From Bifidobacterium sp. N4G05 (GTDB taxonomy: Bacteria > Actinomycetota > Actinomycetes > Actinomycetales > Bifidobacteriaceae), in contig NZ_NJNQ01000006.1 in the NCBI RefSeq assembly GCF_002742445.1, forward strand, positions 1 to 64,000: a stretch of 64,000 nt of DNA, in the 5' to 3' direction. Below the pieces are notes generated by a model, which searched no databases, had not been told where the DNA came from, and was given only the letters and a program-made list of their open reading frames with translations. Positions 1 through 64,000 of the stretch are shown here, piece by piece (the first letter of the stretch is position 1; the number at the start of each line of letters is the position of its first letter). Position numbers and translations under genes: made by a program.

Positions 1-72
1 CCCCCCATAAAATTTGCAAAAACTTAACCTTGTCCCAGAGTGCCCTTTGGCACATCATGGGGTATCACGTCC

Positions 73-108
73 TTGAACACCGTCATGCAGACTCACTAGG
101 CTAGAAAC
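73..108 (+). promoter_or_regulatory. Leaderless promoter of the antiporter gene
   Basis: TTGAAC (73-78), an 18-base spacer and TAGGCT (97-102) form a plausible sigma-A promoter. Only six bases separate the -10 box from the ATG at 109 and no Shine-Dalgarno sequence is present, so the mRNA probably starts at or next to the start codon. Confidence 0.55.
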
Positions 109-1605
109 ATGACGCAAGAGCTCGTTTCATTGACTATCATCATGGCGGTGGCAGCTGTCAGCCCGATTGTGGCGCAGTTGATTCCGGGAAGGTTCATTCC
201 ACAAACCGTGCTGCTGCTCGTCACCGGAGCCGCACTCGGTCCGTACGGACTGGGCGTAATCGAGGTGAACGACGCTGTGAAACTCTTGAGCGAACTCGGC
301 ATGGCGTTCCTATTCCTGCTCGCCGGCTATGAAATCGACCCGAAACGACTCGCCGGGCATCAAGGCAAAGTCGGCCTTGTCACATGGATCATCACCTTGG
401 GGCTCGCCGGACTCGTCGTGACCCTTCTTCCATTCTTCGCAAAGCAGGGCATCGACGGCATCGCCACGGTAATAGCACTTACCACCACCGCTCTCGGCAC
501 ACTCATGCCGATTCTCAAGGAACGTAACCTCGAAGGCACCCCTATCGGCGACGCCATCATCTCGTACGGAACGTGGGGCGAACTTGGCCCAATCCTTGCC
601 ATGGCCATCCTGCTATCCACCCGAACCGGCTGGCAGACCATGCTCGTGCTCGGCGCGTTCCTTGCCATCTGCCTACTGTGCGCAATGCTACCCACGAAAG
701 CACTGAAAACCGGCCATCGCCTGTACCGTTTCCTTACGGACAATGCGAACACGTCATCGCAAACGCTCATGCGACTGACCACATTCCTGCTCATCTTCCT
801 TGTCACCATTTCTGCACTGTTCGAACTTGACGCGGTACTCGGCGCGTTCGCCGCAGGCTTCATCCTGCGCTACATCATTCCCGACGGCAGCAAGTCGCTG
901 GAAATGAAACTGGAAGGCGTCGGCTATGGCTTCCTTATTCCTGTGTTCTTCGTGGTGTCAGGCGCCGCGATCAACGTGCGCGCCGTGGCAGGCCGACCCG
1001 CGCTGCTCGTCGCGTTCATCGTAATGCTCATGCTGATTCGCGCGGTGCCCGTATACGTTGCACTATCGCTCGACAAACGCGAGAATCCGCTGTCATCGCA
1101 TCACCGCGTCACCGTAGCGCTGTATTGCACGACCGCGCTGCCAATCATCGTCGCTGTCACGTCACTGGCGGTGAAGGTCGGCACCATGCAAAGCGACACC
1201 GCGTCAACACTGGTCGCAGCCGGCGCGATTACAGTGTTCCTGATGCCGCTGCTTGGCTCGATCACATATCAGGTGGCCGACGTGCATCCGGTCACCGCGG
1301 TTCGGGAGATTGCGCACACGCCATCCGATTGGCGGACGATCGTACGCGAACATGCGCAGGTACGTGCGCTGCTGCACCATCAGGACCGGCTTAAGCGTTT
1401 GGCGGAAACGTTGGACACACTAGAAGCGATGGGAACGATGGGACATGGCGATGCGGCACATGACAACGCCGGACATGGCGATGAATATCGAGCCGAACTT
1501 GTAAAACGTGCGCGCCGCGAAATCGACCGGCAGTTGAAGGAACTCGGCCTGGACCCGCAGCTCACCACGCAACTGCCACACAACTACCGTTATCCGAAGA
1601 ACTGA
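109..1605 (+). CDS. CPA2-type cation/proton antiporter
   Basis: A 498-residue integral membrane protein of the Kef/Na+-H+ exchanger superfamily, expected to swap protons for Na+ or K+ across the cytoplasmic membrane. About twelve hydrophobic segments fill residues 1-395. A conserved-looking aspartate-bearing helix (LFELDAVLGAFAAGFILR) lies near residue 245. The C-terminal ~100 residues form a charged cytoplasmic tail with a His/Asp-rich stretch (MGHGDAAHDNAGHGDE), which could bind metal but is unproven. The ion cannot be told from sequence. It is monocistronic: the next gene is convergent and a palindrome array lies between. The start is chosen by the -10 box directly upstream, since there is no ribosome binding site. 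Confidence 0.85.
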   Translation: MTQELVSLTIIMAVAAVSPIVAQLIPGRFIPQTVLLLVTGAALGPYGLGVIEVNDAVKLLSELGMAFLFLLAGYEIDPKRLAGHQGKVGLVTWIITLGLAGLVVTLLPFFAKQGIDGIATVIALTTTALGTLMPILKERNLEGTPIGDAIISYGTWGELGPILAMAILLSTRTGWQTMLVLGAFLAICLLCAMLPTKALKTGHRLYRFLTDNANTSSQTLMRLTTFLLIFLVTISALFELDAVLGAFAAGFILRYIIPDGSKSLEMKLEGVGYGFLIPVFFVVSGAAINVRAVAGRPALLVAFIVMLMLIRAVPVYVALSLDKRENPLSSHHRVTVALYCTTALPIIVAVTSLAVKVGTMQSDTASTLVAAGAITVFLMPLLGSITYQVADVHPVTAVREIAHTPSDWRTIVREHAQVRALLHHQDRLKRLAETLDTLEAMGTMGHGDAAHDNAGHGDEYRAELVKRARREIDRQLKELGLDPQLTTQLPHNYRYPKN

Positions 1606-1637
1606 GACGCGAATCCGAGCTTTTCCGGCACTCTAAG

Positions 1638-1712
1638 TGTCCGATTCTGGTGAATCGGACAACCACAGGGCACTTTCGACGCATTACTTGTCCGATTCTG
1701 CAGAAACGGACA
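1638..1712. repeat. Palindrome array, 2 copies, 51-bp period
   Basis: Copies start at 1638 and 1689. The first has centre GG with a following T/A mismatch; the second has AAACGGACA in its right arm. The array occupies the convergent gap between the antiporter and the FtsX permease and could serve as a shared 3' hairpin. Confidence 0.9.
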
Positions 1713-1725
1713 ACCATGCATGCGA

Positions 1726-4700
1726 CTATTCGACGGACTTGAGAGAACTGATCGGGTCGATACGGTCAAGTACAGGGTTGACGAGCAGCTGCACGAGTAG
1801 CGCGAACGCCATGGTCGCGACAGCCGCGATCACATAGCTCAACGGCTTGCATTCCACTTCGAAATACAGTGCGGGCATGTTCAACGCGGCCGTCAGCAAT
1901 CCGCCGACGAAACGTCCGAGCGGCAAGCCCAACACCACGCCCATCATGGTGAGCACCATCATTTCGCGATTCACGTAATGATGCACTTCCTTGTCGAAGA
2001 AGCCAAGCACCTTAAGTGTGGCCATCTCGCGTTCACGTTCTGACACGTTGGTATTGGCGAGCGTGAACAGCACCACCAGCGCAAGCCCGCCCGCGAGCGC
2101 CACTATCAGCGCGACCACCGCGCCCATCAGGTCGAATTTGAAGCTTTCCGCCATGTGCGCGCAGCTCACGGCTTTCATGACCGCGTCATCGTCTTCCAGC
2201 TTTTCCGCGTATGCGGCCTGGGATTCGCTCGATTCCTTGAGATTTGCGTACATAGCGTTCCACACCAGTTGCCGGTCGTTTGACGATTCGCCATTCGAGG
2301 TACCGGATTTGCCGTTTTTGTTGTCTGATTCTCCAGAATCGGACGCGGAAGATGCGGAAGACGTGCCGGATGCAGCAGTGTCGAACAGCTGGTGATAGTA
2401 GGTTTCGCTGATGTACACGTCCGACCCGATCACGCTGCGGGTCACTGCGCTTACATATGCGTCGGCCTGAACTTCGCTGCCGTTGGTCAGCGTCACTGTG
2501 TCGCCCGCGTTGACGCCCATTGCGCTTGCCGCGGACTGCGATACGATCACGCCGTCGTCGCCCAGTCTTACCGTGCCCTTCGTGTCGGAAGTACCATTCG
2601 CGTCCGATTCTCCAGAATCGGACATCTGGGACCCGTTTTTACCGCTCTGGTTGTCCGATTCTCCAGAATCGGACAACGAAGACGCAGAGGAAGACGTTCT
2701 AGACTTCCCGCTGAACAACGACTTCGCACCATCCACCCAACTGGAGCGCACCGGCTGCAACGCGACCATCTTGCCGAACTCGCTGCGTTCACTGTCGGGC
2801 ACGGCAACCAGCTGAATGCTTTCGCTCCCCGAATCGCCGGTCAAATCACCCGATTCAACGCGCACGTCCATGCTCGACGTGACGCGACCATCCGAAGCGA
2901 CTTTCTGCCGCATCGCATCAGCGTCATCATCGTTCGCGACCACCATCAAATCGTACTGATACACGTCCTGATACTGTTTCGCACCCAATGCGGCAACGGT
3001 GTCGTTGATCGCAAGTCCGCACACAATCAGCGCGGTGCAGCCGGCCACACCGCCGACCGTCATGATCAGACGCGATTTGAAGCGGAAAATGTTGCGCGCC
3101 GTGACTTTGCCGAGGAAGCTCATGCGATTCCACAACGGCTTGATACGCTCCAGTAGAATGCGCGATCCTGCACGCGGCGCTTTCGGACGCATGAGACTGG
3201 CCGGCTTCTGTCGCATTTCCTGCGCGCACGCATACACGGTTGCGGCAAGCACGCCGACCACGAACAGCGCGACTCCGGCCGTTCCGTACAGCCAGTCGTA
3301 TTCCAAGCGTACGTCCGGCATCACATACAGGCCTCGCAATACGACAAGCAGGAACGCTGGAATGCCAAGGAAGCCTGCGATCAGGCCGAATCCACCGCCG
3401 ATCAAGCAGGAGAACAGCGCGAACAGCAGGTATCGTGAGGCGACCGCAAGACGCCCGTAGCCGAGCCCTGTGTACGTGCCGATCAACCCGCGATCCTCTT
3501 CGACCATGCGCGTCATGGCGGTCAGACTCATCATCACGGCCACGAGCAGGAACACGATCGGGAATGCGTTGCCCAGCGATTGGATGGATTCCAGATCGGA
3601 TTTTAGCGAGCTGAATCCGCCGATTTGCGACCGGTCCTGCACATACCAGCGCACTTGCGGAATGCTGTCTTCCAGCTCTTTTTGCTTGGATTGCAGTGTC
3701 TGTTCGGTGTCTTTTTTCTGCTGGTCCAATTTCGATTGCGCCTGGTCGAGTTGCGCTTTGGCTTCCGCTAATTGCGGGCTTGAGGCAATTACCGTTTCAC
3801 GTAGTGTTTCACGGGTTGTTTCGTCGAGGGATCCTGCAGCCGCGCCCGCCTGCATATTGACGATTTGGTCGATTTGCTGGTTGAGTTGACTGCGATTGCT
3901 GTCGATCTGCTGTTGCGCTGCGGCGAACTGTTTGTCGGCTTGCGCTTTCGCCTCGTCGATTTGTTTGGTTCCGGCGTCGAGTAGTTCCTGATGGCGTGCT
4001 TGCTGGCGATTCTTGCGTACCTTCCCGTCGATACGGTCAGCCACTTCGCTGACGGTGTCGTCATAGGCGTCACTGAACGAGTCCTTGTCGGCGGCGTCTT
4101 TCACGAGAATGGTGACGGCCGTGTACATGCTGCCGGTCACACCGTCGGACGGCGCAAAGAACGTGTAGTCGCTGGTAGCGGAGGAACGGAACGCGTTCGT
4201 ACCCGAATAGCCGTCTGGATTGGTGAGATCCTGCGGGTCAAGTACCACGCCCACAATGGTCAGTTCGGTAGGGAAGCTCGGTGTCTGGTTGTCCGATTCG
4301 CCAGAATCGGTCACCCGTGCGGCACTTTTGCCATCCTGCGTGTCCGATTCTCCAGAATCGGACATCTGGGACCCGTTTTCGCCCGTTTGGTTGTCCGATT
4401 CTGCAGAATCGGACACGGAAGACGCAGAAGACGCCGAATCCTGGGGCGTCACCGTAATATGGTCGCCCTTTTTATATCCGGAATCCTTGATAAATTTGCG
4501 CGTCACCGCAATCTCGCCGGACTTTTCAGGCATACGGCCACTTTGCAGATACGGCTGGTCGATGCCGTTCGTGCCGATCTCCTGCATGGTCACGGTTTTT
4601 TTGCCGTTCAGATCGACCGTCACGGTTTGCGAACGTTCGCCCTGCACTTTCGCAACACCGGAAACCTTACGGAGCGCGGCAATATCGTCGTCAGTCAATC

Positions 4701-4893
4701 CGGCCGTCGACAACACCTGAATATCGTGCAATCCTTGGGTGTCGAAAAAACGATCCGTCGCGAGAAAAGCGTCTCGGCATCCCGCGTAAATGCCGGTAAG
4801 CACGGCAACGCCCAGCAATGTGATCATGGCGATGGAGACGAATCGCTTCCACGCATGCAACCACATACGCACCATGTCTTTGACGAATGCCAT
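1726..4893 (-). CDS. FtsX/MacB-type ABC permease with inserted SDSxESD repeats
   Basis: A 1055-residue FtsX-family permease, the membrane part of an ABC system for lipoprotein, peptide or envelope-stress export. The start is the ATG at 4893, preceded by GGAGGT; an upstream ATG at 4920 lacks a site. There is one N-terminal membrane helix, a large extracytoplasmic domain, a ~130-residue coiled coil rich in Q/A/K (about residues 300-430), two FtsX core domains with three helices each, and a second extracytoplasmic domain. Six in-frame SDSxESD units lie inside the two extracytoplasmic domains, and a seventh is possibly decayed. No ABC ATPase gene is adjacent in the window, so its partner is encoded elsewhere or shared. 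It is divergent from the amino-acid permease gene. Confidence 0.85.
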   Translation of the reverse strand: MAFVKDMVRMWLHAWKRFVSIAMITLLGVAVLTGIYAGCRDAFLATDRFFDTQGLHDIQVLSTAGLTDDDIAALRKVSGVAKVQGERSQTVTVDLNGKKTVTMQEIGTNGIDQPYLQSGRMPEKSGEIAVTRKFIKDSGYKKGDHITVTPQDSASSASSVSDSAESDNQTGENGSQMSDSGESDTQDGKSAARVTDSGESDNQTPSFPTELTIVGVVLDPQDLTNPDGYSGTNAFRSSATSDYTFFAPSDGVTGSMYTAVTILVKDAADKDSFSDAYDDTVSEVADRIDGKVRKNRQQARHQELLDAGTKQIDEAKAQADKQFAAAQQQIDSNRSQLNQQIDQIVNMQAGAAAGSLDETTRETLRETVIASSPQLAEAKAQLDQAQSKLDQQKKDTEQTLQSKQKELEDSIPQVRWYVQDRSQIGGFSSLKSDLESIQSLGNAFPIVFLLVAVMMSLTAMTRMVEEDRGLIGTYTGLGYGRLAVASRYLLFALFSCLIGGGFGLIAGFLGIPAFLLVVLRGLYVMPDVRLEYDWLYGTAGVALFVVGVLAATVYACAQEMRQKPASLMRPKAPRAGSRILLERIKPLWNRMSFLGKVTARNIFRFKSRLIMTVGGVAGCTALIVCGLAINDTVAALGAKQYQDVYQYDLMVVANDDDADAMRQKVASDGRVTSSMDVRVESGDLTGDSGSESIQLVAVPDSERSEFGKMVALQPVRSSWVDGAKSLFSGKSRTSSSASSLSDSGESDNQSGKNGSQMSDSGESDANGTSDTKGTVRLGDDGVIVSQSAASAMGVNAGDTVTLTNGSEVQADAYVSAVTRSVIGSDVYISETYYHQLFDTAASGTSSASSASDSGESDNKNGKSGTSNGESSNDRQLVWNAMYANLKESSESQAAYAEKLEDDDAVMKAVSCAHMAESFKFDLMGAVVALIVALAGGLALVVLFTLANTNVSEREREMATLKVLGFFDKEVHHYVNREMMVLTMMGVVLGLPLGRFVGGLLTAALNMPALYFEVECKPLSYVIAAVATMAFALLVQLLVNPVLDRIDPISSLKSVE
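2322..2345. repeat. Palindrome copy inside the FtsX gene
   Basis: A single copy read on the minus strand as SDSGESD. About 41 bp to the left, a degenerate look-alike (2281-2302, read as TSNGESS) may be a decayed second copy; its spacing is shorter than 51 bp, consistent with a small in-frame loss. Confidence 0.8.
2601..2675. repeat. Palindrome array, 2 copies, in the FtsX gene
   Basis: Copies start at 2601 and 2652, exactly 51 bp apart, and are read in frame as SDSGESD twice. The spacer opens with TCTGGGACCCGTTTT, the same bases as the spacer at 4365-4391 in this gene, so one array was probably copied or converted from the other. Confidence 0.9.
4290..4415. repeat. Palindrome array, 3 copies, in the FtsX gene
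   Basis: Copies start at 4290, 4341 and 4392 with an exact 51-bp period, so the 17-codon unit stays in frame. They are read on the minus strand as SDSAESD, SDSGESD and TDSGESD within the first extracytoplasmic domain of the permease. Confidence 0.9.
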
Positions 4894-5101
4894 GACGACC
4901 TCCAGCCCCGCAGCGTTCAAGCAGCATCAACCATTGCTCTCAAAACCCTCATTTTATTGGACTATCGAACTATTGAACACTACGAAACCGAATCCACGCG
5001 CTACAGCTACAATCGGGGAAGGCGTGCCATGCCAAAAACCATAGGCGCGTCACCTACCACTACTGCCGAACGCAATATCACAAGATCGCCAAACTTTTGC
5101 T

Positions 5102-5131
5102 GAATTTGCCGAATATTGCCGAATATTGCCG
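5102..5131. repeat. Short tandem repeat GAATATTGCC
   Basis: Three near-identical 9-10-bp units (GAATTTGCC, then GAATATTGCC twice) lie 25-55 bp before the start codon of the amino-acid permease. The position is suitable for a regulator or for slippage, but no function is shown. Confidence 0.6.
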
Positions 5132-5156
5132 AGGCACCCAAGAAGAGGAAGCATTC

Positions 5157-6659
5157 ATGAGCGACGCAACCGTTGCGAAGAAACCGCGCGAAACCGACGA
5201 TGTGCCGGTTCCGCCGACGCTGCGCAAGTCTTTGAAGAATCGTCATATTCAATTGATCGCATTGGGTGGTGCGATCGGCACCGGCCTGTTCTATGGTTCC
5301 AGCGAATCGATTCAGCTGGCGGGTCCGGCCATTCTGCTCGCCTATCTGATCGGCGGTCTGGCGATTTTCCTGATCGTGCGCGCCCTGTCCGAAATGGCGG
5401 TCGAGGATCCGAAGTCGGGCGCGTTCAGCTATTACGCCACGCAGTACTGGTCGAAGAGAGCCGGCTTTATTTCCGGCTGGAATTACTGGTTCAACTACGT
5501 GCTCGTGGCCATGGTGGAGTTGGCCGTGGTTGGCTCGTTCGTGAATTACTGGTTCCCGAACATTCCGAAGTGGGTGTCGGCGGCGGTGTTCCTGGTGGCC
5601 ATCGCGGCGCTGAATCTTATGGGCGTGAACAAGTTCGGCGAATTCGAATTCTGGTTCGCCATCATCAAGATCGTGGCCGTGCTGGCCATGATTCTCGGCG
5701 GCCTGTATGTCGTGATCGCCAACGTGCCGACCGCGTCGGGCATTCGCGCGAGCTTCGCCAACTGGTTCACCGTGGACGGCGGATTCCTGCCGCACGGCCT
5801 GATGTCTCGCAATGCGGACGGCACGTGGACCGGCCTGCTGATGGCGCTTGTCGTGGTGATGTTCAGCTTCGGCGGCACCGAACTCATCGGCATCACCGCC
5901 GGCGAAACCGAGAATCCGCGCACCACCATTCCGAAGGCCACGAACGGCATCATCTGGCGTATTCTCGTCTTCTACATCTGCGCGCTCGGCGTGATCATGG
6001 CCGTGGTCCCGTGGAGTACGATCGACGGCAATTCTAGCCCGTTCGTGCAGATTTTCGACTCGGTGGGCGTGCACGCGGCCGCCGGCATTCTGAATTTCGT
6101 GTGTCTGACCGCCGTGATGAGCGTGTACAACTCCGGCCTGTACGCGAACTCGCGCATGCTGTATTCGTTGGCGAAGCAGGGCAATGCGCCCTCGTATCTG
6201 GGCCGTCTGAACAAGCGCGGCGTTCCGGTCGGGGGTGTGATCACGTCGGCCATCATTATTGCGATCGCCGTGGTCGTGGTGTTCGTGTGGCCTGATTTCG
6301 CATTCAATTATTTGATGTCGATCGCCACGATCGCCGCTGCGATCAATTGGATCATGATCATGATTACGGAAATTAAGTTCCGTCGCGTTGTCGCCGCCGG
6401 CGACGGTCCGAATGATTTGAAGGGATTGAAGGGCCAGGAAGCACTTGACAAGCTCGCTTTCAAGCTGCCGTTCGCCAAGGTGACGCCGTATGTGGTGATC
6501 GCGTTCATGCTGCTGGTCGTGGTGCTGATGTGCTTCTCCGCAAGCTATCGCATCGCCGTGGTCGCCGGCGTGATTTGGCTGGTCGTGCTGTTCGCCGCCT
6601 ATCAGATCACACAGGTCGGCCGCAAGCAGGCGGACGCGTCCGCCGCGGACGCCGAATGA
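5157..6659 (+). CDS. APC-family amino-acid permease
   Basis: A 500-residue proton-coupled amino-acid importer of the AAT branch of the APC superfamily (the GabP/ProY/AroP type). The signature RHIQLIALGGAIGTGLFYGS near residue 30 marks the first broken helix, and about twelve membrane segments follow. The FSFGGTELIGITAGET motif in the middle is the typical substrate-site helix of this family. The ATG at 5157 is chosen because GAGGAA precedes it; the longer frame from 5097 adds a poor N-terminus. Substrate is not predictable. The gene at 48012 is a paralogue of the same family. A long hairpin terminator follows. Confidence 0.88.
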   Translation: MSDATVAKKPRETDDVPVPPTLRKSLKNRHIQLIALGGAIGTGLFYGSSESIQLAGPAILLAYLIGGLAIFLIVRALSEMAVEDPKSGAFSYYATQYWSKRAGFISGWNYWFNYVLVAMVELAVVGSFVNYWFPNIPKWVSAAVFLVAIAALNLMGVNKFGEFEFWFAIIKIVAVLAMILGGLYVVIANVPTASGIRASFANWFTVDGGFLPHGLMSRNADGTWTGLLMALVVVMFSFGGTELIGITAGETENPRTTIPKATNGIIWRILVFYICALGVIMAVVPWSTIDGNSSPFVQIFDSVGVHAAAGILNFVCLTAVMSVYNSGLYANSRMLYSLAKQGNAPSYLGRLNKRGVPVGGVITSAIIIAIAVVVVFVWPDFAFNYLMSIATIAAAINWIMIMITEIKFRRVVAAGDGPNDLKGLKGQEALDKLAFKLPFAKVTPYVVIAFMLLVVVLMCFSASYRIAVVAGVIWLVVLFAAYQITQVGRKQADASAADAE

Positions 6660-6751
6660 CCGCGCTTCCTTACGCACTTCCTTACACGATTCCTTAAAGG
6701 AACGGCAAAAGGAACGACAAGCCCCACGCGGGAAGCGTCCATAAGCAACAT

Positions 6752-6831
6752 AAAACGGCCTTCCCGTCCGTATGGAAATCACCGGATCAATCGATCCGCG
6801 GTGACAACATACGGACAGGAAGGCCGTTTTT
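6752..6831. terminator. Long bidirectional terminator
   Basis: AAAACGGCCTTCC and GGAAGGCCGTTTTT enclose further pairing arms (CCGTCCGTATG with CATACGGAC) and an inner TCACCG/CGGTGA stem. The A-run at one end and T-run at the other suit both the permease (+) and the isomerase (-), whose 3' ends converge here. Confidence 0.85.
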
Positions 6832-6850
6832 CACGCCGGCTGATGGAGGC

Positions 6851-8092
6851 TCAGCCCTGCTTCTTGGCCGCCGGTGCGATGGACAGACTCGGGTCGCGCA
6901 GCGGAATCATCATGGACTGCGTCGCGTGGTACAGGTCGGACTTGCCCGGCCACACGGTGCCGATCGGCTGGTTGGTGCGGTCGAGCTGGTGGAACCAGGA
7001 TCCGTTGACGTGATCCATCACCGTGCTGTCCGCGTACTCGAGGAACGTCGCATACCACTTGGCGTACGATTCCTTGCCGGTCACGCGGGCGAGCGTGGAG
7101 GACGTGTTGATGCCCTCGGCCAGCGTCCAATGCATACGGTCGTGCACGACGGGCTTGCCGTCCCAGTCGGTGGTGTATACGAGGCCGGGCGCACCGTCCG
7201 CGTTCCACGCATCCTCGACCGCACGGTTGAACAGATGCTCCGCGGCGTCGATGTACGGGGCCGCGGCCGCCGGATCGGACGGATAGGTGCTGGTGGCCCA
7301 CTGGGTGATCAGGCGGGCCCATTCGATGCCGTGGCCCGGAGTCGCGCCGTACGGCTTGAACTGGTCGTCCGGCTTCTCGCGGTTGCATTCGAGGTCGAGC
7401 GACCAGTCGGAATGGAAGTGTTCGGGGATGCGCCAGTTGTTGGCCTTCGCCCAGCCGAGCACGTGCTCGATGATGCGGCCCGCGCGCTTGCGCCAGGTCT
7501 CGTCGCCGGTCACGTCGGCCACGGCGAGGAACGCCTCGACGGAATGCATGTTGGCGTTGAGGCCGCGGTACGGGTCGAGTTCGGTGAATTCGGTGTTCCA
7601 CGTGTCGACGGACAGGCCGGTCTCGTCGTCCCAGAACTTGTCGAGGAAGACCTTTTCGGCATGGTCGAGCAGTTCGGCGGCACCGGGGCGACCGAGCAGG
7701 GTCGCGGACGATGAGGCCAGCAGCACGAAAGCGTGCGCATAGCACTGCTTGGTGGGCGTGTAGCCGCCTTCGGGGGTGATTTCCGGATACCAGCCATCGT
7801 TGACGTCGTCATGCAGCGCGCCCTTGAGACCCTTCAGACCGGCGTCGACCAGCTCCTCGGCACCCGGGAAACCGACGAATGCGCCCAGGCAGTACACGTG
7901 GGTCATGCGGCAGGTGATCCAAGTGGCGCGATTGCGGTCCTTCCATGGGGTGCCGTCGTCGCCCAGCCAGTAGGAGCTGCCGTCGGGAGCCGGGAACTTC
8001 GTGCCGAAGTTCAGCAGATTGTCGCGGGCCGCGTCGAGGAACGCCTTGTTTTCCGCCGTTCCCAGCTGATATTTTTTGTCTTCGACAGCCAT
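6851..8092 (-). CDS. D-mannose isomerase (AGE-family epimerase/isomerase)
   Basis: A 413-residue cytoplasmic (alpha/alpha)6-barrel enzyme of the N-acylglucosamine 2-epimerase family. The motifs RMTHVYCLGAF, HAFVLLASSS and GLNANMHSVEAFLA match the mannose isomerase / YihS branch, which interconverts mannose and fructose. That suits a mannan pathway, because it lets mannose released by the neighbouring hydrolases enter the fructose 6-phosphate shunt. A cellobiose/mannobiose 2-epimerase is the alternative, though less likely from the motifs. The start has AGGAAAGGA seven bases upstream. A perfect TTAAGCGCTTAA operator lies ~180 bp upstream, so it probably belongs to the same LacI regulon. Confidence 0.82.
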   Translation of the reverse strand: MAVEDKKYQLGTAENKAFLDAARDNLLNFGTKFPAPDGSSYWLGDDGTPWKDRNRATWITCRMTHVYCLGAFVGFPGAEELVDAGLKGLKGALHDDVNDGWYPEITPEGGYTPTKQCYAHAFVLLASSSATLLGRPGAAELLDHAEKVFLDKFWDDETGLSVDTWNTEFTELDPYRGLNANMHSVEAFLAVADVTGDETWRKRAGRIIEHVLGWAKANNWRIPEHFHSDWSLDLECNREKPDDQFKPYGATPGHGIEWARLITQWATSTYPSDPAAAAPYIDAAEHLFNRAVEDAWNADGAPGLVYTTDWDGKPVVHDRMHWTLAEGINTSSTLARVTGKESYAKWYATFLEYADSTVMDHVNGSWFHQLDRTNQPIGTVWPGKSDLYHATQSMMIPLRDPSLSIAPAAKKQG

Positions 8093-8269
8093 GTCAAATC
8101 CTTTCCTGATTTCCTGCGATCGCGCACTTGGTTTTCACGCAACGCACGTTCCGGCGCGCCGATGAGCGACGCGCCGCATGTGCATGCGCCCCTTGCGTTC
8201 GCACCTTGTTCGGTTATGCGCTCGGGAAACTTCGTCATATTCCCTCGCCGCTGTGCCCTACTGTAGTGA

Positions 8270-8281
8270 TTAAGCGCTTAA
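8270..8281. promoter_or_regulatory. LacI-type operator TTAAGCGCTTAA
   Basis: A perfect 12-bp palindrome in the gap between the isomerase (-) start and the GH26 (-) stop. The same sequence occurs at 10003 and 19547, with a one-base variant at 19356. Most likely bound by the LacI regulator encoded at 11664-12698. Confidence 0.7.
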
Positions 8282-8389
8282 GCTGCAAGTGGGACACGCC
8301 ATCCGCGCCGTCAAGTCCTTCATCCGCGCCTCCGGCATCGACGACGATTGCCGTCTCAACCGGCGCGGATGGCCGCGGGAATCCGGGAA

Positions 8390-9694
8390 TCAGTACAGCG
8401 GCGGAAGGGTATTGGCCATACGGATGAAAGGATGCTTGGTGAAACGGCGGAAATCAGCCGCATAACGCGACCCCTCCACCGGAGTGCCGTATGCGCCGGT
8501 TCCAGCGGCGCCCGGATCGTTGCGCCACGGCATGTACCACAGCACCCGACGCGTATCGCTGTTGGCGAGCGCGGCGGTGAGCAGGTAGCGCGTCCACGGC
8601 GAATCGGATTCGGACGGCGCAGCTGTCTGGGCTGTTCCGGAGCCGACAGCATTCGATTCGCCATGGGCAGCGCAACCATCATCCGCGGCACTGGCACAAG
8701 CGCCGGCGCCGGCCAGCGCGGCTTCGTCTTCCGCGCTCATCACGTACCGCGACGCGAATTCGCCAGGCGAGCCCACTTCGGTGGCGGCGGCGATCTTGCC
8801 GCGTTCACGGGCGAGCCGCCCGACCACCGTCAGCATGGTGATCAGATCGTCGTGCCGTTCACGCGGCCGCTCTGCCTCGACGTCGGCGGGCGCGATGTCC
8901 CAGTAGTCGTCGAATCCGAGTACGTCCACATAGTCATCGCCCGGGTAGGCGTAGAGATACCCGGCCTCGCATGTGCTTTCCGAGCTCATGTCGATACGGC
9001 TACGGTCGGGCGAGTAGGCGTAGAGCACGTTGTGTAGGCCGCACGAGTCGCGCAGGTAGTCCACGGTCATGCGCCACAGGGCGACGAATTGTTCCGGCGT
9101 GGTGTCGGTGGGTTGCGCGGGTGACCCGGTGCACCACCAGAACCAGTCGCCGGTGTGCTCGTGGAACGGGCGGAATACGATCGGCACGGATTCGCCGCTG
9201 ACGCCGTCCACCACCGAGTCCAGGAACGAGGCCACGCGGTCCAGCCATTCGAGGAACTGCCCGTGCCGTGCGCCGCCGGGCAGCACAGCCGCCACGGAAC
9301 CGGGCGCCATATTGTGCCCGTACCCGCCGAAGGTGATCGGATTGGCGGAATGCCAGCTCATGGTCGTCACCGCGCCCATGGTGTAGGCGCGCAGCAGTTC
9401 GTCGCGGACGTCGCCCATGGAGAAGCCGTCGATATTGGTGGTTTCGTCGCGTTCCACGCCGCTCAGGTCGCTGCCCCACAGCGCGGGGTAGGTGCCGGTG
9501 ACCGCGTGTACGTCGGAATCGGTGTTCGGACCGATCACGTTGCTGGTTTCGTTCTGGTGGCCGAACATGGCGAATTTGCCGCTTGCCTGGTGCAAGGATC
9601 GGAACAACGTACGGGTCAGCGTGTTCAGGTGCGGGTCGACCGGCTGCGGATCGACGGACCGCAAGTTTTCCCCGCCCATCGTTTCCCCGCCCAT
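8390..9694 (-). CDS. GH26 endo-beta-1,4-mannanase, intracellular
   Basis: About 434 residues; no signal peptide, so it should cut imported mannooligosaccharides. VFRPFHEHTGDWFWW holds the GH26 acid/base glutamate near residue 179, and AAATEVGSPG holds the nucleophile near residue 306. A Gly/Ala-rich insertion (AGAGACASAADDG and onward) follows the nucleophile strand and looks like a loop. The start overlaps the stop of the upstream remnant gene as TGATG, so translation is probably coupled. ATGGGCGGGGAAAC is repeated twice in tandem at the 5' end, so the ATG at 9676, with its own GGGGA, is an alternative start. Other GH26 activities (mannobiohydrolase, lichenase) cannot be excluded. Confidence 0.85.
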   Translation of the reverse strand: MGGETMGGENLRSVDPQPVDPHLNTLTRTLFRSLHQASGKFAMFGHQNETSNVIGPNTDSDVHAVTGTYPALWGSDLSGVERDETTNIDGFSMGDVRDELLRAYTMGAVTTMSWHSANPITFGGYGHNMAPGSVAAVLPGGARHGQFLEWLDRVASFLDSVVDGVSGESVPIVFRPFHEHTGDWFWWCTGSPAQPTDTTPEQFVALWRMTVDYLRDSCGLHNVLYAYSPDRSRIDMSSESTCEAGYLYAYPGDDYVDVLGFDDYWDIAPADVEAERPRERHDDLITMLTVVGRLARERGKIAAATEVGSPGEFASRYVMSAEDEAALAGAGACASAADDGCAAHGESNAVGSGTAQTAAPSESDSPWTRYLLTAALANSDTRRVLWYMPWRNDPGAAGTGAYGTPVEGSRYAADFRRFTKHPFIRMANTLPPLY

Positions 9695-9909
9695 CACAGC
9701 GCCTCGAATTCAAGGATCACGGTCTGCATAGGACGCAGCGGCGTGACCTTCAGCGTCATCGCATCCAGCTGGGCCAGACTGGTCTCATCGCCGGAAATGC
9801 CGAAATCACGGCCCCAATATTCGACTTGCGGCATCTCGTTTTCCGGCGTCTTCAGCACGACGCAGACGCCATCGCGGCGCAGCACGACATGTGGTCCCTG
9901 ATCAAACAT
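9694..9909 (-). pseudogene. GH36 alpha-galactosidase remnant, internally deleted
   Basis: A 71-codon open frame with a proper AAGGAG site. Its first ~38 residues (VVLKTPENEMPQVEYWGRDF) resemble the extreme N-terminus of GH36 alpha-galactosidases, where an HWG-like motif ends a first strand. Its last ~20 residues (LKVTPLRPMQTVILEFEAL) resemble their extreme C-terminus. The whole catalytic barrel, some 600-700 residues, would be missing in frame. The frame is intact and ends in TGATG with the GH26 gene, so it may now only serve as a translated leader for that gene. It could also be an unrelated small beta protein. The minus-strand promoter presumably lies near 9930-10010, where CAAGCGGTTA and the perfect operator at 10003 occur. 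Confidence 0.5.
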
Positions 9910-9975
9910 CATTGTCTCCTTGGGCTGTTTCAAGCGGTTACCACGGCAAAGGACTCGACCTCGCCATGAGCGCAA

Positions 9976-10014
9976 TTGACTTTTACGGAAAACCAGTATA
10001 TATTAAGCGCTTAA
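9976..10014 (+). promoter_or_regulatory. Promoter with overlapping LacI operator
   Basis: TTGACT (9976-9981), a 17-base spacer and TATATT (9999-10004) are directly overlapped by TTAAGCGCTTAA (10003-10014). Repressor bound there would block polymerase. It points at the one-TM/DUF624 gene pair and may also affect the divergent GH26 unit. Confidence 0.75.
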
Positions 10015-10092
10015 GTGGAGCAAATGGCGGCAAGCCATCACAGGCACCGCAGCAACGAGGCATCGCAGCGACGCAGGGAGGCGGAAGCAGGC

Positions 10093-10845
10093 ATGGAATC
10101 GTCCACACCATACAAAGGCGGCGAAATCGACAGCCGGCAGGCCGAAGCCATCGACACACTCTCCTCGGCCAACGAATACCAAGGCCAATCACGCATCCAA
10201 ACACTGCGGAAACTGCCATGGAACCGCAAATGGAAGTACTTCCGCGACCAGTTGCTGGCACGCACCGTGGTTATCGCGGCCATCGTCTGCGTGGTCGTAT
10301 ACATCGCCATGCAGATCCTCGCACCCGCACCAGGGCCGAAACTGTACGTGGCGGTGTTCGACGATGCCGTCGGCCAGCAGGGGGCAGCAAGCCTGCAGTC
10401 GCAGGTCGCGAAACGGCTGGACCTGCCGGAAGGCCGCAAGGGCGGAGTGCTCGTCGACACCTATTTTTCCAACGACGAGAACGGCATCAGCAAGCTGCAG
10501 ACCATGATCGCCAATCATGAGATAGACGCGATCGTGGCCACGCCGAAGACCTTCAAGCAGCTGTCCGGCTACGGCTATCTGACCAATCTCGATTCGTCGC
10601 TGACCAAGCGGCAGCGCACGTTGCTTTCCGGCGATTTCGTCACGATGAAGGGCTTCAAGGATTCCGACGATCCCGATTTCGAAGGCGGCGGCAAAGGCAA
10701 GGCCGAGCCGTTCGGTCTTTCGATGACCGACTTCCGGCAGTGGAACCGGCTGAAATCAGCCAAGTCCAACGCACTCATCGGCATCGTGCGGGAATCGCCG
10801 AATCCCACAACCGCGCAACGGCTCATCGACTATCTCAGCGCATAG
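10093..10845 (+). CDS. Single-pass membrane protein of unknown function
   Basis: A 250-residue protein: about 65 polar residues, one hydrophobic helix (TVVIAAIVCVVVYIAMQILA), then an exported domain of about 160 residues starting PGPKLYVAVFDDAV. That domain, with a periplasmic-binding-like mix of VFDDAV, LVDTYFSND and EIDAIVATPKTFKQL, might sense or bind a ligand, but I do not recognise the family. Start at 10093 follows AGGGAGG; the frame stays open back to 10015, so a longer form is possible. It shares a LacI-controlled promoter with the DUF624 gene 53 bp downstream, which suggests a role linked to sugar-transporter function. Confidence 0.65.
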   Translation: MESSTPYKGGEIDSRQAEAIDTLSSANEYQGQSRIQTLRKLPWNRKWKYFRDQLLARTVVIAAIVCVVVYIAMQILAPAPGPKLYVAVFDDAVGQQGAASLQSQVAKRLDLPEGRKGGVLVDTYFSNDENGISKLQTMIANHEIDAIVATPKTFKQLSGYGYLTNLDSSLTKRQRTLLSGDFVTMKGFKDSDDPDFEGGGKGKAEPFGLSMTDFRQWNRLKSAKSNALIGIVRESPNPTTAQRLIDYLSA

Positions 10846-10898
10846 CGGTTCCGGCAACCGCCTGCACAGCACCACAAAAACCACCCACGGAGGAGACC

Positions 10899-11519
10899 AT
10901 GGCCAGCATTTTCAGTCAGGACAATCCATTCAACGACTTCATGAGCACCGTCGGCGATATGGCGATGATCAGCATCGCCTGGACCATCTGCTCCATTCCC
11001 GTTGTGACGGTCGGCGCTTCGACCGCGGCGGCCTGCGAAGTGGCGCGCGAACTGCAAAGCGGCTCCTGCAAGGGCATCTTCCGCAGCTTCTGGGCGGCTT
11101 TCAAGCGCCGCTTCCCGACCACGCTTGCCCTGACGGCGGTAATCGCCGCGTTCTGCGGATTGGCGCTGTTCGACCTGTGGTACCTGTCGAGACAATCCAC
11201 CGACACCGTAGCCGTCCTTTATGGCGTAACCATCGTGGTCATCGCGGTCGTCGGCTCGGCGCTAGCTTTCGTGCTGCCTTTGACCGGCCGCAGCAAGCTG
11301 AGCGTCGGCGAGCAGCTCACGCAATCCGCCCGGCTCGCCCTGGGCAAGCCACATATCGCCTTCGCCGCGCTTCTGCTGAACATCTGGCCGATCATCGTGG
11401 TGCTGATCGCGCCGGAGCAGACGCTGATGCTGGTGCCGCTGCTGTGGATATTCGTCGGCGCCGGAGCCAGCTTCTGGGTGCAGATGAATCTGATCCGCAA
11501 GACCTTCTCGCTCGACTAG
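10899..11519 (+). CDS. DUF624 (YesL-like) membrane protein
   Basis: A 206-residue protein with about five membrane helices. The N-terminus FSQDNPFNDFMSTVGDMAMISIAWTICSIP and PVVTVGASTAA are typical of the YesL/DUF624 family, often encoded next to ABC sugar importers and glycoside hydrolases in Firmicutes and bifidobacteria. Its molecular role is unknown; assistance to sugar transport is only inferred from context. Start has GGAGGAG five bases upstream. It is second in a two-gene unit and is followed by a strong terminator. A broken relative lies in the sucrose locus at 31015-31228. Confidence 0.8.
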   Translation: MASIFSQDNPFNDFMSTVGDMAMISIAWTICSIPVVTVGASTAAACEVARELQSGSCKGIFRSFWAAFKRRFPTTLALTAVIAAFCGLALFDLWYLSRQSTDTVAVLYGVTIVVIAVVGSALAFVLPLTGRSKLSVGEQLTQSARLALGKPHIAFAALLLNIWPIIVVLIAPEQTLMLVPLLWIFVGAGASFWVQMNLIRKTFSLD

Positions 11520-11577
11520 ATTCCGTCCGAATCCCGCGAATCCGCCCAAAATCCTTCACGCAACGCGAAAACACACG

Positions 11578-11614
11578 AAAACGCCGCACGGCCATATGGC
11601 CATGCGGCGTTTTC
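11578..11614. terminator. Bidirectional terminator
   Basis: AAAACGCCGCACGGCC, a short ATA turn and GGCCATGCGGCGTTTT form an almost perfect stem with A- and T-runs at either end. It lies between the convergent DUF624 (+) and LacI (-) genes. Confidence 0.85.
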
Positions 11615-11663
11615 GCTTCATGGTTCCACGCCATCGCGCGATCAACGCGCAATCACCACGCGT

Positions 11664-12698
11664 TCATCGCCCAGCGGGAGCGGGACCAGTGGATTCGCGC
11701 GCACGCAGCTCGTACGGCTCCTCCATGATATGGCCGACCTTCTCACCGTCGATGAGCCTGAGCATCAGCCGTGCGGCCGTCTTGCCGGTGTCCACCACGT
11801 TGCGGCCCATGGCCGTCAGATTCGGATAGGCCGCGGTGCACATGAAGGAATCGTCCCAAGACATGAGCGACAATTCGTCAGGCACGGCGATGCCTTTCAC
11901 GTTGGCCACGCCAAGACCGGCCAACGCCATCACGTCATTGTCGTAGATGATGGCGGTCGGACGCTCTCCGAAACCCAGCAGGCGATTGGTGGCCTCACGT
12001 CCGGATTCAGGCGTGTAGTCGGTATGCAGGCAGCGGTACCGTATGCCCAATTCGGCGGCCACGTCGGAGAACGCGGCGTCACGGATATACGAGTGGGCCA
12101 ACGCCTCAGGACCGCCCACACGCGCGATATGCCGATGGCCGAGGTCATACAGATACTGCACCGCCTGACGCACAGCGTCGGCGTCGGCGCTGGACAGGCT
12201 CGGCAGGTTGCCGGCCACGGAAGCGTCGGAAATCGCAAGGACCGGCACATCCGGGTTCTTCTCAAGCAGGGAGACGCACGGGTCGCCAAGCTCCACGTTG
12301 ACCAGCAGCAGTCCATCGACGTTGCCGGTGGCGATCCAATCCTTGATGATCACCAGTTTGGCGTCCTCGCCGACGGCCATACGGACCAGAATGGAATAAT
12401 CATGCTTTTCCAGCTCGGCACCCAAGCCGGAGATCAGCTCCATCATGAAAGATTCGACGGACAGCAGCTCGGGATCGTAATCCAGCACCAAGCCGATGCG
12501 CTGCGTCTTCGCCTTGGCCAGCGCCTGGGCCGCGCCGTTCGGCTTCCAGCCCAATTCATGGGCCACCTGCAGCACCTTGGCACGGGTTCCCTCGGAGACT
12601 CCGGGTTTGCCGTTGAGGGCATACGAGACGGCGCTGCTGGAAACGCCTGACGCCTTGGCGACATCGAAAATCGTCACCTTGCTTTTTTGAACTGGCAT
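11664..12698 (-). CDS. LacI-family regulator of the mannan locus
   Basis: A 344-residue repressor. VTIFDVAKASGVSSSAVSYALNG at residues 8-30 is the LacI helix-turn-helix, GVSEGTRAKVLQVAHELGW is the hinge region, and a periplasmic-binding-like effector domain fills residues ~65-340 (LVNVELGDP, RHIARVGGPEA, AIIYDNDVMALAGL). AGAAGG precedes the ATG. Its gene sits between the operons that carry TTAAGCGCTTAA operators, so it is the natural candidate to bind them, with a mannooligosaccharide as likely inducer (inference). Partial operator-like sequences in its own upstream region suggest self-control. Confidence 0.88.
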   Translation of the reverse strand: MPVQKSKVTIFDVAKASGVSSSAVSYALNGKPGVSEGTRAKVLQVAHELGWKPNGAAQALAKAKTQRIGLVLDYDPELLSVESFMMELISGLGAELEKHDYSILVRMAVGEDAKLVIIKDWIATGNVDGLLLVNVELGDPCVSLLEKNPDVPVLAISDASVAGNLPSLSSADADAVRQAVQYLYDLGHRHIARVGGPEALAHSYIRDAAFSDVAAELGIRYRCLHTDYTPESGREATNRLLGFGERPTAIIYDNDVMALAGLGVANVKGIAVPDELSLMSWDDSFMCTAAYPNLTAMGRNVVDTGKTAARLMLRLIDGEKVGHIMEEPYELRARESTGPAPAGR

Positions 12699-12724
12699 AC
12701 CCGCACCTTCTCTTTGCTGAAATC

Positions 12725-12850
12725 GAACTTAAACGGTTCACCTACATCATACAGCAAAGGCGCCACCAACCCCCGCAGGAAGCCAGTGCTTACGGCACTT
12801 TGCTTCGTAGGGTCGGCGGCGCCTTCACTTAATTTTTCACTTAAGCGGAA
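12725..12850. promoter_or_regulatory. Upstream region of the LacI gene with operator-like sites
   Basis: GAACTTAAACGGTTC (12725-12739) and CACTTAAGCGG (12838-12848) each contain a good half of the TTAAGCGCTTAA operator. They bracket the likely promoter of the minus-strand LacI gene and suggest weak autoregulation. Confidence 0.45.
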
Positions 12851-12929
12851 CCGTCATGCTGAAATGTTCAGCGGAATGCCCTCCTCATCCATCGTTCCGG
12901 AGGGCATTCCCCGGACAGCGGCCAAGACG

Positions 12930-15644
12930 TCACCACTCGCGTTTGAGATCGTTGGCACTGCGCAGCACGTTGGCCGCTGCGAACGCGGCCGGATCGGAGA
13001 CCGCGTCGGTGGCGATGTGCAGCGTGACGCTCTCGCCGGCCAGCAGGGAGACCATGCCTTCGGTGACGGACGCCTTGGCATCGACCTTGTCGACCATGCA
13101 GAACAGGTCGCGCACGTAGCTTCTGGCGGTAACCGTAAGCTCCACGCCGCCTTCAACGGCCTTGGCGGAGGTTTCGAACGCGTCGGCGGGAGCGGCGAGC
13201 TTCTGGTCGATGATCTCGGCCGGGTTGAAGACCACGCGGGCGAAGGCGTTGTCGGACGGGGTGGCCACGACCAGCTCATTGCCGGCGTCCCCATAGGAGA
13301 CGATGTCCTCGTTGAGCGGCAGTCCGATATGGGAAACCGCGCCTAGCTCGACGTCATCGAAGCTTTGGGAAGCGAGCACCTCGCCGGACAGGTTCACGCG
13401 CTCGACCTTCCAGGAGCCCTTCCACGCCTTGCGAGTGTCGTTGAGCACGATCAGCTCGAAGTGGTCGTTGGCGGTCTTCACGCCTTCCCAGCTGTGGGTC
13501 TCACGGTATTCCTCGGAGACACGCGGCTGGATGGTGGCCAGGTGCGGCGCGAAGAAGTCGCGGGACGCATACCAGACCGGCTTGCGGTGTCCGTTGAAAT
13601 CGACCGCGGCCCAGGAGACGACCGGCCAGTCGTCGTTCAGCTGCCAAATCAGCGCGCCGGCGTTCACCGGCTCGAGGGAGCGCATGTGCTCCACGCCGAA
13701 GCGCATGGCCTGCGCCTGCTGCAGCTGGCATGCCCAGTGCCAGTCCTCGATATCGGCCCAGTTGTCGGTGGGGATCAGCCAGCTGTGCTCGCCGTCGGAC
13801 GGCTTGCCGTTGACCACGCCGCCGAAACTCACGTCGTCGAGGTGGCCGGGGGTGATGTGCGAGCGCATGCCGCGCGCCAGTTTGTAGTTGCCGCCGGAGG
13901 CCTTCTGATGCACCAGCATCTGCTTGCCGAACGGTTCCAGCTTGCCGTCGTGCACGGCACCGGTGAGGGTGCTCCATGCCGGCGGAGCCTGGTAGCCGAA
14001 TTCGTCGGCGAAGCGCGGGGTGTACTGCGCGTACACGGTGTAGTCGGCGCGGTTCCAAGCATCCCAGATGTGCATGGTGCCGTCGGTGTCGAGGTTGGCG
14101 CCCGTGAACTTGGTGAAGCTCATCGGGGAGCTCGGCAGGTAGGCGGAGCGGCCCGGATCGAGTTCGGCCAACAGGGACGGGAACAGTTCGGAATAGTAGT
14201 AGTCGCCCCACGGCTTCTCGCCGTATCCGTATGCGTTCGGCTTGCGGTCGTCGTCGCGCAGGGCCTGCTTGTAACCGCCCCACTCGGAGTAGGCCACGTA
14301 GTTCTCGTTGGAGCCGTTCCACACGATGAGGCTGGCATGTTCGGACAGGCGGGTGATGTGCTCGCGGGCCTCGGCCTCGACTTCGGCCTTGGTTTCGGCG
14401 TCCTCCGGATAGGCGGCGCAGGCCAGCATGAAGTCCTGCCACACCATGATGCCGTACTCGTCGCACAGGTCGTAGAACTCGTCGGACTCGTAGATGCCGC
14501 CGCCCCAGGCGCGCACCATATTGGAGTTGGATTCCACAAGATCGCGGATGCCGCGCTCGTAGTCGCGCTGGGAGACACGGGAGATGAAGGCGTCGTCGGG
14601 AATCCAGTTGTAGCCGTGCGCGTGCACCGGCACGTCGTTGACGTAGATCTGGAACGGACGGCCGATGTTGTCGGCACGGGTGTCCACATGCACGGTACGG
14701 AAGCCGACATGGCCGTTCCAGAACGCTTCCTTGGCATCACCGGCGGTGACGTCGACATCGTACAACGGTTGGTCGCCGTAGCCGACGGGCCACCACAGCT
14801 TCGCTTCCGGCACGGCGATCGTCAGCACGGCCTCGTTGCGGCCTTCGGCCACGACGCCATCGACGGACAGATTCGTGCCGAAGCCGGAGATTTCGGCGTG
14901 CACCGGCACGGCCTGACGGACCAGATGGGAATCGTACGGGGACATGACGCGTCCTTTGCCGGCGCGTTCGATTTCGACGTGCACGTTGAGCAGTCCGGTG
15001 CCGTCGGCGGTGACGTCGACCAGCGGACGGACGGATGCGATGCGTACGCCGGACCAGGAGTCGATGCCGATCTCGCGCCAGATGCCGGCGTTGGCCACGT
15101 CGATGCCCCAATCCCAGCCGAAGGAATAGCTCGGCTTGCGGATCTGGTTGAAGGCGTGGTGTTCGGTGTGCGGATAGTAGCCACGGGCCTGTTCCATGTG
15201 GTCGGATTCACACACGGGGGATGTGAAGGTGACGGTCAGTTCGTTGGCGCCGTCTCTGAGCAGACCGCGCACATCCCAACGGTAGGAACGGTGGAAGTTG
15301 CGGGTGGAGGCGACCGGGCGGCCGTTCAATGCGATGTCGGCGATGGTGTCGAGGCCGTAGGCCACCAGGTCGTGACGGTCGGAGCCGTCATCCTGCCAAT
15401 CGAAACGGCAGGTGAATCGCCAATCGACATCGCCGATCCACTGCTGCTTGTTCTCGTTGTCGCCGTCGAACGGGTCGTCGATCAGACCGGCGTTGAGCAG
15501 GTCAAGCGTGGCCTCTCCCGGCACAGTGGCCGGAATGCCCGCGGCGAGCGTCGCGCGCAGTGCCTCGGGAGCGGCTTCCGGGTTGACGGCGGTCAACGTC
15601 CAACCCTCGTTCAGAGGAGCAAACGTGCTGGGGATGTGAGACAT
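12930..15644 (-). CDS. GH2 beta-mannosidase
   Basis: A 904-residue cytoplasmic exo-glycosidase that removes mannose from the non-reducing end of beta-mannooligosaccharides. A jelly-roll sugar-binding domain (residues 1-200, with YRWDVRGLLRDGANELTV) is followed by an Ig-like domain, then the (beta/alpha)8 barrel. WGGGIYESDEFYDLCDEYGI and VWNGSNEN carry the acid/base near residue 443, and RFADEFGYQAPPAW carries the nucleophile near residue 546. C-terminal beta domains follow. The ATG at 15644 has AGAAGGA upstream; the longer frame from 15662 has none. It is the last gene of the SBP-permease-permease-GH2 operon, so uptake and cleavage are co-expressed. Confidence 0.9.
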   Translation of the reverse strand: MSHIPSTFAPLNEGWTLTAVNPEAAPEALRATLAAGIPATVPGEATLDLLNAGLIDDPFDGDNENKQQWIGDVDWRFTCRFDWQDDGSDRHDLVAYGLDTIADIALNGRPVASTRNFHRSYRWDVRGLLRDGANELTVTFTSPVCESDHMEQARGYYPHTEHHAFNQIRKPSYSFGWDWGIDVANAGIWREIGIDSWSGVRIASVRPLVDVTADGTGLLNVHVEIERAGKGRVMSPYDSHLVRQAVPVHAEISGFGTNLSVDGVVAEGRNEAVLTIAVPEAKLWWPVGYGDQPLYDVDVTAGDAKEAFWNGHVGFRTVHVDTRADNIGRPFQIYVNDVPVHAHGYNWIPDDAFISRVSQRDYERGIRDLVESNSNMVRAWGGGIYESDEFYDLCDEYGIMVWQDFMLACAAYPEDAETKAEVEAEAREHITRLSEHASLIVWNGSNENYVAYSEWGGYKQALRDDDRKPNAYGYGEKPWGDYYYSELFPSLLAELDPGRSAYLPSSPMSFTKFTGANLDTDGTMHIWDAWNRADYTVYAQYTPRFADEFGYQAPPAWSTLTGAVHDGKLEPFGKQMLVHQKASGGNYKLARGMRSHITPGHLDDVSFGGVVNGKPSDGEHSWLIPTDNWADIEDWHWACQLQQAQAMRFGVEHMRSLEPVNAGALIWQLNDDWPVVSWAAVDFNGHRKPVWYASRDFFAPHLATIQPRVSEEYRETHSWEGVKTANDHFELIVLNDTRKAWKGSWKVERVNLSGEVLASQSFDDVELGAVSHIGLPLNEDIVSYGDAGNELVVATPSDNAFARVVFNPAEIIDQKLAAPADAFETSAKAVEGGVELTVTARSYVRDLFCMVDKVDAKASVTEGMVSLLAGESVTLHIATDAVSDPAAFAAANVLRSANDLKREW

Positions 15645-15677
15645 AGTGAATCCTTCTAACAAATGTTCTGGAAAGGA

Positions 15678-15715
15678 AAGGGCCGCACCGCGATATGAAT
15701 CTTGGCGCGGCCCTT
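15678..15715 (-). terminator. Intercistronic hairpin before the beta-mannosidase
   Basis: AAGGGCCGC pairs with GCGGCCCTT around a 20-base loop. On the transcript it is followed by TTTCCTTT rather than a clean U-run, so it probably acts as a partial terminator or processing site that lowers GH2 relative to the importer. Confidence 0.55.
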
Positions 15716-15749
15716 GGTTGTGGAAAAAGGAAGTTGGAGGTTACGTTTT

Positions 15750-16646
15750 TTATTCCTTCACGGAGCCGGCTGCGATGCCGCTGTAGATCTGCTTCTGGAA
15801 GATCAGGAACAGGATCAGCATCGGCAGCAGCGTGATGATCACGCCGGCGCAGATCAGGTTGTACTTGCTGCCCATCGGGCCGGTGAAGGAGTACAGCGCG
15901 ATGGCGATGGTCTTCAGATTCGCGTCCTGCAGGTAAAGGTTGGCGGCGTAGTACTCGTTGTACACACCGACGCCCTTCAGGATGGCGCAGGTCACGATCG
16001 CCGGCTTCAGCAGCGGCAGCAGGATCTTGTAGTAGACGGTGAAGTAGGAGGCGCCGTCCATGATGGCGGCCTCATCCAGGGAGGTCGAGATGTTCTCGAA
16101 GAACTGGATGAACACGTAGATGGAGATCACGTCGGTGCCGCACATCATCACAATGTAGCCCCACATCGTGTTGACGGCGTGGAAGTTGACCATCATCTTG
16201 TACAGCGCGACTTGCATGGCGATGCCCGGAAGCAGTGCCGCAAGGGCGAACATGCCACGAATCAGGCCGTTGCCGGGGAACTGGAAGCGGCTCAGCACGT
16301 AGGCCAGCATGGTGCCGATGATCGTGGTGACCACCAGGACCACCACCACCACGATGATGGAGTTGCGGAAGGCGACCGCCATGTTCGACGTGACGAACGC
16401 CTGCACGTAGTTGTCGAAGTTGAACCAGTTCTTCGGCATGTCCATGACGGACGTGCTCTGGTATTCCTTGTCCGTCTTGGCTGCGGTCACGAAGCAGCTG
16501 ACCAGCGGCAGCAGCATCATGAAAGCGACGAAGATCAGAGAGAAATACTTGAGGAATACGGCCACCCCGATCTTGAACTTGTACCAGAAGCCCGCGGTCT
16601 TGGCTGCGGAACGTTCCTTAGCGAGTGCGACTGCGTCAGTCATCAT
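15750..16646 (-). CDS. ABC sugar importer permease (MalG type)
   Basis: A 298-residue inner-membrane permease with six helices. The EAA loop that contacts the ATPase is DEAAIMDGASYFTVYYKILLP-like near residue 190, typical of carbohydrate uptake CUT1 systems. Its start overlaps the stop of the preceding permease as ATGATG, giving translational coupling. No ATPase gene is present in the cluster; bifidobacterial CUT1 importers commonly share one MsmK-like ATPase encoded elsewhere. By context it imports mannooligosaccharides, but the substrate is inferred from the neighbouring GH2, GH26 and GH1 enzymes. Confidence 0.88.
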   Translation of the reverse strand: MMTDAVALAKERSAAKTAGFWYKFKIGVAVFLKYFSLIFVAFMMLLPLVSCFVTAAKTDKEYQSTSVMDMPKNWFNFDNYVQAFVTSNMAVAFRNSIIVVVVVLVVTTIIGTMLAYVLSRFQFPGNGLIRGMFALAALLPGIAMQVALYKMMVNFHAVNTMWGYIVMMCGTDVISIYVFIQFFENISTSLDEAAIMDGASYFTVYYKILLPLLKPAIVTCAILKGVGVYNEYYAANLYLQDANLKTIAIALYSFTGPMGSKYNLICAGVIITLLPMLILFLIFQKQIYSGIAAGSVKE

Positions 16647-17692
16647 GCCACCGCCTTTTCCTTGTTGCTCGGTCCGTTCTTGAAGACCGAAGCGTTCTTC
16701 CTGGCCATGCGGGCGCGCTGGCGCTCGATCTTGGCCGCCTGCTTCCTTGCCTTCTCCACGCCGTCATCGGCATCCTTGAACACGTACTTGAAGAACAGGT
16801 TCTGCAACAGCGCGCAGATGAGGATGATGATCAGCAGGACGATTGCCATGGCGGATGCCAAGCCGACCTTCTGGCTGGTGTGGGCGAGACGGTCCATGCG
16901 CACGAAGTAGGTGGCGGTGCCGTTGGCGCCGGAGGTGATGACGTACGGGCCTTCGAAGGCGGACAGCGAGCCGGTGATCGAAAGGATGACGTTCAGCACC
17001 AGGATGGTCTTGATGCCCGGCAGGATGATGTGCTTGAACTGCTGCCACTTGTTGGCGCCGTCGATTTCGGCCGCCTCGTACAGCGTCGAATCGATCGACA
17101 TCATGGCGCCGATGAACAGGATCACGTTCTGGCCGAGATAACGCCAGACGGAGGCGCCCACCAGAGACCAGTTGTTAACGCTTTGGTCTTTCAGCCAGTA
17201 TGGCAGGTTGTCGAGTTGGAATCCGCACCATTGGAGCACGGTGTCGAACACGTATCCGCGGGTGTAGAAGAACTTGAAGATGAAGCCGACCGCGATGCCG
17301 TTGATCAGATACGGGAAGAAGTAGATGGCCTTGAACGCGCTGCCGCCACGGACCTTGAACGCCAGCATGGTGGACAGATACAGCGCCAGCGCCACCTGGA
17401 TCAGCGCGCCGACCATGTAGTAGAGGCTCAGCTTCAGGGAGGAAAGCGTGTCGGGACGGGTGAAGACGTCGATGTAGTTCTGGAGGCCGACGAATTGGCG
17501 CGGGCCGATGTACTTCATCTTGTAGAACGAGTAGCCGATCATGGATCCGAACGGCCAGTAAGTGAAGATTACGAGCAGTGCGACCGGAATCGCGGAAAAG
17601 GCGACGATGACGCCCGCCTTACGCCAATCTCGGGGCTGCTTGTTGAATGGAATCTCGGCCTTCTCGGTCGGTTCCACTGCTGCTGCAGTCAT
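16643..17692 (-). CDS. ABC sugar importer permease (MalF/UgpA type)
   Basis: A 349-residue CUT1 permease with six predicted helices and a charged C-terminal tail (VEKARKQAAKIERQRARMARKN). The ATPase-contact EAA loop reads YEAAEIDGANKWQQFKHIILP at about residue 215. It is the first permease of the importer and overlaps the second one by four bases. The upstream solute-binding gene is 141 bp away across a strong hairpin. Start has an AGGGGG-type site just upstream (the plus strand reads ATCCCCCTCTTT). Confidence 0.88.
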   Translation of the reverse strand: MTAAAVEPTEKAEIPFNKQPRDWRKAGVIVAFSAIPVALLVIFTYWPFGSMIGYSFYKMKYIGPRQFVGLQNYIDVFTRPDTLSSLKLSLYYMVGALIQVALALYLSTMLAFKVRGGSAFKAIYFFPYLINGIAVGFIFKFFYTRGYVFDTVLQWCGFQLDNLPYWLKDQSVNNWSLVGASVWRYLGQNVILFIGAMMSIDSTLYEAAEIDGANKWQQFKHIILPGIKTILVLNVILSITGSLSAFEGPYVITSGANGTATYFVRMDRLAHTSQKVGLASAMAIVLLIIILICALLQNLFFKYVFKDADDGVEKARKQAAKIERQRARMARKNASVFKNGPSNKEKAVA

Positions 17693-17744
17693 GATATCCC
17701 CCTCTTTGGGTTGCTTCTCTGCCTAACGAAAAATTGCGATGGAA

Positions 17745-17787
17745 GAGGACTTCGGCTTGGTTCCGCCGAGAACGAGCCGAAGTCCTC
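17745..17787 (-). terminator. Strong hairpin between binding-protein and permease genes
   Basis: GAGGACTTCGGCT pairs perfectly with AGCCGAAGTCCTC. The transcript runs on through TTCCATCGCAATTTTTCG to the permease start. Such a hairpin typically gives an excess of binding protein over permease by partial termination or 3'-end protection. Confidence 0.7.
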
Positions 17788-17833
17788 AGTGATGGATGCG
17801 CGACTTCACGCCGTCACGCCTGGCGTTCCGGAA

Positions 17834-19210
17834 TCACTTGGTGTCGACGCCTTCGGAATCAAGGGCGTCGTTCCACTTCTGGTTCCACTCCTTGACGAGG
17901 TCGTTGTAGGACTCGTCTTTGTTGGCCGCGTGCTCGACGATGCTCTGGACACGGGAGTCGCCGCCGCTGTTGATGTTGAGTTCGGAATCGGAGTTGAGGT
18001 CGTTGAACAGATCCTCCTCGCCGTCAGGAGCCGGTTCGTCGGCGATGAGCTTGACGTTCTTGAAGTCGGAGTAGAGGTCCGGCAGCTTGTCGTCGTCGGC
18101 CGCGATCGAGACGCCGCCTTCGTTGTAGGCGTAGTTGGACTTCTCGGTCAGCCACTTGACGAAGATCATGGCCGCTTCCTGGTTGGTGGTGGAGGAGTTC
18201 TTGTTGATGCCGTACGCGTAGTCAGAAGCGGAGGTGGCGTACTGCTTGCCCTTGACGGAGATCGGGAACGGCATGTAGCCGACGTCCTTGGCGTTGTCGC
18301 CTGCGGACTGGATCTGGGAGACCGCCCAGGAGCCGAGCACCATGGTGGCGATGTCGCCGCTGTTCAGCTTGTTCTTGGAAGTTTCCCAATCGGTGGTGGA
18401 GTAATCGTCCTCGGTCAGGCCATCGGCCACGGCGTCATACAGGATCTTGTAGACGTTGTAGGCGTGGGTGCCGTCACCCGGATCCTTGAACGGGTTCTTG
18501 GTGTGGGTGAAGACGTTGTTCATGTAGTTGGGATCGCCGGTGGCCGTGCCGCCGATGTACGCGTCCCAGGCGCCCATGGTCCAACCAGCCGCGTAGTTGG
18601 TGTACAGCGGAGTGGCCTTGGTCTTCTCCTTGATGGCCTTCAGGTCGGAGATGAATTCCTTCGGGGTGGTCGGCAGCTTGTCGATGCCGGCCTCCTTGAA
18701 GATCCTCTTGTTGTAGACGATGCCGGAGGCGTTGCCGACCGAAGCCACGCCGTAGACCTTCTTCTGGTAGGACTGGTTGACAGCGTACTTGATCTCCTTG
18801 TTCATGTCTCCGAGGGAGCCGTAGGAGATGAAGTAGTTCTGCAGTTCGGCCCTGTCGACCGCCGGAATCATCATGATGTCGCCCCAGTCACCGCCCTGCA
18901 GACGGGTCATGGCGCTGTTGGCATAGTCGCTGTTGGCTTCGACGGTGACCTTGATGTTTGGATAGGTCTTGTTGAATTCGGCGATGTACTGCTTCCAGGT
19001 CGTTCCCGGATAGTCGTTCTTGAGCATATCGGTACGATGGCTGAACAGCTTCAGATTGGCCTTGATGTCCTTGCCGGTCTGACCAAGCTTGATGTCCTTG
19101 TACTGTATGTCGGTGACCTTGGAGGAGCCACTGCCGCTGCCACCGCAGGCCGCCATGCTCACCGCGCAGACAGCCGCGATGCCGGCTGCGACGATCTTCT
19201 TGAGATTCAT
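17834..19210 (-). CDS. Sugar-binding lipoprotein of the ABC importer
   Basis: A 458-residue extracellular solute-binding protein of the CUT1 class. The signal peptide MNLKKIVAAGIAAVCAVSMA ends in the lipobox SMAAC, so it is anchored by a lipidated cysteine at about residue 22, followed by a GGSGSG linker. GDWGDIMMIPA and NASGIVYNKRIFKEAGI are typical of this family. The ATG at 19210 is chosen because AAGGAAGGA precedes it and the signal peptide begins there. First gene of the operon, behind a consensus promoter overlapped by a LacI operator. Ligand likely a beta-mannooligosaccharide. Confidence 0.9.
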   Translation of the reverse strand: MNLKKIVAAGIAAVCAVSMAACGGSGSGSSKVTDIQYKDIKLGQTGKDIKANLKLFSHRTDMLKNDYPGTTWKQYIAEFNKTYPNIKVTVEANSDYANSAMTRLQGGDWGDIMMIPAVDRAELQNYFISYGSLGDMNKEIKYAVNQSYQKKVYGVASVGNASGIVYNKRIFKEAGIDKLPTTPKEFISDLKAIKEKTKATPLYTNYAAGWTMGAWDAYIGGTATGDPNYMNNVFTHTKNPFKDPGDGTHAYNVYKILYDAVADGLTEDDYSTTDWETSKNKLNSGDIATMVLGSWAVSQIQSAGDNAKDVGYMPFPISVKGKQYATSASDYAYGINKNSSTTNQEAAMIFVKWLTEKSNYAYNEGGVSIAADDDKLPDLYSDFKNVKLIADEPAPDGEEDLFNDLNSDSELNINSGGDSRVQSIVEHAANKDESYNDLVKEWNQKWNDALDSEGVDTK

Positions 19211-19330
19211 CTTCCGATCCTTCCTTGTGAATCCTTGTCCATCACTTCCGGAGTCTCGGCACCGATGCTCCATTGGTGATGCCTTTTCATCTCAGGCCTC
19301 TATGCCTGCCTTTGATGAACTGGTAGTTAT

Positions 19331-19367
19331 ACCATAAATGAACCCCTTAAGTTTGTCAAGCGCTTAA
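19331..19367 (-). promoter_or_regulatory. Promoter and operator of the importer operon
   Basis: On the minus strand TTGACA (19354-19359), a 17-base spacer and TATGGT (19331-19336) form a near-consensus promoter. The operator variant TCAAGCGCTTAA (19356-19367) overlaps the -35 box. Confidence 0.78.
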
Positions 19368-19546
19368 GTTGCGCTCCGCGCCCTCGCCGCACAGCCGCAG
19401 TGCCGTCGCAACCCTATGGTCAACCCGCTTCAAATACAGAAAACACCAATCGTTTCAATACATCGAAGCGGTTTGATGTCCATCCCCCACAACCCGCGAC
19501 CGTTCACGTTAAGAGGGTTAATGTAAATTTTTTTACCGGAGTGTCG

Positions 19547-19558
19547 TTAAGCGCTTAA
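19547..19558. promoter_or_regulatory. Distal LacI operator
   Basis: A perfect TTAAGCGCTTAA palindrome 191 bp upstream of the operator that overlaps the importer promoter, with no other gene start to serve. It may allow repressor looping. The 19380-19540 stretch between has no gene. Confidence 0.6.
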
Positions 19559-19610
19559 GCATACGTATGCAAAATCCTGCAGCAGCGAAAAACGGCGGAA
19601 TCGCAACGAA

Positions 19611-19649
19611 AACGGCGTGCCACGCCATGAATGGACGCGGCACGCCGTT
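19611..19649 (-). terminator. Terminator of the GH1 gene
   Basis: ACGGCGTGCC and GGCACGCCGT form a 10-bp stem just after the GH1 stop codon. On the minus strand it is followed by TTTTCGTTGCG. Confidence 0.7.
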
Positions 19650-19683
19650 CATGGAACAACGCGCGACGGCGATCGCCGGACGC

Positions 19684-21054
19684 TCAGCCCTTGCGGGAAG
19701 CCAGGAAATCGCGGTACCACATGAAGCTGTCCTTCGGGATGCGCTCCTGCGTGGCGTAGTCGACGTATGTGATGCCGAATCGCTTGGCATAGCCGAAATA
19801 CCATTCGAAATTGTCAAGCAGCGACCACACGAAATAGCCGGTCAGCGGCACGCCTTCGTCGATGGCGCGCTTCGCCGCGGCGAAATGACGCTTGAGATAG
19901 TCGATGCGGTCCGGATCATGCACCGATTTCGTGCCGTCCTCGTTCACCGTCAGCTGGTCCTTGCAGGCCATGCCGTTCTCGGTGACCACCAGATCGACCT
20001 CCGGATAGTTGTCGTGCACGCGCACCAGCAGGTCATGCAGGCCGTCCGGATCGATGTTCCAGCCCATGTCGGTGTGCGGGCCCTCGGTGGGCAGCCAGTC
20101 CACGTCGGACGCTCCAGGGGCGGTGGACGCCTCGGTGCTTTGCGGGAACTGCGGACGGTCGGACATGGCCACCCGGTTGGTGGAATAGTAGTTGATGCCC
20201 AACACGTCGATCGGCTGGTGGATGAGCTCGAGGTCTCCGGACTGGATGAAGTCCCAGTCGCAGATGCCCTTGGTGATGGAGAACAGTTCGTCCGGGTAAC
20301 GGCCGCGCAGCATCGGGTCGAGGAAAGCGCGGTTGGAGATCAGGTCGAGGCGATGGCAGGCGTCGGCGTCGCCACGGTTGAACTGCAGATTCAACGTGAC
20401 CGAACACTTGGCCTTGTCCCCCACTTCGGCGCGGACGGCCTGCGTCATCAGACCATGCGCCAGATTCAGGTGGTGGACCGCCGGGAAGGCGCCGGGGCCG
20501 AGGCCCAGGCCCGGCGCGTGCTCCTTGGCTCCGTAGCTCAGGTAGGACGAACACCACGGCTCGTTCAGCGTGGTCCAGGTGTCGACGCGGTCGCCGAGGC
20601 GCTTGGCCACGATACCCGCGTAGTCGGCGAGCGCATAGGCGGTTCTGCGGTTCAGCCAGCCGCCCTCGTCGCCGAGGTATTGCGGCAAATCCCAGTGGTA
20701 CAGCGTCACGACCGGCTTGATGCCGGCCTCCAGCAGGGCGTCCACGACGCCTTCGTAGAAGTCGAGGCCTTTTTCGTTGGGCACGCCATCAGGCGTCGAT
20801 ATGATGCGGGGCACGGCGATCGAGAAGCGGTAGGCGTCCACGCCGAGGTCCTTGAGCAGCGCGAGGTCCTCGCGCCAACGATGGTAGGAATCGGTGGCCA
20901 CATCGCCGGTGTCGCCGGCGAGGGTGGCTCCCGGCGTATGGCTGAAGGTGTCCCAGATGGAGGGGCAACGGCCATCCTCGGTCACCGCGCCTTCGATCTG
21001 ATAGGCCGCTGTGGCCGTGCCGAATGTGAAATCTTGTGGAAAAGTTAGCGTCAT
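19684..21054 (-). CDS. GH1 beta-glucosidase / beta-glycosidase
   Basis: A 456-residue cytoplasmic retaining glycosidase. FPQDFTFGTATAAYQIEGA is the GH1 N-terminal signature. TWTTLNEPWC carries the acid/base glutamate near residue 165, and VVTENGMA carries the nucleophile near residue 358. In the mannan context it probably removes glucose from glucomannan-derived oligosaccharides, but beta-galactosidase or beta-mannosidase activity is possible in GH1. AAAGGA lies eight bases before the ATG. A degenerate operator (GAAGCGGTTAAG) just upstream places it in the LacI regulon. Confidence 0.88.
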   Translation of the reverse strand: MTLTFPQDFTFGTATAAYQIEGAVTEDGRCPSIWDTFSHTPGATLAGDTGDVATDSYHRWREDLALLKDLGVDAYRFSIAVPRIISTPDGVPNEKGLDFYEGVVDALLEAGIKPVVTLYHWDLPQYLGDEGGWLNRRTAYALADYAGIVAKRLGDRVDTWTTLNEPWCSSYLSYGAKEHAPGLGLGPGAFPAVHHLNLAHGLMTQAVRAEVGDKAKCSVTLNLQFNRGDADACHRLDLISNRAFLDPMLRGRYPDELFSITKGICDWDFIQSGDLELIHQPIDVLGINYYSTNRVAMSDRPQFPQSTEASTAPGASDVDWLPTEGPHTDMGWNIDPDGLHDLLVRVHDNYPEVDLVVTENGMACKDQLTVNEDGTKSVHDPDRIDYLKRHFAAAKRAIDEGVPLTGYFVWSLLDNFEWYFGYAKRFGITYVDYATQERIPKDSFMWYRDFLASRKG

Positions 21055-21065
21055 TGCGTGTCCTT

Positions 21066-21079
21066 TACTGAAGCGGTTA
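21066..21079. promoter_or_regulatory. Degenerate LacI-type operator
   Basis: TGAAGCGGTTAAGA resembles TTAAGCGCTTAA with two changes. It lies just upstream of the GH1 start (-) and ~100 bp before the divergent esterase (+), so it could control both. Confidence 0.5.
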
Positions 21080-21178
21080 AGATATTGAGGAGGTTAACCG
21101 ATGTCATAGACTGTTTGCAAACGACACGCCCCGTTCCGCGGAGCGGGAGACACCATCGATTCGTTCCAAGGAAGGGCC

Positions 21179-22345
21179 ATGAACACCACCACCCAAGCAT
21201 CGCGATTCATTCCAATCACCAATCCGGACCTTCGGTTCATGGGGCGCATCGACCGCACCCCCGCCGACCATCAGACCTGGGCGTTCCCCTACACGCAGGT
21301 ATCGTTCCGTTGCACCGGCACCAGCATCGGCGTGCGCCTCGTCAACCATTGGGGGTACGGCGACGCGTATCTCGGCGCCATCATCGACGGCATGCAGGTC
21401 AAGGCGCGCGTGCCCATCGACGGCGCGCATGACGGCATCAGCATGGAAAACGGCTATCCAAGCCGCGTGGAACCGACCGGACAGCAGGACGACGGACCGC
21501 GCCATCCGGTCGACGTGGCAATCGCCGCCGATCTGCCGAACATCGAACATGAAGTGACGATCTTCAAACGGCAGGACGAAGGCAACAATCGTTTTGACGT
21601 GTATGGCATTCTGCTGGACGAGAGAGCGAAGCTCATGCCGACGGCGACGCCGCTGCCGGAGCGCCGCATCGAAGTGTACGGCGATTCCGTAACGTGCGGC
21701 GAGCGCTGCGAAGCGGCCTGCTACGTGGGACAGGCCGATCCGGAGGTGGATCTGAGCCCGTACAGCAACGCTTGGTATTCGTACGCCGCCATCACCGCAC
21801 GCAATCTCGGCGCGCAGGCGCACTTGGTCTCGCAGGGCGGCACGACCCTGCTGGACGGCATCGGCTGGTTCCACGCGCCGGACTACATCGGCATGGAAAG
21901 CATCTGGGACAAATCCGTCTACAACACGCAGCTGGGCGGCACGTCCCCTTGGGATTTCGCGCAATACACGCCGCATGTCGTCGTGGTCGCGCTGGGTCAG
22001 AACGATGCGCATCCCCGCGATTTCATGGCGGACGACTATGACGGCGAGGAAGCCACGCATTGGCGGGCCCGGTACGTCGATTTCGTGCACGCGCTGCGCG
22101 GAAAATATCCGCATGCGCTGATCGTGCTCGCCACCACCGTGCTCATCCACGACCCGTCCTGGGATCGCGCGATCGACGAGGTGTGCCATACGGTCAACGA
22201 CGAAGGCGACGACCGCGTACAGCACTTCCTGTACTCGCGCAACGCGGCGGCCACACCCGGCCATCCGCGCGTGGCGGAACAGCAGGAAATGGCCGACGAG
22301 CTGACCGCGTATCTGGAGTCCTTCGGCCCCGATCTGTGGAAGTGA
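21179..22345 (+). CDS. CE2-type acetyl-esterase (SGNH hydrolase)
   Basis: A 388-residue two-domain esterase. The N-terminal ~115 residues form a jelly-roll-like domain (FMGRIDRTPADHQTWAFPYT, VSFRCTGTSIGVRLVN) typical of carbohydrate esterase family 2. The SGNH domain starts at EVYGDSVTCGERCEA, with the nucleophile serine near residue 171; GQNDAHPRDFM follows, and the C-terminal GHPRVAEQQEMA supplies the expected histidine. No signal peptide, so it would deacetylate imported, acetylated glucomannan fragments. AAGGAAGGG precedes the ATG. Divergent from GH1. Confidence 0.8.
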   Translation: MNTTTQASRFIPITNPDLRFMGRIDRTPADHQTWAFPYTQVSFRCTGTSIGVRLVNHWGYGDAYLGAIIDGMQVKARVPIDGAHDGISMENGYPSRVEPTGQQDDGPRHPVDVAIAADLPNIEHEVTIFKRQDEGNNRFDVYGILLDERAKLMPTATPLPERRIEVYGDSVTCGERCEAACYVGQADPEVDLSPYSNAWYSYAAITARNLGAQAHLVSQGGTTLLDGIGWFHAPDYIGMESIWDKSVYNTQLGGTSPWDFAQYTPHVVVVALGQNDAHPRDFMADDYDGEEATHWRARYVDFVHALRGKYPHALIVLATTVLIHDPSWDRAIDEVCHTVNDEGDDRVQHFLYSRNAAATPGHPRVAEQQEMADELTAYLESFGPDLWK

Positions 22346-22407
22346 CCTCGAGGCGGCCCTCATAGCGGCCTCGGAACGACTCCAACAACCACAACAACCC
22401 CATAGCG

Positions 22408-22446
22408 AAACCGGCCGCCCCTCGAATCGAAGGGACGGCCGGTTTT
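22408..22446. terminator. Bidirectional terminator
   Basis: GAAACCGGCCGCCCCT and AGGGACGGCCGGTTTTC flank a CGAATCGA loop. It lies between the convergent CE2 (+) and acetylesterase (-) genes. Confidence 0.85.
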
Positions 22447-22494
22447 CCATATCGTCACTCGGTTATCATCACCTGGTGGCGTCACGCCACGGCA

Positions 22495-24315
22495 TCACTC
22501 ACCGTCGTCATTCGACGCCGTGTGATCCGTCAGATCAAGCCGGAACGGCTGGGCGGGCAATCCATCGCTGTTGAACAGCGGAGCCGGCCCCCAGCTGCAC
22601 CATGCGTACCGCATCGACATCGGTTCCGGCACATCCGGACATGCCAGCGTGATCGTGCCGATGCTGCGGCTGTTGACGGGAATGCCGAATTCGGTGGCGT
22701 TGTAATCGACCACGTTCACCTTGGAATTGACGAGGTCGTCGATATCGCAATCCACGAAAATCGCCGCGGTGACCGGATGGAACACGCCGTCCGCGCCCGC
22801 AAGCTCGAAACCGGAGCTCTCCGGCGAACGCACCAGCGAAGGCGGCTCCGCATCGGAGCCCTGATTCCTGCTGCCGGGCGTGGTGCCGTCGAAATGCAGG
22901 CCGTGCGCGTAACGGAAGAACAGCCGTACGCGGCCGTTCGGATCGCAACGGAAGCCCAACACCGTCGGCCCGTACACGGGAATGCGGGACATGCCGTAAA
23001 CCTGCCTCAACGCGCAATCGGCGAGCCGTTCGCCCGGAGTGCGCTTGTCGACGGGATGGATGTTGTCGTACTCGCCACAATCGATGGTGCAGATGACGTA
23101 CACGTTGTCGATGGACTGCGCCGCGTCCCATTGGGCCTCGCGCAGCACCGGCCACAGCATCGGATCGCCTTCGGTCTCGTCCACCTTCTTGTCGATCCAT
23201 TGCGGAAGCTGCACGATGAGGAACGGCAGGTTCTCGCTCCAGATGGCGCGCCACTCGCCGATCAGCATGCCCAGCAGCTCACGGTAGGACCCACAATACG
23301 GTTCGTCCTCCTCGCCTTGGTACCACAGGAAACCAGCCAGCGAGTATGGCGCGATGCGTTCCAGCATGGCGCGGAACGGTCCGGTCGGACGGTACTGCGA
23401 CGTCGGCGTGACCGGCGGCGGCCACGGGCATGCGCCGTACTGTTCGTTCAGCGTATCCCACGTCACGTCGGGATCGGCCTCCTTGGCGGCCGCGATATTC
23501 GCGTTCCAAGCATCGAATCTCGTCTGCCATTCGTCGGTTTCCAGCTTGAACTGCTCCTGCGTCTTGCCGGCGATCGCACGCTCGTACCGGGTGAGATAGC
23601 CACGTCCTGCCTCGCTGGAATTCAACGCGTCCTCGCTCATCCAGCACGTGATCGACGTGCCGCCGATATAGCAGTCCACGATGCCGATCGGCAGATCGGG
23701 GTCGAGTTCGGAGCGCAGCTTGTGCGCGAAATAATAGGCGACGGCGCTCATCACACCGCTGTTTTCCGGCGATGATTCCTGCCAGCTCGCCGCGTTCTCC
23801 GCATTGCGGTTGATGACGCCGGTTTTCGGCACGTTGTAGAAACGCAGCAGCGGATCGGCGCAATTCTCAAGGGCCGCTTCGGCGTTCTCGCTGTTGCGCA
23901 GCTCAAGTTCCATATTGCTTTGGCCGCCGGCAAGCCACACCTCGCCGATCAGCACGTCCTCGAATTCGAGGAAATCGTTGCCCGCGGTGACGCGGAGCGT
24001 GTACGGACCGCCCTCCGGCTGCGCGGGAAGCATCACGCGCCACGGCGAAAGACCGTCCTTGAGATCCTTCGAAGCGTACGCGTGGGCCTGCGCGACCATC
24101 GACCCGTCGAAATCGCGAATCTGCGCGACGACTTCCATACCTGCGCAATCGGCATCCAACGCACCGAACACGGCGTTGGGCTTGTTGCGCTGCAATACCA
24201 TATGCGAGGCGAAAATCGCCGCCACATGCAACACACCGGCCGAGCTACGTTCCTCGACCTCATCGGCTTCCGCAGTCAGTTCAGATCCCGGCGCGGGACC
24301 AGTCGCAGCAACCAT
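22495..24315 (-). CDS. Sialate O-acetylesterase-like (SASA domain) esterase
   Basis: A 606-residue SGNH-type esterase. AAIFASHMVLQRNK opens the family's N-terminal beta domain. VWLAGGQSNMELELRNS holds the nucleophile serine, GFLWYQGEEDEPY is the characteristic YQGE block, and EYDNIHPVDKRTPGERLAD holds the catalytic histidine. Members act on acetylated sialic acid or on acetylated hemicellulose; next to CE2 and mannan genes, a mannan acetylesterase is the better guess. No signal peptide. AGGAAGAG precedes the ATG. It ends in a terminator shared with CE2. Confidence 0.82.
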   Translation of the reverse strand: MVAATGPAPGSELTAEADEVEERSSAGVLHVAAIFASHMVLQRNKPNAVFGALDADCAGMEVVAQIRDFDGSMVAQAHAYASKDLKDGLSPWRVMLPAQPEGGPYTLRVTAGNDFLEFEDVLIGEVWLAGGQSNMELELRNSENAEAALENCADPLLRFYNVPKTGVINRNAENAASWQESSPENSGVMSAVAYYFAHKLRSELDPDLPIGIVDCYIGGTSITCWMSEDALNSSEAGRGYLTRYERAIAGKTQEQFKLETDEWQTRFDAWNANIAAAKEADPDVTWDTLNEQYGACPWPPPVTPTSQYRPTGPFRAMLERIAPYSLAGFLWYQGEEDEPYCGSYRELLGMLIGEWRAIWSENLPFLIVQLPQWIDKKVDETEGDPMLWPVLREAQWDAAQSIDNVYVICTIDCGEYDNIHPVDKRTPGERLADCALRQVYGMSRIPVYGPTVLGFRCDPNGRVRLFFRYAHGLHFDGTTPGSRNQGSDAEPPSLVRSPESSGFELAGADGVFHPVTAAIFVDCDIDDLVNSKVNVVDYNATEFGIPVNSRSIGTITLACPDVPEPMSMRYAWCSWGPAPLFNSDGLPAQPFRLDLTDHTASNDDGE

Positions 24316-24590
24316 GGCATCTCTTCCTACTAGAAATTACGACATGCCTATCCTATGCCATTCCCGGCCGAGGATACGCGAATCCATCATCCAGTGAGCA
24401 GTGGATTTTTTACGGTTTCGCGGCTCACTTTGTGGACTGGATACGTGTCAAGGCACCGCCTCCGGTAGGATAGACCGCAGTTTGCAGGACAAAATCCATG
24501 CACGAAACCACGAATTTCATCTGCGAATGGTAGAAACCCGAACGCTTTCCAAGCGTTCACCCCACTACACAAAAAGGAGTGCCAAGTACA
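24316..24590. other. Upstream region of ilvC1
   Basis: No gene seen. Contains a long-loop inverted repeat GTGAGC/GCTCAC (about 24393-24426) and a tight hairpin GAACGCTT-TCC-AAGCGTTC (about 24539-24557) close to the ribosome site AAAAAGGAG. The hairpin could act in leader control of ilvC1; no leader peptide rich in branched-chain codons was found. Confidence 0.5.
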
Positions 24591-25631
24591 ATGGCTGCAC
24601 AAATCTGGTATGAGAACGACGGCGATCTCTCGGTCCTCGAAGGCAAGAAGGTTGCCATCATCGGTTACGGTTCCCAGGGCCACGCCCATGCGCTGAACCT
24701 GCGCGATTCCGGCGTCGACGTCGTCGTCGGCCTGCGCCCGACCTCCAAGTCTGTCGAGCACGCCAAGGAGCAGGGTCTGGAAGTCAAGTCCGTTCCGGAA
24801 GCCGCCGCTGAAGCCGACATCATCATGATTCTGGCTCCGGATCAGTATCAGCGCACCATCTGGGCCAACGATATTGAGCCGAACATCAAGCCGGGAGCTG
24901 CTGTCGCCTTCGCTCATGGCTTCAACATCCACTACGGCTACATCAAGCCGACCGAGGACCACCCGGTCTTCATGGTCGCCCCGAAGGGCCCGGGCCACAT
25001 CGTGCGTCGTGAGTACGCCAACGGCCGTGGCGTCCCGGTCGTCGTGGCTGTCGAACAGGATCCGCGCGGCGACGCTTGGGACATCACCCTGGCTTACGCC
25101 AAGGCTCTGGGCGCCCTGCGCGCAGGTGCCATCAAGACCACTTTCACCGAAGAGACCGAGACCGATCTGTTCGGCGAGCAGAACGTGCTCATGGGCGGCG
25201 TGAACAAGCTCGTTGAAATGGGATTCGAAGTCCTCACCGATGCCGGTTACCAGCCTGAAATCGCCTACTTCGAGGTCTGCCACGAGTTGAAGATGCTCGT
25301 CGACCTCATGAACGAGGGTGGTCTGAACAAGGCCCGCTGGTCCTGCTCCGACACCGCCCAGTATGGCGACTACACCAATACCTGCATCGATGAGCACGTA
25401 CGTGAGCGCATGCAGTACCACCTGCAGCGCATCCAGGACGGCTCCTTCGCCAAGGAGTTCATCGAGGATCAGGACGCTGGCGCTCCGAAGTTCAAGGCCC
25501 TGCAGGAAGAGTACGGCAACGTCCGCATCGAGACCGTCGGCCCGAAGCTGCGCGCCATGTTCTCCTGGAACAACGGCAAGGATGATGACGCCGACATGGC
25601 CACCTTCACCGGCAAGATCGCCCGCGGCTGA
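24591..25631 (+). CDS. ilvC: Ketol-acid reductoisomerase, copy 1
   Basis: A 346-residue class I ketol-acid reductoisomerase, the NADPH- and Mg2+-dependent second step of valine, isoleucine and leucine synthesis. [22 protein letters not shown] is the Rossmann nucleotide site near residue 20. [11 protein letters not shown] and [13 protein letters not shown] belong to the active site, and the C-terminal knotted domain has [10 protein letters not shown] and [10 protein letters not shown] with the metal-binding acids. The ATG at 24591 is the family start. It is monocistronic. A convergent paralogue lies 460 bp downstream. Confidence 0.95.
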
Positions 25632-25646
25632 GTGACTTAGGGCTTC

Positions 25647-25713
25647 GCTTGATCGGGATTCCGATCAAGCGGCCTCGGTCCATCGGAATCCGGTCAATTG
25701 GTCCCGATGGACC
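25647..25713 (+). terminator. Two tandem hairpins after ilvC1
   Basis: GCTTGATCGG-GATT-CCGATCAAGC (25647-25670) is followed by GGTCCATCGG...CCGATGGACC (25677-25713). Neither has a strong U-run; together they probably end the ilvC1 message. The remainder up to 26015 shows no gene. Confidence 0.6.
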
Positions 25714-26015
25714 GGATCGCAAGCCTCAATTACCAATGGAAGGCCGTCGCCCGTTTGTGGGTGTCGGTCTTCCTCTATTTTCAGAGGATTTCACGGTTTT
25801 GAGGTTTCAAGGTTCCGAGATTCCAGAACCACGGTTCCAACGAATAACCCCGTACTCGAAAAAATGCGATCCTCACCACCAATCACCAGCCAACACAGGA
25901 AAGGGGGGTACCGAATCGACAGAAACCAGAAGAAATCATACCCCCATACACGAAAAACCCGATTCATCGCGCCGAACACCTGTCAGCGCGGCAAAAGGAG
26001 CCAACACAACGCAAA

Positions 26016-26048
26016 AGACCGCCGTCCGAACGAATCGGGCGACGGTCT
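26016..26048 (-). terminator. Terminator of ilvC2
   Basis: AGACCGCCGTCCG and CGGGCGACGGTCT form the stem; on the minus strand TTTTGCG follows. It lies 43 bp after the ilvC2 stop codon. Confidence 0.8.
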
Positions 26049-26090
26049 TAATACTTCAGATTCCGGCTCTCAGCTCGAAATCAGGCGAAA

Positions 26091-27143
26091 TCACTGAACC
26101 TGGGTACGGGCGATCTTGCCGTTGAAGGACTCGGCCATATCGGCATCGGCGTCCACCTGGTTGTTCCAGGAGAACATGGCACGCAGCTTCGGGCCAACGG
26201 TCTCCAGGTGCGGGTGGCTGTACTCTTCCTGCAGCTCCTTGAACTTCGGAGCGCCAGCGGCCTGATCATCCATGAACTCCTTGGCGAAGGAGCCATCCTG
26301 AATGCGCTTGAGCTGGTACTGCATGCGCTTCTTGGTCTCTTCGGTGATGACGGTGGAGGTGTAATCGCCGTACTGGGCGGTGTCAGAGCAGGACCAGCGA
26401 GCCTTGTTCAGGCCGCCTTCGTTGGCCAGATCAACCAGCATCTTCAGCTCGTGGAACACTTCGAAGTAGGCGATCTCCGGCTGGTAGCCAGCCTCGGTCA
26501 GCACGTCGAAGCCCAAGTCGCACAAGTGGTTGATGCCACCCATGAGCACGTCCTGCTCGCCGAACAGATCGGTCTCGGTCTCCTCGGTGAAGGTGGTCTT
26601 GATGGCGCCTGCACGCAGAGCGCCCAGAGCCTTGGCGTAAGCCAGGCACAGCGGCCAGGTCTTGCCATCCGGATCCTGCTCCACGGCCACGACGACCGGA
26701 ACACCACGGCCGGCTGCATACTCACGACGAACGATGTGGCCCGGGCCCTTCGGAGCGACCATGAAGATCGGGTGGTCCTCGGACGGCTTGATGTAGCCGT
26801 AGTGGATGTTGAAACCGTGGGCGAAAGCCAGAGCAGCACCCGGCTTCAGGTTCGGCTCAACCTCTTCCTTGTACACCTTGGCCTGGTACTGGTCAGGCAG
26901 CAGGATCATGACCACGTCGGCTTCGGCAACGGCCTCGCCGACCGGCTTGACTTCCAGGCCCTGCTCCTTGGCGTAATCCACGGACTTGGAGGTCGGACGC
27001 AGACCAACGACGACGTCCACACCGGAATCGCGCAGGTTCAGCGCATGAGCGTGACCCTGGGAACCGTAACCGAGGATGGCCACCTTCTTGCCTTCGAACA
27101 CAGACAGATCGGCGTCCTTTTCGTACCAGATAGTTGCTGCCAT
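26091..27143 (-). CDS. ilvC: Ketol-acid reductoisomerase, copy 2
   Basis: A 350-residue class I enzyme very similar to the copy at 24591, with the same [21 protein letters not shown] site, [25 protein letters not shown] and [10 protein letters not shown] blocks. Differences cluster in surface helices (for example [15 protein letters not shown] versus [15 protein letters not shown]). AAAAGGAGCGCC precedes the ATG at 27143; the open frame extends to 27287 through a structured leader and is not used. The two genes are convergent and long enough to recombine as an inverted repeat. Which copy is the main biosynthetic enzyme cannot be told. Confidence 0.94.
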
Positions 27144-27380
27144 GATTGGCGCTCCTTTTATTTTTTCTATCGCTTCGGGATCGTACTTTTCCCGAAAAAT
27201 CTTTCGATTTCTGTTACTTGTTCGGTTGTTGCAACGGCTTGTGATTCCTAGGATGTTACTCCCCCCGGATTGTGTCCGAGGAATCACACCGCCTCTCCTG
27301 CGGAACTGTTCTAGTCCCGTTTTCTTTATATTGGTTGCTGACGTTCACATAGTGGTTATGTTTTGCGTCAAACGCTTTTT
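27144..27380 (-). promoter_or_regulatory. Structured 5' leader of ilvC2
   Basis: On the transcript GTGATTCCT (27281-27289) pairs with AGGAATCAC (27241-27249) around a C/G-rich loop that holds CGGACACAATCCG. A second stem TTCGGG/CCCGAA follows near 27171-27196. A -35-like TTGACG lies at about 27365. The layout suggests leader-mediated control, but I cannot name the mechanism. Confidence 0.45.
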
Positions 27381-27427
27381 GTGAGGGCTTCGGGCGATTC
27401 CACCCGAGCACCGCCCGAAGCCCTCAC
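27381..27427. terminator. Long stem after the MHS transporter gene
   Basis: GTGAGGGCTTCGGGC pairs perfectly with GCCCGAAGCCCTCAC. It begins six bases after the transporter's stop codon. The downstream U-run on the minus strand is missing, so its strength as a terminator is uncertain. Confidence 0.65.
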
Positions 27428-27432
27428 GGACA

Positions 27433-28782
27433 TCACTTGGCGAAATCGACGTCCTTGGTTTCCTTGCAGCTCAGCACCGCAACAAGGCAGCACACGGCCA
27501 TCACGCCGAGGTACAGACCGACGGAGTGCACACCCCAGTGGTGGGACAGCCAAGTGGCGATGGTCGGCACGAATGCCGCGCCGACGATGGCGGCCAGGTT
27601 GTAGCCGATGCCGGAGCCGGAATAACGCACGTTGGCGTCGAACAGCTCCGGCAGGAACGCGCCGATCGGACCGAATGCGGTGCCCATCAACGCGAAGCCG
27701 ATGCACAGGAACAGCAGGTTGGCGGCGAAGTTACGCTGGCCGACGACCGACGGATCAAGCAGGAACGGGAAGAGCAGCGCGAATGCCACGAGGCAGCAGG
27801 ACGAGATGACGATCACGCGCTTGCGGCCAAATTTATCGGCGTTCACGCAGGAAATGACAATGAACGCGGCGAACACGCAGATGGCGAGCATCAGCATGAG
27901 CAGGTATTCACGATTGGTGAAACCAAGATTACCGCCGCCCTGTTCGATAGTCTTGGTGCCCCAAGCGAGGGACCAGGTTGCCAGCGTGTAGAACAGCGTG
28001 TAGGTGACGGCCACCAAGAACGTGGCTTGGATGACTTCCTTCCAGCTCTTCTTGAACACTTCGGTCAGCGGGGACTTGACGACCTTCTTCTGTTCCTGGG
28101 CCATGCGGAAGATCGGAGTCTCCTCCATCTGCACGCGCACCACAAGACCGACGATCACCAGCACTGCGGACAGCAGGAACGGCACACGCCAACCCCATGC
28201 CAGCATCGCATCGTTATCGTTGAACGTTTCCAACAGGAAGTAGGTGCCGTTCGACAGGAAGAAACCGATCGGGGCGCCCAATTCCGGGAAGGAGCCATAC
28301 AGCGCACGCTTGTCTTCCGGAGCGTTCTCGGTGGCTACCAAAGCGGCACCCGACCATTCGCCGCCCAAACCGATGCCCTGCACGAAACGGCACAGGCACA
28401 GCGCGGCGACAGCCACAATGCCCCACTGGTTGTAGGTTGGCAGGCAGCCGATCAGGAACGTGGCGACACCCATGGTCAACAGCGAAACCACCAGTGTGGT
28501 CTTGCGGCCCATGCGGTCGCCGAAATGGCCGAACACCAAGGATCCGAGCGGACGTGCGATGAACGCGATGGCGAAGGTCAGCAGGCTGGCTAGCAGCGCG
28601 ACGGTCGGATTGGTGGTGTCTCCGAAGAACACCTTCGGGAAATAGTTCGCAGCGGCGGTGCCGTATGCGTAAAAGTCGTAGAACTCGATGGCGGTGCCGA
28701 CCATGGAAGCGGCGATCACGGTTTTCACCGAATCGCGCACCATTGCCTGCGCTTTACCAGCGGCTGCTTCGACTGCACTCAT
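27433..28782 (-). CDS. MFS transporter, metabolite:H+ symporter (MHS) family
   Basis: A 449-residue, twelve-helix symporter. TAIEFYDFYAYGTAAA in helix 1, ARPLGSLVFGHFGDRMGRKTTL in loop 2-3 and LGGEWSGAALVATENAP in helix 5 are hallmarks of the MHS family (ProP, ShiA, KgtP), whose members import betaine, shikimate, dicarboxylates or related acids. Substrate is not predictable from these motifs. The ATG at 28782 has AGGAG upstream. A leader peptide with three successive Ile codons plus a terminator precede it, which argues for a substrate linked to branched-chain amino acids or their keto acids. Confidence 0.85.
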   Translation of the reverse strand: MSAVEAAAGKAQAMVRDSVKTVIAASMVGTAIEFYDFYAYGTAAANYFPKVFFGDTTNPTVALLASLLTFAIAFIARPLGSLVFGHFGDRMGRKTTLVVSLLTMGVATFLIGCLPTYNQWGIVAVAALCLCRFVQGIGLGGEWSGAALVATENAPEDKRALYGSFPELGAPIGFFLSNGTYFLLETFNDNDAMLAWGWRVPFLLSAVLVIVGLVVRVQMEETPIFRMAQEQKKVVKSPLTEVFKKSWKEVIQATFLVAVTYTLFYTLATWSLAWGTKTIEQGGGNLGFTNREYLLMLMLAICVFAAFIVISCVNADKFGRKRVIVISSCCLVAFALLFPFLLDPSVVGQRNFAANLLFLCIGFALMGTAFGPIGAFLPELFDANVRYSGSGIGYNLAAIVGAAFVPTIATWLSHHWGVHSVGLYLGVMAVCCLVAVLSCKETKDVDFAK

Positions 28783-28900
28783 TGGATTACTCCTGTTACG
28801 TCTGTCATGTGCTACCGGCTCCCAGCATGCGCCGATAACGTCTTCTTCTGTTCTCTTGTTGCAGTCTTCATTTCGTTGCCTTACGCCTTGTGGGCGGCAA

Positions 28901-29010
28901 CAAAAAGGCCCCGCAGTATGCAGGGCCATCAACGTGTGTGTTTTGCGCGCCTCAAACCCTGCCTCCGTTGGCGAGGGATTGAAGCTGCATTGCTCGAATC
29001 AGTCCGCCAA
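28901..29010 (-). promoter_or_regulatory. Branched-chain amino acid-type attenuator
   Basis: On the transcript, region 1 TTGGCG (29010-29005, the last codons of the leader peptide) can pair with region 2 CGCCAA (28973-28968). Region 2 also holds GGCAGGG (28963-28957), which can pair with CCCTGC of region 3. Regions 3 and 4, GGCCCTGC (28927-28920) and GCGGGGCC (28914-28907), form a terminator stem followed by TTTTTG. A ribosome stalled on the Ile codons would free region 2 to pair with 3 and allow read-through into the transporter. Confidence 0.75.
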
Positions 29011-29067
29011 CGAAAGCGGAATAATAATTCGTGCGGACAGCAATGCGCGTGCAACCATTCCGTTCAT
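28999..29067 (-). CDS. Leader peptide, Ile/Leu/Val-rich, 22 residues
   Basis: A tiny open frame starting MNGMVARALLSARIII and ending PLSLAD before TGA. GGAGG lies nine bases upstream of the ATG, a very strong site for so short a frame. Of 22 residues, eight are Ile, Leu or Val, with three consecutive ATT codons, a pattern seen in ilv leader peptides. Its last codons form one arm of the attenuator. It lies 216 bp before the MHS transporter and would make transporter expression depend on charged tRNA-Ile. It is not expected to have a function as a protein. Confidence 0.75.
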   Translation of the reverse strand: MNGMVARALLSARIIIPLSLAD

Positions 29068-29137
29068 CGTGGCGAACCTCCTTTCGCAAAGTCTTGTATT
29101 CGGCGGGCGATCCGCTCGAACTAAGCCGTAAAGATAA

Positions 29138-29184
29138 GCGCGTCCACATACCCTTTCTACTAAAGGTTCACTATGTGGACGCGC
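29138..29184 (-). terminator. Terminator of the sucrose-locus MFS gene
   Basis: GCGCGTCCACATA and TATGTGGACGCGC form a perfect 13-bp stem after the transporter stop. On the minus strand it is followed by TTATCTTTA. It separates this gene from the leader peptide unit. Confidence 0.75.
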
Positions 29185-29232
29185 AATTTTGAATTTGATA
29201 TTCGTTTTTCGGATTATCTCAGATCATCCAAA

Positions 29233-30834
29233 TCATTTCAGCAGCAACGTCAGCACGCCCGCAACAGCCATGCAACCGGCGGCAACAGCGAAAATCAGCA
29301 GATATTCGCCAGTCACCGCAATCGCAATCGCGCAAACGACAGCGCCAATCAACGAACCGAACGTATTCGCCAAACTGAACGCGGCCAACGAACGACCAAC
29401 GGAACGCACATCCGGCAACGTCGCAAGATTCAACCCTTGGCTCACGCCGTCGTACACCACATACGCGAAACCTGCAAACAGCGCATACAACGCGACTGCC
29501 ATCGCTCTATCGATCGGCGTCAACGGAAATACTACAGCAACCACAAACAACAGGCAGGCGGCAATCGCGGGAATACGGGAATCCTTGAAAGCGCGGGCGA
29601 TACGACCAAGCAGAAGCGCAGCCAACAGCGATCCGACGAATGCGGCAACGGCCATCACCGACATAACCGCAGCCGCTCCGGACAAACCAAACATGGCGAC
29701 CTGCGAAACATCACCCAAGCCATCCTGCGCAAGATACCACTGGTAAATCGCAATGCCGGAAGTGGCTGCGATGGCAAACATGCGCGCGGCAAACGCAATG
29801 AAGAACTTCGGAGCGCCCTTCGGCGGGCGATACTGCGAAAAATAATCGCCCTTCTTCACATCCTCCCGAGGCAAATAGCTGCTGGAACCCTCAAACGGCA
29901 ACACCAGCAATGTAGCCACACCAGCCACCACCAGGCACAACGCAAACACCATCATGGCGAAACGCGTGGTGCCATCCCAACCGGAATCGTCAGCGGCCCA
30001 CGTAAGCGAAACGGCCGCGATAATGCCGAACACCTGGCCGAACGCCTGACCAACGCCACGCCACGCGTCCGCACGATCACGGAACTTGTCGGGCACGCGC
30101 TCACCGAAAGCTGCTGCCAGCGGCATCGACACCATCGCATATCCGATCAGCGCGAACAGCCAGAACACGATGACCAACGGCATGAAATCGCATGCGGAAA
30201 GAATCGCCACCGACGTGGCAGTCAGCACCGTGCCGGCGATGATCCACGGGGTACGGCGGCCCAGCGGGCAGTACGAATGGTCGGATCCGACGGAAATCCA
30301 CGCATTCATCAGAAACGTCAGCAGCGTGCCGACGATGCTGAGCAGCGCCAGATCGGTAACGCGGTTGGTGCCGGAAAGACGGCTGATGGTCTGCGGAATG
30401 AGCACGGAGTTGAGCGCGGCCATCGGCGCGGTGAACAGCAGCGCGCCAAGCGCGAAGCCGACGGTGAGGCGATGCACCTGCGGTTTGGTGGGCGTGGTGC
30501 CGTCGGGCGCGGTCATCGGGTCGCGCAGGTCGAGGAACGACGATTCGAGGTTCGGCACGGCCGCGTCAAGATGAGCAAACGCGGTCAGGGGGGAGCCACC
30601 TTCCGTGTTGATGCGGGTCTGCTGCACTTCCGGGCGTTCGTTGGAGGCCTCGGGCACGCGCGGATTCTGCTGTACGGCCAAGCGCTTCAGGGCCGCTTTG
30701 GTCTCTTCGGTCAGCGTTTTTTCGTAATCGGGACGGTCATCGATGCCGGGGCGCACGAACACCTGACCCGGCAGCGGCTGCGGCCGCATTGGAGGCTGCT
30801 GCTCATCTGCATTATGTTGATTGTCTTCAGTCAT
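29233..30834 (-). CDS. MFS sugar transporter of the sucrose locus
   Basis: A 533-residue major facilitator with an unusually long (about 120-residue) polar N-terminal extension, rich in Gln and Pro, before the first helix (LTVGFALGALLFTAPMAALNSVL). About twelve helices follow. The loop SYCPLGRRTPWIIAG matches the GRRTP-type signature of sucrose/oligosaccharide MFS carriers. Together with sucrose phosphorylase and the LacI gene it forms the usual bifidobacterial sucrose cluster, so sucrose is the likely substrate. Start is the ATG at 30834 with only a weak AAGAG site. A decayed DUF624 gene separates it from the phosphorylase. Confidence 0.82.
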   Translation of the reverse strand: MTEDNQHNADEQQPPMRPQPLPGQVFVRPGIDDRPDYEKTLTEETKAALKRLAVQQNPRVPEASNERPEVQQTRINTEGGSPLTAFAHLDAAVPNLESSFLDLRDPMTAPDGTTPTKPQVHRLTVGFALGALLFTAPMAALNSVLIPQTISRLSGTNRVTDLALLSIVGTLLTFLMNAWISVGSDHSYCPLGRRTPWIIAGTVLTATSVAILSACDFMPLVIVFWLFALIGYAMVSMPLAAAFGERVPDKFRDRADAWRGVGQAFGQVFGIIAAVSLTWAADDSGWDGTTRFAMMVFALCLVVAGVATLLVLPFEGSSSYLPREDVKKGDYFSQYRPPKGAPKFFIAFAARMFAIAATSGIAIYQWYLAQDGLGDVSQVAMFGLSGAAAVMSVMAVAAFVGSLLAALLLGRIARAFKDSRIPAIAACLLFVVAVVFPLTPIDRAMAVALYALFAGFAYVVYDGVSQGLNLATLPDVRSVGRSLAAFSLANTFGSLIGAVVCAIAIAVTGEYLLIFAVAAGCMAVAGVLTLLLK

Positions 30835-30939
30835 CTCTTGTTTCTATTCCTGTTTTTCTTGTTTTATATTGTCGCTTCTCGTTCTTGCTTCTATTTCGTT
30901 GCTCGTTTCGAAATGTCACACGAATATTCAGTACATATG

Positions 30940-30983
30940 AAAATCGCCCGGACGCACTGCAACAGTGCATTCGAGCGATTCTT
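30940..30983 (-). terminator. Hairpin upstream of the MFS gene
   Basis: ATCGCCCGGACGCACTG and CAGTGCATTCGAGCGAT form a stem with a short internal mismatch; on the minus strand TTTTC follows. It lies 32 bp past the broken DUF624 gene and likely ended its transcript. Confidence 0.7.
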
Positions 30984-31014
30984 TCGGCGGAATCAACCAT
31001 ATCAATACGTCCTG

Positions 31015-31228
31015 TCAGGCAGCAGAAACATGCGACGGCAAATCCAGTTGTATATCCATGCGCAGCAGTATTGCGGCAACGTGACTCCCCTCAATCACCA
31101 GCACAACCGCCGTCAACAGGAACACAAGCCATGGCAGCAGCGACTGCTTGATATTGCGTATCAAACAGCACGCCCATGATGGTGAAAAACATGTTGTCTT
31201 GATCGAAGAGCTTTGACATCTTTGGCAT
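31015..31228 (-). pseudogene. Truncated, frameshifted DUF624 (YesL-like) gene
   Basis: From the ATG at 31228 the frame reads MPKMSKLFDQDNMFFTIMGV and on to LFD, which lines up with the start of the intact DUF624 protein at 10899 (FSQDNPFNDFMSTVGD). After that the hydrophobic helix continues in another frame (SLLPWLVFLLTAVVLVIEGS), comparable to the family's helix 1 and VTVGAS block. Only ~70 codons remain of about 200. A terminator follows and a palindrome precedes it, so the original transcription unit is still visible. Its loss suggests the sucrose locus once had a DUF624 partner. Confidence 0.5.
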
Positions 31229-31270
31229 ACGCTCACCTTACCCGCTTTTGCTTGGATTTCAGCTGATTCC

Positions 31271-31289
31271 CGGGAAAATTGTTTTCCCG
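31271..31289. promoter_or_regulatory. Palindrome CGGGAAAATTGTTTTCCCG
   Basis: A 19-bp almost perfect palindrome between the phosphorylase terminator and the DUF624 remnant. Related pieces (TTCCCGGG, TCGGGAAAA-like) lie on both sides. It could be an operator of the lost unit or a hairpin. Confidence 0.4.
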
Positions 31290-31321
31290 ATAAGACGATT
31301 TCTCGGAAAAACGAAAATGCG

Positions 31322-31362
31322 AATCGTCCTTCCTGAAGGAGAGGTGACAGGAAGGACGATTA
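31322..31362 (-). terminator. Terminator of sucrose phosphorylase
   Basis: AATCGTCCTTCCTG and CAGGAAGGACGATT form a perfect 14-bp stem 24 bp after the stop codon. On the minus strand CGCATTTTCGTTTTTCC follows. Confidence 0.82.
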
Positions 31363-31385
31363 CAGATTTATGGATTTATGCGCGG

Positions 31386-32900
31386 TCAGGCCGCGACCGG
31401 CGGATTGGCGATCAGATCGTCCGTGCGGTGCTCACCGGCGGCATCACGCCATTCGAGCGTGGCGACGGACGCGGTGTTCTCCACACCAAGACCACGGCCC
31501 GGCTCAAACGTGAGCGTAGCCTGAGTGGTCGTGCCCTTCCATGTGAAGCTGATGGACGTGTCACCGTCGGCGCTGTACGAAAAGGTGCCGTCGAATGCAT
31601 CAAGCTCATTGCGGAACTTAGCGAGCGCATTCAACGCCTTCACTACCGGACGCTGCAGATTCTCGTCGATCTCAGCAGTGGAATAGTAATGGCGATTGAT
31701 ATCGCGGCCATTATTGGTCTTGCGCAGCAACTCCATGTCGTTCTTGCCGGCAAGCGCGCCAACATAGTAGACCTGCGGAACGCCTGGCAGGAAGAACTGC
31801 ACCGCGCGGGCTGCGATGTAGTGCTGGTCGTTGCATCCTAGCGCCGAATAGTAGGTGCTGTTGACCTGATACAGATCAAGATTGGACGCGGCAGCGCCGG
31901 TAGCGGCCTGCGATTCGCCGTGCGTGTTGGCGTGAATGGTGTTGACGAGATTGTCAACGTCCTCATCCGGCACGAGCCCCTTGAGCGAACGATCCAACTG
32001 GTCGGAACCAATATCGATCACTCCGATGCCATCATGCGTATCGAGTACGGTGACGGCATTGTTCGGACGGATGTCGGTCCAATGCGCGACCGGCTCAACG
32101 TGACCGGTATTCAACGAATGCAGCAACAGCGGCGGAAGCGCGAAATCGTAGACGCGATCGACCTTCGATGCAATCTCAACCTGCTTCTTGTAGTAGGAAT
32201 GCACTTCGATGAGGATTTCCAAGCCGCGCTTGACACCCTCTTCACGCAGGCGGGAGATGAGCTTGAACGTCTTCGGAGTCATGAAGCAGCTCGTGCCAGC
32301 TTCCTTAGCGCCGTAGCCGACGGCGTCGAGACGAATGTAGCTGACGTGAGATGCAGCCATCTGATCGAAAATCGACATCAGATATTCCCAACCCTTGTCG
32401 GAATCGGTGTCAATATCAACCTGCTGCGGAGTGAAGCTGACCCAGACCAGGCGGGTCTTGCCGGCGAACTTGTAGTGGGTGAACGGCAGGCCCGGGCGCG
32501 GACGGTAGATGCCGGCCAGATCCTCTTCGGTTGCGCCGTCCGGAAAGACGGAGCTCATGGTCAGGAACATCGGGTAATACTCGGATTCCTCACCCTTTTC
32601 AAGCACGTCTTGGAACTGCTTGGATTCCCAGCTCATGTGGTTGACGATGGCGTCGACCATGACGTCGTGGGTCTTGGAAAGTTCGGCAACGTCATCCCAG
32701 CTGCCGAGGCGCGGATCCACCTTGGTATGGTCGATCGGATCGAAGCCTGCATCCGCGCCATCGAATGGAGTGAAGAACGGCAGGATATGCACGCCGTCAT
32801 ACACGCCGTCGAAGCGGGTGCGCAGGATGTCGGTCATCGAGCTAAGAGTGCCATCGCCGAGACGATCGGCGTAAGTGATGAGTTGCACTCTGTTTTTCAT
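31386..32900 (-). CDS. Sucrose phosphorylase (GH13_18)
   Basis: A 504-residue cytoplasmic enzyme that converts sucrose and phosphate to alpha-glucose 1-phosphate and fructose, saving ATP in the bifid shunt. The sequence is nearly that of the structurally known B. adolescentis enzyme. MKNRVQLITYADRLGDGTL opens it, SYIRLDAVGYG holds nucleophile Asp192, ILIEVHSYY the acid/base Glu232, and LDTHDGIGVID the stabiliser Asp290. GGAGGTCCC precedes the ATG. A perfect CGAACCGGTTCG operator lies 90 bp upstream, so the neighbouring LacI regulator very likely controls it. Confidence 0.96.
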   Translation of the reverse strand: MKNRVQLITYADRLGDGTLSSMTDILRTRFDGVYDGVHILPFFTPFDGADAGFDPIDHTKVDPRLGSWDDVAELSKTHDVMVDAIVNHMSWESKQFQDVLEKGEESEYYPMFLTMSSVFPDGATEEDLAGIYRPRPGLPFTHYKFAGKTRLVWVSFTPQQVDIDTDSDKGWEYLMSIFDQMAASHVSYIRLDAVGYGAKEAGTSCFMTPKTFKLISRLREEGVKRGLEILIEVHSYYKKQVEIASKVDRVYDFALPPLLLHSLNTGHVEPVAHWTDIRPNNAVTVLDTHDGIGVIDIGSDQLDRSLKGLVPDEDVDNLVNTIHANTHGESQAATGAAASNLDLYQVNSTYYSALGCNDQHYIAARAVQFFLPGVPQVYYVGALAGKNDMELLRKTNNGRDINRHYYSTAEIDENLQRPVVKALNALAKFRNELDAFDGTFSYSADGDTSISFTWKGTTTQATLTFEPGRGLGVENTASVATLEWRDAAGEHRTDDLIANPPVAA

Positions 32901-32986
32901 GGGACCTCCCTTGGCTCATGGGCGCGGGTGCAATTTGCGTGCGCATCTGCCTGTTTGTTGTTTACGTATTTGCATACTCACGTATG

Positions 32987-33067
32987 TATCGAACCGGTTC
33001 GATATTACCTCGAAAGGGACGTCAATGTCCAGTCGCGCAGTGAAATGCGCGTGTCGAACCGGTTTGA
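32987..33067. promoter_or_regulatory. LacI operators upstream of sucrose phosphorylase
   Basis: TATCGAACCGGTTCGATA (32987-33004) is a perfect 18-bp palindrome, and TCGAACCGGTTTGA (33054-33067) is a close second copy 65 bp away. They are the expected sites for the LacI protein encoded at 33290-34375. Confidence 0.78.
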
Positions 33068-33105
33068 TGCGGTGTTCTATGCAGCTAGCCTGTCCGACTC
33101 CAATG

Positions 33106-33178
33106 TGTCCGATTCTGCAGAATCGGACACACGGAACACTTTTCGGAACTCAGACGTCCGATTCAGCAGAATCGGACA
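33106..33178. repeat. Palindrome array, 2 copies, 49-bp period
   Basis: Copies start at 33106 and 33155; this is one of the only two arrays off the 51-bp period. A half copy (TGTCCGACTCC) lies at 33091. The array separates the sucrose operators from the 3' end of the LacI gene. Confidence 0.85.
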
Positions 33179-33289
33179 CATATGCACAAGTCGGATGATG
33201 AGCACGACTATCGACGGGCGTCCGCTGGTTGTGAACGCCGCTGAAATCGATGCGATACACACCGGGCACACGCATGAAGACGCGCATCA

Positions 33290-34375
33290 TCAACGCGTGG
33301 TATCGCCTGGCACCAACGTGATGGGAATAAGCACGTTCGGCTCGAATGGCTTGGGCTTGTTCTTGCGCGAGGCGTTGGCTGCGGCCGCTTCCTCATTAGC
33401 GATCGCCTGCACCACATGGGCGGCGGCTGACTGCGCAATCGCCGAGAAATCCTGCGCGACCGCAGTCAGCTTCATGCCGGCCAAATCAGTCAAATATGTG
33501 CCATCGTAGGCGACGACCTGCAACTCACCTGGAATCGAAATTCCGCGACCCAACGCCTCGCGCACGCAGAAAGCCGCACCAATATCGGAACTGACCACAG
33601 CATCGACGCCTTCGGTCGCCACCCCGTCGAGCGCCTTGTCGACCGCGCGATGATAACCGGCGAAATCCATCACCTCACCAGCCTCGATATACTCATATTT
33701 CACGCCCGCGGCAGTCAATTCCTGCTCCAACGTGAGGTAGTAGCGCACCGTCGGGAACGTGGTCTTTCCTAAATCGAACGACCCCTCCCCAACTTCACCA
33801 CGCGCCGCCAAATCGAAGAACTGGTCTCGTGGGCCGCCAATCATCACCACATGACGCGCGCCGCTGCGAATCAGCATCTGCGAAATCAGCCGACCACCCT
33901 GCTCGTGGTCGGATCCGACCGACGAAATACCGTCTCCAAGCACGCGGTCGAACGCGACGATCGGACGGTGAATCGACGTCCAATAATCACCGGGATGCGA
34001 GGTGTGCGCACACATGACGATGCCGTCCATCATGTGCCTGCGCAGCATGTCGACATATTGAATTTCGCCGTCCGCCTCATCCGCGGTGGAGCACAGCATA
34101 GTGCGCAGTCCTTGCGCGGCGAGCGCATGCTGCAGATGTGCGGTAAACGTTGCAAAGAACGGGTGGCGGATGGTGGGCACGATGACGCCGACCAGATTCG
34201 TGCGATCGTGGTACAGGTTGCGCGCAAGCTCGTTCGGTACATAATTGAGGGCTTGCATGGCCTTACGCACACGGTCGCGCATATCGCTGGATACGTATCC
34301 GGTGCCGTTCACCACCAGCGAGACAGTGCTCAGGGACACCCCGGCCTTCTTCGCCACATCGCGCATGCCGACCAT
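33290..34375 (-). CDS. LacI-family regulator of the sucrose locus
   Basis: A 361-residue repressor. GMRDVAKKAGVSLSTVSLVVNG at the N-terminus is the helix-turn-helix, MQALNYVPNELARNL the hinge helix, and a sugar-binding-like effector domain follows (NLVGVIVPTIRHPFFATFT, GARHVVMIGGPRDQFF, AVVSSDIGAAFCVREAL). The ATG at 34375 has GAGGAGGG seven bases upstream; the frame is open to 34432 without a site. Operators of the CGAACCGGTTCG type lie upstream of both this gene and sucrose phosphorylase. The effector is probably sucrose or fructose (inference). Confidence 0.88.
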   Translation of the reverse strand: MVGMRDVAKKAGVSLSTVSLVVNGTGYVSSDMRDRVRKAMQALNYVPNELARNLYHDRTNLVGVIVPTIRHPFFATFTAHLQHALAAQGLRTMLCSTADEADGEIQYVDMLRRHMMDGIVMCAHTSHPGDYWTSIHRPIVAFDRVLGDGISSVGSDHEQGGRLISQMLIRSGARHVVMIGGPRDQFFDLAARGEVGEGSFDLGKTTFPTVRYYLTLEQELTAAGVKYEYIEAGEVMDFAGYHRAVDKALDGVATEGVDAVVSSDIGAAFCVREALGRGISIPGELQVVAYDGTYLTDLAGMKLTAVAQDFSAIAQSAAAHVVQAIANEEAAAANASRKNKPKPFEPNVLIPITLVPGDTTR

Positions 34376-34495
34376 GATCGTACCCTCCTCATCGTGCGCT
34401 GCCTTTCGCACTTTATTTAGCTTTCGTCGCATTTATCGCACTTCCGCACGTCGCAGATACGATTTTTTGAGATATTGCAACCATTTTACATACTC

Positions 34496-34509
34496 TCGAA
34501 CCCGTTCGA
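34496..34509. promoter_or_regulatory. Operator upstream of the sucrose LacI gene
   Basis: TCGAACCCGTTCGA differs from the perfect site at 32990 in one base and lies ~120 bp before the LacI start codon, indicating autoregulation. Confidence 0.68.
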
Positions 34510-34913
34510 CACCTTGGCGTGCATGCCGTTTGACGAGGTTACACTTTTACTTGATTTTCAATATCGATTTTCCACATGCTTTTCTTTTTTAATATCACTT
34601 TATTGGTTTTTTGTTATCGAATTTTTGTCGGGTTGCATTTGACGATTACCGGCATATGCACCGATACAGATTTTCGCATGCCGCCCACAACACGGAAAAC
34701 GGCAGCACAGTACAACGAAAGAAGCGGCGCAAAGCCCGCGATTCCCACGCTTACTTTGCGACGTTTTCACGGTTTACGCACTCTGGCGCTTTACGTGCGC
34801 GCTACGCCGTCGCGCCTGCGTGGCAGTCAGATCAGGCAGTCGGCACGAAGCCGACGCCTTACCTGATTGCGATATCGCAATCGCAATATCACAATGCACG
34901 AAAAACACGGCAA
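34510..34913. other. Gene-free stretch with one hairpin
   Basis: No supported gene. The first ~110 bases are markedly AT-rich (long T-runs around 34550-34620), unlike the surroundings. A strong stem ATCAGGCAGTCGGC-ACGAA-GCCGACGCCTTACCTGAT spans 34831-34867 and may end the crcB transcript, though it lacks a U-run. Confidence 0.6.
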
Positions 34914-35309
34914 TTACGCGGGATTGGACAGCATCGCGATACCGAAACCGATCGCAACGCATATCAACGGCACTGCCACGGTAGCGACCCCGTAGCCGAT
35001 CGCCAGCGCGAATTTGCGTGTGCGGATCAGCGAAAGCACCTCGTTGATCGCAGTGGAAAACGTTGAAAATCCGCCAAGGAATCCCACGATGAACATCATG
35101 GTCGTGTCCATGTCAACCGATTGCGAATAGTACGACATCATGGCGATGCCTGCGCACAGGGATGCGATGCCGTTGATGACGAGCGTGGATATAGGGAAAT
35201 TAGGATTCCGACCGCGCCAGTTGTTCCAACTACGCTGAATCGACACGTCAAGCACGTAACGGGCCATGGCGCCCAAGCCACCGCACACGCAAATCAGCCA
35301 AATCATCAA
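34914..35309 (-). CDS. crcB: CrcB/FluC fluoride channel subunit, short form
   Basis: A 131-residue four-helix membrane protein, the usual length for the Fluc family that exports toxic fluoride. GGLGAMARYVLD near the start and GFLGGFSTFSTAINEV in helix 3 are the family's signature (the GGxxGAxxRY and GxxGGxTTFSTF blocks). Gram-positive genomes often encode two CrcB proteins that form a heterodimer, and here the start overlaps the stop of the longer CrcB gene by four bases. No fluoride-riboswitch motif was recognised upstream of the pair. Confidence 0.9.
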   Translation of the reverse strand: MMIWLICVCGGLGAMARYVLDVSIQRSWNNWRGRNPNFPISTLVINGIASLCAGIAMMSYYSQSVDMDTTMMFIVGFLGGFSTFSTAINEVLSLIRTRKFALAIGYGVATVAVPLICVAIGFGIAMLSNPA

Positions 35310-36448
35310 TGAACCTCCCCCGTGGTCGGATCGGGCACCATCGGGATCTCCGCAGTCACCGGTTTCGGCTCGAAGCTCGGCAAATCCGCGGACGCAGATG
35401 ATGGGACGACTGGCTGAGTGCTCGGCTGGACACTGTATTGCGCCGTGGAATACGTTGTGGATTGCGTTGTGAGTTGCACGGTGGAATGCACAGTGGACGC
35501 CGGCATACGTGTATCCGCTTCCAGTGTCTGCGATTCCGGTGTCTGCGATTCCGGTGTCTGCGATTCCAACGATGTCAGAATCGGTGAGGCCTGCGACGCC
35601 AACGATGGCGACTGCGCAGCCTGGGACGCCTGCTGTGCCGCACGTTGCGCAATCTGTGCAGCCTCAAGCGCCGCCTGGGCCGCGGAATGCGCCGCATCCG
35701 CCACCTTCACATGTTTCACACCGCCGGCGTCCATTTCCGCACCCAGAATGTCCGATTCTCCAGAATCGGACATCTGAGCGCGTATCTTCGTCCTCTGGTT
35801 GTCCGATTCTGGAGAATCGGACACAAAAAGTGCGTCTCGCACACGTTTTCGCGTTCCCTTAGCCAAAAGCCACCGCATAACCAGCACACCAGCCAAAGCT
35901 GCAACAATACCACCGACAAAACTTCCTGCAAGATAGCCGAACGCACTGGCCACGTGACGCTCGCGCAGCCCCTCCATCATCTCAAGCATGACTCCCGACA
36001 TCGTCGACAATCCGCCAAGAAAACCTAAACCAACACCGCGACTGACCGCCTGTCGAACCCGACGACGCAACCACGATGCAGTCGTCATATATTCGGTCAA
36101 CATCGCAAAAAGAAAACACGCAAGCATATTCGAAACGAATGTGCCGACAACAAAAGGCGTGCCGTTCACCGACGGCAGCAACATATCCAATCCGTGGCGG
36201 CAACCAACGCCAACAAAGCCGCCGATAAACACAACCAGATACATCAGTCCATCCGCCAAAGGATTGAACCGTGCCTGAACACGCTTCATCGGAGCGAGTG
36301 GAATCTGCGGCGGATTCGGCGCTGCAGCCGCTCCAGACGGTCGAATGCCGACACGGGTAACTTCCGTCAGGTCGATCGACTCCGTAGCAGGATTCGGATC
36401 GTCACCCGCATTTGGCGAGAATCCAGGCTCACTTTTTTGCGATTCCAT
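35306..36448 (-). CDS. crcB: CrcB-domain protein with a long repeat-bearing tail
   Basis: A 380-residue variant, three times the usual CrcB length. Residues ~1-50 are a polar lead. The four-helix channel domain spans ~55-185 (FIGGFVGVGCRHGLDMLL, GLGFLGGLSTMSGVMLEM; a Met stands where a Phe of the selectivity filter is usual). Two in-frame SDSxESD units follow directly, then an Ala/Gln helix, three ESQTPESQTLE-like repeats and a Ser/Thr-rich end. Start at 36448 follows GGGAG. It is first in a two-gene unit with the short CrcB. The tail is probably cytoplasmic and of unknown role. Confidence 0.82.
   Translation of the reverse strand: MESQKSEPGFSPNAGDDPNPATESIDLTEVTRVGIRPSGAAAAPNPPQIPLAPMKRVQARFNPLADGLMYLVVFIGGFVGVGCRHGLDMLLPSVNGTPFVVGTFVSNMLACFLFAMLTEYMTTASWLRRRVRQAVSRGVGLGFLGGLSTMSGVMLEMMEGLRERHVASAFGYLAGSFVGGIVAALAGVLVMRWLLAKGTRKRVRDALFVSDSPESDNQRTKIRAQMSDSGESDILGAEMDAGGVKHVKVADAAHSAAQAALEAAQIAQRAAQQASQAAQSPSLASQASPILTSLESQTPESQTPESQTLEADTRMPASTVHSTVQLTTQSTTYSTAQYSVQPSTQPVVPSSASADLPSFEPKPVTAEIPMVPDPTTGEVH
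35524..35568. repeat. 15-bp tandem repeat in the crcB tail
   Basis: GTGTCTGCGATTCCG occurs three times head to tail, giving the repeated pentapeptide ESQTP. Copy-number slippage would keep the frame. Confidence 0.8.
35749..35823. repeat. Palindrome array, 2 copies, in the crcB gene
   Basis: Copies start at 35749 and 35800, exactly 51 bp apart, and are read in frame as SDSPESD and SDSGESD. They join the membrane domain to the tail. Confidence 0.9.
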
Positions 36449-36586
36449 TGCGCTCCCTTGTATTGGCCTCTGCTCTTGCGGACGACATCGTTCCGCAATA
36501 CGGGCCGTGCAACAACGAGCTGGCCGCAGTTGCCACCTTCCTAACGTATACGAGTCTACACGCATACGCTACACGCGTACGCAAAG

Positions 36587-36814
36587 TGTCCGATTCGGGA
36601 GAAACGGACATCCAGCCCCCACTTTGCATGCCATATACATCCGATTCACCAGAATCGTACAAGCAGAATACGGAAAACACACTTTGCTTGACCGATTCGG
36701 GAGAAACGGACAAACAGTGCAGGATTACGACACATTCAATGTCTGATTCTCCAGAATCGGACATCCAAACCACAGTTTTCACGCTACGGTTGTCCGATTC
36801 TGCAGAATCGGACA
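36587..36814. repeat. Palindrome array, 5 copies, exact 51-bp period
   Basis: Starts at 36587, 36638, 36689, 36740 and 36791. The second to fourth are imperfect (CAT or TGA at the left edge, CGTACA at the right). The four 27-base spacers differ, yet several share an ACTTT-like core. The array fills the gap between the crcB start and the ClC gene stop; both genes are on the minus strand. Confidence 0.92.
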
Positions 36815-36832
36815 CTTACGGTGCACACATGG

Positions 36833-38407
36833 CTAGGTGAGCGGAGCGTCGCAAAGCCTCCGCATCGCAGGGCGAGCCTCACGCTCCTCCTCGCCGCTGA
36901 ACAGCACCACCAAATAGTCGCCGGCACGCAGCAACGTGTCGCCACGAGGCACAATCTCACGTTCTCCGCGCCGTAAGCCAATAATCAAACAACCCGACGG
37001 CCACGCGACATCGCGCACACGTTGTCCGTCCGCAATCGCCCCCATCTCCAGCGGCAATTCCATAACGCCACTACCAACCTGGCTCGGAATCCTCGTATCC
37101 TCACCCTGCGCACGCATGTAGCGTTCCAGCAACTCGCCATAAATCGGCTTCGTACGCAGCAAATCAGAAACCAGCAACGCAATAAAAGCAACGGCAGCAA
37201 CTGGCAGCATATGCGTCAACGTGCCAGACATTTCAACAGACAGCAGAATCGACGTAATCGGAGTCTTCACCGACGCAGCCAACGTGCCGGTCATCATGCA
37301 GACGGCAAAAATCGCAACCACTTCAGAAGACAGGCCAGCCCACTGATGCAACATCTCACCGCAAATACCACCAGCAAGCGCACCCACCGCAAGAATCGGC
37401 ATGAAAATACCGCCCGGAGAACCCGATCCGAAACTCGTGCTTGTGAACAGCACCTTCACTACAAACAGTAGGCACAACATCCCCAAGCCAGCACTCGCAT
37501 GCTCAGCCATGCTGATCAGATTCGAACCACCGCCGAGCACATCAGGCAGCCAAATCCCAACCGGCAAAGCAAGCGCGATCGCAATAACAGGACGGAATCG
37601 CAGCGGCACACGACCATATAACGTCTGGAAACCAAGCAGCGACCGGTTCATCATCGAACCAACCAAACCAGCAATCAAACCCAACGGAATCAGCCATACG
37701 TATTCGTCAAGCGAAAGCTGACCGATATCACCGAAATCCAACACCGGACGCAAACCGAAACAGTACTTCGACACACAATCGGCAGTCAATGAAGCCGCCG
37801 TCGCACCCATCAGAATCGCAGGAGAAAAACTACGATGCACCCCCTCCAGTGCGAACATCATGCCGGAAAGCGGAGCGCTGAATGCGGCAGATAAGCCAGC
37901 CGCGGCACCAGCCGTCACCAAATAATGCTCCTGCACGTCCTCACGACGCCTACCACGCAACCGATGCGACAGGAACTGCGCGCCCGAAGCGCCAATCTGA
38001 ATCGACGGGCCCTCACGGCCCAACGACAATCCAAACAGAGCACCAAAAAGTCCACCGACGAAACGGACCGGCAAAATCGTCTGCCAACGCATCCGCAAGC
38101 CGCAAATCACCACACCATTCGTCTGCGGAATGCCGCTGCCAGATGCCATCGGCTCTTTTGCAATCATCCACGCAATAAGGGCGGACGCTGCGACGGCTGC
38201 GACGAACCACGGCGCCAGCAGCCACGGAGTTTCACGGATTTGCGCGTATATCCAGCGGGCCGCGGCAGTGGCCTGTTCGATGCCGAGACGATAGAGAACC
38301 ACCAGCAGGCCAGAAACAAGGCCAACAAGAACGCCAGCACCCGCCATTTTCCACTTCAGCTGGTTGAAGCGTGGGATCAGCGGGTTGATAGAGGGAGACT
38401 GAGGCAT
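36833..38407 (-). CDS. ClC-type chloride channel/transporter with RCK_C tail
   Basis: A 524-residue protein. The ClC core has the anion-site motifs GSGIPQTNG near residue 92, GREGPSIQIGA near residue 130 (gating glutamate) and GSPGGIFMPIL near residue 330. The canonical GREGP/GSGIP motifs favour Cl-/H+ exchange rather than the fluoride-specific ClC-F branch, despite the crcB neighbours. The C-terminal ~75 residues (RDVAWPSGCLIIGLRRGER, LLRAGDYLVVLF) form a TrkA-C/RCK_C ligand-binding domain. AGGAG precedes the ATG. Confidence 0.88.
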   Translation of the reverse strand: MPQSPSINPLIPRFNQLKWKMAGAGVLVGLVSGLLVVLYRLGIEQATAAARWIYAQIRETPWLLAPWFVAAVAASALIAWMIAKEPMASGSGIPQTNGVVICGLRMRWQTILPVRFVGGLFGALFGLSLGREGPSIQIGASGAQFLSHRLRGRRREDVQEHYLVTAGAAAGLSAAFSAPLSGMMFALEGVHRSFSPAILMGATAASLTADCVSKYCFGLRPVLDFGDIGQLSLDEYVWLIPLGLIAGLVGSMMNRSLLGFQTLYGRVPLRFRPVIAIALALPVGIWLPDVLGGGSNLISMAEHASAGLGMLCLLFVVKVLFTSTSFGSGSPGGIFMPILAVGALAGGICGEMLHQWAGLSSEVVAIFAVCMMTGTLAASVKTPITSILLSVEMSGTLTHMLPVAAVAFIALLVSDLLRTKPIYGELLERYMRAQGEDTRIPSQVGSGVMELPLEMGAIADGQRVRDVAWPSGCLIIGLRRGEREIVPRGDTLLRAGDYLVVLFSGEEEREARPAMRRLCDAPLT

Positions 38408-38433
38408 TTGGTTCTCCTATCTGCATACCTCGC

Positions 38434-38508
38434 GTGTCCGATTCTGGAGAATCGGACAGCTATTGCACTTCTCCTACGTTCCGGACGTCCGATTCTGGAG
38501 AATCGGAC
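38434..38508. repeat. Palindrome array, 2 copies, 51-bp period
   Basis: Copies start at 38434 and 38485, both with centre GG. The array lies 27 bp upstream of the ClC start codon, so any hairpin would be in the leader or promoter of that gene. Confidence 0.9.
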
Positions 38509-38617
38509 AAATTTGGACAGCACACGTACGACAACAAAAATGCCGGCAGGCGCAAAGCCCACCGGCACACATCTGATGGGCAGCAACATCATCTGGCGTC
38601 ACCCATCAGATCATCAA

Positions 38618-39904
38618 TCAGTCGACCAGCGAGTTGATCTGAATAATGTGGTCACGCTGCGGACCCGTACCAATCACAGAAATACGGCAACCAGACAGCT
38701 CTTCAAGACGCTTCACATAATCTTGGCAGGTCTTCGGCAAATCATTGAAATCATGAATCTGAGAAATATCCTCTGACCAGCCTGGCATACTCTCGTAAAT
38801 CGGCTTCGCTACAGCAAATTCAGCCTGATCAGTCGGCATATCGTCACGACGCTCACCGTTCACATCGTAAGCGACGCACAGCGGAATCTCCTTCAAACCG
38901 GTGAGCACGTCAAGCTTAGTGAGCACAATATCCGTCAAACCGTTGACCTGAGCCGCATAACGGTTCACCACCGCATCGAACCAGCCGCAACGACGCGGAC
39001 GACCCGTAGTCACGCCATATTCATGACCCTGCGCACGCAGCCAATCGCCATCCTCGCCAAACAGCTCTGTCGGGAACGGACCCTCGCCAACGCGAGTCAC
39101 ATACGCCTTAGAAACACCAATCACACGGCTGATCTTGGTCGGACCAACGCCAGTGCCAGTACACGCGCCGCCAGCAGTCGGATTCGACGAAGTCACAAAC
39201 GGATACGTACCATGATCCACATCAAGCATGGTCGCCTGACCACCCTCGAACAGCACGGTCTTGCCCTCGTCAAGCGCCTTGTTCAGCACCAGCGAAGTGT
39301 TGGCGACATACGGCTTCAGACGCTCACCAAGACGAAGCAGCTCATCCGTGGTTTCGTTCACATCAATCGGACGACGATTGTACAGCTTCACCAGCATCTG
39401 ATTCTTCTGATGCAGGCTTGCTTCAACCTTGTCGTGCAAATGCTCCGCATTGAACAGGTCATGCACGCGGATGCCCACGCGATTAATCTTGTCGGCATAC
39501 GCAGGTCCAATGCCGCGACCGGTGGTACCGATCTTGTGCTTACCGAGGAAACGTTCCGTCACCTTATCAAGCACACGATGATACGGCGCAATAATGTGCG
39601 CACCCTCACTCACCAGCAGTCGGGAGCAGTCCACACCGCGGCTTTCCAAGCCGTCGATCTCTTCGAAAAGCACTTCAGGATCGACAACAACACCGTTGCC
39701 GATAACCGGAGTCGCGGTCGGGCTGATGATGCCGGAGGGCAGCAGGTGCAGCGCATACGATTCGTCACCAACGACCACGGTATGACCCGCATTGTTGCCG
39801 CCATTGAAGCGCGCAACATAGTCAACCTTGGTGCCGATAAGATCGGTCGCCTTGCCCTTACCTTCGTCGCCCCACTGAGCGCCAATCAACACGATACCCG
39901 GCAT
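38618..39904 (-). CDS. purA: Adenylosuccinate synthetase
   Basis: A 428-residue enzyme that joins IMP and aspartate using GTP, the first committed step to [17 protein letters not shown] at residue 8 is the phosphate-binding loop with the catalytic Asp, [11 protein letters not shown] is the IMP site, and [31 protein letters not shown] and [12 protein letters not shown] are family blocks. Length is typical. GGAGGTGCGTT precedes the ATG. The gene appears monocistronic; the divergent aldolase gene lies 240 bp away. Confidence 0.97.
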
Positions 39905-40012
39905 AACGCACCTCCACGCTGTCGCCTTATTCCGCCGAAGACAGCGTACCCTGAGCCCTCTACTGTTGAGGGGCCGCAGCGGTCACAGAAGCCCCTTTTT
40001 TCAGCCGTCATG

Positions 40013-40036
40013 TGTCCGTTTCTCCAGAATCGGACA
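40013..40036. repeat. Single palindrome copy
   Basis: One copy with a GTTTC left arm, in the divergent gap between purA and the aldolase gene. No copy is found 51 bp to either side. A separate small stem CCCTC...GAGGGG lies just before it, near 39957-39974. Confidence 0.88.
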
Positions 40037-40134
40037 AACAAGGGCAACAGATAACAACACAAAGCCAACGACAACCATCAGCCCTAGCAACACCACTCGG
40101 ACTCCGAAACAACATTCCTGTCACGAAACCGCCT

Positions 40135-40146
40135 CATAATGGAACC
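40135..40146 (+). promoter_or_regulatory. Leaderless -10 box of the aldolase gene
   Basis: CATAAT (40135-40140) sits six bases before the ATG at 40147, with no ribosome site between. A clear -35 box was not found. Confidence 0.5.
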
Positions 40147-41235
40147 ATGACTATCGCAACTCCTGAACGCTATGCCGAAATGCTAGACGCAGCCCATCGC
40201 GGCGGATATGCGTATCCCGCGATCAACGTGACCAGCACGCAAACCCTCAACGCCGCATTGCAGGGCTTTGCCGAAGCGGAATCCGACGGCATCATTCAGG
40301 TGTCCGTAGGCGGATCCGCCTACTTTTCGGGGCAAAGCGTGAACGACCGCGTAGTCGGATCGCTGGCATTTGCCGCGTTTGCACATGAAGTGGCCGCACA
40401 ATATCCAAACATTACCGTGGCGCTACACACCGACCATTGCGCCAAACAATACTTGGACGAATGGGTGCGCCCACTGCTCGCGCACGAGGCTGAGCAAGTG
40501 CGCCGCGGCGAAGATCCGACGTTCCAGTCGCACATGTGGGACGGCTCGACGGTACCACTCGAAGAAAACCTCGACATCGCCGAAGAACTGTTGGAAAAGT
40601 CGGTAAAGGCGCATACCGTGCTCGAAATCGAGATTGGTGCGGTCGGCGGCGAGGAAGACGGACATTCTGCGGAAATCAACGAAAAACTGTATTCCACTCC
40701 GGCCGACGGCGTGCGCGTGGCGGAACGACTGGGATTGGGCGAGCATGGCCGCTACATGGCCGCGTTCACGTTCGGCAATGTGCATGGCGCATACAAGCCT
40801 GGCGTGGTGCAGTTGCGTCCGCGTCTACTGCACGATATTCAGACGGAAGTGTGGAACGCCGCGCATGACGGGCGATTGGGAAGCGTCGATTCCGCGCACG
40901 TCGCGTCGTGCGCCCTGCCGGATATGCCAGAAGGCAAGCCGTTCCCACTGGTATTCCATGGCGGTTCCGGATCGTCGCCTGCTGAGATTGCAGAAGCGGT
41001 CAGTTACGGCGTGGTCAAGATGAACATCGACACGGATACGCAGTACGCGTTCTCGCGTGCGATTGCCGGGCATATGTTCCGTAATTATGATGCGGTTTTG
41101 AAGATTGACGGCGAAGTCGGCAATAAGAAGCTGTACGATCCGCGCTCTTGGGGGCGTGAAGCCGAAACGGCGATGGCCCAACGCGTAGTCGAAGCGTGCA
41201 AGCAGCTAGGCTCCGCAGGGCGCGCGCTGAAGTAG
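40147..41235 (+). CDS. fba: Class II fructose-bisphosphate aldolase
   Basis: A 362-residue zinc-dependent aldolase that interconverts fructose 1,6-bisphosphate and two triose phosphates. GGYAYPAINVTSTQTLNAAL opens the barrel. VALHTDHCAKQ carries the catalytic Asp and a Zn-binding His; EIEIGAVGGEEDG, FTFGNVHGAYKPG and PLVFHGGSGS supply the other metal and phosphate contacts. The length suits the type A subgroup. Bifidobacteria lack phosphofructokinase, so it probably serves gluconeogenesis. It appears leaderless. A palindrome array follows the stop codon. Confidence 0.94.
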   Translation: MTIATPERYAEMLDAAHRGGYAYPAINVTSTQTLNAALQGFAEAESDGIIQVSVGGSAYFSGQSVNDRVVGSLAFAAFAHEVAAQYPNITVALHTDHCAKQYLDEWVRPLLAHEAEQVRRGEDPTFQSHMWDGSTVPLEENLDIAEELLEKSVKAHTVLEIEIGAVGGEEDGHSAEINEKLYSTPADGVRVAERLGLGEHGRYMAAFTFGNVHGAYKPGVVQLRPRLLHDIQTEVWNAAHDGRLGSVDSAHVASCALPDMPEGKPFPLVFHGGSGSSPAEIAEAVSYGVVKMNIDTDTQYAFSRAIAGHMFRNYDAVLKIDGEVGNKKLYDPRSWGREAETAMAQRVVEACKQLGSAGRALK

Positions 41236-41299
41236 CTGAGGTAGGACGGATGGCTGGTACCTCATAATCACCGAGCATAGGAAGCCCTCACCTTTAGCA

Positions 41300-41374
41300 T
41301 GTCCGATTCTCCAGAATCAGACGACCAGGCGTCCTCTCCTATGTTCTAGTTGTCCGATTCTCCAGAATCGGACA
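41300..41374. repeat. Palindrome array, 2 copies, 51-bp period
   Basis: Copies start at 41300 and 41351 in a convergent gap. The outer flanks are complementary to one another (TTAGCATGTCC on the left, GGACATGCTAA on the right), so the two-copy unit could fold as a single long stem. No gene is seen in the remainder of 41236-41541. Confidence 0.9.
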
Positions 41375-41541
41375 TGCTAACGGCAGAGCCAGCGGATTTA
41401 GGGCAACCGTGCCCAAAACCATACGCCATCCAATTCCGGACATGCGAAAAAGCGCATACCGCGCCGTCAAATCAAATAACCTTTCGCAACGAAATCACAC
41501 TGCAGAATCCCACATCACACGCATACAAGCATGCATACAAA

Positions 41542-42729
41542 TCAATACGTCTTGCATACGAAACCTTTGAACGGCGACGAATAAGCATGCGCATCCCGAG
41601 GCACCTCCGCCGCAGCCAAACGCTTGCGCAACTGCTCGCGGTCACGCACATGTTCCATCTGGAATCGCACGACACTAATCCGCAGCATATTCAACTCCGT
41701 CTCACGGTCCTTTTCACGCAAAATCGCGTCAACCGCATCGCCATTATTCAACATGGACGGATCAATATACTTCTGCCGGCCATCCAACTCGCCAACAACA
41801 ATACTGCCGTCATCACGAGTCCACAGATAATCCGCGCGAATGTCGCGACCATCCAACGGACTAGCGAAACTGACTTGCATTTGCGGCTGCGCAAATCCTA
41901 ATTCCAGCATGGTGGCGAGCGCGACAGCCTCACCCCCGTTTTCGCAAGCTGGTTCGACATGTTCGGCGATATACCGCGCTCGGATGATGCCGCCGATCCT
42001 TTTCTTGCGATTGACGTAATCCTGGAATCGTTCTTTTGGCATGCCGGTTTGGCGTAGGGCTGTGCAGCACGTTGACATCGCGTTTTCCATGTCGAGCATG
42101 CGCGCGCAATCGGCCATGGTTTCGATTCCCGAAGTCACGCGCATGTCGTCCACAATGGTCGTCGACGGAAAATCCTTGTAATAGTGGGCGATCGCGTAGC
42201 CATGCCGTCCCGCTTTGGAACGGTTCGCGACCGCGATGTGCACGTACCGTTGCAGTTTGATGGTAGTGGTGAAGCCGAGAGCGCCGGCCGCCGACGGCCC
42301 GCATAGCACCCAATCGGGGTGTTCGTGGCATACGGTGCGATTCGTCCATATGATGCGTTCCGAGTAAGACAGGGATTCCCACTTTTGCGCATTGATATAC
42401 ATGCCTTTGTGGGGCATAACAATTTCTCCCGCGCGTGTGCGACGTTGGAACGCGCGGCGGTCTTTCGGTTGCTTTGGTACCGCCAAACGACGATGCTTGT
42501 AGGCTTGGTCAAGCATGGCATCGATCCGTTGCTGCGTTTGAGTTTGCGAGGATTGCTTACGCGGGACGCGTCGCGGGCGCTTGTGCGAGGCGTGTTCCGA
42601 AGGCGGAGGGCCGTTCGCAGGTTTGCCTGACGGACGATACGATTCGCCGGTCACTGCCACAGGCGAGTTCTTTTTTGACTTCGCATTGTGCTGATTTTGC
42701 CGGTTCTGTTGGTTCTGTTGAGTATTCAT
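41542..42729 (-). CDS. AbiEi-like N-terminus with nuclease-like C-terminus
   Basis: A 395-residue protein of a type common in bifidobacteria and other actinobacteria. After ~60 polar residues comes a winged-helix-like region (AFQRRTRAGEIVMPHKGMYI, WVLCGPSAAGALGF) reminiscent of AbiEi antitoxins. The C-terminal region RDIRADYLWTRDDGSIVVGELDGRQKY, with a later Lys/Glu-rich helix, resembles the PD-(D/E)xK fold of DUF559 proteins. No partner toxin gene is adjacent, so it is an orphan. Function in phage defence is a guess. Palindrome arrays lie on both sides. The ATG at 42729 is chosen over the GTG at 42735. Confidence 0.65.
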   Translation of the reverse strand: MNTQQNQQNRQNQHNAKSKKNSPVAVTGESYRPSGKPANGPPPSEHASHKRPRRVPRKQSSQTQTQQRIDAMLDQAYKHRRLAVPKQPKDRRAFQRRTRAGEIVMPHKGMYINAQKWESLSYSERIIWTNRTVCHEHPDWVLCGPSAAGALGFTTTIKLQRYVHIAVANRSKAGRHGYAIAHYYKDFPSTTIVDDMRVTSGIETMADCARMLDMENAMSTCCTALRQTGMPKERFQDYVNRKKRIGGIIRARYIAEHVEPACENGGEAVALATMLELGFAQPQMQVSFASPLDGRDIRADYLWTRDDGSIVVGELDGRQKYIDPSMLNNGDAVDAILREKDRETELNMLRISVVRFQMEHVRDREQLRKRLAAAEVPRDAHAYSSPFKGFVCKTY

Positions 42730-42855
42730 GCGCACACGATAAAGGATGTTTCGTGGAATGCGCCAGTCAAAACCGGGGTTGTGGTCGGAGGACGTGAGTT
42801 ATCCACAGGGTCGGCGTGTCGGGGGCAATGCGTCTCGCATATTATGCCGCTTAGT

Positions 42856-42981
42856 TGTCCGATTCTGGAGAAACGGACAGTCAAACGTCCACGCATCCGG
42901 TCCACTTGTCCGATTCTCCAGAATCAGCCAAACAACCGCCACCGTTTTTATCATGTTTGTCCGATTCTCCAGAATCGGACA
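42856..42981. repeat. Palindrome array, 3 copies, 51-bp period
   Basis: Copies start at 42856, 42907 and 42958. The third has flanks that extend the hairpin (CATGTTTGTCC on the left, GGACAAACATG on the right). Confidence 0.92.
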
Positions 42982-43030
42982 AACATGAGAGCATGCACCA
43001 CCTCCACGGACAGCGCATCCGACTCTTCAT

Positions 43031-44011
43031 CTAGCGTTTCGCAAACCACAGGTTAATCAGCGATCCACTAATCACCAACGCAACACCAATCCAAAACGGC
43101 ATTCCAAGCGCCACGCCCAACAGAACCGTGCTAGAAGCCGTGGAGAACAACGGCGTCGCATACGACCCAATCGCCAGCGTCTCCATGCTTCCGTGCAACA
43201 TGCCATATCCCCAACAGGCATATCCTCCCGCAATAGATGCGGCACAAGCAGCCAACGCAACATAACCACCAATCCCGGGCGCAGTCGCAGGCAGGCCTTC
43301 CCCCGAAGTGAAGTGAATCAACCATAACACAACAGCGACACAGCAGAAGAAAATCGTCGTGCCGTCGTATCCGTCGGACATTTTCGGCGTCACCGTCGCG
43401 TAAATTGCCCAAATGAAAGCCCCAGCGAAAGCCAAAGCATACGGAAGGGGGTTGCTGGAAATGTTACGCAACGCTTCATGAACGTTAAGACTTTCACCCC
43501 CTACCGCCATTGCGACGCCAATGGTCGCAACGATTGCACTAGGAAGCGCCTTCCAGACCGCACCTCGTTTATGTGAGACGGCCGCGGTCATCAGTACAAG
43601 CAATGTCGGCCATAAATAATTGACCAAACTGACCTCAACGGATTGTGCAGCTGTCGATGCGAGCCCGATCGATAGTGAGATTGACGCCTCGTATGCAACG
43701 AACATGATTCCGCAGATGATGAGATATTTGCGCGGCGCGCGACGGATTGGCGTCGGTTTACGCACGACCAGTAGCAGAATTCCGCCAACCGTGTAGATAA
43801 GCGCGGACCCGAGCGTTGCGCCGAACGATTCGGAAACCAGACGGACGAGTCCGGCCATGAAACCCCAAAGCACAATCGCAAGAAGGCCGATAACCGTGCC
43901 GCTATGTGCGATCGCATGGCCTTTGAGCGGACTGTAGGCATTGCCACGCTCGGGAGATTCCGGATTCGCAAGCTGCGGATGGAATTCAGGGTTCTTCTCG
44001 TTCGTACTCAC
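43031..44011 (-). CDS. YddG-like aromatic amino-acid exporter (EamA/DMT)
   Basis: A 326-residue, ten-helix member of the drug/metabolite transporter superfamily. YEASISLSIGLASTAAQSVEVSLVNYLWPTLLVL-type sequence (helices 3-4) and the AFIWAIYATVTPK region place it in the YddG branch, which exports aromatic amino acids and related molecules. A ~45-residue polar lead precedes helix 1. Start is uncertain: GTG at 44011 has TAACGT seven bases upstream (leaderless pattern), while the GTG at 44020 adds three residues. Substrate inferred only from family. Confidence 0.8.
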   Translation of the reverse strand: MSTNEKNPEFHPQLANPESPERGNAYSPLKGHAIAHSGTVIGLLAIVLWGFMAGLVRLVSESFGATLGSALIYTVGGILLLVVRKPTPIRRAPRKYLIICGIMFVAYEASISLSIGLASTAAQSVEVSLVNYLWPTLLVLMTAAVSHKRGAVWKALPSAIVATIGVAMAVGGESLNVHEALRNISSNPLPYALAFAGAFIWAIYATVTPKMSDGYDGTTIFFCCVAVVLWLIHFTSGEGLPATAPGIGGYVALAACAASIAGGYACWGYGMLHGSMETLAIGSYATPLFSTASSTVLLGVALGMPFWIGVALVISGSLINLWFAKR

Positions 44012-44042
44012 AAGTCTCACGTTACTGCATCCACGTCATACA

Positions 44043-44168
44043 TGTCCGATTCTGGAGAAACGGACATGTATGGCCTGCGTACGACACCTTATGTGTCCGT
44101 TTCTCCAGAATCGGACATGCAAACCACGGCACACACGTATTGTGTGTCTGATTCACCAGAATCGGACA
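44043..44168. repeat. Palindrome array, 3 copies, 51-bp period
   Basis: Copies start at 44043, 44094 and 44145. The first has TACATG-type flanks that extend its stem. It lies directly upstream of the YddG-like gene. A separate perfect hairpin TACGGCT-GAAG-AGCCGTA follows at 44176-44193. Confidence 0.92.
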
Positions 44169-44349
44169 ACTAAAGTACGGCTGAAGAGCCGTAGACGTCG
44201 TACGAGTGGAATATTCGGCGATAGCGGCATCACATCGGCACAGTGGCAACACCATGACAACGTTTAACCGCCCCCTGCAGTTGATCAGCAAACGGCATAA
44301 TCCAAAACGTTGAAACAAATATGATTTATAGCCTCGCCGTTGAAGCGTT

Positions 44350-44423
44350 TGGAGCGGATGACGGGAGTCGAACCCGCCTCTAAAGCTTGGGAAGCTTTCG
44401 TTCTACCGATGAACTACATCCGC
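44350..44423 (-). tRNA. tRNA-Gly (CCC)
   Basis: On the minus strand a 7-bp acceptor stem GCGGATG/CATCCGC, D-arm GTAGTTCATCGGTAGAAC, anticodon stem AAAGC/GCTTT with loop TTCCCAA (anticodon CCC, reading GGG), T-arm GGCGGGTTCGACTCCCGTC, and an encoded CCA after discriminator T. Confidence 0.93.
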
Positions 44424-44731
44424 AAAAAGCGTGCCTTTTGGACACAATCATTTAGTCTAGCATGCATTCGCAGCATTCATGACCGTCGACCGATATTCGA
44501 TACCGTCACCCATTTGCCAAATCGCACATCAATCAACACGCAACAGCCACAACAGCATTAATGTCACTTGTCAGCTGATATCAGAATATTCATGCAATAC
44601 ATCACAACAGGAAACAACCACGGAAAACCACGGAAAACCACAGGAAACAGCTACAATTCGTAACAGAATCAGCAGAATCCTATGCAATCACACATGACTT
44701 GCGCAACGCGCACATTGCAATCGCACATCGA
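44424..44731. other. Gene-free stretch with a short tandem repeat
   Basis: No supported gene between tRNA-Gly and htpX. CGGAAAACCA is repeated twice in tandem at about 44621-44640, with partial copies on each side. The tRNA promoter should lie in its first 60 bases, but no clear boxes were identified. Confidence 0.6.
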
Positions 44732-45814
44732 TCAGCGACCATACCCGCCTTGCACGGGATTCTGCGAATAATCTCGTGAATAACCCCCGCCAGAGTATAC
44801 CCCCGAACCGGCACCGGCACCAGAGATACCCCCATTCTGCCGACGAATATCCGCCGAAGCATACCCGCTCGTCGCATAACCGCCAGCCAAATAGCCGGAC
44901 TGCACGCCCTGCGCCTTCATCTCCTGACTCATCTGCATCAACCGGGCAATACGATCCTCAGTCGCCGGATGCGTGGAAAACAGGCGAGAAAAACCTTCCG
45001 CAGAGAACGGATTCGCAATCATCATCGCAGCAACCGACTGCGTACCGGCAGTCTTCTGCATCGGCATCGCCTCAGCGCCGTTCGAAATCTTATTCAATGC
45101 GGATGCGAGCGCCTCCGGATCTTCCGTAAGCATGGAACCATCTTCGTCAGCATCATATTCTCGCGTACGCGAAATCGCCATCTGAATAAGCGAAGCGGCA
45201 ATCGGCGCAAGAATCGTGCTCAACAACACGCCCAGCAATCCAAGACCATTAGAAGACGAGTCATTACGATCATCGCGCGAATTGCCACCACCGAAATACA
45301 TGAGCGAATAGCCAAGATACGAAATGACCGTCGCCATTGCGGACGCGATCGCAGACGTCAGAATATCGTGATTGTACACGTGCATAAGCTCGTGCCCAAG
45401 TACGCCGCGAATCTCGCGTTCGTTCAGCATCTGCAGAATACCCTGCGTGCAGCAGACCGCCGCATGACGTTCATTGCGTCCCGTTGCGAACGCATTGGGG
45501 CTCATGGTTGGGGCGATATAAATACGCGGCATCGGCTTGCCCGCCTTCGCCGACAGTTCGCGCACAATTTTGTACAGTACCGGCGCTTCCTGCTCGCTGA
45601 CTTCCTGCGCATGCATGGATGCAATCGCAAGTTTGTCGGAAAACCAGTAGGATGCGAACGTTGAGCCAAGTCCGATGAGAATGTAGATACCAAGCGTACG
45701 CTGGTCGCCACCGGTCGCCCACCAAATGAGCATGATGACGCCCCACATCAACGCGAATAACAGCGTTGTCTTCAAGCCATTGCAATGGCCATGCACCCGC
45801 AATTTGCCGTTCAT
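44732..45814 (-). CDS. htpX: Membrane zinc metalloprotease HtpX
   Basis: A 360-residue M48-family protease that degrades misfolded membrane proteins. Two N-terminal helices (TLLFALMWGVIMLIWW, YILIGLGSTFASYW) are followed by RNERHAAVCCTQG and the zinc motif GVLGHELMHVYNHD near residue 140, then two more helices and REYDADEDGS with the third zinc-ligand Glu. A Gly/Tyr/Ser-rich tail of about 45 residues (GGISGAGAGSGVYSGGGYS) is an addition to the standard ~300 residues. TACGCT lies seven bases before the ATG at 45814, another likely leaderless start. Confidence 0.92.
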   Translation of the reverse strand: MNGKLRVHGHCNGLKTTLLFALMWGVIMLIWWATGGDQRTLGIYILIGLGSTFASYWFSDKLAIASMHAQEVSEQEAPVLYKIVRELSAKAGKPMPRIYIAPTMSPNAFATGRNERHAAVCCTQGILQMLNEREIRGVLGHELMHVYNHDILTSAIASAMATVISYLGYSLMYFGGGNSRDDRNDSSSNGLGLLGVLLSTILAPIAASLIQMAISRTREYDADEDGSMLTEDPEALASALNKISNGAEAMPMQKTAGTQSVAAMMIANPFSAEGFSRLFSTHPATEDRIARLMQMSQEMKAQGVQSGYLAGGYATSGYASADIRRQNGGISGAGAGSGVYSGGGYSRDYSQNPVQGGYGR

Positions 45815-45928
45815 GGTCACTAGCGTAGAAACGGAGCCTGAGTTTTTGCTGGATATGTGCTGGAGACTGGACTGCGGAAAGGACTAGGGGGCAGTTGCGG
45901 AAGTTCGCATACTCAGCTTCTCCCCGGA

Positions 45929-46002
45929 TGTCCGATTCACCAGAAACGGACAAGTACGGGATAAAAAAGCGTCTTGGGTGTCCGATTCACCAGAATCGGA
46001 CA
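45929..46002. repeat. Palindrome array, 2 copies, 50-bp period
   Basis: Copies start at 45929 and 45979. The second is extended by GCGTCTTGGG on the left and CCCAAGACGC on the right into a stem of about 21 bp; on the minus strand it is followed by TTTTTTATCCC, so it should terminate the reductase transcript encoded at 46058-47527. Confidence 0.92.
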
Positions 46003-46057
46003 CCCAAGACGCATGAAAAAGCCTGAAACCTATCGGACCGGACTCCAAACACCCGCC

Positions 46058-47527
46058 TTAGGCGTGAGCCAGGGCGCGCATCTGCTCCGGATCGATGACC
46101 TTCTTGTGCTCGCGACCTTCCTTCGCACCCTCAGCGCGTTCGAACGCGTCAATCTTCTTCCAACCGGCAAAGTCGATCGGCTTGACACCGCGCGACTCCA
46201 GCAGTCGGTCGATGGACTCCGGATCACGATCAGCGGCCACACGACCACCCTCGGCAGCCTTCGACAGATCTTCCAGCATGTTGGTCACGATCAGCAACGC
46301 GTCGGACTTGGTGGAACCGATCAAACCAACCGGACCGCGCTTCGCCCAACCGGTCGCATACAGACGCTCACGCACCTCAACCGCAGCATCCGCACCATCA
46401 GCTCCAGCCTCAGCAGCAACGGTGATGCGTCCGTCACCGTTCGCGTTCGCCAGATGCGCGTGACGCTCGTCGTACGCGATGCCCGGCGCGGTGGCCGGCT
46501 TGTAGCCGATCGCATGGTACACGGCCTGCACCGGATACTCTTCAAACTCGCCGGTGCGGCTCATCTTGCCGTCAGCCGACGTTTCGGTCTTCTCCACGCG
46601 AATGCCAACGACCTTGCCGTCCTCACCCAACACTTCGACCGGCGCGGAATTGAAGTGCACATAATACTTGCGATCAGCCGGATTACCCTCGTAATCCACG
46701 TCACCGTCATCTTCCATGTCTTCCGCCATCTCACGAATCGTGAACAGCTCTTCGACCATCTGACGGGTCAGCTTGTCTTTGCCGGCCTCTTCAATCGTGT
46801 CTTCATCCAAATCGAAATCGTCTTCGTTGATGATCAGCTGCACTCCCGGCAGCTTCTCCATCTCGCGCAATTCCTGCACGGAGAACTTGGCTTGCGCCAC
46901 ACCGCGACGAATAAACAGGTGCAGCACGCGAGCCTTGTTCGCCTTGATGCCCTCGTACACATTGTCTGGAATATCAGTACGTTCCTTCAGATCGTCGGCA
47001 TTGCGCATGAGTTCGCGCGCCACATCCATGGCCACGTTGCCGCCGCCGATCACGGCGACTTCCTCAGCTGCAAGCGGCCATTCGCGAGCGCCGGTCGGAT
47101 AACCGTCGTACCATTCCACAAACTTGGCTGCGCCATACACGCCATCCAGGTCGGCACCCGGCAGTCCAAGTGGCTTGTCCTCAACGGCACCGGTGGCGAA
47201 CAGCACGGCATCGTAACGTTCAAGCAGCTCGTCGAGGGTCACGTCCTTGCCGAATTCCACGTCGCAATACAGGTGGATGTCGGGGTTGTCGAGTGTCTTT
47301 TCGAGTGCCGACGCGATGAATTTGATGGACGGGTGGTCGGGGGCCACGCCGTAGCGCACCAGACCGAACGGCACCGGCAGCTTTTCGAACAGGTCGATGC
47401 GCGCGGCAGTACCGAGGCCAAGCTCCTCGCCGAGCTTCTTCAACTGGCGCAGGAAAATGTCGGAGGAGTAGACGCCTGCAGGGCCGGCGCCGATTACAGC
47501 AATACGAAGTTCATTAGTTTCAGTCAC
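46058..47527 (-). CDS. Ferredoxin/ferredoxin-NADP reductase (FprA type)
   Basis: A 489-residue FAD flavoprotein of the adrenodoxin-reductase-like FprA family that passes electrons between NADP(H) and ferredoxin. LRIAVIGAGPAGVYSSDIFLRQL is the FAD Rossmann site at the N-terminus, LPVPFGLVRYGVAPDH is a family hallmark, EEVAVIGGGNVAMDVAREL the NADP site near residue 160, and RGPVGLIGSTKSDA a later conserved block. Start is the GTG at 47527: TAGGCT lies seven bases upstream, and upstream codons in the longer frame look non-coding. Confidence 0.92.
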   Translation of the reverse strand: MTETNELRIAVIGAGPAGVYSSDIFLRQLKKLGEELGLGTAARIDLFEKLPVPFGLVRYGVAPDHPSIKFIASALEKTLDNPDIHLYCDVEFGKDVTLDELLERYDAVLFATGAVEDKPLGLPGADLDGVYGAAKFVEWYDGYPTGAREWPLAAEEVAVIGGGNVAMDVARELMRNADDLKERTDIPDNVYEGIKANKARVLHLFIRRGVAQAKFSVQELREMEKLPGVQLIINEDDFDLDEDTIEEAGKDKLTRQMVEELFTIREMAEDMEDDGDVDYEGNPADRKYYVHFNSAPVEVLGEDGKVVGIRVEKTETSADGKMSRTGEFEEYPVQAVYHAIGYKPATAPGIAYDERHAHLANANGDGRITVAAEAGADGADAAVEVRERLYATGWAKRGPVGLIGSTKSDALLIVTNMLEDLSKAAEGGRVAADRDPESIDRLLESRGVKPIDFAGWKKIDAFERAEGAKEGREHKKVIDPEQMRALAHA

Positions 47528-47667
47528 GCGCTCTAGCCTAATGCATTCCCTGCATTTGCGACAGGGGCGCTTATGCACTTTCTTACGACTTCTTCGCCTT
47601 GTTTTCTTCTGGTTTCGCCCTTTGGATTTTTAGGCCCGTCCCATTCGCAGCGTTTTCTGTTTTTGGA

Positions 47668-47793
47668 TGTCCGATTCTGCAGAATCGGACACGTGGGATA
47701 CCGAAACATGCACCTGCTTGTCCGATTCACCAGAAACGGACAAGCAAGACAACAAAACGCATGTTTGAATGTTCGTTTCTCCAGAATCGGACA
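47668..47793. repeat. Palindrome array, 3 copies, 51-bp period
   Basis: Copies start at 47668, 47719 and 47770. The second is extended by TGCT on the left and AGCA on the right. It lies in the 484-bp divergent gap between the reductase and the permease; the rest of that gap shows no gene. Confidence 0.92.
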
Positions 47794-48011
47794 TCTTTGC
47801 ACCGAACGAAAGGCACGGACCGTGACTGCTGACGCACTATGGGCAAAATATCAACGTTCGGTAACGGACGGTTCATATAATGTACGCGGCGTCCACGCAG
47901 AGGTAGCGATAATGGCGGTGATACGGCCCGCTTTCACGAAACAGCTTCCGCCGGAAAATTGCGACGTGCAGTCAAAAATAATAAAAGAAATCAGAGAAAA
48001 GAACTACTACT

Positions 48012-49511
48012 ATGAGTAACTCCAATACATCGTCAAACGCGACGCAGCAGTCGTCCGCGCAGAAGCAGGATAAAAGCGATGCTGGTTATGCGAAGGATTT
48101 GAAGCCGCGTCATATTCAGATGATTGCGATTGGCGGTTCCATTGGCACCGGCCTGTTTTTGGGTGCGGGCGGCCGTCTTGTGCAAGGTGGCGCGGGTCTT
48201 GCGATCGCATACGCGGTGTGCGGCATTTTCGCGTTCTTGATGGTGCGTGCGTTGGGTGAGCTTGCGATTCGCCGTCCGTCGTCGGGCGCGTTCGTTTCAT
48301 ATGCCCGCGAATTCCTGGGCGAGAAGGGCGCGTATGTGACCGGCTGGCTGTTCTTCCTGGACTGGTCAGTCACGGTTATGGCTGACATCACCGCCGTCGC
48401 CGTATATTTCCACTATTGGAAGGCGTTCCAGGGGGTGCCTCAATGGCTGATTGCCTTGTGCGCGTTGGCGTTGGTGTTCGTGTTGAATCTGCTGAGCGTG
48501 AAGATGTTCGGTGAGGCGGAATTCTGGTTCGCTGCTATCAAGGTGGCTACGATCATCTCGTTCATGGTCATTGCGATTTGGGCGATTGTCACGGGCGCTC
48601 CGGTTGGCGATGCGCATGCCGGTGTCGCGAACATCACCGACAATGGCGGCCTGTTCCCGAATGGTATCGCTCCAGTGTTCGCACTGACCCTCGGTGTAGT
48701 GTTCGCGTTCGGCGGTACCGAAATGGTTGGCGTGGCTGCAGGTGAGGCGAAGGACGCCGAAAAGGTGCTGCCGAAGGCCATTAATTCGATGATCATCCGT
48801 ATTTTCGTGTTTTACGTGGGTTCCGTGGTGCTTATGGCGCTGGTGCTGCCATACACCGCTTACTCGTCGAACGAATCTCCGTTCGTCACGTTCTTCTCCG
48901 GCATTGGCATTCCGCATGCCGGAGATGTGATTCAGGTTGTGGTGCTCACCGCGGCGCTTTCCTCCCTGAACGCTGGTTTGTATTCCACAGGCCGTACGCT
49001 GCGCTCACTGGCTGTGGCCGGCTCGGGTCCGAGGTTCGCCGCGCGCATGAACAAGCATCATGTGCCGTATGGCGGCATTATCATCACGTCTGCTCTTGGC
49101 CTAATCGGCGTGGTGATGAATGCGGTACTTCCTGCCGACGCGTTTGAGATCGTCATGAATCTGGCCGGCATCGGCATTGCCGGAACATGGGCGGCTATTC
49201 TCGTCACACATCTTGCGTTCTTGAAGAAGGTGAAGACCGGTGAGGAGATTCGCCCCGACTACCACATGCCGGGCGCTCCATACACGAATTACATTTCGCT
49301 TATCTTCTTCGCGGTTGTCGTGCTGTCGAATCTCACCAGCGCCGCCGGCCGTTGGACGCTCGCCATGTTCGTAGTGGTGGTCATCGCCATGGTTGCAGGC
49401 TGGTTCTACATGCGTGGCCGCATCAACGGCGATCTGATGGACGAAATGCTCGACGACAACGGCAACGACGTGCCTGACGTGCTTGAAACCACGGAAGTGC
49501 CGGGCAAGTAG
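48012..49511 (+). CDS. APC-family amino-acid permease
   Basis: A 499-residue importer of the same AAT branch as the protein at 5157. RHIQMIAIGGSIGTGLFLGAGG marks helix 1, FAFGGTEMVGVAAGEAKD the central substrate-site helix, and about twelve helices are evident. GRLVQGGAGLAIAYAVCG and the EAEFWFAAIKV block resemble AroP/ProY/LysP-type carriers, but the substrate is not fixed by sequence. A weak GAGAAAAG site precedes the ATG. A clear terminator follows, and the next gene is an asparaginase on the same strand, so a role in amide amino-acid uptake is conceivable. Confidence 0.88.
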   Translation: MSNSNTSSNATQQSSAQKQDKSDAGYAKDLKPRHIQMIAIGGSIGTGLFLGAGGRLVQGGAGLAIAYAVCGIFAFLMVRALGELAIRRPSSGAFVSYAREFLGEKGAYVTGWLFFLDWSVTVMADITAVAVYFHYWKAFQGVPQWLIALCALALVFVLNLLSVKMFGEAEFWFAAIKVATIISFMVIAIWAIVTGAPVGDAHAGVANITDNGGLFPNGIAPVFALTLGVVFAFGGTEMVGVAAGEAKDAEKVLPKAINSMIIRIFVFYVGSVVLMALVLPYTAYSSNESPFVTFFSGIGIPHAGDVIQVVVLTAALSSLNAGLYSTGRTLRSLAVAGSGPRFAARMNKHHVPYGGIIITSALGLIGVVMNAVLPADAFEIVMNLAGIGIAGTWAAILVTHLAFLKKVKTGEEIRPDYHMPGAPYTNYISLIFFAVVVLSNLTSAAGRWTLAMFVVVVIAMVAGWFYMRGRINGDLMDEMLDDNGNDVPDVLETTEVPGK

Positions 49512-49525
49512 TCGAAATCGCAAGC

Positions 49526-49561
49526 CATCTGGATTCAACCAGATATTGCTGAATCCAGATG
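49526..49561 (+). terminator. Hairpin after the amino-acid permease
   Basis: CATCTGGATTCA and TGAATCCAGATG form a perfect 12-bp stem starting 15 bp after the stop. The U-run is weak. Confidence 0.72.
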
Positions 49562-49731
49562 AATACAATGTGCGTCTGCAGTAATCGCACGCAATGAGCG
49601 CGGCAGACGCACGTACAATCGCAAGTAGTCGCACAATCGCGGGATGCAGGAATCCGGAATATCGGAATTCACTCATCCCGCAATCGCAAGCAAGTACTTA
49701 TCAAGTACCAAGCAATCGTAAGAAGGTGGCA

Positions 49732-50742
49732 ATGCGCATTCACATCACATATACCGGCGGTACCATCGGCATGATCGACTCTCCGAACGGTCTGATTCCG
49801 GGCGCCGACACTCGCGGATGGCTGTTCCGCCTGCTGGAGGACGCGCACATGGACGCAAGCCTGTTCACGTTCACCGAACTTGATCCGCTGATCGACTCAT
49901 CGAACGCGACGCCCGACAATTGGCAGACGATGGTTGATGACTTGCGTGCGCATCACGATGATGCCGACGCGTTCGTGGTGCTGCATGGCACCGACACGAT
50001 GAGCTATTCGAGCGCCGCGCTTTCGTACGCATTGGCCGATTTCGGCAAGCCGGTGATTTTCACGGGCTCGCAACATCCGCTCGGCAAAATCGAATCGGAT
50101 GCCACTGCGAATGTCACGGGCGCGCTGAACGCCGCGATGAGCGGACGATTCCACGGTGTGGGACTGTTTTTTGGACATCACCTGTTTGCCGGCAATCGCG
50201 TGAGCAAGTCGTCGAGTTGGGCGTTTGAAGGATTTTCGGCGCCTTCCGTCGGACCACTGGCTCGTACGGGCACGCCATGGCATTGGTATGCGGGTGACGC
50301 CGCTTCGACCGGTTACGGCTGGACGTCACCTCAACCTTACTCCCGTCATGATGTTGCCGTGATTGATATGGCGCCCGGCATTTCCGCAGCGCGATTGGAA
50401 GCGATGCTTACACCGCGTCCGGAAGCGGTATTGTTGCGCGCGTACGGCGTCGGCAATGTGCCGAGCGACGAGCCTGGACTGACCGACGTAATTGCCGACG
50501 TGCTACATGACGATGTTCCCGTCGTGATTGCATCGCAATGTCAGCAGGCGGAAGTGCTGCTCGGCCATTACGAGACGGGCGATGCGATCGCTCGCGCCGG
50601 CGCGATCGGATCCGGTGATATGACGCTGGAAGCCGCGTATGCGAAAATCATGTTCCTGCTGTCGCAAGGCGTGACCGGAGCCGACTTTGGCAAGTGGATG
50701 CGCGTATCGATCGCTGGAGAAATCTCGCCAAGCTCGTTGTAA
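49732..50742 (+). CDS. L-asparaginase (type I-like)
   Basis: A 336-residue amidohydrolase that splits asparagine into aspartate and ammonia. ITYTGGTIGMIDSPNGL at residue 5 contains the first catalytic Thr, and VVLHGTDTMSYSSAAL near residue 83 the second Thr-Asp pair; VIFTGSQHPLGKIESDA follows in the expected place. No signal peptide, so it is a cytoplasmic enzyme. AGAAGGTGG lies close before the ATG at 49732; the longer frame from 49594 is not preceded by a site. Confidence 0.9.
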   Translation: MRIHITYTGGTIGMIDSPNGLIPGADTRGWLFRLLEDAHMDASLFTFTELDPLIDSSNATPDNWQTMVDDLRAHHDDADAFVVLHGTDTMSYSSAALSYALADFGKPVIFTGSQHPLGKIESDATANVTGALNAAMSGRFHGVGLFFGHHLFAGNRVSKSSSWAFEGFSAPSVGPLARTGTPWHWYAGDAASTGYGWTSPQPYSRHDVAVIDMAPGISAARLEAMLTPRPEAVLLRAYGVGNVPSDEPGLTDVIADVLHDDVPVVIASQCQQAEVLLGHYETGDAIARAGAIGSGDMTLEAAYAKIMFLLSQGVTGADFGKWMRVSIAGEISPSSL

Positions 50743-50783
50743 ACGCTTCCCCAAAGCGCCGCGCATGACACCACTCCCCGCAA

Positions 50784-53369
50784 TCACGCGGATTCGCCGC
50801 GATCGAAAAGCACGGTGAGCGCCCACAGAATGCTGACCACGTCGATCACCTCCTGCATGAATGCGCCAACAACCACGGGAATCAGGTTGAATGCGGCTGC
50901 AACCATGCCGATGATGGCGAGGCCGAGACCGATCAACACCGCCTGAAGCATCACGTTTTTCGTACGGCGTGCGATGGCGATGGCACGCGGCACAGAGGCG
51001 ATGTCATCATTCATGATGACCACTTGCGCGGATTCGGAAGCTGCGGTGGACGTGCCGTCGGTCATGGCCATGCCGATGTCGGCAACTGCAAGTACAGGGG
51101 CATCGTTGACGCCGTCGCCGACCATCATGGTAACTTGGCGATTCCTGGATTTGCCAGTTATACGCCGCATGATGCGGGCGGGCATGGACTGGTTTTGATG
51201 CGTGGACTCGGTGGCGTTCTTAACAGCGGCAACCTTATCTTCAGGGAACAGCTCGGATTGCACGTCATCGATACCGACCTCGTTTGCGATGATGCGGGCG
51301 GATGCGGCCTTGTCGCCGGTAAGCATGGACAGTTCCTTGATGCCGAGCTCATGCAGACGGGCCAAGGAACGTTTCGTATTCGCACGGGGCACGTCGCGAA
51401 GCACGATGCGGGCGGCCAGTTTGCCGTCGATCGCCACGTATGCGGCCATTTCGTCAGGCGCGAGCGGGGCAAACAGCGAGCCGACGGTTTCAGGCTTGCG
51501 GGCGGATGCAGTCTGCGCGGCTGCGACGGACACGGATGGGGCTACAACCGTAGACCGTCCCTCGCCAGACACTCCACCTCGCGTTCCAAGAGTGTCCGAT
51601 TCTGGAGAATCGGACACATACGCACGCATTTCAGTCCTTTGGATGTCCGTTTCTGGAGAATCGGACATCCTTGCGTACATTTCACCCGTCTGGTTGTCCG
51701 ATTCTGGAGAATCGGACACGTGATACGTTGCATTCGGCATATGCAACACCGGCATGAATCCGGATTCGTCGGCCGTCGCATACGCAAAACGCCCCACACG
51801 CACCCGGTGCCCGTTCACTTCGCCGGAAACACCTTTACCTGAATCCTCCACAATGTTCTTCACCACCGGATAGTCGCGCCCATGCCCAGGCAAATCACGC
51901 TCAGCGCATAACCGCTGCCCCGACGCATATCGCGCATACAAGTCGTCCATAGCCTTGCGCCCGGCCGCCGCAATGCCTTTCGACAGAATATGCACCGAGT
52001 AACTTTCCACCACACCGGCCATCATGAGAATATGGTCTTCATTGAACGGCGAACTCGTTCCGAACGGTTTCTCCACGCGCACGACCTGCGGTTGCTTGAC
52101 GGTAAGCGTGCCGGTTTTATCGAAGAAAATATGCGATACGCGGCCTAGATTTTCCAACACGTCCTGTGCTTTAATCAGGATTCCCGCTTTGGCAAGGCGC
52201 CCTGTTCCAGCTACATACGCAACCGGCGCGGCAATCAGCAGCGGGCAAGGAGTGGCGAGAACCAGCACCTGTGCAAATCGCAGCGGCAGTCCGGAAACCG
52301 CCCATGCAATCCCAGCAATCGCAAGCGAAAGCACGGTAAACGGCACTGCAAGCATATCCGCGGTCTTCACGACAGCGGGGCGCGACTCCTGCGCCGACGA
52401 AACCAGCTCGAGAATCTTCTGATACTGCGAATCCTGCGCAAGTTGCGTGGCACGCATGGTCAACGTGGTCGAGCCATTGACTGCGCCAGACATCACGCGA
52501 GCGCCCGCATACACTTCACGCGGCACAGGCTCGCCGTTGATGTTGCTTAGGTCCAGCGTGGCCACACCCGACAGCAGCTCGCCGTCGACAGGCACCGTTT
52601 CGCCAGGCAGCACCAGAATCACGTCGCCAAGCCGCACCTGATCGACGGGGACCGTTTCGAAGCGCTCTCCAGCCGCATCATACGTTTGCGAAGCACCTTT
52701 TGTGTCCGATTCTGCAGAATCGGACATGTGCAGTCTCACTTCGCCACCATTTTTGTCCGATTCTGGAGATTCGGACACATAAGCATGCTTTTCACCGTCT
52801 TGGTTGTCCGTTTCTGCAGAATCGGACATTCTGACGGCACGGAATCCGTCGGCTGTCACGTCGGCCGTATGCTCGCTGCCCGTAGCATGCACATGCCCGC
52901 GCACTCCCGGCAGCGCAACCACGTGCGCGGTTCGGGGTGCCGCGTCAATCAGCGCGGTCAGGTTGCTTTCGGCCTTCGACTGCGCGAATTCCTCGATCGC
53001 CTCGCCGGATGAGATCATCAGCACCACGGCCCAAGCGGCCCAATATTCCTGCACTGCAACCGTCGACGCAATCGCAACGACCGCCAGCAGATCGACGCCA
53101 ACATGGCCGTTCCGTAGATCGTCGATCATGCCACGCACCGTCACCACAATCGTGTAAGCGACCAGCGCGATCACTATCCACTGCCCAACACCCGGATTAA
53201 ACGCGTTCAGCCAACCGAAGCCAGCATGCAAATCGTGAGAAGCCCACGCGGCCTCGCCCCATGGCCTCCACTCCCCCAGCAATGTCAACGGAATCGCGGC
53301 CAGAATGGTGATCGGCAGTAACGGAACCTGCTTGCACAGTCGCCAGCAAATATCGATGATTCTACGCAT
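50784..53369 (-). CDS. Heavy-metal P1B-type ATPase with inserted SDSxESD repeats
   Basis: An 861-residue metal-exporting ATPase. Helices at residues ~10-130, an actuator domain with LSNINGEPVPREV, the ion-site helix VLATPCPLLIAAPVAYVAG, the phosphorylation loop FFDKTGTLTVKQP, and the hinge MVGDGVNDAPVLAVADIGMAM are all present. The membrane motif is TPCP rather than CPC or SPC, so metal choice is unclear. There is no N-terminal metal-binding domain. Three SDSxESD-type units lie between the membrane helices and the actuator domain, and three lie in the nucleotide-binding domain; both places tolerate loops. AAGGAG precedes the ATG. Confidence 0.88.
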   Translation of the reverse strand: MRRIIDICWRLCKQVPLLPITILAAIPLTLLGEWRPWGEAAWASHDLHAGFGWLNAFNPGVGQWIVIALVAYTIVVTVRGMIDDLRNGHVGVDLLAVVAIASTVAVQEYWAAWAVVLMISSGEAIEEFAQSKAESNLTALIDAAPRTAHVVALPGVRGHVHATGSEHTADVTADGFRAVRMSDSAETDNQDGEKHAYVSESPESDKNGGEVRLHMSDSAESDTKGASQTYDAAGERFETVPVDQVRLGDVILVLPGETVPVDGELLSGVATLDLSNINGEPVPREVYAGARVMSGAVNGSTTLTMRATQLAQDSQYQKILELVSSAQESRPAVVKTADMLAVPFTVLSLAIAGIAWAVSGLPLRFAQVLVLATPCPLLIAAPVAYVAGTGRLAKAGILIKAQDVLENLGRVSHIFFDKTGTLTVKQPQVVRVEKPFGTSSPFNEDHILMMAGVVESYSVHILSKGIAAAGRKAMDDLYARYASGQRLCAERDLPGHGRDYPVVKNIVEDSGKGVSGEVNGHRVRVGRFAYATADESGFMPVLHMPNATYHVSDSPESDNQTGEMYARMSDSPETDIQRTEMRAYVSDSPESDTLGTRGGVSGEGRSTVVAPSVSVAAAQTASARKPETVGSLFAPLAPDEMAAYVAIDGKLAARIVLRDVPRANTKRSLARLHELGIKELSMLTGDKAASARIIANEVGIDDVQSELFPEDKVAAVKNATESTHQNQSMPARIMRRITGKSRNRQVTMMVGDGVNDAPVLAVADIGMAMTDGTSTAASESAQVVIMNDDIASVPRAIAIARRTKNVMLQAVLIGLGLAIIGMVAAAFNLIPVVVGAFMQEVIDVVSILWALTVLFDRGESA
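51593..51718. repeat. Palindrome array, 3 copies, in the ATPase nucleotide domain
   Basis: Copies start at 51593, 51644 and 51695, exactly 51 bp apart, all with centre GG. Read in frame on the minus strand as SDSPESD, SDSPETD and SDSPESD. Confidence 0.92.
52703..52828. repeat. Palindrome array, 3 copies, before the ATPase actuator domain
   Basis: Copies start at 52703, 52754 and 52805, exactly 51 bp apart. Read in frame on the minus strand as SDSAETD, SESPESD and SDSAESD. Confidence 0.92.
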
Positions 53370-53513
53370 GAGAATCTCCTTACGCTCGTATCGGACGCCT
53401 TGTTAACCCATCGGCGCCTCGCCCGCGCGAGCCATCGATACACGGCGTAAAAAGATATTTCCAGCGTAGCAAACATTTGCGATTTTCGTGTCGTAATTGC
53501 CAAAAAAATAGAA

Positions 53514-53549
53514 AAGCAGGACTGTATGATTGTTCGCACAGTCCTGCTT
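53514..53549 (-). terminator. Strong terminator downstream of the HtrA gene
   Basis: AAGCAGGACTGT and ACAGTCCTGCTT form a perfect 12-bp stem; on the minus strand it is followed by TTCTATTTTTTTGG. It lies ~200 bp after the HtrA stop. No gene is visible in 53370-53747. Confidence 0.85.
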
Positions 53550-53747
53550 CTGCTTTTAACTTTTATTGGTTTTCGTTGGTTTTCCGCGGTTTTACCGTTC
53601 TCGCGATGACGTTCACAAGACGTTCTTGCGATTAAGCAACTCCAGTTACGTCTTCGCCGTCAGCCTATCGGGTGGTCGCCACCTGTATTGCAGCCCGCCG
53701 TAGCCGACCGCAACCATCCACGGCCAACCGCGGCGGTCTGTCGCGCT

Positions 53748-55751
53748 TTACCACAGACCGAACGGGTCGAACAGGCCGCCTCCGTCACCGTAGCCGTTGC
53801 TACCATTGCCGTCGCTCTGTCCATTTCCGTTGCCGCTATTACCGCCGTTACCGTCGTTACCGTTACCGTAACCGTTGCCATTGCCGTTCTGGCTCTGGCC
53901 ATCATTGCCGTTGTTCTGCTGGTTCCGGTTGTTGGAGGAGTTCGTCTGGGATTCCTCCTGGTCGAGCGTCACGTCAAGCTCCATGGTGTTGCCGTCGCGC
54001 ACGACCGTCAATGTCACCTTGTCGTTCATGGCGGAGGCGCGCACGTAGCCGAGCAGCGAATAGTTGTTGTTCACCGCCTTGCCGTTGAACGCCACGATGG
54101 AGTCGCCGGCCTTCACTCCGGCCTTGGCTGCCGGGCTGTTGTCGACCACGGACTGCACCTGCGTGCAACCGCGGGTCACGCCGTCCGCCTCGACCGTGGA
54201 GCTCTTGATGGTGACGCCGAGCGCCACATGCTGCACGGTGCCGTTGTCGATGATTTCGTTGGCCACGCGCTTTACCAGGTTCGACGGAATGGCGAAGCCG
54301 ATGCCGATGGATCCGGCTGTGCCGGAAGACGTTGTGGTGGATGCGATGGATGAGTTGATGCCAATCACCTGGCCGGCCGCATTGAAGGTCGGACCGCCGG
54401 AATTACCTGGGTTGACGGCCGCGTCAATCTGCACGGCGTTGGTGACGATGTCGTTGTTGTTGTCATCGGACACGGTCACCGGGCGGTTGAGCGCGGAAAC
54501 GATGCCGACGGTTGCGGTGTCATCGTAGCCGAGCGGATTGCCGATGGCCATCACGGATTCACCCACGGCAAGATTGTCGGAATCGGCAAATTCTGCGGCT
54601 TTCAGATTGCTCGGAGGATTGTCGAGTTTGATTACGGCCAGATCGGTGGTGGTGTCGGTGCCGACGATTTGCGCTGAGTAGATGGTGCCGTTGGCGAGCG
54701 TCACTTGAATCTGCTTCGCACCGGAAATCACATGGTTGTTGGTGACGATGTAGCCTTTGTCGCTAATGATTGCGCCGGAGCCTTTGGCGCTGCCGTCGCT
54801 GGTTGCCACGTCAATGGACACCACAGAATCGGACACTTCCTTCGCCACCGCACTCCAGTCCGCGGCCTCGCCGGATTTGGCTTTAGCCGAACCGGATCCG
54901 GACGTGTTGGACTTCACGTTGGTCAGTGAGCTGGAGGTGGGTACGGTCACCCATCCATTGGTGATTGCCACGTAGCCGACGCCGAGGCAGAGGACCGCGG
55001 AAACAAGCGCCGCCACCACGCCGGTCATCACATGCCCGGTCACGCCGGAAGCGGACTTCGGCTTGGCTGCAGCGCCATTCTGCTGCGGGGCACCGAACGG
55101 ATTACCGTTATTCGGATTCCCAAACGGATTACCGTTATTCAGATTATTCGGCCCGGCCGGTGGCACGTTGGCACCGGCTTGCGCCGTGGGCTTCATGAAC
55201 GGATTGCCGTTATTCGATTGCGTGTTCTGCTGATCGTTCTGCTGATTTCCACCCACATACGGATTTCCGAAGAAAGGATTGCGAGGCCGCTGCGGCTGCT
55301 GCGGAGCCTGCCCGTATGTGCCATATTGCGGCTGCGGAGGCATGTTCGGCGCGTCACTCGCCGTACCGTTCGCGGCTGCGGCGCCATTAGCCGGCTGCGT
55401 CGGCACGGGACCGTACGCACCATATTCCGGTGCCGGACGGTACTGCTGAGACGGCGCATCCTGCGCGGAACCGCCAACCACGGTACGCTCGCCCACTGCG
55501 GAAGCATAATCCGGAGTATCGCCCGCCGCAGCCGCGGATTCCGCCGAAGCGTCATCGTTCGCAACAGGCATGGCGGCCGTCGGCTGATCCTCAATACCGC
55601 CCTGCACGTCAATCGGTTCGGTGGCCGACTCTGCGGCATACGGCTCGCCTGCGTAAGTTTGCGTCTGTTCCGCATCAACCGGCGGCATCGGCACGGTCTG
55701 CTGTTCGTCATTCTGCGGCTGCACGGCGTTCTGGTCGTTCTCTTCAGCCAT
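53748..55751 (-). CDS. HtrA/DegP-type serine protease with PDZ domain
   Basis: A 667-residue membrane-anchored protease for envelope protein quality control. A ~220-residue cytoplasmic N-terminus is rich in Gln, Asn and Pro with repeated NPFG/NGNPF motifs. One helix (VMTGVVAALVSAVLCLGVGYVAI) follows. The trypsin-like domain shows VTNNHVISGA (His), TDLAVIKLDN (Asp) and NPGNSGGPTFN (Ser). A PDZ domain follows (AAKAGVKAGDSIVAFNGKAV). The end is a Gly/Asn-rich tail of ~55 residues closing FDPFGLW. AAGGAGCGAAA precedes the ATG. Confidence 0.92.
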   Translation of the reverse strand: MAEENDQNAVQPQNDEQQTVPMPPVDAEQTQTYAGEPYAAESATEPIDVQGGIEDQPTAAMPVANDDASAESAAAAGDTPDYASAVGERTVVGGSAQDAPSQQYRPAPEYGAYGPVPTQPANGAAAANGTASDAPNMPPQPQYGTYGQAPQQPQRPRNPFFGNPYVGGNQQNDQQNTQSNNGNPFMKPTAQAGANVPPAGPNNLNNGNPFGNPNNGNPFGAPQQNGAAAKPKSASGVTGHVMTGVVAALVSAVLCLGVGYVAITNGWVTVPTSSSLTNVKSNTSGSGSAKAKSGEAADWSAVAKEVSDSVVSIDVATSDGSAKGSGAIISDKGYIVTNNHVISGAKQIQVTLANGTIYSAQIVGTDTTTDLAVIKLDNPPSNLKAAEFADSDNLAVGESVMAIGNPLGYDDTATVGIVSALNRPVTVSDDNNNDIVTNAVQIDAAVNPGNSGGPTFNAAGQVIGINSSIASTTTSSGTAGSIGIGFAIPSNLVKRVANEIIDNGTVQHVALGVTIKSSTVEADGVTRGCTQVQSVVDNSPAAKAGVKAGDSIVAFNGKAVNNNYSLLGYVRASAMNDKVTLTVVRDGNTMELDVTLDQEESQTNSSNNRNQQNNGNDGQSQNGNGNGYGNGNDGNGGNSGNGNGQSDGNGSNGYGDGGGLFDPFGLW

Positions 55752-56012
55752 TTTCGCTCCTTATTCGTCTCGCGGCATTTCACAAATCAGCAATCGTGCC
55801 GCTCGAACTGCTATCTACGAGTAAAGATACTCGCTCTGGAAGTTTCCTGAATGTTTGTTGAAAGTAGCAACCAAATACGTTCAACATCACCATTGAATCT
55901 GAAAATCGCACCAAAATACTATCGGCACCTTCATCGCACTTTCCACATCTTCCTTGTTTTCATTTCACCGATCGCATTCTTTGCAGCACTTTCAAGAATC
56001 GCCGCTATCGCA

Positions 56013-56025
56013 TAAAATATTCCGC
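56013..56025 (+). promoter_or_regulatory. Leaderless -10 box of tgt
   Basis: TAAAAT (56013-56018) lies seven bases before the ATG at 56026 with no ribosome site between, the same layout as at 109 and 40147. Confidence 0.55.
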
Positions 56026-57393
56026 ATGACAAGCCTTACCGAATCATCTACCGACACAGCGCAAGACACGCAAAACGCGGCAGCCGCAGTGTCCGAAAAT
56101 CTCATCGAACATCCGCGTGGAGCGGAACCAGGCAAGCCGGGCCGCCGCGACGCCTTCTATTTCGAGCAAAAAACCCGCCTTCCCGACGCGGCCGACGGCA
56201 AGGGACGCGGCGGCGCACGATACGGCCGCACCGGCACCATTCATACCCCCCACGGCGATATTCACACTCCGGCGTTCGTGCCCGTGGCCACGCAGGCCGC
56301 GATGAAAGCCGTACTGCCCGAAACCATGAAGGACCTCGGCGCGCAATGCCTGCTGTCCAACGCGTTTCACCTGTATGAACGCCCCGGCGAGCAAGTGCTC
56401 GACGAAGCCGGCGGCCTTGCCAAATTTATGAACTGGAACGGTCCGACCTTCACCGATTCCGGCGGTTTCCAAGTGCTTTCGCTCGGCGCGGGCTTCAAGA
56501 AAACCCTCGCCATGGACGTGACCGGCATGAAATCAGACGACGTGATCGCCGAAGGCAAGGAGCGTCTCGCGTTCGTAGACGAGGACGGCGTAACGTTCAA
56601 ATCGCCGCTCAACGGCTCACTGCACCGTTTTTCCGCCGAAATTTCAATGGGAATCCAGCATAAGATCGGCGCCGACATCATGTTCGCGTTCGACGAGCTG
56701 ACTACACTGATGAACACGCGCGGCTACCAGGAGCGTTCCGTGGAACGCACCTACCGTTGGGCGCAGCGTTGCGTTGCCGAGCATAAGAGGCTTACCGAAG
56801 AGCGCGTCGGCAAGCCGTATCAGGCACTGTATGGCGTGGTGCAGGGCGCGAATTATGAGGATTTGCGCAGGCATGCGGCCGAACAGATCGCTTCGTTGGA
56901 CTTCGACGGCGTCGGTATCGGCGGTGCGATCGAAAAACGCATTATCGGCGACACTTGCGCTTGGATTTGCGATGCGATGCCGGAAAGCCGACCGCGCCAC
57001 GTGCTCGGCATCGCCGCGGTCGACGATATTTTCGCATGTGTCGAGAATGGCGGAGATACGTTCGATTGCGTCGCACCGGCGCGTTGTGGCCGAAATGGCG
57101 CGATTTTCACGCGCGACGGACGTTACAACATCAAGCGCGCGCAATTCAAGCATGATTTTGGACCACTTGAAGAGGGCTGCGATTGCTACACATGCACGCA
57201 TTATTCGCGCGCTTACGTGGATCATGCGTTGCGTGCCCGCGAATTCAACGGTTTCACATTGGCGACGATCCACAACGAGCATTTCTTCGTGAAGCTGCTG
57301 GACGACATTCGCGCGTCGATCGACGGCGGCTATTTCGACGAATTCCGCGACGAAGCCTTGGCCCGCTTCTACGCCAACGGTTCCCGCGGCTAA
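56026..57393 (+). CDS. tgt: tRNA-guanine transglycosylase
   Basis: A 455-residue enzyme that swaps guanine 34 of GUN-anticodon tRNAs for a queuine-type base. GRTGTIHTPHGDIHTPAFVPVATQAAMKAV opens the barrel. TDSGGFQVLSL holds the active-site Asp, FAFDELTT holds the nucleophile Asp region, and CDCYTCTHYSRAYVDHAL holds three of the zinc ligands. A ~60-residue polar N-terminal extension (ESSTDTAQDTQNAAAAVSEN) precedes the domain. No other queuosine genes are in the window, so it may use salvaged queuine. A good terminator follows. Confidence 0.94.
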   Translation: MTSLTESSTDTAQDTQNAAAAVSENLIEHPRGAEPGKPGRRDAFYFEQKTRLPDAADGKGRGGARYGRTGTIHTPHGDIHTPAFVPVATQAAMKAVLPETMKDLGAQCLLSNAFHLYERPGEQVLDEAGGLAKFMNWNGPTFTDSGGFQVLSLGAGFKKTLAMDVTGMKSDDVIAEGKERLAFVDEDGVTFKSPLNGSLHRFSAEISMGIQHKIGADIMFAFDELTTLMNTRGYQERSVERTYRWAQRCVAEHKRLTEERVGKPYQALYGVVQGANYEDLRRHAAEQIASLDFDGVGIGGAIEKRIIGDTCAWICDAMPESRPRHVLGIAAVDDIFACVENGGDTFDCVAPARCGRNGAIFTRDGRYNIKRAQFKHDFGPLEEGCDCYTCTHYSRAYVDHALRAREFNGFTLATIHNEHFFVKLLDDIRASIDGGYFDEFRDEALARFYANGSRG

Positions 57394-57453
57394 TGCATTT
57401 CACGTGGGCTTTCCGCCCAAACGAATGCTGAGCCACACTTCCGCGTTCCAAGG

Positions 57454-57486
57454 CGCCGACGAACAGACCCGTCGGCGTCTTTTTTC
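57454..57486 (+). terminator. Terminator of tgt
   Basis: GCGCCGACG and CGTCGGCGTC stem with AACAGACC loop, followed by TTTTTTC. It lies ~60 bp after the stop codon. Confidence 0.88.
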
Positions 57487-57545
57487 ATGTGTTCCGCGCA
57501 TGTCATGCATACACCCATCCGTCTCACCCCATCCACCACCCCATG

Positions 57546-57671
57546 TGTCCGTTTCTCCAGAATCAGACATCTAATGCCCATACCGCCCCTCCCGGTTGTC
57601 CGATTCTGGAGAATCGGACAAGCAAGCGCCCTAAAACATTCGTCGAATGTCCGAAACGTCAGAATCGGACG
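57546..57671. repeat. Palindrome array, 3 copies, 51-bp period
   Basis: Copies start at 57546, 57597 and 57648. The third has decayed at its centre (CCGAAACGTCAGAATCGG), yet still sits exactly 51 bp from its neighbour. Confidence 0.9.
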
Positions 57672-57675
57672 AGCC

Positions 57676-57812
57676 GTGTCGCGCCGCTTGAATTTTCCTA
57701 CGGAAAATGGCGGAATTTAAGGATGGCTCCGTCGTACGGAAGCTCCCAGAGCTTCCTCCCTCCTCGCGTCGCGCCGCTTGAATTTTCCTACGGAAAATGG
57801 CGGCGCGACACG
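57676..57812. repeat. Direct repeats framed by inverted ends
   Basis: A 36-bp sequence opening GTCGCGCCGCTTGAATTTTC occurs at 57678-57713 and identically at 57768-57803. Each copy is an imperfect palindrome (ATTTTCC-TAC-GGAAAAT). GTGTCGCGCCGC at the left edge is inverted as GCGGCGCGACAC at the right edge. Between the copies lies a hairpin GGAAGCT-CCCAG-AGCTTCC. It may be a small non-autonomous mobile element or a structured RNA. Confidence 0.75.
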
Positions 57813-57858
57813 CCGATTTGAGGTTGTGTGGGTTTTGGTGTAGATTAACTCACTGTCT

Positions 57859-57944
57859 GCGAGCGTGGCGGAATGGTAGACGCGCTGTCTTCAGGTGGCA
57901 GTGAGTGTATGCTCGTGGGGGTTCAACTCCCCCCGCTCGCACCA
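57859..57944 (+). tRNA. tRNA-Leu (CAG)
   Basis: Acceptor stem GCGAGCG/CGCTCGC, D-arm TGGCGGAATGGTAGACGC, anticodon stem CTGTC/GGCAG with loop TTCAGGT (anticodon CAG, reading CTG), a long variable arm typical of class II tRNA, T-arm GGGGGTTCAACTCCCCC, and an encoded ACCA end. Confidence 0.94.
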
Positions 57945-57950
57945 TGATGA

Positions 57951-57979
57951 AAGGCCGGAGCCGAAAGGTTCCGGCCTTT
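57951..57979 (+). terminator. Terminator of tRNA-Leu
   Basis: AAGGCCGGAGCC and GGTTCCGGCCTT stem with a GAAA-type loop, followed by TTCG. It begins seven bases after the tRNA end. Confidence 0.85.
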
Positions 57980-58041
57980 TCGTTTCCCAAGTGGCAGTAG
58001 GGCTCAGCGGCTCCCAACATTTCCGGCAGGAATGCTCCAGG

Positions 58042-58233
58042 ATGCCGAATCCCTTTCATCTGTCATTGGTTGTTTCGGCGGATTGCACGGAGTACGGACT
58101 CGCCGGTGAGGAGTTCACCGTCAATGCCGCCGGGCAGAGCTACATCAGCTACGCGGATTACGCGATCGCCGTGGTGGATGAGGCCGAGCAGGCCGCGCAC
58201 GTGGGCGAGCGCATCTCCGTGTACGCCAAGTAG
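58042..58233 (+). pseudogene. C-terminal fragment of an NAD(P)-binding reductase
   Basis: A 63-codon frame whose text (GLAGEEFTVNAAGQSYISYADYAIAVVDEAEQ, then HVGERISV) matches the last ~45 residues of NAD(P)H-binding SDR/YwnB-like proteins, where a GG-D-L...G-S-IS-EDYA-A-VDE pattern is usual. The N-terminal Rossmann part, ~150 residues, is absent. It begins ~60 bp after the tRNA-Leu terminator and lacks a convincing ribosome site. It may be the scar of an insertion or deletion next to the tRNA. Confidence 0.65.
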
Positions 58234-58257
58234 TACTTCCTTCTCTTGTGCCGTGCA

Positions 58258-58485
58258 TGTCTGATTCTGCAGAATCGGTCATCCACGGCACATTTTTTAT
58301 GCCCTGAATGTCCGATTCTGGAGAAACGGACATTCAGACTAGGCCAAACACTCTACAGTTGTCCGATTCTCCAGAAAAGGACAACTGTGGCGCAATTTTA
58401 CCCGTTTAGTTGTCCGTTTCTGGTGAATCAGACAACTAAGGTATGGGTTTTACGTTCTGGTTGTCCGATTCTGCAGAATCGGACA
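58258..58485. repeat. Palindrome array, 5 copies, exact 51-bp period
   Basis: Starts at 58258, 58309, 58360, 58411 and 58462. Flanks differ between copies but are complementary within each: CTGAAT/ATTCAG at the second, ACAGTTG/CAACTGT at the third, TTAGTTG/CAACTAA at the fourth. It lies in a convergent gap before the EamA gene stop. Confidence 0.94.
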
Positions 58486-58500
58486 GTTTGTGGAGAATGG

Positions 58501-59484
58501 TTAGCGCACGAGGAAGACCATGATGATGATCATGGCGAAGCCGGTCAGGTCGGTGAAGGTGAACGTTTCGTCGGCCCATGCCACTGCGGTGACGGTGGCC
58601 ATGACCGGTTCGCTGGTGCCGAGCATGGTGGCACGCACCGCTCCGACGCGCATCACGCCTGCCATGTAGAGCCAGAACGCGAGGAATGTGCCGCATACGA
58701 TGGCGTAGAGCAGCAGGAGCATACCTCGCGCGTCCAGTGCGGGAATGTTCGCCCACGGTTGCGCGAACGGGCACAATATGAGTCCGGACATGAGGAATGT
58801 GATGCCGTTGATGGTCATGTTGCCCCATTTGAGCATGAGCATGACCGGCAGGATGGACATGGCCGCGGTGCTCACCGCGTCAACCAGCCCCCATGCGAGC
58901 CCCTGCCATGGCAGCGACAGCGAGGCGAAGTTGCCACCAGTGGCGATGAGGAACGTGCCTGCGAACGCCAGGAGCACGCCGACCAATTCACGCTTGAGGG
59001 GCAGTCGTTTGCCGCGCAGGCATACCCAGGCGAGCACGAAGATCAGGTTGAGCGTCTGCAATACGGTGGCGGTTCCGGAGTTCGTCCAGTCGATGGTCAT
59101 CAGGTAGGAGACCTGCACCAGAAGCACGCAGATCAGTGTGGTGACCAAATATTTCGGATACGATTTGACGTCTTTGACCGCTCCGGCGAGTTTCTGCGGT
59201 GTGGTGATGGCCGATCCGACCAGGAAGATCAGGCTGGCGAATAGCGCGCGTACGCAGGAAAGCCAGATCGGATCCAGCTGGTAGTCACGCATCAGCAGTT
59301 TGGCCACGGTGCTGTTCATACCCCACATGGCACCGCCCAGCAGTGTCATGCCAGTGCCGATGAGTAGACTTTTCGGCGTCTGCTCCAGCACATGTTCCGT
59401 TTTTTTCGCGGTTTTTTTCGCGGTTTTTTGCGATTCGGAAGTTTTCTGCGATTGCGACGTCTGTCCCGACGTTTGCTTTGCCAC
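58501..59484 (-). CDS. EamA/DMT-family exporter
   Basis: A 327-residue drug/metabolite transporter with ten helices in two EamA repeats. The first repeat starts IGTGMTLLGGAMWGMNSTVAKLL near residue 42 and the second near LAWGLVDAVSTAAMSILP. About 38 polar residues rich in Lys, Thr, Ser and Gln (with KTAKKTAKKTE) precede the first helix and are probably cytoplasmic. Substrate unknown. The start is a GTG with GAGG seven bases upstream. The C-terminus ends abruptly at MVFLVR just after the last helix, 16 bp from the palindrome array. Confidence 0.82.
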   Translation of the reverse strand: MAKQTSGQTSQSQKTSESQKTAKKTAKKTEHVLEQTPKSLLIGTGMTLLGGAMWGMNSTVAKLLMRDYQLDPIWLSCVRALFASLIFLVGSAITTPQKLAGAVKDVKSYPKYLVTTLICVLLVQVSYLMTIDWTNSGTATVLQTLNLIFVLAWVCLRGKRLPLKRELVGVLLAFAGTFLIATGGNFASLSLPWQGLAWGLVDAVSTAAMSILPVMLMLKWGNMTINGITFLMSGLILCPFAQPWANIPALDARGMLLLLYAIVCGTFLAFWLYMAGVMRVGAVRATMLGTSEPVMATVTAVAWADETFTFTDLTGFAMIIIMVFLVR

Positions 59485-59582
59485 GGCCTATCCTCGCTCT
59501 CTCTCCACGGCTTTCACGGCAAATTCACGGCGATTGTAACGCACACAGTGCGCATACTAAACGTCAGTTATGCAAAACAGAT

Positions 59583-60653
59583 TTATTCCGCCAAGCTTGC
59601 GTTCGACGCCGCCAAAAAATCGAGGATTTTGTCGAGATATGGTCCGAACACGGCATTTGGCATGGAGAAAATTTCGTGCAATGACTGGCTGTATCGCACT
59701 TTTTCGATGAAGCCGCCGCCTTCGCTCACGCGTTCGACGAAGTCATCTTGTGGTCCGTTGAGCACCCACACGTCGCGTCCGGCTTGAAACAGCAATACCG
59801 GGGATTCGATAGCTCCACACATATCGGGTTTGAGCACGGCTCGGGAAAGCGCCATCGCCTGGTTTGCCCAATCGAACGTGGCCGCGTTGGTCTGGCATGA
59901 TTTGTCGGCCAAGCGCTGCTTGTGGAACCAGCGGATGCGCGCTTCGGAAGCCCCGTGGTAATCGTCGAGATTGAGATTGCCGTCAAAATCGGCATGCCCG
60001 AACACGCGTGATTTGCCGAAGCCAAGCCCGCAGATTACGCCGACCACAATGCGCGCGATCCACGTTGGCATGCCAACCACCGGCGCGATCATCGGCGCGG
60101 ACAGGACCGCCTTGTCGAACAGCGACGGGTAGCGTTCCAGCACAGCCGCGCCGATGCCGCCGCCCATGGAATGGCAGTACAAGTACATCGGGCCATCACC
60201 GGCCGTCTCACGTCCCACGGTCTGCGCGAATGTGGCGAAATCGGCCACATACCGGCGCCAATCGTCGATCCACACCAAGCTCGGGTTGCTCATGTCGTGC
60301 GTGGAATGGCCATGCCCGCGATGTTCGAACACGCATACGGAGTAGCCGGCCAGTAGGAAGTACCACACCATTTCGCTGTATTTGCGACCGAATTCGGTGA
60401 ATCCGTGCGAAATCACCACCGCACCGCGGAATACGCCCGATGCGCCGTCTTCACGTAATGCGTCGAATTTGTGCGCGTCGTAGCAGTAGTAATGTAACCG
60501 TCCAGGATGCTCCAGCTTAGGCAGCATATTGCCGTCCCAATCAACGGTGGCAGGTTCCATCCAGCCTTCCGTCATGCAGTTACGCAGCGCAGGCAGTACC
60601 GTTTCGTCCATTTCGGCGTCGTAACGCGCCTCATCGATGAGCGTGATAGTCAT
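59583..60653 (-). CDS. Alpha/beta hydrolase (monoacylglycerol lipase-like)
   Basis: A 356-residue hydrolase of the Hydrolase_4 (lysophospholipase / monoglyceride lipase) type. GAVVISHGFTEFGRKYSEM is the oxyanion strand, VFEHRGHGHSTH the next loop, and YLYCHSMGGGIGAAVLERYP the nucleophile elbow with Ser near residue 185. PVLLFQAGRDVWVLNGPQD carries the expected Asp and SLHEIFSMPN the His. No signal peptide. TAAGAT lies seven bases before the ATG at 60653, so the gene is probably leaderless; an ATG at 60662 also exists. Substrate unknown. Confidence 0.85.
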   Translation of the reverse strand: MTITLIDEARYDAEMDETVLPALRNCMTEGWMEPATVDWDGNMLPKLEHPGRLHYYCYDAHKFDALREDGASGVFRGAVVISHGFTEFGRKYSEMVWYFLLAGYSVCVFEHRGHGHSTHDMSNPSLVWIDDWRRYVADFATFAQTVGRETAGDGPMYLYCHSMGGGIGAAVLERYPSLFDKAVLSAPMIAPVVGMPTWIARIVVGVICGLGFGKSRVFGHADFDGNLNLDDYHGASEARIRWFHKQRLADKSCQTNAATFDWANQAMALSRAVLKPDMCGAIESPVLLFQAGRDVWVLNGPQDDFVERVSEGGGFIEKVRYSQSLHEIFSMPNAVFGPYLDKILDFLAASNASLAE

Positions 60654-60794
60654 AAATTCCATCTTAGGCGAACAAAGCCAAGACAAAACCAAGCACAAGC
60701 ATGTGCGCTGTATAACGATGCGTCAGCGCATCAACGGCGTACCGGAACAACCGAATCGTCACCCCCGCGCGCCATCCTCGCATACTATGGAGGT

Positions 60795-60959
60795 ATGAAG
60801 TTCGTTTCACTGCTGATGGTAGTAACGCTGTCTCTCACCGGCACACCAACGTATGCGCACGCGGCAGCAACTCCCGTTGACAACAACGGTGATATCTCCG
60901 CTGCCAAAGATTCCAACTGCCCAACATGGCTGCAATGGCTGTGTGGGAAAGGAAAGTGA
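60795..60959 (+). CDS. Small secreted peptide with a Cys loop
   Basis: A 54-residue precursor. Residues 1-23 form a standard signal peptide (MKFVSLLMVVTLSLTG core, AHA cleavage region). The mature ~30 residues begin ATPVDNNGDISAAKDS and end NCPTWLQWLCGKGK, with Cys42 and Cys50 spaced to form a nine-residue disulfide loop and a basic end. TACTAT lies six bases before the ATG, while GGAGGT directly abuts it, too close to act as a ribosome site, so a leaderless start is likely. It is eight bases upstream of a response-regulator gene. A signalling peptide or a bacteriocin-like molecule is possible; no homologue is recognised. Confidence 0.65.
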   Translation: MKFVSLLMVVTLSLTGTPTYAHAAATPVDNNGDISAAKDSNCPTWLQWLCGKGK

Positions 60960-60966
60960 TCGCATA

Positions 60967-61623
60967 ATGACCACGTCGGAAAAGCATCCTAAGATTCATC
61001 GCATCGCGCTGGTCGACAATGATCCGCGAGCGCTGGATTCGCTCAGTGCCGTCATTGCCAGCAAAGTGCCGACCGCGTATGTGGTGTGGACGGCGACTTC
61101 AGGCGGTGAGGCCATAGAGCGCTGCCAGGATGCGAACGGCCATGTCAGCTTATTGATTCTCGATATGTCGATGGAGGGATTGCAAGGCCCCGCCACGTGT
61201 CGTCGGTTGCGTTTGATGGGCCAGCGCATGCCGATTCTCGGTGCAACCAGTTTTTCCATCAATAGTTATCGGGACAAGCTGGTTGAGGCTGGTGCGCAAG
61301 GGTTGGTTGGTAAGGAGAATGCCGACCAGTTGGCGCAGATTATTATGCGTATGTGCAATGGCGAGGTGATGGAGGGATTTGAGCCGCCTGCGTTGGCCAA
61401 TCTGCGTATCAGCAGGGAGGCTGATACCACTCCCGCGCTTACCGTTCGTGAGGAGCAGATTATTTCCTTGTGCGCGGAGGGCATGCTTGACCGGGACATC
61501 GCCGAGCATTTGGGGATTTCCGAAGCCACCATCCGCAAACATATGCAAAGTATTTTAAGAAAACTTAACTGCAAGACCTCGCGTCAGGCAGTGGCACTGT
61601 GGGTAAGGTCCAATGCGCTCTAA
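60967..61623 (+). CDS. NarL/LuxR-type response regulator
   Basis: A 218-residue two-component regulator. The receiver domain spans residues 10-130: VDND (acidic pocket near 16-19), LLILDMSMEG with phospho-acceptor Asp66, and LVGKEN with Lys116. The LuxR helix-turn-helix follows at 155-215 (TVREEQIISLCAEGMLDRDIAEHLGISEATIRKH in outline). GGAAAGG lies ~12 bases upstream, inside the end of the peptide gene. The stop overlaps the kinase start by 11 bases. The three genes look like one unit in which a peptide, its regulator and its sensor are made together (inference). Confidence 0.9.
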   Translation: MTTSEKHPKIHRIALVDNDPRALDSLSAVIASKVPTAYVVWTATSGGEAIERCQDANGHVSLLILDMSMEGLQGPATCRRLRLMGQRMPILGATSFSINSYRDKLVEAGAQGLVGKENADQLAQIIMRMCNGEVMEGFEPPALANLRISREADTTPALTVREEQIISLCAEGMLDRDIAEHLGISEATIRKHMQSILRKLNCKTSRQAVALWVRSNAL

Positions 61624-62890
61624 ACCCGCAACTCAGTACATTGCGTGGCGCAACCGTATGCGCACGCAGCATCCGAACCTGTGGCATCCAATCCGTTTCG
61701 CCATTATGCTGATCGTGCTTGCATGGACCATATACGGCGTTTGCTACGAGCCTCCTACCGACATATTTGGCGTGATATGGGTTGCGATGCTGGTTACGGC
61801 GCTCGTACCGTCTCCGCTGTTTCTGAAAAGTACATCGGTGGCGATTCTCGTGATTGCCTCCATAGGCGATCTGTTTACTCCCTACGCGCATTTGGGAAAT
61901 TCTCTTCCCGCGCAGCTTTACGCCTATGGCATGCTCGCATACAGCACTAATGCCATTATCGTGGCAACGTTACTCACATATTACGTTGTTAACATTCTGC
62001 TGATTGACCCCCCTGGCCCAAATACCAACCCCGTCGCCATGGTCAGCATGTATGCCATGGTGCTACTGCTTGGTCGGGCGTTGAGTTGGAGCGAAAAAAC
62101 AACGCAGAAAAGCTTCGAAGCGGCGCAGAACAAGAATCGTCTGCAGGAATTGGAAAGCCGCGCACGCATTGCCGATGCCATTCACGATGCGGTGACGGGC
62201 GATTTGTCAGCGGCGACGTTTGTAGCGCAACGGCATATCGGTGGCAACTCTAGCAGTCCTGGCGTCGCTGCTGACCCTGCCAACGCAACCACAACTACGG
62301 CAACCGCAACAGCCGATGCCGAAGACTGGCGTCAAATCAACGAATATATTCTTTCCGCATTGACGAACGTGCATCGCGTCATCGACGAATTGAATATGGA
62401 CGCCACCACTCTCCCCGGCGACGCCGACGGCGAAGCGTTGGCCAATCTGCTGCGAGCAACACTGGATGACGGCGATCGTCGCTTGCGCAAGCTTGGCTTC
62501 AATATCACGTCCATTCAGCACTGCGCGGGTGGCAAGCCGAGCGCATCTCAGGCAATCGCCGAACTTGCCAATAATCTGCTACGCGAAATCTATGCGAATA
62601 TCGCACGCCATGCCGCTCCGGGAAGCAAGATCGATCTTTCGGTGATGCTCCGGCCGAATGCCATCGAAATCACGCAAATCAATCCCATGAAAGAGGACAT
62701 GGCTGGAGCTGACGAGCTCAATAATGAGCTGCCGGGAGGCCACGGTCTCGCTTCATTCAAGAAGCAGCTTGAATCACATGAGGGCACGCTCACCACGTCT
62801 GTGCAAGACGGCAGTTGGACGTTGTTCGCATACATTCCGGTGACTGTCATCGACGATTCGCCCGGTTTGCTTGAACAAGTACAGGTTTGA
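61613..62890 (+). CDS. Sensor histidine kinase (HisKA_3 type)
   Basis: A 425-residue kinase. Five or six hydrophobic segments fill residues 25-155 with very short external loops, so a ligand would have to bind within or near the membrane. A coiled linker leads to RIADAIHDAVTGDLSAATF, the HisKA_3 phospho-acceptor region (His near 189). An unusual Ala/Thr-rich insert (NATTTTATATADAEDW) separates it from the ATPase domain, which has REIYANIARHA (N box, with an Asn) and PGGHGLASF (G box). It overlaps the response regulator gene and ends the unit. Confidence 0.86.
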   Translation: MRSKPATQYIAWRNRMRTQHPNLWHPIRFAIMLIVLAWTIYGVCYEPPTDIFGVIWVAMLVTALVPSPLFLKSTSVAILVIASIGDLFTPYAHLGNSLPAQLYAYGMLAYSTNAIIVATLLTYYVVNILLIDPPGPNTNPVAMVSMYAMVLLLGRALSWSEKTTQKSFEAAQNKNRLQELESRARIADAIHDAVTGDLSAATFVAQRHIGGNSSSPGVAADPANATTTTATATADAEDWRQINEYILSALTNVHRVIDELNMDATTLPGDADGEALANLLRATLDDGDRRLRKLGFNITSIQHCAGGKPSASQAIAELANNLLREIYANIARHAAPGSKIDLSVMLRPNAIEITQINPMKEDMAGADELNNELPGGHGLASFKKQLESHEGTLTTSVQDGSWTLFAYIPVTVIDDSPGLLEQVQV

Positions 62891-62986
62891 TCGCATCTGC
62901 ATTGCAGATCTGACGCTATTCGTTTGCTCTTGCTTTATATTTGCTTATTTTCTACGATTTTCGGCTTTCTCAAGCCCAAATTGAGA

Positions 62987-63011
62987 GAGGGGTACACAAA
63001 TGTGGTACCCC
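62987..63011. other. Hairpin in the gap after the kinase gene
   Basis: GGGGTAC-ACAAATGTG-GTACCCC forms a 7-bp stem, extendable by outer GAG/CTC bases. No U-run follows. The remaining 62891-63186 stretch, between convergent kinase and peptidase genes, shows no gene. Confidence 0.45.
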
Positions 63012-63186
63012 CTCGCTTGCGAAGTCGTTTTCGCCTGTTTTATGTTGGCAATCGAGAAGGGAACGCGTTCGCCCACGACGCTCGGATGCTTGGCAGTCCG
63101 GAAGTCGCAGGGGAACGCGTTTTGCTTTTGTTCGTTGCTTTTGCTTGTGCTTTTGCAGTTATCATTACAGCGCTATCGGAGCAGCA

Positions 63187-64000
63187 CTACCGCTCCAATG
63201 CTTCCGCGAGGAAATCGCGCTGCAGGATCAGCAGATTTTCGGCGACCGTCTCATCGTTGGTCATGTGCGTGATGCCGGTCAACGGCAGGAACGTGTGCTT
63301 GCGTCCGGCAGCCATCAGCGCTTGGCTCAAACGCAGGCTGTGCGCGATCGTCACATTGTCGTCGGCGAATCCATGGATGATCATGAGCGGTCGATCGAGT
63401 TGCGGCGCGTCGGCGATGATGCTGTTACGTTCGTACACGGCCGGGTCGAGGCCGAGGTAACGCTCGGTGTAATGCGTGTCGTACAGCGTCCAGTCGGTCG
63501 GAGGTGCACCCGCGCAGGCCGCAGCGAACGTTTCCGGCGCTTCCAACACGGCGAGCGCGGAAAGGAATCCGCCATACGACCAGCCGATCATGGCAACGCG
63601 ATTGAGGTCGGGTTGCGGGATGGTGGTTTCCGAGGATTTCTTGTTTTCTTGCGCAGCCAGTATTGCCAACGCTTCCGGCAGCGCACGTACGGCGTCTACT
63701 TGGTCTTCGAGCGTCACGGATTTCATGGTTTCGTAGATGGCACGGTCCCATTTCGGCCCGCGTCCGGTGGTGCCGCGTCCGTCGGCGGTGACCACGATGT
63801 AGCCTTGGTCGGCCCACCATTGCGCATCCCAGTAGAAGGATTGGCTTTCGACGACTTGCTGGAATCCTGGACCTCCGTAAGGCTTCATAAGTACCGGCAG
63901 GGTGGTTGCGTGCGCGTATTCGCTGCCGGCTGAAGGCATCACGATCGCCGTGTACAGCCCGCGTTCGCCGAGTCGGGTGAAGTGTACGTTCGGCGTGAAT
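63187..64000 (-). CDS. S9 prolyl oligopeptidase-family peptidase (partial)
   Basis: The C-terminal ~270 residues; the frame runs off the window end, so the start and the beta-propeller domain are not seen. PVLMKPYGGPGFQQVV, DGRGTTGRGPKWDRAIY and AMIGWSYGGFLSALAVL (nucleophile Ser) are typical of the DPP-IV/acylaminoacyl-peptidase group. IHGFADDNVTIAHSLRL gives the Asp and LTGITHMTNDETV the His. RPLMIIHG and the dimer-like end fit dipeptidyl peptidases. It ends convergent to the histidine kinase gene. Confidence 0.9.
   Translation of the reverse strand, partial: FTPNVHFTRLGERGLYTAIVMPSAGSEYAHATTLPVLMKPYGGPGFQQVVESQSFYWDAQWWADQGYIVVTADGRGTTGRGPKWDRAIYETMKSVTLEDQVDAVRALPEALAILAAQENKKSSETTIPQPDLNRVAMIGWSYGGFLSALAVLEAPETFAAACAGAPPTDWTLYDTHYTERYLGLDPAVYERNSIIADAPQLDRPLMIIHGFADDNVTIAHSLRLSQALMAAGRKHTFLPLTGITHMTNDETVAENLLILQRDFLAEALER

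Follow-up and report, generated by a model that had tools for sequence, protein, structure and literature searches.

What does a 22-codon ORF carrying three consecutive isoleucine codons do in front of a transporter gene? The question is raised by a locus in the first 64,000 nt of a Bifidobacterium sp. N4G05 contig (hereafter the window), where an earlier note, made from the sequence, had proposed an ilv-type attenuator that controls a transporter of the metabolite:H+ symporter (MHS) family instead of an ilv biosynthetic gene.

Layout of the locus

Reading downward from position 29240 on the minus strand, the locus runs from a promoter-like stretch through the leader ORF and a terminator to the MHS transporter gene and then ilvC, with the following features.

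29167–29179, minus strand: palindrome TCCACATAGTGAA, a possible operator preceding the leader promoter (TTCACNNNGTGAA with one mismatch)
29131–29136, minus strand: TATCTT, putative −10 element of the promoter for the leader, some 50 nt before the Shine-Dalgarno site
29074–29083, minus strand: Shine-Dalgarno site AGGAGG within AAAGGAGG; GGAGG is kept in most relatives
28999–29067, minus strand: leader peptide ORF MNGMVARALLSARIIIPLSLAD, 22 sense codons, from ATG at 29067–29065 to TGA at 29001–28999; found in 80 of 80 homologous loci
29028–29020, minus strand: three consecutive ATT (Ile) codons of the leader ORF
27433–28782, minus strand: MHS-family transporter gene, 449 aa, ATG at 28782 (TIGR00883, 408 bits; matches to MFS_1 and Sugar_tr)
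26091–27143, minus strand: ilvC (ketol-acid reductoisomerase; NF004017, 509.6 bits), next co-directional gene; MHS-ilvC order in 78 of 80 loci
24579–25631, plus strand: second ilvC, on the strand opposite to the leader and the MHS gene

The leader ORF, its GGAGG site and the three isoleucine codons all lie where the earlier note had placed them, as do the complementary strings (TTGGCG near the end of the ORF with a downstream CGCCAA, and GCAGGG with CCCTGC) and a terminator with a U-run; the 216 nt spacing that it had given before an MHS-type gene is the distance from the leader stop codon to the ATG at 28782. Folding of the leader RNA, which it had suggested as a check, showed the region 28893–29075 to be more stable than all 200 of 200 dinucleotide shuffles (z = −3.6). 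The note had also named two kinds of observation that would speak against its proposal, the loss of the isoleucine codons or of the alternative pairings in relatives, and a promoter between the terminator and the transporter that bypasses the leader. No promoter-like site was found in that interval of the window, and in several species (loci L055 and L068) the distance from the terminator to the matched MHS start is only about 53–57 nt.

Conservation of the leader ORF and its codons

A single scan of species genomes yielded 80 homologous Bifidobacteriaceae loci with the same transporter. An isoleucine leader precedes the transporter in every one of them, a check in relatives that the earlier note had proposed. 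Each locus has a short upstream ORF that ends, in its reading frame, with R-I-(I/M)-x..stop; the N-terminal half and the length of the ORF vary, and the RII(I/S/N)..stop end is kept. All 80 leaders hold at least two isoleucine codons within a three-codon stretch, so the loss of these codons in relatives was not seen. The third codon of the stretch encodes Ile in 49 loci, Ser in 29 and Asn in 2, and on this comparison the third isoleucine codon is dispensable, with conservation limited to the first two.

The string CGAATTATTA, with the codons CGA ATT ATT, is identical in 78 of the 80 loci, the remaining two having CGAATTATGA, which reads Ile-Met-Ile. Since ATT accounts for just 5.9% of isoleucine codons and CGA for 3.9% of arginine codons in the transporter genes, it is the exact rare codons that are kept. 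RNA pairing accounts for some of this: CGAATTA pairs with the leader stop codon and the following TTCG in the outer helix of the hairpin AB described below (96.5% of cells paired). Neither of the alternative structures pairs the last base of the second ATT, so pairing explains the codon conservation only in part. Leaders of the B. pseudolongum group end differently, in RIIISPSAS followed by the stop, yet segment B of the RNA still matches segment C. Judged by these comparisons, the leader is far beyond what chance would be expected to produce.

Two mutually exclusive sets of RNA pairings

From the aligned sequences, the pairings read as a chain of six segments, with AB/CD/EF as the termination set and BC/DE as the antitermination set.

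29022–29031, minus strand: CGAATTATTA, Arg-Ile-Ile codons, the proposed module for stalling, which also forms the 5' arm of segment A; identical in 78 of 80 loci
29015–29031, minus strand: segment A, 5' arm of the protector hairpin AB; AB helices 93–97% of cells paired in 66 sequences
28995–29014, minus strand: segment B, 3' end of the leader ORF and its stop codon, partner of A or C; BC helix 93.5% paired, with double-sided changes in 5 of 11 pairs
28953–28978, minus strand: segments C (CCCTCGCCAACG) and D (GGCAGGG), approximate bounds; CD 84%, BC 93.5% and DE 93.7% paired
28902–28927, minus strand: segments E and F, intrinsic terminator GGCCCTGCA-TAC-TGCGGGGCC (28927–28907) with TTTTT; EF 96% paired, with double-sided changes in 4 of 9 pairs

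Structure counts were made on an alignment of 66 leaders, with slid pairings and 500 shuffles as controls. The AB/CD/EF set is paired in 92.4% of cells (34–49% when slid) with 59 double-sided-change cells (shuffle mean 20), and the BC/DE set in 93.6% (37–56% when slid) with 39 such cells (shuffle mean 16), both cell counts lying above all 500 shuffles. The count of BC/DE pairs with a double change is not above the shuffles (288/500), so for this set the covariation signal comes from the cell counts, in which related sequences enter more than once. RNAalifold, given only the alignment, predicted BC and EF. A script found an intrinsic terminator between the leader ORF and the gene in most loci, and no clear one in L066, L077 and L079. 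Both of the mutually exclusive pairings are thus conserved in relatives with compensatory changes, and their loss was not seen.

A predicted attenuator sensing isoleucyl-tRNA

We consider it very probable that the leader is a classical ribosome-mediated transcription attenuator, which senses the charging of tRNA-Ile and controls the MHS transporter. A ribosome would begin at the leader ORF and trail RNA polymerase. With enough Ile-tRNA, it would reach the stop codon and cover segment B, C-D and E-F would pair, and transcription would end at 28907. With scarce Ile-tRNA, it would stall at the first or second ATT, covering A and leaving B free, upon which B-C and D-E would pair, no terminator would form and the transporter gene would be transcribed. 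What the comparisons show to be conserved is the ORF, the isoleucine codons, both structures, the position before the gene, and the re-use of the leader before ilvC and a BASS-family transporter, all as read from genome sequences; from these we infer actual termination and a response to isoleucine. The central proposal of the earlier note therefore stands, with a conserved ORF, conserved isoleucine codons and conserved rival structures, and with neither kind of adverse observation encountered.

The stall and stop outcomes are predictions of a folding calculation, in which the RNA under the ribosome was masked, the 3' edge of this mask was assumed to lie 15 nt beyond the first base in the P site, and the RNA was folded to the end of segment E. 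For the window, placing the first or second isoleucine codon in the A site gives 0.95 for BC and 1.0 for DE, and DE is 0.0 with the ribosome moved to the stop codon. The same direction for DE, stall above stop, is obtained in 61 of 66 sequences. The third codon is a weaker stalling point in the masked folding, in keeping with the loss of isoleucine there in 31 of 80 loci. When no ribosome is placed, DE is 0.19 in the window against an average of 0.70 over all sequences, and basal behaviour without translation may therefore differ between species. Equilibrium folds that include segment F separate the two states in only 28 of 66 sequences, so the model relies on the kinetic order usual for attenuators. 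No such leader or attenuator was found at the ilvB of the same genome, so isoleucine control is not pathway-wide.

Distribution of the leader and copies before other genes

A covariance model of the leader (R1) was used to search genomes. It finds one strong copy in the genome of the window (E = 4e-22, other matches having E > 0.02); of the 189 Bifidobacteriaceae genomes searched, 116 carry copies. Close MHS orthologues occur in 119 genomes, and 113 of these have a match; the other six belong to two other genera of the Bifidobacteriaceae. The outlying-lineage loci L076–L079 have diverged leaders with 7–10 isoleucine codons and 38–51% Ile/Leu/Val; two of them, L076 and L078, may have a four-segment form, since C and D themselves seem to be part of the hairpin that leads into the T-run. 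Over 149 genomes from other families of the order, R1 gave matches at E 0.004–0.04, which is chance level. Two R1 matches, L109 and L110, look like ordinary terminators and were rejected as leaders.

A copy of the leader stands directly before ilvC in three genomes, G208, G273 and G274 (copies including L105 and L107), the G273 copy being placed by a position and size that match those of the G274 copy, and directly before a BASS-family transporter gene in G170, G208 and G267 (L106, L108 and L113). The extra copies L105–L108 and L113 keep at least two isoleucine codons. Neither G170 nor G208 has a close MHS orthologue (best 57%). In G273 and G274, MHS and ilvC lie apart and MHS keeps its leader too; in G274 each of the two genes has one. 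The leader is found in only 3 of 30 BASS orthologues examined, and no isoleucine leader was found at the BASS gene of the window's own genome. Nor was a leader match found at an MHS paralogue, 57–59% identical, that many bifidobacteria carry (G298:C10:112505, G170:C43:29599 and others).

Relation to ilvC

The earlier note had set the transporter in place of an ilv gene and had put the two ilvC genes immediately beyond it. The first gene after the leader in the window is indeed the MHS gene and both ilvC genes are present, but only one of them is co-directional, and "instead of" is too strong, as ilvC is the next co-directional gene after MHS in 78 of 80 loci and three genomes have the leader directly before ilvC. 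An ilv biosynthetic gene as the first regulated gene is seen only with the extra copies in G208, G273 and G274, and not in the window. The two ilvC genes of the window are convergent; their proteins are about 82% identical in relatives, and in some relatives the second copy is missing or distant.

This gene order suits a different account, in which ilvC is the chief target of the leader and the transporter merely rides along in an MHS-ilvC operon, as do the three leaders immediately before ilvC and a search of the window that found no minus-strand terminator between the two genes. We nevertheless regard this account as unlikely, given that MHS retains the leader where it is separate from ilvC (G273 and G274), that the leader also precedes the BASS transporter gene, and that ilvC seems to have a promoter and a conserved 5' element of its own. 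The MHS-ilvC gap is 207–615 nt, and a promoter-like TATGAT with a GGACAMAATCC hairpin is common upstream of ilvC (57 of 79 MHS-ilvC intergenic regions). Each of the window's two ilvC genes is preceded by the hairpin (27267–27277, minus strand; 24487–24497, plus strand), itself lying after a −10-like element, and elsewhere in the genome the string occurs only once, inside an apparent uvrA. On these grounds ilvC probably has its own transcription start. The GACAMAATC core also occurs in the D-E spacer of 22 of 80 isoleucine leaders, against about 1 expected.

In published, unreplicated RNA-seq of B. pseudocatenulatum, an adjacent MFS transporter gene (BPSEU7765_0087) and ilvC (BPSEU7765_0088) rise together on another carbon source, and the rise of ilvC was confirmed by qPCR (PMC4850155). 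These two genes are presumably orthologues of the window's MHS gene and ilvC, and their joint rise fits co-regulation without bearing on isoleucine.

Explanations without tRNA sensing

The leader could also act through its peptide, with the tail RII(I/S)PSSLAD contacting the exit tunnel and so stalling the ribosome, perhaps with the help of a small molecule; the isoleucine codons would then belong to the arrest sequence and be no gauge of tRNA. The peptide end and its exact codons are unusually conserved, the CGA ATT ATT string being more invariant than isoleucine sensing alone needs, which counts against the attenuator; the change from Ile-Ile to Ile-Met in two loci likewise suits a hydrophobic motif. 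However, neither the pseudolongum group nor two outlying genomes retain PSSLAD, although the RNA pairing or the isoleucine codons remain there, segment B encodes PSSLAD so that pairing accounts for its conservation, and the outlying leaders are rich in Ile/Leu/Val codons, all of which makes peptide-driven arrest improbable. Hardly credible is a fixed terminator with no response to isoleucine, the short ORF before it being either fortuitous or the gene of a small protein with a function of its own: terminator-like sites of the kind at 28927–28907 are expected by chance about once per 600 bases here, but the mutually exclusive pairings are conserved with compensatory changes, and the variable length and N-terminus of the ORF speak against such a protein.

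Transporter identities and likely substrate

The MHS protein is 98% identical to its B. catenulatum subsp. kashiwanohense counterpart, which places the window in a Bifidobacterium close to B. catenulatum. It matches TIGR00883 over its full length as the best of 21 models, at 408.1 bits, below the curated cut-off of 443.45; by this profile match it is an MHS-like member of the MFS. The presence of the leader before ilvC and BASS genes makes it more likely that the MHS protein carries branched-chain amino acids or their keto acids, as the earlier note had predicted, and hints that the genes under the leader serve one branched-chain amino acid pathway. Because of these copies a branched-chain keto acid or precursor is supported as the substrate, short of proof, and the MHS transporter may move a precursor of a branched-chain amino acid or a 2-keto acid.

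Pantoate is derived from 2-oxoisovalerate, the keto acid of valine. PanS and ASBT_NM are both relatives of the BASS protein. By analogy, and given this derivation, one may reasonably guess, but no more than guess, that the isoleucine-controlled transporters carry a small branched acid of the 2-oxo or 2-hydroxy type. Against the PanS model NF047939 (ketopantoate/pantoate) the BASS protein scores 239.5, below the cut-off of 400, and pantoate binding has been published for ASBT_NM (PMC10645422).

We tentatively suggest that the leader might be a portable isoleucine-sensing module with an obligatory CGA-ATT-ATT rare-codon pause, marking a salvage route for branched-chain 2-keto acids or precursors in which MHS, or the unrelated BASS transporter in some species, feeds the ilvC pathway. 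With the regulated transporter swapped (MHS or BASS) under one leader, regulation is here used to predict function: isoleucine supply is assigned as the signal to a transporter that is conserved, but uncharacterised, in one of the major genera of the human gut, along with a testable substrate class.

Comparison with known systems

The enterobacterial his attenuator has six segments, A–F, with AB/CD/EF terminating and BC/DE antiterminating, and the present leader is predicted to share this logic and likewise has a leader peptide bearing regulatory codons. It differs in sequence, in having two rare ATT codons and no long run, and in its target, a transporter gene and, in some genomes, ilvC. The enterobacterial ilv attenuators (ilvGMEDA and ilvBN) have isoleucine codons in the leader and branched-chain amino acid limitation as the signal. 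The codons are shared here and the signal is predicted to be, but the present leader has two or three isoleucine codons, lacks a Val/Leu run in most Bifidobacterium (outlying genera have one), and has a transporter gene first. T-box riboswitches also read tRNA charging and control terminators, and often regulate transporters, but the sensor here would be a translated ORF, and an Rfam search at gathering and relaxed thresholds returned no match for the leader, T-box included.

Actinobacteria have the ilvB leaders of Corynebacterium, Mycobacterium and Streptomyces, described in parts of two reports as a short ORF with Ile/Val/Leu codons followed by a terminator (Seliverstov 2005, PMC1262725; Corynebacterium ilvB-II, PMC10272879). 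The likeness lies in a short isoleucine-codon ORF with a terminator in Actinobacteria; as described in those parts, however, the known leaders precede ilvB and their ORF overlaps the terminator, whereas here there is no overlap and the antiterminator segments are explicit. Neither an attenuator of this sort in B. longum nor a transporter target is reported in the same parts (PMC1262725; PMC10272879). One result cited there counts against a codon-based model, in that changing the candidate regulatory codons of the S. coelicolor ilvB leader left regulation unaffected (reported in PMC1262725). In the literature on Bifidobacterium attenuators, only the 2005 study was found to be relevant. Bifidobacterial attenuators are barely described, with none of this kind in Rfam, and it is well supported that the leader represents a new attenuator family, absent from Rfam but of a known kind, whose unusual features are its target set and its invariant rare codons.

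The upstream promoter region

Elements resembling TATCTT, TATGGT or TAGCTT lie at a similar position upstream of the leader in several relatives. The palindrome TTCACNNNGTGAA, with at most one mismatch, occurs in 28 of 80 leader upstream regions against 10 of 400 random 300-nt pieces. It is also found upstream of 24 of 79 ilvC genes and of roughly one in three of 30 BASS genes, and may be a transcription factor site common to all three. The space that separates the leader from the MFS gene farther upstream holds a 13-bp inverted repeat, GCGCGTCCACATA/TATGTGGACGCGC (29138–29184), which overlaps the palindrome and is possibly the terminator of that MFS gene.
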